A stretch of 20,994 bases of DNA from a virus. Of the stretch, positions 1 to 20,994 are shown piece after piece. Under the pieces are notes generated by a model. It did no database searches and was not told where the DNA came from. It saw nothing but the letters and a program-made list of their open reading frames with translations. The position numbers were made by a program, and so were the translations under genes. Position 1 is the first letter of the stretch. Every line of letters begins with the position of its first letter. Location of the stretch: the IMG/VR virus record IMGVR_UViG_3300028388_000924, positions 1 through 20,994 of that record; one strand, 5' to 3'.

Positions 1-634
1 CAGCACCCAATGCGCCAGCCCCTGCCATTCCTGCCGCCATTTGCCCTGCACGACTAGCGCCCATCTGCCCTGCCTTCATGGCTGTCTTGCCATAGCCGAG
101 GGGAGCTAGTGCAAGCAAAGGGTCTTCGGCAAGCCCTGACACAAACCCTGCGGCAAGTTGTCCGGGGTCATTCACCGCAAGATCAGACACTCCCTTAACG
201 ACATCACTTGCAGTGGGAGAGTAGTTGTCCATTGCCTGCTCGCTGGCGAAGATTTGATCATACTCGTTGGCAATGCGTTCATACTCGGGAGTACCTACTT
301 GGCCCTGCGCTTCCATATCGGAGAGCTGATTGGAGATCGACCGCAGATAATCATTGCCTAGCGCAAACTCCCTGCGCTCACGCTTCACCTTGTCGGTGTT
401 GCCCGTTGCGGCTCGCACCATGTCACCGAACAGTCCCTGCTTCTGCCAATCGCCGACAGATCGAAGCGGATTGCTCCAATCCATCTCGGGTAGATTGTTG
501 GAGAATCCTCCAGACTGATCGTTGATGCCGGTCTGCTCGATGATGTAGTCGATCGCATCATCCTCGGTCGCTCCTACTGGAGCATTGACCTCGTAACGAT
601 GACCGTTAGGCGCAGTGACCTCGAATCGCGGCAT
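1..634 (-). CDS. Large internal virion (ejection) protein, N-terminal part only
   Basis: Open from an ATG at 634 to the window edge, so 211 codons of a longer protein are seen. The start overlaps the previous stop as TGATG and has a strong ribosome site (AGGAGG, 8 bases upstream). The N-terminus starts MPRFEVTAPNGHRYEVNAPV and continues with GATEDDAIDYII; this beta-strand plus helix module is common at the start of large podovirus internal virion proteins. The visible end (about residues 160-211) is rich in Ala, Gly and Met and hydrophobic, as expected for a protein that enters or crosses a membrane. It lies last in a run of three internal virion genes, where T7-like phages carry the large ejection protein, often with a lytic transglycosylase domain. 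No catalytic domain is visible in this part; any would lie outside the window. The role is inferred from position and the N-terminal module. Confidence 0.75.
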   Translation of the reverse strand, partial: MPRFEVTAPNGHRYEVNAPVGATEDDAIDYIIEQTGINDQSGGFSNNLPEMDWSNPLRSVGDWQKQGLFGDMVRAATGNTDKVKRERREFALGNDYLRSISNQLSDMEAQGQVGTPEYERIANEYDQIFASEQAMDNYSPTASDVVKGVSDLAVNDPGQLAAGFVSGLAEDPLLALAPLGYGKTAMKAGQMGASRAGQMAAGMAGAGALGA

Positions 635-1761
635 CAGTCAATCCTCCTAGCCGAGTACCCTCTCGAGTTCCTATTACGGTTGCGTCCAGTGGTTGCACCA
701 CTAGGCTTGGAAGTTTCCTGAACACTCTTAGCCGAGTACCCACTCGAGTACCTAATAGGGTTGCGTCCAGTGGTTTCACCACTAGGCTTGGAAGCTACCT
801 GTGGAGGCGCAATTCCTGGAGTTGCGTAGGGGTTGAACGTCACGCTGCCATCCATCCACGTGGAAGGACTGAAAAATTTGAACGGCTTGTTCTCTGTCAT
901 ACTAAAGCCCGGATGGCGCATCAGGTCCTCACGTGCACGCTCTCGTGCCTGCGGCCCTGCAAGTCCTTGGTCTTGGTAGTACTTGATCTGCTCTGCCAGG
1001 AACAATGCTGCTCTGGTTCGGTCTTCTCCAGAGAGGTCACCGAGCGACGAGTCGCCATCAATGATCGTCTCGGCATTCTTAACGTCCTGCTTGGATGCGC
1101 TCGGCACCGAGTTGGGGCGATTCGAGCCGGAACCCGGCTTGCCTGCACGTAAATACTCGGCGTATGCATTCGAACTGTTTGCTTCTGCTGCGTAGTAAGG
1201 CGACTTCATTTCAAGCTCATACTGCGTCAAGGCATGATCCATTGCCGTCTTGCCCTGTTCCGATGCGTACTTGTAGTACTCCATCAGGTTGTTGAAACCA
1301 TCACTGGCAGACGACATGCTCAGCATACGCGCAAGGCCGGGATCTATGGCATGCAGCCCGGTTGCCCCGATGTTTGGCAGCGACTCTCCCGGACGTGTCG
1401 GACCTTCCTGTTCTTGCCCCTGCTGTCCAATCATGGCATTGAACGCCTGTTCCATGCGGGATTGCTCTTGAGCTTTGATCTTCGCCTGTTCGATTTGCTG
1501 CTTGAGCTGCTGCGCCTGGAGCTTACGGTAAGCAGACATCTCCTGCTGCCGCTTCATCGCCATTAGGTTCTGAATGCCCTGGTTGGCACCACGACCTACT
1601 GCCGTACCAAACGTGGCACCAGGACCGTTAGCGGCAAGAATGTTCGTGCCAAGCTGGAACAGCGGGTTGCCAAGAATGTTCTGGAACCCTTGCATATTGA
1701 GCCCGCTAGGCTGTGCACTCTGCGCCAGCATTGCCTGCTGCATAATGTCGTTGCCATTCAC
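634..1761 (-). CDS. Internal virion protein with helical core and C-terminal tandem repeat
   Basis: A 375-residue protein starting with GTG at 1761. The start shares a GTGA overlap with the upstream stop and is preceded by AGGAGGG about 9 bases away. Residues 1-70 are Gln/Met/Gly rich. Residues 70-115 form a Gln/Lys/Glu-rich helix, probably a coiled coil. The middle is Ser/Ala rich. The C-terminus (324-375) holds two copies of a 27-residue repeat beginning SKPSG and containing TTGRN and GYSA. Its position between two other putative ejection proteins, the low-complexity helical composition and the lack of enzyme motifs fit an internal core or ejection protein. I do not recognise a specific family. 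Confidence 0.65.
   Translation of the reverse strand: MNGNDIMQQAMLAQSAQPSGLNMQGFQNILGNPLFQLGTNILAANGPGATFGTAVGRGANQGIQNLMAMKRQQEMSAYRKLQAQQLKQQIEQAKIKAQEQSRMEQAFNAMIGQQGQEQEGPTRPGESLPNIGATGLHAIDPGLARMLSMSSASDGFNNLMEYYKYASEQGKTAMDHALTQYELEMKSPYYAAEANSSNAYAEYLRAGKPGSGSNRPNSVPSASKQDVKNAETIIDGDSSLGDLSGEDRTRAALFLAEQIKYYQDQGLAGPQARERAREDLMRHPGFSMTENKPFKFFSPSTWMDGSVTFNPYATPGIAPPQVASKPSGETTGRNPIRYSSGYSAKSVQETSKPSGATTGRNRNRNSRGYSARRID
637..792 (-). repeat. Two tandem copies of an 81-bp coding repeat
   Basis: The bases from tagccgagtacc near 648 recur from 729, an 81-bp period (27 codons), with most positions identical. Translated units begin SKPSGETTGRN and SKPSGATTGRN; each ends in a GYSA motif. Both copies encode the basic C-terminal tail of the internal virion protein. 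The second unit is more Arg rich. Confidence 0.85.
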
Positions 1762-2639
1762 GAGAACAACCCTCCTAGCAATGCGCCACCAATCATGAAC
1801 GGTGCCACTGCGGGATTTGCCGTCATCAAGCTAAGACCTTCAGGACCAAGCATTGAAGGTAATGCAGCGCCAGTCATGGCCCCACCCAACGCTCCAGCAA
1901 CAGGACTTCCCCCTGGCATGCTAGAAGTTTGCGTACTAAACCCAAGACCACCATTAAGAAGCTGGTTGTACCGGCTTAGCCGATCCCAGCCCTCATTCTG
2001 GCTGAAGTTATGACGCGCCATCGCTTCGTCAATGCCTCTTTGCTCCTGCCCCTGCAAGACACTGCCGACCCGCTCTGCGGTCTGTCCTGGCAGGAACCCT
2101 AGTTGCATGGTCTGTGGAGATAGCGCCAGACCTCTTGCCTGCGCCTCCAGGCCTCTACCATAGGCATCGTTAAGGATCCTCGTTGAGGCGTCTCCTGCGG
2201 CCTGTGCAGCGCCTTCTGCGGCCAGACCCTGGGCTATCCCCTGCCGGGACCCACCGTACTGTCCTGCGGCCACTGCGCCGCCCTCAATGGCAGGGTTGAT
2301 ACGCTGCATGAAGTCGTCAGCAATCGATCGGTTGGAGATATCGATCATCCCTTGCACGTGCGGATTGTTCTGCACATCCGCTGCATTCATCATCGACTGC
2401 TGCGACTGCAATGCACTGTTGATGTAGCTCTGTCCAGGACCATTGGCAAACTGCAACCCCTGGAACATACCTTGCATCTGCAACGGGTCCAGGTCAGCAT
2501 ATGTCTGGCCTGGGTAATACTCCATTTGCTGGTTGGATAAGTTCTGTGCTTGCCCAAAAACATCCTTAAGATAAGGCTGAACTCCACTCCACGGTACGTT
2601 CTTTACGGTCTGCTCACCGCCTCCATCTTTGTTAAACAT
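1758..2639 (-). CDS. Internal virion / DNA ejection protein
   Basis: The ORF could begin at 2681, but the ATG at 2639 is preferred. It has GAGGTG a few bases upstream and begins just after the previous stop (TAA at 2641-2643), whereas the upstream start would overlap the GNAT-like gene by 41 bases. That gives 293 residues starting MFNKDGGGEQ. Residues around 120-160 contain an Ala/Gly-rich stretch (GGAVAAGQYGGSRQGIAQGL) of a type I associate with podovirus internal virion proteins. The last 50 residues are Gly/Ala/Met/Leu rich and hydrophobic, which suggests membrane insertion after ejection. It abuts a second internal virion gene through a GTGA overlap. The ejection role is inferred from this family resemblance and gene order. 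Confidence 0.7.
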   Translation of the reverse strand: MFNKDGGGEQTVKNVPWSGVQPYLKDVFGQAQNLSNQQMEYYPGQTYADLDPLQMQGMFQGLQFANGPGQSYINSALQSQQSMMNAADVQNNPHVQGMIDISNRSIADDFMQRINPAIEGGAVAAGQYGGSRQGIAQGLAAEGAAQAAGDASTRILNDAYGRGLEAQARGLALSPQTMQLGFLPGQTAERVGSVLQGQEQRGIDEAMARHNFSQNEGWDRLSRYNQLLNGGLGFSTQTSSMPGGSPVAGALGGAMTGAALPSMLGPEGLSLMTANPAVAPFMIGGALLGGLFS

Positions 2640-2640
2640 A

Positions 2641-3081
2641 TTACACCTCAATGCCCCAAATGAACTTGGGCTTGAACTCACCGCTTTCGACGTCTTTCAG
2701 CTTTCGCGGCCAGCCTTCTCGGCCCATGCCTATAATCTCGTTGCACTTATGCTGCTTCGCGTATGCCTTTAGGATAGACCATGCAGTCTTCAGCCATCGC
2801 TCAATATATACGCCACCAACCAGATAGATTGTGAATGTCCTATAACCAGATGGGTATTCTTCTATGTATGTCGTGATAGCTGCATCTATGCCTTCAGAAT
2901 TCCACGCTATCCACAGTTGCCAGTCAGTGTTGATACACTTCCACATCACATCCGTGGTGTCGTAAAACTTGTCGCCACCCGTACGCTTTAGCGGCTTGCG
3001 GATCAGTGGCTCGATCTCGTCCCAATACTTGGGGATCTCGTTAGGCGGCAAACCCGTGAAAAAATCCACACGATCGTTCAT
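2641..3081 (-). CDS. Phage GNAT-like acyltransferase-fold protein
   Basis: 146 residues, coupled to the upstream gene by an ATGA overlap. The pattern is that of small GNAT-fold proteins often found beside phage tail and internal virion genes. QLWIAW at 55-60 and AAITTYIEEYP at 67-77 look like the central beta strands. A helix follows around 93-111 with AYAK, and then EIIGMGREGW at 115-124, which resembles the GRxGW element of these phage proteins. The canonical acetyl-CoA loop (Q/R-x-x-G-x-G/A) is not obvious, so enzyme activity is uncertain and a structural role is possible. Confidence is good for the family and low for a substrate. Confidence 0.65.
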   Translation of the reverse strand: MNDRVDFFTGLPPNEIPKYWDEIEPLIRKPLKRTGGDKFYDTTDVMWKCINTDWQLWIAWNSEGIDAAITTYIEEYPSGYRTFTIYLVGGVYIERWLKTAWSILKAYAKQHKCNEIIGMGREGWPRKLKDVESGEFKPKFIWGIEV

Positions 3082-3431
3082 CGCCTGCCTGCCGGGGTGT
3101 AGTCGATCTCAACACCATCGATCCTCCACGACACATCCGCCTTGGAGTAGAACTCTATGGCGTGTTGCCGACCACAAACACGAAAGTCCAACTTGTAATC
3201 CGTCTCTGGATCGAATGTCTTGTATGGCGTCCACTGCACCTCAGAGTTCAACTGCGTGTGATACCCAACACGTACCTGGAACGGATCACCAGATGCTCTC
3301 AGATATACGCGCAGTATATTGTGATGGTCAGACGTATCGCCTACGTCCAGGTGTATGCGCTGCGCTCTGCACTCAGCAGGTGCCGCATTAAACAGATTGC
3401 CTACATCGAAGATCCAGAACTTGCCGCTCAT
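3078..3431 (-). CDS. Small beta-rich tail-associated protein, unknown
   Basis: 117 residues, linked to both neighbours by ATGA overlaps. It has alternating hydrophobic and polar residues and many aromatics (for example KFWIFDVGNLF, ILRVYLR, YKLDFRV), with a probable all-beta fold. Two Cys (21, 86) are visible. There is no signal peptide or membrane segment. It sits between two structural genes and the internal virion block, so a minor virion or tail component is the best guess. I do not recognise the family. Confidence 0.6.
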   Translation of the reverse strand: MSGKFWIFDVGNLFNAAPAECRAQRIHLDVGDTSDHHNILRVYLRASGDPFQVRVGYHTQLNSEVQWTPYKTFDPETDYKLDFRVCGRQHAIEFYSKADVSWRIDGVEIDYTPAGRR

Positions 3432-4051
3432 GACGCAATCAACTCCGCATCAACAAATGCCAACGATCGGTTAGCATCAGCAGAAAACAATATCCTAAGA
3501 CTAGAACTGAACCCGACGTTGTATAGCTCTTTCAGGCCTGTTGCCAGCACATACTCTACTTCGTAACGATCACGCTGTTGTCGCATGCACAACGTCCCGT
3601 CACTTTGCTTGATGTAGAAAAACAAAACGTCACTGGTTGACGACTGCCATTTACGCTTATCGTCAAGGATGACACGAGGATTCTTTATGCCAGGATAATG
3701 CGTCTTAACCTCTGTCCCAACCTGAGAGTTGAACCAGATCAGGTAAGGCTCCCCTCCTTCCACGATCGCCATCGTCACACGCATGTTCTGATCGAACGTC
3801 AGGCTAACCTCAGTGATGTTCTCGCCACCTTGGTAATACACATCTTCAGGCACCTCTTCTGCACTGAGATATACCTGCCCACCCTCAACCCTTGCAGTCC
3901 ATACCTGATACAGCAGGCCCTGCGACGAATCGCTAAGAGCTATCCCTCCGTCCTCGTAGTCCACCAGATAATCGTTGCGGCCAATACCCCTGGCACCCAC
4001 CACAGTAGATGGGACGATTGCACTGGCTAACCTGAGTTCCGGTAGCGCCAT
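3428..4051 (-). CDS. Putative tail structural protein, unknown family
   Basis: 207 residues. The start ATG overlaps the previous TAA by one base (TAATG), and the stop is shared with the next start (ATGA). The protein looks beta rich: repeated short strands and turns such as YLVDYEDGGIAL, VYLSAEEVP and PYLIWFNSQVG. It has no membrane segment. A late stretch (FSADANRSLAFVDAEL, about 188-203) resembles the ADA/VDA units of the 681-residue repeat protein at 10244-12289. A tail or fibre-associated structural role is inferred from its place directly after two large putative tail proteins. Confidence 0.6.
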   Translation of the reverse strand: MALPELRLASAIVPSTVVGARGIGRNDYLVDYEDGGIALSDSSQGLLYQVWTARVEGGQVYLSAEEVPEDVYYQGGENITEVSLTFDQNMRVTMAIVEGGEPYLIWFNSQVGTEVKTHYPGIKNPRVILDDKRKWQSSTSDVLFFYIKQSDGTLCMRQQRDRYEVEYVLATGLKELYNVGFSSSLRILFSADANRSLAFVDAELIAS

Positions 4052-5070
4052 TACACAATCACCGCATTGGCTGACGTCTCAATCGTGACGTCATACCCTT
4101 CGAGCCAACTATCAGCACTCGCAGTCACCGTGAACTCTGGCCTGTCAGGACGCGTCCACTTGATGGTGATATCGAATACCATTTGGTGATACTCGGTCTT
4201 CGGGATAGGAGGATCAAACCCGATCTGCCAGGATGCAGGACCGATGATGCAGGAGATCGCCGCAATACCGTTGTCAAAGTTGGCTTCGTCATAGTCCAGT
4301 ACGAAACGATGTGTTCGTTCGTAACTGCCTTCGACATAGGTCAAATTCGATTGCCCACCACTAATAGCCTGATTCGACCCCAACGGTCCTCCGTAATAGT
4401 CACCAAGCCCACCATCATAGGCCCAGAAGTATGAGCCTATCTGCCCCATGTGGAATCCAGACTCACTGGGGTAGACCCAACCAAGGGTTCCCGTGGACGT
4501 TGAGCCGTAGTCCGCATTGCACATGCGCAGCCGGTACACGAAATCCCTGCGGTTGAAGTTCATGTATCCGGTAACGTCATCAGGCCATGCCGTAATCTGC
4601 GCCTCGTAGACGACCTTAAGAACCTCATCAGCAAGTACGACAACAGTCGTCGGATTGCCTTCAATGTCCTTAACAAGGGATCGGCTATACAGACTGCCAT
4701 CCGATTCCCAGCCAACACCAACTTCAGTAATCCTGCCAACCGCAGCGCCAACAGGGAACGAGAAGGTGCGTCTCCAATAAGCAGTAAAGTCGTCGTAGAA
4801 CGGGAAAGCCGTGGGAGAGTGGACCCCACGAAACGTCGAATCTACCGTAGTGGTCGATGCAAGTGGCGCTTCAAGATGCGTGTCAGAAGTCGTCGGGGGT
4901 GTAGTTCCAGCCCCAATCTGACAATACGTTAAGAGAGAAGAACTCGATCCACCAATCCGATCAAGCCCCGTGTCGAGAATTGTATTCTCAAACCATGAAG
5001 ACAATGGACGGATAGATCCATCAACTTGGTGCACTTCAAGTCTGTAATAACCTGATACGCGCAACGACAT
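4051..5070 (-). CDS. Tail structural protein, second of two paralogs
   Basis: 339 residues, beginning MSLRVSGYYR. It starts with a TGATG overlap and has AGGAT upstream. It is a diverged paralog of the gene just upstream (5070-6104). Shared signatures in the same order are N-x-I-x-(N/D)-x-GL-x-RI near residues 29-38, a Y-CQ-(V/I)-G-(A/T)-G-x-T-x-P segment near 50, a W-R/F-x-F-x-x-G strand near 95-107, VG(V/P) near 117, and PTT-V-VLADE near 140-150. After residue 160 the two diverge. The composition is Gly/Ser/Thr/aromatic rich with no membrane segment, which fits a beta-sandwich virion protein. I cannot assign a named family; tail tip or fibre association is inferred. Confidence 0.65.
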   Translation of the reverse strand: MSLRVSGYYRLEVHQVDGSIRPLSSWFENTILDTGLDRIGGSSSSLLTYCQIGAGTTPPTTSDTHLEAPLASTTTVDSTFRGVHSPTAFPFYDDFTAYWRRTFSFPVGAAVGRITEVGVGWESDGSLYSRSLVKDIEGNPTTVVVLADEVLKVVYEAQITAWPDDVTGYMNFNRRDFVYRLRMCNADYGSTSTGTLGWVYPSESGFHMGQIGSYFWAYDGGLGDYYGGPLGSNQAISGGQSNLTYVEGSYERTHRFVLDYDEANFDNGIAAISCIIGPASWQIGFDPPIPKTEYHQMVFDITIKWTRPDRPEFTVTASADSWLEGYDVTIETSANAVIV

Positions 5071-6104
5071 CAGGTTATCCTTACAGAGTTTGACAACACT
5101 GTGTTCAACCTAATCCACAATGTGTAGTCACTGGTCTTTGGAATCGCAGGCGTGAACTGTATCTTCACGCCGTATCGGCAAAAGCGTGTTGCCATCGCTC
5201 CAATGCCGGACGCCCAGTTTGCATCTTCAAGCTGGAAGGACAGTGTTCTGTATGACGAATCACCTGATACATTGGTCGTAAACTGACCATAGCCGTTTGG
5301 ATCACCATAACTTTTCGATCCAGTAATGTTTGTTGTCTCGTTGTTAAACACAAGATCGCCAGCACTAACTGCAGCGGCAACTTCACCTGAGCTAGAATCG
5401 TTGAAGTTGTGTGTTATACTGTCAAACCAGTCATCGTAAGACCATCCGCTCCAACCAGCATAACTCGAAGTATTAGTCTGAGGCTCATTAAGTCGTAACA
5501 ACCAATCGTAACTGTTCCCGTCTAAGGTGATAGTTCCTGACACATCTCCAGGATCTCCACTACCATCGTCTTCCCACAGGTAGAAGTAGAAAGTCCAAGT
5601 CACTTCAAGATATTCGTCAGCAAGGACAGTGACTGTTGTTGGCACTCCACTCTCGTTGACAGTCAAGCAACGGCTTACAAGGTTTCCAGACGTTGACGGA
5701 CCAACGCCAAGTTCCTGGATATTTCCCGTCGCTTCGCCTGGATTAAAGCGCCAAGTACTTCTTGCATACCAATAATATGGTCTGGTAAGAATTCCATTAG
5801 CACGGCTATTTCCTGTGGCGTGCGGTGTGCCATAAGGACGAAGATCGGAAGTTGCCAAATACGATGCTAAGGATGTATCTGTAACCTGTGGCGCAGTATT
5901 GCCTGTTCCCACCTGACAATACCGAGCATTATCGTTATTCCACGTAGTCAAGTTAATACGAGATAGCCCGTAGTTCGTGATCAGGTTAGGCATATCTCCT
6001 GTATCACGCACAAGCCTGCCAGTATCTGCCTTGAACACTCGACAACGATACGTGCCGCCTACCCTGGTAGGGAGCATAATGTCAGACTCTTTATACTTGC
6101 TCAT
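5070..6104 (-). CDS. Tail structural protein, first of two paralogs
   Basis: 344 residues starting MSKYKESDIM; the first ATG forms an ATGA overlap with the previous gene. An internal Met at residue 10 is a less likely start, though the paralogy begins near there. It shares an ordered set of motifs with the next gene: NLITNYGLSRI, the YCQVGTGNTAPQ segment, WRFNPGEATGNIQELGVG, and TTVTVLADEYL. The rest is rich in Asn, Ser, Thr and Trp and probably beta. Two adjacent paralogs in the tail block suggest a duplicated tail component with separate partners or receptor contacts. The family name is unknown to me. Confidence 0.65.
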   Translation of the reverse strand: MSKYKESDIMLPTRVGGTYRCRVFKADTGRLVRDTGDMPNLITNYGLSRINLTTWNNDNARYCQVGTGNTAPQVTDTSLASYLATSDLRPYGTPHATGNSRANGILTRPYYWYARSTWRFNPGEATGNIQELGVGPSTSGNLVSRCLTVNESGVPTTVTVLADEYLEVTWTFYFYLWEDDGSGDPGDVSGTITLDGNSYDWLLRLNEPQTNTSSYAGWSGWSYDDWFDSITHNFNDSSSGEVAAAVSAGDLVFNNETTNITGSKSYGDPNGYGQFTTNVSGDSSYRTLSFQLEDANWASGIGAMATRFCRYGVKIQFTPAIPKTSDYTLWIRLNTVLSNSVRIT

Positions 6105-6334
6105 GGCTGATCCATTGATCCTGTTAAGTACGGGGTAGTTGTATCAACGCCAGATGTTTGCGACGTCTGCACAGCGGCAAGCGTCATCTCTCCAGTAAGA
6201 TACGGTGTTGTCGTATCGACCCCTGATGTCTGTGTCGTCTTGATGTTCAACAGATCCATAGACCCAGTTAGGTACGGCAATGTCGTGTCCACACCAGACG
6301 TTTGCGTTGTCCTGATGTTCACGTATATGTCCAT
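6101..6334 (-). CDS. 77-residue protein built of three 24-residue repeats
   Basis: The longer ORF (to 6466) starts inside the previous gene and its first 44 residues look like an out-of-frame shadow. The ATG at 6334 overlaps the previous gene's end by 16 bases, and the protein then shows clear coding structure. After five residues (MDIYV) the whole protein is three units of 24 residues with the core TSGVDTT-PYLTG. The ribosome site is weak, so translation probably depends on coupling. The end overlaps the next gene as ATGA. No family is recognised. The Thr-rich repeats suggest an extended beta structure on the virion, but this is inference. Confidence 0.7.
   Translation of the reverse strand: MDIYVNIRTTQTSGVDTTLPYLTGSMDLLNIKTTQTSGVDTTTPYLTGEMTLAAVQTSQTSGVDTTTPYLTGSMDQP
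6104..6319 (-). repeat. Three tandem 72-bp coding repeats
   Basis: Units of exactly 72 bp (24 codons) run in register from residue 6 to residue 77 of the 77-aa protein. Each carries TSGVDTT followed by (L/T)PYLTG. The second and third units are closest in the core; the first differs by Leu for Thr. The exact register and lack of spacers indicate recent tandem duplication under coding constraint. Confidence 0.85.
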
Positions 6335-6546
6335 GAAACAATCTGTGCTCGTGCTGGTTGAAACTCTACTGTCTCTGCATCTGCCTCTATCGGGTATGGC
6401 CTGCTGTGCAGCGTGTACCCACTGATAAGATCTGCATCTACTTCTACTGTCTTGATGAACGTCCACTTCTGGAATGCGCTCACCATGACCAGCTTCTGGT
6501 CTATTGGGCTATAACTTACATCCCAATCGTCCCATACGATCGGCAT
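6319..6546 (-). CDS. Small tail-region protein, WDDW family (second copy)
   Basis: 75 residues, starting MPIVWDDWDVSYSP, with AGGGTGAAGG just upstream of the ATG. Its first 30 residues match the preceding 57-aa protein: I/V-W-DDW-(E/D)-x-x-Y-x-P-x-D-x-x-LVMVS-(S/A)-F. The second half is different and contains VDADL and IEADAE segments that recall the ADA repeats of the 681-aa protein. It lies 13 bases after the previous stop. Function unknown; a minor tail or fibre-tip component is possible. Confidence 0.65.
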   Translation of the reverse strand: MPIVWDDWDVSYSPIDQKLVMVSAFQKWTFIKTVEVDADLISGYTLHSRPYPIEADAETVEFQPARAQIVSWTYT

Positions 6547-6559
6547 AGCCCTTCACCCT

Positions 6560-6733
6560 TTAAACGCTGTCAAGATGCGCATCGACTTTAGTGAACACAA
6601 CCCCTTCGTCGAGAACCGCATCAAGACTTGCTTCAACATTCTTTGTAAGCAACGCAAAAGAACTCACCATGACCAGACTGTCATCTGTCGGGTCGTATGG
6701 CGATTCCCAGTCGTCCCAGATAACGTCACTCAT
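6560..6733 (-). CDS. Small tail-region protein, WDDW family (first copy)
   Basis: 57 residues, ATG at 6733 and TAA at 6560-6562. It overlaps the end of the nozzle-like gene by 8 bases. The N-terminus MSDVIWDDWESPYDP aligns with that of the next gene (MPIVWDDWDVSYSP), and both continue LVMVS and F. This conserved protein similarity supports both as real genes. The C-terminus ends with SLDAVLDEG and VDAHLDSV, similar to the (A/V)DA-x-L units in the 681-aa protein. No family is recognised. Confidence 0.65.
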   Translation of the reverse strand: MSDVIWDDWESPYDPTDDSLVMVSSFALLTKNVEASLDAVLDEGVVFTKVDAHLDSV

Positions 6734-7871
6734 ACAAACCGTCCCAGGTTTGTTCTTCGCTAGACAACGAATCCCACGTCACTCTCGGCTTCCTGGAGAT
6801 AGCGGCATACGTTGCGCCAATAACCTGCGGCAACTCTCGTGGATACCACTTGCCGGTTTGTAGGTTGTAGACCAATGCTCTGTTGCACCCGATCGAGTAG
6901 TTATCCTCTGTCGGGTAACAAACCCACACTTCCTGCATGCGCCTGTAGTACGTCACGAAGGTGCGTTCATACAAAGATTTGCTCAGCGTGTTGAAGAACT
7001 CATCGAGTACAAAACCACGAGCAACAGACTGGAACCCGTGCCCATCGAACAAGTAGATATCACCATCACCTACAACAAAGTGCCTGCCGCCGACGTCGCA
7101 TACGCAGTCACGCGACAGGATGCCGCGACTGCGGCTGACAGGACGATATTGGAACTGGAACGTGCCACCTGTATACGATGCCGTATAGATGGCGTCCTCC
7201 TTGTAGATGATGAAGTAATCGCGCAGTGACAAACCATCAACAATTACACCAGTCGTATCTGACAAGAAGGTATCACCTGTCAGCTTGGTCGTATCAGACA
7301 CATCCCATGACGAAGGCACAGACCCAGGTTCTGCGGGATGTGACCAGACCAACTTTTGTGCATTGTTAACCGTGTCTTCTGTGACATTAAGCGCGAAGCA
7401 GAAGTTTTTGTGAGCCCTGATTACCTTGGCATTGAACCGTGCATCATCCCAAGTTCTCGTCGCATCAAACGGAAGATCCACACACCGACCAACGCCACCC
7501 CAGTACTGTGGATTGTCCGCACCATTACCAAGCAACAACACGCTGCCAAGGTTAGTCGTCCACCAGTAGTTGGTACTGGTGTAAGGCCCGTTGTCACGAG
7601 TGATGTCTCTGTGAACGCCACCTACAAGGCTGTAGATGGCGCTCTGCGTCGGGTACACAATGAAGATCGTGTTGCCTACACGGCAAGACCCAAGCCCCTT
7701 AGGGCCGTTGTCAGTCTCTGACAGAAGCTCATGCCCAGGGAACGACTCGATGCGGTTCTTGTTGCACCGCACGTTCTGCATCTGCGTAAACGCCTGAGGC
7801 GCAAGCTCACTGGCATTGATGTCAGTGACCAACCCCTGCGATCCTATGTTGTCGATTCTGGAGCGAGGCAT
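6726..7871 (-). CDS. Tail nozzle / DNA stabilisation-like protein
   Basis: 381 residues, start in a TGATG overlap. The N-terminus (SRIDNIGSQGLVTDINASELAPQAFTQMQNVR) has the usual form of phage head-closure or tail nozzle proteins of the P22 gp10 type. The rest shows repeated strands spaced like beta-propeller blades: GNTIFIVYPT, GSVLLLGNGAD, NFCFALNV, DYFIIYKEDAIY, RHFVVGDGDIYLFDG and EVWVCYPTEDNYS. In podoviruses such proteins seal the channel below the adaptor and carry the tail tip. The C-terminus holds two Trp-Asp motifs (VTWDSL and QTWDGL) that resemble the WDDW start of the next two genes. The family call rests on pattern and gene order only. Confidence 0.7.
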   Translation of the reverse strand: MPRSRIDNIGSQGLVTDINASELAPQAFTQMQNVRCNKNRIESFPGHELLSETDNGPKGLGSCRVGNTIFIVYPTQSAIYSLVGGVHRDITRDNGPYTSTNYWWTTNLGSVLLLGNGADNPQYWGGVGRCVDLPFDATRTWDDARFNAKVIRAHKNFCFALNVTEDTVNNAQKLVWSHPAEPGSVPSSWDVSDTTKLTGDTFLSDTTGVIVDGLSLRDYFIIYKEDAIYTASYTGGTFQFQYRPVSRSRGILSRDCVCDVGGRHFVVGDGDIYLFDGHGFQSVARGFVLDEFFNTLSKSLYERTFVTYYRRMQEVWVCYPTEDNYSIGCNRALVYNLQTGKWYPRELPQVIGATYAAISRKPRVTWDSLSSEEQTWDGLYE

Positions 7872-8692
7872 CAGGTTATATACCCTATGACAGTGGCTGA
7901 TCCAGTTGGTGGAATGCTGGTCCAGACACGAAGACTACTCAACTCGACAAGCACCATAGTCTTTACTCGTGAGCAAGCTTGGTTATTGCCGGCAGCACTT
8001 AACGTAAACATCTTTGATGATGAGGACGTCGGTGCAATCGATATCGACTCAGGCGTGTAGGAATAATCATCATACGTCCAACTGTCGTATTCACAACCAA
8101 CACTCAACCAAACGAATATCGCCTTGGCATCAGAAGGAAGAATGGCGGTGAGAATATTTAGCCCATCATCTAGATCATGCCATGAGTCAAGAAGCCCAAT
8201 GCCACTAGCTGCTGAAACCTGATTCGACACAAACGCTGTTGTCGCAATCTTTGTACTTGCGTCTCCAGCTTCTGGCGTTGGCGCAGTTGGAGTGCCCGTT
8301 AACTCTGGGCTGTCGAGATCAGCCTTGAGATTCAGTGCCACTTGCAGATCTGTCTGGTTTGCCAGGGTTCCTGTAATGCCGCCCCACGCTGCGCTACCAT
8401 CAGCACCTGAGGTCTCGATAGCTGCAAGACGCTCCTCGATCGTCGAGTCAGAGCCAATCCCAACCAGTTGTTGAATATCTGCGGCAGTAACACCAGCCGC
8501 TGCCGCACCTGCGGTAATGTTCAGATCGTTCTGGTTTGCAGTAACAGGACCAGATAACGCAGAAAACGTGTTCTTAAGAACGTACTTGTTCTGGAGGATA
8601 TGGTTGTCACCCTCACCAGCAGCATCAGGTCCTGTCGGCCCATAGACATCAGGATCAAGCTGACTGGGATATGACGCATTCTCAATAGGCAT
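7871..8692 (-). CDS. Tail fibre protein, second of two paralogs
   Basis: 273 residues, TGATG overlap at the start with GAGGATAG upstream. Residues 1-70 are nearly the same as the N-terminus of the preceding gene (MPIENA-YPSQLDPD, GEGDNHILQNKY, SGPVTANQNDLNITAGAAA), which suggests a shared attachment domain. Residues 83-93 form a short helix. Residues 122-158 contain the common phage tail-fibre element (KADLDSPELTGTPTAPTP, then AGDASTKIATTAFV). Residues 165-273 are a unique C-terminal domain rich in Ser, Tyr and Trp and probably the distal, receptor-facing part. The fibre assignment is well supported by the middle motif. Confidence 0.8.
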   Translation of the reverse strand: MPIENASYPSQLDPDVYGPTGPDAAGEGDNHILQNKYVLKNTFSALSGPVTANQNDLNITAGAAAAGVTAADIQQLVGIGSDSTIEERLAAIETSGADGSAAWGGITGTLANQTDLQVALNLKADLDSPELTGTPTAPTPEAGDASTKIATTAFVSNQVSAASGIGLLDSWHDLDDGLNILTAILPSDAKAIFVWLSVGCEYDSWTYDDYSYTPESISIAPTSSSSKMFTLSAAGNNQACSRVKTMVLVELSSLRVWTSIPPTGSATVIGYIT

Positions 8693-9417
8693 CAGGCTAT
8701 CCTCTGTACGAGCGCGTTACTGTCAGAAAAATTATATCCACCACGTAATACCCACGTTCCTAACAGCCTTACCCCGTTAGTGACGCTGCTACCAGGAATC
8801 CTTGCAAGGAATGCGTATGTCTTGTCTGGGTCTGTAAACACCCAGCATTCCTCATTTCTTGCAACACCAACAAACTGATGCACTAACACATAAGACCCTA
8901 CAGGAAAGTCTGCATTGTCTTGATCGTGCTCAGTGTAAATTGAATCTGCAAGAGCTTTATCAACGTATCTGGTAGTAGCAATGATATTGCTGTTGTCCCC
9001 CTGTGCAGGTGTCTGTGATGTTGGATACCCAGGACCAAAATGCGGCTCGTCCAAGTCAGCCTTGGAAGCAAGCGCAGTCACCAAATCTGTCTGGTCTGCC
9101 AGCGTCCCTGTAATGCCTCCCCATGCAAGCTCGACAGCTTCGATAGAGCTAAGACGAGTTTCCAGGCTCGCACTCGTGCTCAAGCCTGCAAGCATCTGAA
9201 ACTGATCTTTCGTTACACCAACAGCCGCAGCTCCAGCCGTGATGTTCAGATCATTCTGGTTGGCAGTGACTGGGCCAGAGATCTTGGAGAACGTGTTCTT
9301 GATGATGTACTTGTTTTGCAGGATATGGTTGTCACCTTCTCCCGCAGAATCTGGACCTGTCGGACCAAAGTTGTCCGGGTCTAGTTGGCTGGGGTAATCA
9401 GCATTCTCAATAGGCAT
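8692..9417 (-). CDS. Tail fibre protein, first of two paralogs
   Basis: 241 residues; the ATG at 9417 shares one base with the previous TAA. It has the same N-terminal attachment-like region as its downstream paralog (residues 1-66) and a diverged fibre element near 115-155 (KADLDEPHFGPGYPTSQTP, then IATTRYVDKAL). The C-terminal 85 residues are unrelated to those of the paralog and include VGSYVLVHQFVGVARNEECW and a final TWVLRGGYNF. The pair thus shares a base and differs at the tip, a pattern of mixed or branched fibres. The receptor is unknown. Confidence 0.8.
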   Translation of the reverse strand: MPIENADYPSQLDPDNFGPTGPDSAGEGDNHILQNKYIIKNTFSKISGPVTANQNDLNITAGAAAVGVTKDQFQMLAGLSTSASLETRLSSIEAVELAWGGITGTLADQTDLVTALASKADLDEPHFGPGYPTSQTPAQGDNSNIIATTRYVDKALADSIYTEHDQDNADFPVGSYVLVHQFVGVARNEECWVFTDPDKTYAFLARIPGSSVTNGVRLLGTWVLRGGYNFSDSNALVQRIA

Positions 9418-9563
9418 TACCCATCCTCCAATTCGTCGAGCTTCTCCACAATCTGCTGGATTGTGTCAGCAAGTCGTTGAAGCTGGCGCATCTGCCATTC
9501 CGCAATCTCCAACGCATCTCTGGACTGCGGGTAAGGATCAGGGACAAATGACTCGATACTCAC
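9417..9563 (-). CDS. Small helical protein, 48 residues
   Basis: Below usual ORF length cut-offs. It starts with GTG at 9563 in a GTGA overlap with the previous stop and ends TAA at 9417-9419, overlapping the next ATG. It begins MSIESFVPDPYPQSRDALEI and then forms an amphipathic helix rich in Gln, Leu and Glu (WQMRQLQRLADTIQQIVEKL). The perfect fit at both ends and the heptad-like pattern support a real gene. It could be a small chaperone or trimerisation helper for the following fibres, but that is inference from position. Confidence 0.7.
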   Translation of the reverse strand: MSIESFVPDPYPQSRDALEIAEWQMRQLQRLADTIQQIVEKLDELEDG

Positions 9564-9763
9564 GGGTATAGATCCTCACGAGTCAACACAACCTCGTCGC
9601 CCTTAAAGTAAGCCCGAATGCCATCAAGCTCGGCAACAAGCCATGAAACTTGCTCGCCAGTACTTACTCGTACGGCATGGCGCTTGAACGCCCGCCCACC
9701 GTCATCAACGACGATAGAGCGGGCACCCATTACCATTACCTTCTTATCATCAGGTTTCGTCAT
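9560..9763 (-). CDS. Small protein of unknown function, 67 residues
   Basis: It starts at an ATG inside the last codons of the previous gene (14-base overlap) and ends in a GTGA overlap. It is charged and probably alpha/beta: VMVMGARSIVVDDGGRAF, then VRVSTGEQVSWLVAELDGI and EVVLTREDLYP. It has no membrane segment or Cys motif. It sits between a beta-rich protein and a helical protein ahead of the fibres. No family is recognised. Confidence 0.6.
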   Translation of the reverse strand: MTKPDDKKVMVMGARSIVVDDGGRAFKRHAVRVSTGEQVSWLVAELDGIRAYFKGDEVVLTREDLYP

Positions 9764-10238
9764 AGCTGAAGGTCAGGGTTTCCGCAGACAAAGTGCCAGG
9801 AGATGCAGTGCTCTCAACTTCAAGCATCATCACCAGATAGTTGCCGATGTCACCCGTCGCCGTGTACGGACCAGAACCCAAGCTAAGGGCTGACCCCGAG
9901 GTGTAGGTGAAAGCATCGGTATAACCCGCAGTCGCCGTAGCTTCGGCAGGCGTGGTGAAGGTAGCCTCGGTCTTGGCCCAGAGCTTCACGCCAGTACCAA
10001 AGCCGTTCGCACCGTCGGTGTAGAACTTAAGGTTGGTCAGGTCAGTGAAAGTGCCAGTGACGTTAAGCTGGAGCCACTTCTCGTACGAATAATCCTGGCC
10101 GGTAGCCGGAATCACCATACGATCGTTAGAGTCTACCGTCGCGTTGTCAGCATTCTTGAACCGAATGGTTCCAGAAGTCTTGTCGGTAGGGGTTTCGCTT
10201 ACCGTGTTCTTCTCACGGATCAGTACAGTCGCCGCCAT
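9750..10238 (-). CDS. Beta-sandwich structural protein, 162 residues
   Basis: The ATG at 10238 follows GAGGTAACGACT, a good ribosome site, just after the previous stop. The composition is Thr/Ala/Gly rich with regular strands: GTIRFKNADNATV, KWLQLNVTGTFTDLTNLKFYTDG, VKLWAKTEATF and NYLVMMLEVES. The N-terminus MAATVLIREKNTV and this pattern resemble small virion surface or fibre-associated proteins that follow repeat-rich tail genes in other phages. No enzyme motif is seen. The structural role is inferred. Confidence 0.6.
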   Translation of the reverse strand: MAATVLIREKNTVSETPTDKTSGTIRFKNADNATVDSNDRMVIPATGQDYSYEKWLQLNVTGTFTDLTNLKFYTDGANGFGTGVKLWAKTEATFTTPAEATATAGYTDAFTYTSGSALSLGSGPYTATGDIGNYLVMMLEVESTASPGTLSAETLTFSYDET

Positions 10239-10243
10239 AGTCG

Positions 10244-12289
10244 TTACCTCAATCTAGTCCAAGTACTTGAGTTTTCCCCGATCTGGGTCCATGACCCAGT
10301 CGCAGGATCTTTTTTCGTCCAGACGCCTCCACTTGTTCCTGAGTCAGACCAGGGGTTTTCCCTTACGAGGCTCGCGTCTACACGACTTGATGCATAAGAA
10401 GTTCCCCTCAGGTATGCATCTACATCTACTGTATGTGTGCTAGTTGTTGGTCCGATTATGGCATCTAGTTGTACTGATGCCTTTGATACTTGGCTAAGTA
10501 TAGAATCTGCTGACGCAGTATGCGTCGTTGCTGCCTTAAGGATTGCATCAGCATTGGCTAATACTTGTATCGCACCCTCAAGAACTGCGCCTGCCTGCAC
10601 CAACTTGACTTGGTTAAGCGCAATTCTGGAGTCAATCGAGAAGTGTTTGACATAGCGGTAGACAGGATCTGCGTCTGCACTGACCGTCTGCTGCTGGTTG
10701 CCCTTGACCAAGGCATCCGCCTTGGGCGTGAGAAGCTCTGTCCCAAGCTCCAGAAGGATCGCATTGGCAGAAGTCGTAACCTGTTGCGTACCACGCACCA
10801 GTGCATCAGCGCGGAACAGGTTGCCGCTGCGCTTCTGTACGAGCGCATCGACCTCTATATATTCCAGCCCGTCACTGACCAGCTTGGCATCAGCAATAAC
10901 CTGTGGCGTCCCCTGGCGGATAAGCAGGGCTGTCGCATCAGCAATAAGCTCTGATGCCTTGCCGATCTCCTGCTGCACCTTAGCCGTGAGCGTCTTGCGC
11001 ACCACGGCAGCGCCATCAAGCTGAGCCTGAATCTCCTTGGTCTGCTGAAGCAGAGCATCAACGAAGACATCAATCTGCGTGACGCCTTCAGAGAACAGAA
11101 CGGAATCAGCCTGAGCCGTTGTGAACCCAATGCCACGCAGAAGTGCGTCAACGCTAGTAGTTACAGACGTTGCGCCACTAAGCTCTGCATCTGCATCCGA
11201 AGATACAGTGCCACGCTTCTGCAAATAAGCATCAACATCAGCAGTGAGCGCACCGAGCTGCTCGACTAACGCATCGACTTGCGAAAAAACCTGCTGGAGT
11301 TTTTGCGTGAGCGCATCCGTGCTGGTCGTTACTTGCCCAGTCTGCTGCGCCAGAGCATCCGCTGATGCGGATATCTCGATAGTCTGGGAGACATAGGCAT
11401 CAACGCTTGTCGTGCTAGTCTGCGTCTTCTGTACCAACGCATCCGCACTGGACGTTGCGACACTGGCTAGCTGTTGAAGCAGTATGGCGTCAGAAAGGGC
11501 TGAGACGCTCTCTGTGCCCCTGACAAGCGAATCCGCTGTGAAGATGCCGGTATAGGTCTTTTGCGCCTGCGCGTCCGCAGAGGACGTTACAAAGCCTGCC
11601 TGCTGAAGCCACGCGTCTGCCGATATACTTGCGGTATATGCCTTCTGGACATACGCATCGACAGTTGCAGTCTGTGTGAATGTCGCCTGGACATAAGCAT
11701 CAGCAGATACGTTGATCTGGTTCTGCGCAAACTGGAGAAGCTCTGCATCCGTGCTCGCGCTTATCGTCAGAGTTCGCTGTACCAGTGCATCAGCATCCGT
11801 GCTAATCGAAAACGTCCGCTGGATCTCGACATCAGCACCAACAGTAATAACCTGTGTCTTCTTGACATAGGCATCAACAAGAGGTGTGGTTATGTAGCTG
11901 GTTTTTTGGAGCCAGACATCTGCGTCAGAGATTTTGGTAAAGGTTTTTTGCGCAATGGCATCCGCGCTTGCAGTTTTTAGAACAACCTGCTTGAGCGCAG
12001 CATCAACGCTGGCGGTGATAGTTTGCGAACTGGCACCGACCGTCGTCAGTTCGCCCAGCCACAAAATGTTACTGTACGCGCCAGCGTCTTCCCATACTGC
12101 ATACACGTCGTATGCGGTGCCGCTCGACAGGCCAGTGACCGAGAAGGATGTATCATCCAGCGCAGCCGTTGCCGCCTTGCTATCAGACCACGGCGCAGTA
12201 CTGCCGGTCTGGTCTTGTCCTGCAACGATCTGCGCCGCCGATGGCGCAGCCAGTGCAGTGGCTTGAGCGATGGCGTATAGCGTAGCCAT
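10244..12289 (-). CDS. 681-residue FN3-like and ADA-repeat protein
   Basis: The longest complete gene of the window, start in a TGATG overlap. Residues 1-88 look like a fibronectin type III-like domain (SFSVTGLSSGTAYDVYAVW, then SNILWLGELTT). Residues 94-641 are about 37 short units with the consensus (A/V)DA-x-(L/V)-(Q/x)-(K/x)-T followed by a Thr/Ser-rich strand; spacing is mostly 14 residues early on and about 15 on average. The C-terminus holds Trp-containing segments (GGVWTKKDP, GSWTQIG, STWTRLR). There is no Cys-rich, signal or membrane segment. Its place between the leucine-rich-repeat gene and the fibres suggests an extended virion-surface or host-contact protein. I know of no named family for the repeat. 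Confidence 0.7.
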   Translation of the reverse strand: MATLYAIAQATALAAPSAAQIVAGQDQTGSTAPWSDSKAATAALDDTSFSVTGLSSGTAYDVYAVWEDAGAYSNILWLGELTTVGASSQTITASVDAALKQVVLKTASADAIAQKTFTKISDADVWLQKTSYITTPLVDAYVKKTQVITVGADVEIQRTFSISTDADALVQRTLTISASTDAELLQFAQNQINVSADAYVQATFTQTATVDAYVQKAYTASISADAWLQQAGFVTSSADAQAQKTYTGIFTADSLVRGTESVSALSDAILLQQLASVATSSADALVQKTQTSTTSVDAYVSQTIEISASADALAQQTGQVTTSTDALTQKLQQVFSQVDALVEQLGALTADVDAYLQKRGTVSSDADAELSGATSVTTSVDALLRGIGFTTAQADSVLFSEGVTQIDVFVDALLQQTKEIQAQLDGAAVVRKTLTAKVQQEIGKASELIADATALLIRQGTPQVIADAKLVSDGLEYIEVDALVQKRSGNLFRADALVRGTQQVTTSANAILLELGTELLTPKADALVKGNQQQTVSADADPVYRYVKHFSIDSRIALNQVKLVQAGAVLEGAIQVLANADAILKAATTHTASADSILSQVSKASVQLDAIIGPTTSTHTVDVDAYLRGTSYASSRVDASLVRENPWSDSGTSGGVWTKKDPATGSWTQIGENSSTWTRLR
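10367..12010 (-). repeat. Degenerate coding repeats (about 37 ADA/VDA units)
   Basis: The Asp of each (A/V)DA unit recurs mostly every 14 codons, with occasional insertions to 15-17 and longer gaps toward the C-terminus. The plus strand shows this as recurring words such as gcatca, gcatcc and gcgtc. Units are highly diverged at the DNA level, so this is an old, selected repeat and not a fresh tandem array. Confidence 0.8.
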
Positions 12290-13308
12290 CAGCTATTCAC
12301 ATTCACGGTCCAGCCCCGGCTTTCGAGCGTGGCCTTGTCCGCTAGTCCGGTGGTGGAAGGGGGTGAGTTTGTGCCGCCATCTATATCAAGCCTTATAGTT
12401 CCAGTTTGCCCGCCTGCTACGCACCGCGCCAGGATTGCATCGACAGTTGTTTGATCTAAAGCGCACCCATAAAAAGCATTAGTAAAAACTGTACACGCTG
12501 ACAAATCCCAGCTGCTAACATTTAGCGATGTTAGTGACGAGCAGTTATAGAATGCGTAACCGAGAGTTGTACACGATGACAAACCCCAGCTGCTAGCATT
12601 TAGCGATGTTAGTGACGAGCAGTCACGGAATGCGTAAATGAGAGTTGTACACGCTGACAAATTCCAACTACTGACATCTAGCGATGTTAGCGATGAGCAG
12701 GCACGGAATGCAGACTCCAAACTTGTGCAGACTGACAAATTCCAACTGCTAACATCTAGTGTTGTTAGCGATGAGCAATTATAGAATGTCGAATCGAGAG
12801 TTGTACACGCTGACAAATCCCAACTGCTAACATCTAGTGTTGTTAGTGACGAGCAGTTCTCGAATGCATAATACAAACTTGTGCAAGCTGACAAATCCAT
12901 GCCCCTGCCATCCAGCGTCGTGATATCCGAATCACGAAATGCGTTGGATAAATTGACAGTCCCGTCAAAAGCTAGTCCTGCCCAAATCACGTCACCGGCA
13001 AAACGAGCTTCTTGACCAGACCCATCAACCTTAAAGTCGTCAATCGTCCCACTAACACGAACGTTATAGGTTCCTGCCGTGGCAAACGTATGGCTGATCG
13101 GCGTCGATGTGAATGTCTCAACGCTTGATCCATCGCCCCAATCGACGTTGACGTTGACCGTACCTGACGCAGGGAACGTAAAGACCTCAGAGGCAGTCGT
13201 CGTAGTGATCTCAAACAGCGGGTAGACGACATCGAGCGTGACCGCACCACCATCGGATGTCGCGGTGCCGATCTGACCGTCTAGCAACGCGGGGACTACC
13301 GCAGCCAT
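12289..13308 (-). CDS. PKD plus BspA-type leucine-rich repeat protein
   Basis: 339 residues, TAATG overlap at the start. Residues 37-88 form a PKD-like domain with the hallmark VDWGDGSS and ISHTFATAGTYNV. Residues 142-271 are five 26-residue units, each C(T/S)-x-L-x-x-(A/T)F-x-x-CSSLT-(T/S)-L-(D/N)-(V/A)-SSW-x-LS, the pattern of BspA-type (DUF285) leucine-rich repeats. A sixth partial unit (residues 272-282) and a C-terminal cap follow. BspA-like proteins mediate surface binding in bacteria, and PKD domains are common in extracellular adhesins. In a late phage operon this suggests a virion-displayed host or glycan-binding protein. Cys recurs twice in every repeat. The receptor is unknown. Confidence 0.85.
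   Translation of the reverse strand: MAAVVPALLDGQIGTATSDGGAVTLDVVYPLFEITTTTASEVFTFPASGTVNVNVDWGDGSSVETFTSTPISHTFATAGTYNVRVSGTIDDFKVDGSGQEARFAGDVIWAGLAFDGTVNLSNAFRDSDITTLDGRGMDLSACTSLYYAFENCSSLTTLDVSSWDLSACTTLDSTFYNCSSLTTLDVSSWNLSVCTSLESAFRACSSLTSLDVSSWNLSACTTLIYAFRDCSSLTSLNASSWGLSSCTTLGYAFYNCSSLTSLNVSSWDLSACTVFTNAFYGCALDQTTVDAILARCVAGGQTGTIRLDIDGGTNSPPSTTGLADKATLESRGWTVNVNS
12496..12885 (-). repeat. Five tandem 78-bp leucine-rich coding repeats
   Basis: Exact 78-bp (26-codon) register. For example gcagttatagaatgcgtaac at 12541 is matched by gcagtcacggaatgcgtaaa at 12619. The words gatgttagtgacgagcag and ctgctaacatctagtg recur. Some neighbouring units are nearly identical, which suggests recent copy-number change. 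Confidence 0.9.
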
Positions 13309-13595
13309 TAGATAACTGCCGTCACCAGGGAGTCAACCTCGGTCTGTAGCGCAAGGAAGTCGGCAACGAGCTTGTCTTTTTCTGCCTTGGCCGTTTCCCA
13401 CGCTACGTCACCGGGTGCCGCTGCCACCTCGGCTTCAAGCTCATCAATAATCGTCGTATATGCAGTAACCATCGTGCTAAGGTCCGTCTGCACCTGAGTT
13501 AGTAGCGCCTTCGCCTGATCGACGCGCTGTGTGTTACGCACGGTGCGCTCGGCAATCTCGTCGAGTGCTGCTTTTGTTGCTGTGTATGTAGCCAT
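13308..13595 (-). CDS. Small coiled-coil protein, 95 residues
   Basis: It starts in a one-base overlap with the previous stop and ends TAA overlapping the next ATG. Almost all of it is helical with heptad spacing: KAALDEIAERTVRNTQRVDQ, LLTQVQTDLSTMV, IIDELEAEV and LVADFLALQTEVDSLV. No membrane segment or catalytic motif is seen. Its position just before two large adhesin-like genes allows a role as a trimerisation or anchoring helper, but this is a guess. Confidence 0.65.
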   Translation of the reverse strand: MATYTATKAALDEIAERTVRNTQRVDQAKALLTQVQTDLSTMVTAYTTIIDELEAEVAAAPGDVAWETAKAEKDKLVADFLALQTEVDSLVTAVI

Positions 13596-13861
13596 CAGTC
13601 GTTCCTCTCAGTTGCCATGGCGAGTTCTCGCCGTTCGATTTCAATGCGCGTCATGTGCAGCATGGCCGCAATAGTCTCCCTGTGGACGTTCCTGCGGCAG
13701 ATGTCGCAGTTCCTGGTTGCCAACTGATCCGTACGGTCCAGGTGGTCTGCAAGCCGTGCAACATCATCATGAACGTCCTGCTCCAAGTGGACGAGAACGC
13801 CAAACAACCTGTGCAGAAAGTCCAAAGGCTGGTGCGATAACAAGTCACGGAATAACTGCAC
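13595..13861 (-). CDS. Small protein with CDIC motif, 88 residues
   Basis: It starts with GTG at 13861, with GGAAG five bases upstream, and its stop overlaps the next start. It is predicted helical and charged, with many His (8) and Arg residues. CDIC at 52-55 gives one Cys pair (C-x-x-C), with His residues nearby (for example H60 and H69), so a small metal site is possible but unproven. Antisense and alternative frames in this stretch are also open, so the coding evidence is chiefly the ribosome site and the flush junctions. No family is recognised. Confidence 0.55.
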   Translation of the reverse strand: MQLFRDLLSHQPLDFLHRLFGVLVHLEQDVHDDVARLADHLDRTDQLATRNCDICRRNVHRETIAAMLHMTRIEIERRELAMATERND

Positions 13862-13873
13862 TGTACTTCCAAA

Positions 13874-14641
13874 CTACCTTGGATCATATTCAACATGAAT
13901 ATGATCGTCTTCAACGATCACCTGATACTCATGACCAAGCTCTGCAATCATGGCATCTGCTACAGCAGTGTCTCTGCCGTCCCTCAACGTCCTCGTGCGA
14001 AAGTCCAATGCCAGCCCCTTGCTGTGCAAAGACTTCGTATCACGCGGCCTGTACGCAGATGTGACAACCGTATCAACACCCTCCACATCAAACGCATGCT
14101 GCGCCGCTCGGATTGCTGGCCCCATGCGGTTTAAATCAATATTCCTAGTATCAACCCCAGGCTTAACGCTAACGCCAATAGCGGCCAAATAGCCCGCAAG
14201 TCCGTCATCGACAACCTCTGGAGCACGAACGACTTTAGCCTTGAGGTTGTCTCGCTTAACACCTCTAATACCTTCGTAAGCACGGATACCTCCCAGGCCC
14301 AACAAGGCCAGCACCAACGTCATCAGATCTGCTGTATCAATTTCCGGCAAACTGATCGTTGAACCAGACGCACTGATAATGATCAGCACCAGATCACGAA
14401 ACACCCAGGCATAGGCAAGACAGAACACAACCAGCCATCCCAAGGCTGGACGCCAGCCAGCAACAAACAAACTGGGGTGCTTCGCCTCTTCCATGTTTGT
14501 CATTGCCTGGAGGATGTGCGGATGTTGTGCAGTCTTTTGTGCAGCAAGGCGAGCAGCAGCACGTTCCTCATCCGACGTAAACAGCGAGTCCAGACCACTA
14601 GCAATCTCTCTCGCCAATCCGCCTGCATCTACGTTGATCAC
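13874..14641 (-). CDS. Holin (3TM-type) fused to M15-like peptidase endolysin
   Basis: 255 residues, GTG start in a GTGA overlap. Residues 1-50 form an amphipathic helical region. KHPSLFVAGWRPALGWL at 54-70 is the signature of the 3TM holin family known from gene transfer agents and phages. It leads into a membrane segment at about 66-90 and another at about 104-119. After a linker (120-145), residues 146-255 resemble an M15 D-Ala-D-Ala carboxypeptidase/endolysin: a probable peptidoglycan-peptidase core with SAYRPRDTKSLHSKGLALDF at 195-214 (H206 and D213 as likely zinc ligands) and DDHIHVEY at 245-252 (H249 the probable third ligand, H247 the alternative). In most phages these two functions are separate proteins. 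Here one chain would carry both membrane and wall activity. Each half is recognisable; how the C-terminus reaches the periplasm is unknown. Confidence 0.85.
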   Translation of the reverse strand: MINVDAGGLAREIASGLDSLFTSDEERAAARLAAQKTAQHPHILQAMTNMEEAKHPSLFVAGWRPALGWLVVFCLAYAWVFRDLVLIIISASGSTISLPEIDTADLMTLVLALLGLGGIRAYEGIRGVKRDNLKAKVVRAPEVVDDGLAGYLAAIGVSVKPGVDTRNIDLNRMGPAIRAAQHAFDVEGVDTVVTSAYRPRDTKSLHSKGLALDFRTRTLRDGRDTAVADAMIAELGHEYQVIVEDDHIHVEYDPR

Positions 14642-14742
14642 AGCATGTACCCCGCAACAAACGCGAACCCAACAATGATCGCAACAATCACAGCAAGCCC
14701 CTGCACCGCATAACGCAGAAACTTCAGATAAAGCTCACCCAT
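14638..14742 (-). CDS. 34-residue single-span membrane peptide
   Basis: Start ATG at 14742 (TGATG overlap with the 26-aa gene), preceded by GGAG six bases upstream. The stop overlaps the holin-endolysin GTG (GTGA). The sequence starts MGELYLKFLRYAVQGLAVIV and continues as a hydrophobic, probably membrane-spanning segment to residue 34. Position directly before the holin-endolysin and a conventional ribosome site argue for a real small lysis-cassette peptide, perhaps a holin partner or antiholin. Function inferred only. Confidence 0.7.
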   Translation of the reverse strand: MGELYLKFLRYAVQGLAVIVAIIVGFAFVAGYML

Positions 14743-14822
14743 CACGCACTCCACATGATTGGCATACAAGACATGTCAATGCACCAGTACCAAACGCCAG
14801 CATCAAGCATGTAATACAACAT
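14742..14822 (-). CDS. Putative 26-residue aromatic/Met/Cys-rich peptide
   Basis: It starts with ATG at 14822 overlapping the previous TGA by one base and ends TGA at 14742-14744 overlapping the next ATG. It is MLYYMLDAGVWYWCIDMSCM, then PIMWSA. No strong ribosome site is visible, so it would depend on coupling. Three Trp, five Met and two Cys are unusual. The exact fit between neighbours is the main evidence, and without it this would be dismissed as a chance ORF. Function unknown. Confidence 0.5.
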   Translation of the reverse strand: MLYYMLDAGVWYWCIDMSCMPIMWSA

Positions 14823-15190
14823 CACATCTTTCCCATCACAAACGCAGCAACAGCAGAAAATGCAGCAACCACTAGCCCTACAATCAGCGTCATGTAGGTC
14901 TTCCGCTGCTCTCGTATTAGAATCCTACGGTCTTCGTCTTCCTGCTCGGTATGCGCTGATAACGTGCCAGCTATGTGTTCAACCTTCTTATCCATAGACA
15001 TCACGCCTTCAGCAACACCATCAATTTTCTGGTCAAGCCTTAGGTACTTCTCGTCCATCAATAGTCCTTGAGCGTCAACACGCCCCTCTACTCGGCTAAT
15101 GCGAGCGTCTTGCTCGTATTGCTTACGCTCAATGTGATGAACGGTATTAGCAATATCCTCAATATCTTTGGCATGTCTCTCGTCCATCAC
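14822..15190 (-). CDS. Tail-anchored coiled-coil membrane protein (XhlA-like)
   Basis: 122 residues. GTG at 15190 (GAGG seven bases upstream) forms a 4-base overlap with the sulfotransferase stop; the ATG at 15187 is an alternative. Residues 5-95 are charged and helical with heptad-like repeats. Residues 100-120 (MTLIVGLVVAAFSAVAAFVM) form one C-terminal membrane span. This layout resembles XhlA-type haemolysin or holin-associated proteins. It begins the lysis cluster, so it may help the fusion holin-endolysin, act as antiholin or be a spanin-like part. No catalytic motif is seen. Confidence 0.65.
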   Translation of the reverse strand: MMDERHAKDIEDIANTVHHIERKQYEQDARISRVEGRVDAQGLLMDEKYLRLDQKIDGVAEGVMSMDKKVEHIAGTLSAHTEQEDEDRRILIREQRKTYMTLIVGLVVAAFSAVAAFVMGKM

Positions 15191-16011
15191 GCGACAGCCT
15201 CACACATAAAGGAATAACCCATCATCTTCATAACAACACCATGGTCAGACTCGATCTGCTCAATCTGCTCTCGTGTTAACCCATCCAACCACTGCTTACA
15301 TTTGCCTGAGTTGAAGAATCGGTCGTTATGGTCACTCGCCTCTGCGAACCCCTCCCTGGCTTCTTTTTCTTGCAAGGCTTTGAACCCGCAAACACGAACG
15401 GCATGATCGATTCTATCGTCGTCAGGGTCATCGACTCCCTTAAGTCCAAGCAGCAACCGTAAGGCCCGGGCAGGATGCAATTGCATATCCTCATAGCGCA
15501 TTACCTCAACAGGAAATCGCTTCTCGTTAACCCAGGTCGCTACGTTATTGCTCCAGGTGGACAACAACGACGAGATACCTGCCTTGTTTACGATGCTGAA
15601 GTCATACTGGTTCATGGCAGCGATCGTGTCGTCCACGCTCTTGCCTAGATGCCTTGAGAAACTCAGCGCAATGTCACGAGGATCACGCACGATAACCATC
15701 GCACCCTGTGTCATGGTCTTAGGAATCGTGTAATTCTCGTCAATCTGGGCATTGACGAAGTGTGTCTTCACCAACACCGGCTTCTCGTCAGCTAGGTGCA
15801 CCTCGTTAAGGAGTGCAGCCTGACGGAGCAGCGACTGGTCTTTGTGCGATGGATTCGGGTAAGGGCTCAGCTTGTGGTAGATGTAAGGGTTCACATCTCC
15901 AACACTGCCCTGGATGCGCTTCAGGCTAACACCACCAAACTGGTACGCAGCATACAAACAGCGTAGCCACGTATTGCCTGATTTTGGATAACTTGCAAGC
16001 CATAAGATCAT
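15187..16011 (-). CDS. PAPS-dependent sulfotransferase-like protein
   Basis: 274 residues from the ATG at 16011 (TGATG with the adaptor stop); a TTG three bases earlier is a less likely start. The sulfotransferase hallmarks occur in order. SYPKSGNTWLR at 7-17 is the 5'-phosphosulfate-binding loop. KTHF at 82-85 carries the candidate catalytic His84. IVRDPRDIALSFSRH at 107-121 is the 3'-phosphate-binding strand-helix with Arg109 and Ser117. MRYEDM at 171-176 matches the usual YEDL region. FNSGKCKQWLDGLT at 233-246 corresponds to the C-terminal RKG-GDWK-type loop in weaker form. The protein would transfer sulfate from PAPS to a hydroxyl or amine on an unknown acceptor. Length fits the family. 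Its place inside the head-to-lysis operon is odd and implies late expression. Confidence 0.9.
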   Translation of the reverse strand: MILWLASYPKSGNTWLRCLYAAYQFGGVSLKRIQGSVGDVNPYIYHKLSPYPNPSHKDQSLLRQAALLNEVHLADEKPVLVKTHFVNAQIDENYTIPKTMTQGAMVIVRDPRDIALSFSRHLGKSVDDTIAAMNQYDFSIVNKAGISSLLSTWSNNVATWVNEKRFPVEVMRYEDMQLHPARALRLLLGLKGVDDPDDDRIDHAVRVCGFKALQEKEAREGFAEASDHNDRFFNSGKCKQWLDGLTREQIEQIESDHGVVMKMMGYSFMCEAVA

Positions 16012-16640
16012 CAAATCATTCCCATCGAGTCAGGACGTACTCGCAATGGAGATCCCGACCATTTGCGCTTGCTGTCCTCTTTGATGACTTCCTGCTTTGT
16101 CTTCTCGTACATCGTCATGTACTTCATGTGCCGCTGATCGTCGAAGACAAAATCTGCCGCCTCTGCCAAAGAACGGTAGAGCAACAGGTTGGGAGCATTA
16201 TCAATGATCTCGTTGGTGAGATTCAGGTCTGACAGATATGCAGGCCGGTAGTAGTACGTCATCGTTAACGTTGACGTATTGCTGCCAGCAGGAGCAGGAC
16301 GTAATTCGATCTGCCCATCCTGCACCGTGTAGTAACGAGGGAATCCCGCAGCAGTAGACGGACTCTCCTGGTCTGCCAGATGCGGCGATAACTGCTCCAG
16401 CGTGTAACGGTAACCACCACTGTCCCACTGGATGCTGCGCATTGCCAAATAGTCCGGTGGCAACTCGATAAACGCACTCGTCGGCGTAGCATAGGCACGT
16501 GATTCATTCCACGTCACCTTTAACCAACGGGCAATGTCATCCTCTGCAATGCGAATAAAGTCTTCAGCGTTGTCAGCCACCTCGGAGTGGTTGATCCTCG
16601 CAACTATCGCTGCCTTCAAGTCTGTGTAGTTGTCGAGCAT
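16011..16640 (-). CDS. Head-tail adaptor protein (SU10-type)
   Basis: The ATG at 16640 has GGAGG five bases upstream and is preferred to the GTG three bases before it. 209 residues starting MLDNYTDLKAAI. The helical N-terminus, NRIAEDDIARW-like core (FIRIAEDDIARWLKV), ELPPDYLAMRSIQW and a final helical segment (ADFVFDDQRHMKYM) match phage adaptor proteins of the SU10/P22 gp4 group. It would sit as a ring under the portal. Gene order (capsid, two small proteins, adaptor) agrees. It ends with a TGATG overlap with the sulfotransferase. Confidence 0.8.
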   Translation of the reverse strand: MLDNYTDLKAAIVARINHSEVADNAEDFIRIAEDDIARWLKVTWNESRAYATPTSAFIELPPDYLAMRSIQWDSGGYRYTLEQLSPHLADQESPSTAAGFPRYYTVQDGQIELRPAPAGSNTSTLTMTYYYRPAYLSDLNLTNEIIDNAPNLLLYRSLAEAADFVFDDQRHMKYMTMYEKTKQEVIKEDSKRKWSGSPLRVRPDSMGMI

Positions 16641-16975
16641 CACAGCCTCCCAGGCATCGTACGCAGTTTCCGGTACTGAGGATCGTTAAGGCGACGACGG
16701 AGTTCCTGGTCGGTAGCCGTATAGACGTTGAATCCTTCCTTCATCCACTGCTCGACCAGCCCAGGCGGAATCGTGGCGACCTTGTGCAAAGGCGTATCCT
16801 TGTAACGACTCGCCTTATGGTCTCCATAGCTGTTGTACTCGTCGCGGTTTACATCGAGTTGCGGCTCAATGTCCTGTATACGCTGCACAACAAGTTTCTT
16901 ATCAGCGTCATCCCACAAGTATCGTGTCTCGATACCCGTGAACGGAGACACCTCTCTGCGGATTAACTTTCTCAC
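16640..16975 (-). CDS. Conserved-looking head-region protein, 111 residues
   Basis: GTG start at 16975 in a GTGA overlap with the 55-aa gene; the end lies at the adaptor start. It is charged, with two parts: residues 1-45 with RREVSPFTGIETRYLWDD, and residues 60-105 with IPPGLVEQWMKEGFNVYTA. No membrane segment, Cys or catalytic motif is seen. It occupies the place between capsid and adaptor where podoviruses often have small head-completion or DNA-binding proteins. I do not recognise a named family. Confidence 0.65.
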   Translation of the reverse strand: MRKLIRREVSPFTGIETRYLWDDADKKLVVQRIQDIEPQLDVNRDEYNSYGDHKASRYKDTPLHKVATIPPGLVEQWMKEGFNVYTATDQELRRRLNDPQYRKLRTMPGRL

Positions 16976-17139
16976 CAGCCCTTCTTCCAGTAGACATCAA
17001 CTTCATCAAGACCAGCAGCACGGAAACGCTTGACCTTCTTGCGCTTGAGCTTGTGCTCAACATCATCCTCATGCTGCTTCTGACGCTTTGCCTTACGGCG
17101 CGGAGGGACAGGTATACCTTCCTGTATATCCATAGACAT
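16972..17139 (-). CDS. 55-residue basic protein
   Basis: Below usual ORF cut-offs. ATG at 17139, with AGGGGG five bases upstream; TGA at 16972-16974 in a GTGA overlap with the next start. It begins MSMDIQEGIPVPPRRKAKRQ, then has a Lys/Arg-rich helix (HKLKRKKVKRFRAAG) and ends VDVYWKKGW. The strong charge suggests contact with DNA or with the acidic scaffold or capsid interior. It is the first gene after the capsid gene and lies behind the tandem hairpins, so its level could be set separately from the capsid protein. Confidence 0.75.
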   Translation of the reverse strand: MSMDIQEGIPVPPRRKAKRQKQHEDDVEHKLKRKKVKRFRAAGLDEVDVYWKKGW

Positions 17140-17141
17140 AA

Positions 17142-17157
17142 CTTCCCCCTAGGGAAG
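17142..17157 (-). promoter_or_regulatory. Hairpin that can hide the ribosome site of the 55-aa gene
   Basis: In the minus-strand RNA, CUUCCC pairs perfectly with GGGAAG around a UAGG loop (plus-strand arms 17142-17147 and 17152-17157). The 3' arm contains most of the AGGGGG ribosome site (17145-17150) of the next gene. The fold would reduce its translation. Pairing is read directly; the effect is inference. Confidence 0.55.
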
Positions 17158-17176
17158 AGGGGGCTTGCGCCCCCTC
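17157..17176 (-). terminator. GC-rich hairpin after the capsid gene
   Basis: In minus-strand RNA, GAGGGGGC-GCAA-GCCCCCUC makes an 8-bp perfect stem closed by a GNRA-type tetraloop, starting 8 bases after the capsid TAA. It is followed by UUCCCUAG, not a long U tract, so it is at best a weak terminator or a 3'-end stabiliser of the capsid message. It shares one base with the next hairpin. Confidence 0.6.
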
Positions 17177-17184
17177 CGTTACGC

Positions 17185-18150
17185 TTAGCTCAGATCAAAG
17201 ATATGCGCGTGAGCGTTGGGATCGCGGACCTCAAGGGTCGTCTCCCAATAAATCGCCTTACGCATCGAGTCTCCGTTTTCTGCGAGATCCTTGGAGTAGA
17301 TCGAGCGCAGATCTGCGAGCTTCAGGTACTCGGGATCGATAAGGAACACCGAGCCAGATATACAGAAACGATCTGGAACAATCTTCACGGTATGGAAGTC
17401 GCCATCATAAACATCGATGGACGCCACGAGGCGACGATCATCCGTCGTCACGTAACGGGTCGAGCTTGCCGTGAAGGTGGAGAACACCCCGCGCTGCGAA
17501 GCATCACAGATCGCCATGATGTTCTTGTTGCCACCAGAGTTGGTGAACAGGTTGGACAAAGTGCCATCGAGAATCGTCTCGGTCAGAGCACGGTCAGCAC
17601 CACCACGGTTCGGAACATCAGAACCATCACCCGCCGGGTTGGCAGAAGTTGCAGCTGCAAATTCCGTGCCAGCCACACCGTTAGCAAGATAAGCAGACAG
17701 CGACGCCATCTCACGAGCCGTCGAGGTGGAGCCAGCAACCGCTGCGTTGTCCACACCGAAGATCGCATGCTCAACGTCGGTCTTGATCTCGGTCATGCGG
17801 CGTTCCATCTGATACGCCATTTCCGAGGCAATGCCCGCCTTGTCCACAGCTTCCTGAGTCTCGGTGACTGCCGAGTCTTTGCGGAAGATCTGGGTGTAGT
17901 TGGTCAGACGCACACGGTCTGCCGGGTTGGTGTGGGTGACGTCCTCACCTTCAATCTGAGCATTGGCGTTACCCGTGCTCAGGGTGTCGGTCAGCCATTG
18001 GTGCAGAGTGTTGGTCGCCTTGCCCTTACCGATAGCCTGGATTCCGGGAGTCTCGGTGGGCGAGACATCCCAGATCATGTCCGAAAGGTCCTCACGGTTG
18101 CCTTTCGCGTTTTCGTCATAGACGCTATGAGCGCCAGTCAGAGTAGCCAT
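17185..18150 (-). CDS. Major capsid protein (SU10 / DUF5309 type)
   Basis: 321 residues, with TAGGAG eight bases before the ATG. The N-terminus (MATLTGAHSVYDENAKGNRE) with DVSPTETPGIQAIGKGKATN near 28-47 and HQWLTD following fits the SU10-like capsid family; ENGDSMRKAIYWETTLEVRD near 292-311 is the usual C-terminal strand. It has no Cys pairs or signal. Length is normal for the family. It directly follows the scaffold, whose stop codon lies inside the capsid ribosome site. Confidence 0.9.
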   Translation of the reverse strand: MATLTGAHSVYDENAKGNREDLSDMIWDVSPTETPGIQAIGKGKATNTLHQWLTDTLSTGNANAQIEGEDVTHTNPADRVRLTNYTQIFRKDSAVTETQEAVDKAGIASEMAYQMERRMTEIKTDVEHAIFGVDNAAVAGSTSTAREMASLSAYLANGVAGTEFAAATSANPAGDGSDVPNRGGADRALTETILDGTLSNLFTNSGGNKNIMAICDASQRGVFSTFTASSTRYVTTDDRRLVASIDVYDGDFHTVKIVPDRFCISGSVFLIDPEYLKLADLRSIYSKDLAENGDSMRKAIYWETTLEVRDPNAHAHIFDLS

Positions 18151-18157
18151 AACAATT

Positions 18158-18163
18158 CTCCTA
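18158..18163 (-). promoter_or_regulatory. Capsid ribosome site containing the scaffold stop codon
   Basis: TAGGAG, eight bases before the capsid ATG. Its first three bases are the TAG that ends the out-of-frame scaffold C-terminus (reading ...SGM-stop). This is the close spacing seen at most other junctions and supports the +1 frame as the real end of the scaffold gene. Confidence 0.75.
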
Positions 18164-19223
18164 CATACCTGAGATCTTCATCTTCAACAGTTCTCGGGTA
18201 GCAGTGCGATCGCCCTGGCGGGAACGCTTACGCAATTGCTCGATGCGCTTGTTGCGTTCATCACCAGCATTCTTCCTGGCTCCAGGCTTGACGAACTTGG
18301 GCTTTGACTTGAGTTGCTTCTTCTTCGGGTCAACCTGCTTTTGCATACGGTCGTAAAGCATTGCCTTGTAAGCCAGCACATAGACCCGTTGCACCAAGAC
18401 TCTTAAGGTACTCGTTGACCTCTGCACGACCCTTAGATCGCTTCTCTTCGTCCGCCCACTCAGGGATACGACCAACCAGCAACTCCATCTGGTCTTTCTT
18501 GAACTTGTCATGCTGCTCAACAAGCTTGCTCTGCTGTTGCGCCAGTTCCTGGTCCCGCTTTGCCTTTAAGGCATTACGGTATTGTTGGATCTGGGCAAAC
18601 TTGTTCTGCAACTGCTGCTGCACCAGCAGGAACTGCGTAGGATCTTCTTCCTGAAGTTCCGACCAGTTGATTCCCTGGTACTCGTTAGCCAACAACTGCT
18701 CCATCGCGGAAATGGTGTCGTCAGCTTCCTGAGCTTTCGTCTGATACTCGGAGCGCAGGCGCTCTTGCTCTGCTTCCCATTCCTTTCGCTGCTCAGCCAT
18801 CTGCTGAGAACGCTGATGTAGGTGTTGCTCAAGCTGGTACGACTTGACGACATCCGCCAGGGTAGCCCTGCTCTGCTGACCATCGACCTTAATGTCTACC
18901 TTAAGAGCCGCCTTTAGCTCGTCAGGCTCAACCTCAAGGGCCTCTGCTAGGTCCGCAAGAGTCTCAGGCATCCATCGAGACTCGTCCCCGCCATCACCTG
19001 CTTCTTCATCACCCTCGTCGTCCGTAACGTCAGTATCGGAATCCTCAACTGCTTCGCCATCGATCTCGTCGGTAGGCTCTGCATCCTCTACTGGTTGCTC
19101 GTCATCCTCTGCCTTTGGTAGAGAAGCCTTTGCGGCATCCTCGCCAGACAAGAAAGTGACCAGCCGGTCGTGAACACTGTCTTTAGCTACGCCTTCATCG
19201 GTAGTAGCAATATCAAGCCCCAT
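18161..19223 (-). CDS. Scaffold protein with a reading-frame break near its C-terminus
   Basis: The ATG at 19223 has GGAG six bases upstream; one at 19229 is too close to it. Frame 0 gives an acidic N-terminus (about residues 35-90 rich in Asp/Glu), a Gln/Glu/Lys helical core, PEWADEEKRSKGRAEVNEYL, then a short unlike tail ending at 18330. The +1 frame, open from about 18523 to 18161, carries YVLAYKAMLYDRMQKQVDPK, a Lys-rich region with KFVKPGARKN and a basic helix with EQLRKRSRQGDRTATRELL. That is what is expected at the C-terminus of P22-type scaffolds. The switch is most likely between about 18378 and 18410. Frame 0 alone would leave roughly 180 empty bases before the capsid gene. The cause could be programmed frameshift, mutation or assembly error. 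Confidence 0.8.
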
Positions 19224-19488
19224 CGTCATCTCCAGACTTATGTCTTAAAACTGCGGCGTCCTGCACCAATGCAAGCAACTCCGCACGTAGACGCTTGGCG
19301 CCATACAACATTGTATAGGCTAGCTCGCGTTTATCAGTTTCGCTAGGCACAGACTCAGAAATAGCCGTCATCCATTGCCTTTCTATATGCGCTAGCACGT
19401 CATTAAGCAGTTCATCCTCAAGAAGCTGACGCGCCCTGTCCCCCCTGGCTAAACGTTGCTCCTTGGTTAGGTCCTTGGTTGGCAGCAT
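19213..19488 (-). CDS. Small protein between portal and scaffold, 91 residues
   Basis: ATG at 19488 with GAGGTGAT upstream. It overlaps the end of the portal gene by 71 bases and the scaffold start by about 11. It starts MLPTKDLTKEQRLARGDRAR and is mostly helical with many charged residues (QLLEDELLNDVLAHIERQW, then KRLRAELLALVQDAAVL). Portal-adjacent small helical proteins occur in several podoviruses, with unclear roles. No family name is offered. Confidence 0.65.
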   Translation of the reverse strand: MLPTKDLTKEQRLARGDRARQLLEDELLNDVLAHIERQWMTAISESVPSETDKRELAYTMLYGAKRLRAELLALVQDAAVLRHKSGDDDGA

Positions 19489-20994
19489 TTATCACCTCGA
19501 TCTCTTGTGCTCTTGCCTCTACCTCTCGATCAAGCGTACGATCCATCTGTTCCATCTCCAGCTTGATCTCTTCCATCGCAATTTTTCGCTCATCGTTCGA
19601 CACCTTGCGTTCCTCAAGCGCCAACTTGCGAAGCTCGATGTCGTAATCCTGCTGATTCTCCTGGGCCTTAACCTGATTCTGCTGCATCAGAGCCTGAATC
19701 TGCGCCTCCATCATCTTCTGCTGCGAATCGTCACCCTTGGGCATCGGCTGACCCTTAGGATCAGTCCAGAACATGCTTGGCTCCTTAAGCCCAGCGTTCT
19801 CTACGAGCTTGACCAACGTGTTGTAGAGGTTGTCCATCGTTACGATCGGCAATCCAGAGGCCAATGCCTCCTTCTGGAACTGCAAAATCGTTATAAGGTG
19901 GCCCAGTACCTTGTCCTTCTCCCCCGTGCCAAGGCCAACCGTGACCGTCATATTGGTCCGTTCGCGCCATTCCGAGGGATTTATCGGAATCCACTCGCCA
20001 CGGATCTTCACCACCTTCTGCTGGTTCTGGTTCTGCACCAAAAGCCGGTGAATCCCGATCATCAGCCGCTTGACGCTCTCCCCGAACAGCATCGAAATCA
20101 GCTTCAGACGCTCAGCAGAAGCATCCATGATGCGTGTGATACCTGCTGCCGTCTTGTTCAGGCTGTCAGCGTCAATGCCCTGGTTGTAACGGGTCACGCC
20201 CGTGCGGTTTTCCTTAATGGAGTCCAGATATTCAAGCATCTGGTACGGATGCCCCGTTAAAGATTGCGTGGGAAGCGGCGTCACCATGTTGGGAGCAGAG
20301 GCCCTGACGACCCCTCCAGGCGTGGAATCAAGCAGATCCTCAATAGCCACCTCACCCTCAACGACCACATGCCGCTGGTTGTTGATCTGGTACAGGTTGT
20401 CCATGATGTTCCGCAGCAACGTAGACTTCTGTAGCTGCAAATCCATCACCTGATCAGCAGCACTACGCCCAAAGAACCGATGCGTCATCGGGACAGGCGT
20501 CCAGGCCTCGAACGGAACGTAATCGATTTCCTCGTTCTCGACGATAGTGCCGTTAACCAGACAAATCCGACGACGCTCCGCATACCCATCGCCATCAAAA
20601 TCAATCAGCTTGTAGCACTCGGTATACGTCACCTTGCGCATCGTCCAGTCAACAGACGACTGACCGTTCATCGACAACTCGGCCACGTTCTCGAACCGAG
20701 CAACCTTCTCGGTATCGAGCGAATCACTGTCAACATTGGCCGATGCAGACTCCAAAACCCCCTTAGGTATGCCCATGCTGATCAGATCGCTCACGTACAT
20801 CTCGCGTTCGTGTGCACAAAACGGCACCTTCTGGAGGCCCAATTCCGACCATTCAGGACGAATCTTGAACTCTTCTGGCGGAACCGGAATGACGACTACC
20901 TTCCCGTCCATCCGAGTACGCTTGATCTTGATGTCGTACTGGATGATCTCTGCCTGCATGCCAGAAGCAGGGTCTGCAACAACCTCTATCTGCT
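19418..20994 (-). CDS. Portal protein (P22 type), 5' end outside the window
   Basis: Open to the window edge; the first visible Met (20959) is internal or uncertain because the frame continues upstream as QIEVVADPASG. About 524 residues are seen. Counting from that Met, TYTECYKLIDFDGDGYAERR at 111-130, FEAWTPVPMTHRFFGRSAAD at 150-169 and a long LQKSTLLRNIMDNLYQINNQ helix at 176-195 fit the P22-like portal family. RTGVTRYNQGIDADSLNKTA and the following helix fit the clip/wing region. The last 110 residues form a Gln/Glu/Lys-rich helical tail, possibly a barrel-like extension, then a Gly/Gln/Ser-rich end. It forms the 12-fold DNA channel of the capsid. The terminase would be expected upstream of the window. 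Confidence 0.85.
   Translation of the reverse strand, partial: QIEVVADPASGMQAEIIQYDIKIKRTRMDGKVVVIPVPPEEFKIRPEWSELGLQKVPFCAHEREMYVSDLISMGIPKGVLESASANVDSDSLDTEKVARFENVAELSMNGQSSVDWTMRKVTYTECYKLIDFDGDGYAERRRICLVNGTIVENEEIDYVPFEAWTPVPMTHRFFGRSAADQVMDLQLQKSTLLRNIMDNLYQINNQRHVVVEGEVAIEDLLDSTPGGVVRASAPNMVTPLPTQSLTGHPYQMLEYLDSIKENRTGVTRYNQGIDADSLNKTAAGITRIMDASAERLKLISMLFGESVKRLMIGIHRLLVQNQNQQKVVKIRGEWIPINPSEWRERTNMTVTVGLGTGEKDKVLGHLITILQFQKEALASGLPIVTMDNLYNTLVKLVENAGLKEPSMFWTDPKGQPMPKGDDSQQKMMEAQIQALMQQNQVKAQENQQDYDIELRKLALEERKVSNDERKIAMEEIKLEMEQMDRTLDREVEARAQEIEVINAANQGPNQGATFSQGGQGASAS

Follow-up and report, generated by a model that had tools for sequence, protein, structure and literature searches.

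The stretch of DNA considered here, referred to as the window, comprises the 20,994 bases of virus record IMGVR_UViG_3300028388_000924, a genome fragment of an uncultured phage. On its minus strand, a head scaffolding gene immediately precedes an SU10-type major capsid gene, as expected for a member of PHROG 3927, and the order of portal, small gene, scaffold and major capsid protein corresponds to that surrounding the PHROG 3927 scaffolds Ss1 orf07 and PhiCHU gp68. Moreover, in its head genes the window phage is similar to Cronobacter phage Ss1 and to Bruynoghevirus. The scaffold gene is distributed over two reading frames (Table 1). Frame 0 extends from the ATG at 19229 to a TGA at 18332-18330, in line with an earlier note on this DNA that had let the frame stop at 18330. 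In the +1 frame, no stop occurs from 18523 until a TAG at 18163-18161; this stop codon overlaps TAGGAGAA, the ribosome site that serves the capsid gene (ATG 18150), so that the course of the frame down to 18161 is likewise as previously described. The +1 piece contains the sequence RVYVLAYKAMLYDRMQ...PKFVKPG..., and the final approximately 20 residues of the frame 0 piece (ATGLCAGLQGNALRPYAKAG) constitute out-of-frame sequence.

Table 1. Features of the scaffold locus and its neighbours in the window
Feature	Position	Strand	Description
Scaffold gene, frame 0 piece	18330..19229	-	N-terminal and middle parts, 299 aa
Scaffold gene, +1 frame piece	18161..18388	-	Second helix and basic C-terminal tail
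Junction	18383..18392	-	About 32 nt common to all relatives absent (connector GF...EE...DHR)
CTT AAG, proposed slippery site, not supported	18402..18407	-	Upstream of the frame switch; AAG 26 per 1000 codons
Major capsid protein (SU10_MCP family), intact	17185..18150	-	Pfam PF17236, E 2e-81; PHROG 1328, E 1e-92
Portal protein, cut by window end, rest intact	19418..20992	-	PHROG 1216, E 2e-105

Several further genes on the minus strand of the window deserve mention in their own right. A gene with a Sulfotransfer_1 domain (15187-16014; Pfam PF00685, E 5e-17) and without a PHROG match is placed between the structural genes and the lysis module. The product of 13874-14641 combines a GTA-type 3TM holin domain with a C-terminal half that appears peptidase-like by eye (SAYRPRDTKSLHSKGLALDFR), and would, if the latter reading is correct, constitute a holin-endolysin fusion. 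At 12289-13308, a PKD-like part is followed by leucine-rich repeats of the DUF285/BspA type, possibly forming a surface-binding, tail-associated protein, and 10244-12289 encodes a protein of 681 aa with many imperfect 'xxxDAxVQKTxxxxxxx' repeats, recognised by eye, that matches neither PHROG nor Pfam. In addition, two pairs of neighbouring genes look paralogous by eye, namely 7871-8692 and 8692-9417, which have the N-terminus MPIENAxYPSQLDPD in common, as well as 4051-5070 and 5070-6104, which share motifs.

The homology of the scaffold gene in two frames is not due to chance. In searches against PHROG 3927 (head scaffolding protein), the frame 0 piece matches profile positions 16-259 with an E value of 9e-28, and the match of the +1 piece covers positions 272-326 with an E value of 4e-4. 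Since both pieces belong to the same head-scaffold family, the observation of the earlier note that the scaffold C-terminus lies in the +1 frame stands. A profile built from 35 relatives recovers both parts with greater significance (E 1.6e-56 for the frame 0 piece; E 6e-11 for the +1 piece, at positions 286-356). The open +1 frame alone carries little weight, because 4 of 100 distinct relatives likewise have no stop in the corresponding frame across the final 225 nt of the scaffold gene; it is the homology that makes the case. Besides sequence family and gene order, the window gene has in common with its relatives a K-rich C-terminus and the PKxxKPG motif found in most of them.

Relatives were gathered from viral contigs via the capsid protein, to which they show up to about 58% identity; 115 of them span the junction, a number that includes duplicates and near duplicates and corresponds to 100 distinct scaffold tails. 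In every one of these 115 the scaffold is a single open frame that ends just before the capsid gene, and the split is confined to the window. The tail is kept in all relatives examined, and the scaffold genes among additional loci retrieved with a DNA motif likewise proved to be single frames. Furthermore, the annotations of two isolated phages whose genes are ordered alike, Cronobacter phage Ss1 and Pseudomonas phage PhiCHU, each list a single scaffold gene; unlike Ss1 orf07 and PhiCHU gp68, the window gene is approximately 32 nt short and carries its tail in +1. Closer counterparts were scarce: searches of viral contigs with the frame 0 protein, the +1 piece and the portal returned no near relative or a single distant one, a DNA search of phage records gave no match, and neither did tblastn of the +1 piece against phages.

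The frame switches at about 18390-18383 and not at the CTT AAG run at 18407-18402. In the profile of the relatives, the frame 0 match ends at model position 274 (about 18390) and the +1 match resumes at 286 (about 18388), a leap that spans 1 nt at the junction. Codon usage, modelled on the other genes of the window, fits frame 0 down to about 18386 and places the best single switch at 18383, with positions 18386 to 18380 nearly equal. When the entire minus strand is segmented into four states by means of a model of this type, the switch falls at 18386/18385, which is the only clear within-gene frame switch in the 21 kb; by this segmentation, no other gene of the window is clearly broken. The CTT AAG, for which the earlier note had considered +1 slippage, is present as described; it is situated approximately 12-24 nt upstream of the frame change, however, and AAG is a common codon in the window, which argues against slippage there.

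What is missing at the junction becomes apparent from the length of the linker between model positions 262 and 292. This linker comprises 29-43 residues in the 115 relatives and exactly 30, the mode, in 71 of them. In the window, frame 0 contributes 12 residues to it and +1 a further 7, with one base between them, thus 58 nt versus a modal 90, and the shortfall of about 32 nt relative to the modal relative falls exactly at the switch. Since about 32 nt is not a multiple of three, its absence produces exactly the frame change observed, and the suspicion that the link between the conserved parts is shorter than usual is borne out. The missing stretch corresponds to a conserved connector of 10-11 residues between two helices with the motif GF...DHR. 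In the predicted model of one relative, L045 (mean pLDDT 83 overall and 90 or more in blocks of the C-terminal part), the residues absent from the window, approximately F58 to H69 of the C-terminal part, join helices 39-55 and 69-87, and this connector includes both a short helix (60-64) and D68, the almost invariant aspartate of DHR. The window was also scanned for a repeat of the junction sequence as a possible source of a chimeric join, and none was found. A member of PHROG 3927 is expected to have one uninterrupted frame including this connector, whereas the window gene is split and lacks it; hence, it is a broken copy of a PHROG 3927 member.

Taken together, it is very probable that the scaffold gene is interrupted, in this one sequence, by an out-of-frame deletion of about 32 nt at approximately 18390-18383, as we infer from comparison with relatives whose capsid proteins are up to about 58% identical. 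A single event of this kind would account for the shifted frame as well as for the short link and where it lies. The earlier note had listed a short out-of-frame deletion as its second option, and the comparison of homologous scaffold genes that it had proposed as a check favours this option, with a single frame in 115 of 115 relatives and about 32 nt absent from the window at the switch. Translation as written would end at 18330 and yield a scaffold of 299 aa devoid of the second helix and the basic tail, presumably a non-functional protein. In phage P22, a coat-binding helix-turn-helix is located at the scaffold C-terminus (PMC12005531). The P22 scaffold likewise ends in helices and a basic tail and its gene adjoins the coat gene, so that the lost second helix and basic tail would by analogy be expected to be the putative coat-binding part; the likeness would be one of function.

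The deletion may have arisen by mutation in the phage that was sampled or by an amplification or assembly error of the contig, the sequence alone being compatible with both. We lean slightly towards an artefact or a minority variant taken into the contig, because genuine mutations in an essential head gene should be infrequent. The +1 tail contains no internal stop and retains normal codon usage and its family match, and the deletion would therefore be recent or absent from the phage altogether. With regard to stops and codon usage, a functional shift would leave the same picture.

Two explanations that assume a functional gene in its present form have to be weighed against such a deletion. 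It is extremely unlikely that the truncated frame 0 form suffices and the tail is a relic: frame 0 does end in an open extension of 20 residues, but the family profile stops at the junction and leaves this extension unmatched, and the tail, present in all relatives, is without decay in codon usage or family match. Hardly any probability is likewise assigned to a two-piece scaffold, in which the C-terminal part would be made as a separate small protein carrying helix 2 and the basic tail from an internal +1 start. In-frame candidates include GTG 18394, preceded by AAGAG at a distance of 5 nt, and ATG 18361 and ATG 18346, both by re-initiation; the ribosome sites of the two ATGs are poorly spaced, however, the arrangement is found in no relative, and the absence of the connector would be left unexplained.

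The reading that the earlier note had put forward, programmed slippage setting the ratio of capsid-binding to non-binding scaffold, is not sustained. In such a scheme, a +1 frameshift at CTT AAG or near 18390 would yield a minor, full-length capsid-binding scaffold beside the truncated form. As far as the capsid ribosome site, the tail is indeed intact, homologous and of normal codon usage, and the presence of a CUU codon shortly before frame 0 ends recalls +1 sites of the prfB and Ty1 type. At known sites of this type, the ribosome stalls because the codon immediately following CUU is a stop or is rare, and in prfB a Shine-Dalgarno-like stimulator lies just upstream of the shift site. Unlike these, the window has the common AAG, not a hungry codon, after CUU, the switch further downstream and no relative with two frames (0/115). 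Thus the proposed site does not coincide with the frame change, and neither a slow A-site codon nor conservation was found. Even a perfect slip would give a fusion lacking the conserved connector and the D of DHR, so that two independent oddities, loss of the connector and a new recoding site, would be required in place of one deletion. Phages do recode to obtain two forms of a capsid protein, as in Privateer (PMC7881722); for a phage scaffold gene, a literature search at the level of titles and abstract openings found no paper on a programmed frameshift. A programmed shift is very improbable here, and there is similarly little chance that the phage lineage has fixed a shortened two-frame scaffold whose capsid-binding form arises through +1 recoding or whose tail is produced as a small protein of its own.

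Hence, the frame break in the window is that of an ordinary broken gene or a sequence artefact and not a programmed ribosomal frameshift. If a programmed shift were true, it would constitute a scaffold counterpart to the two-form capsid proteins of T7-like phages. For the interpretation of phage genomes, the case calls for caution: an essential phage gene whose frame is broken can mimic recoding, yet the linker length in relatives reveals the missing stretch that accounts for the break.
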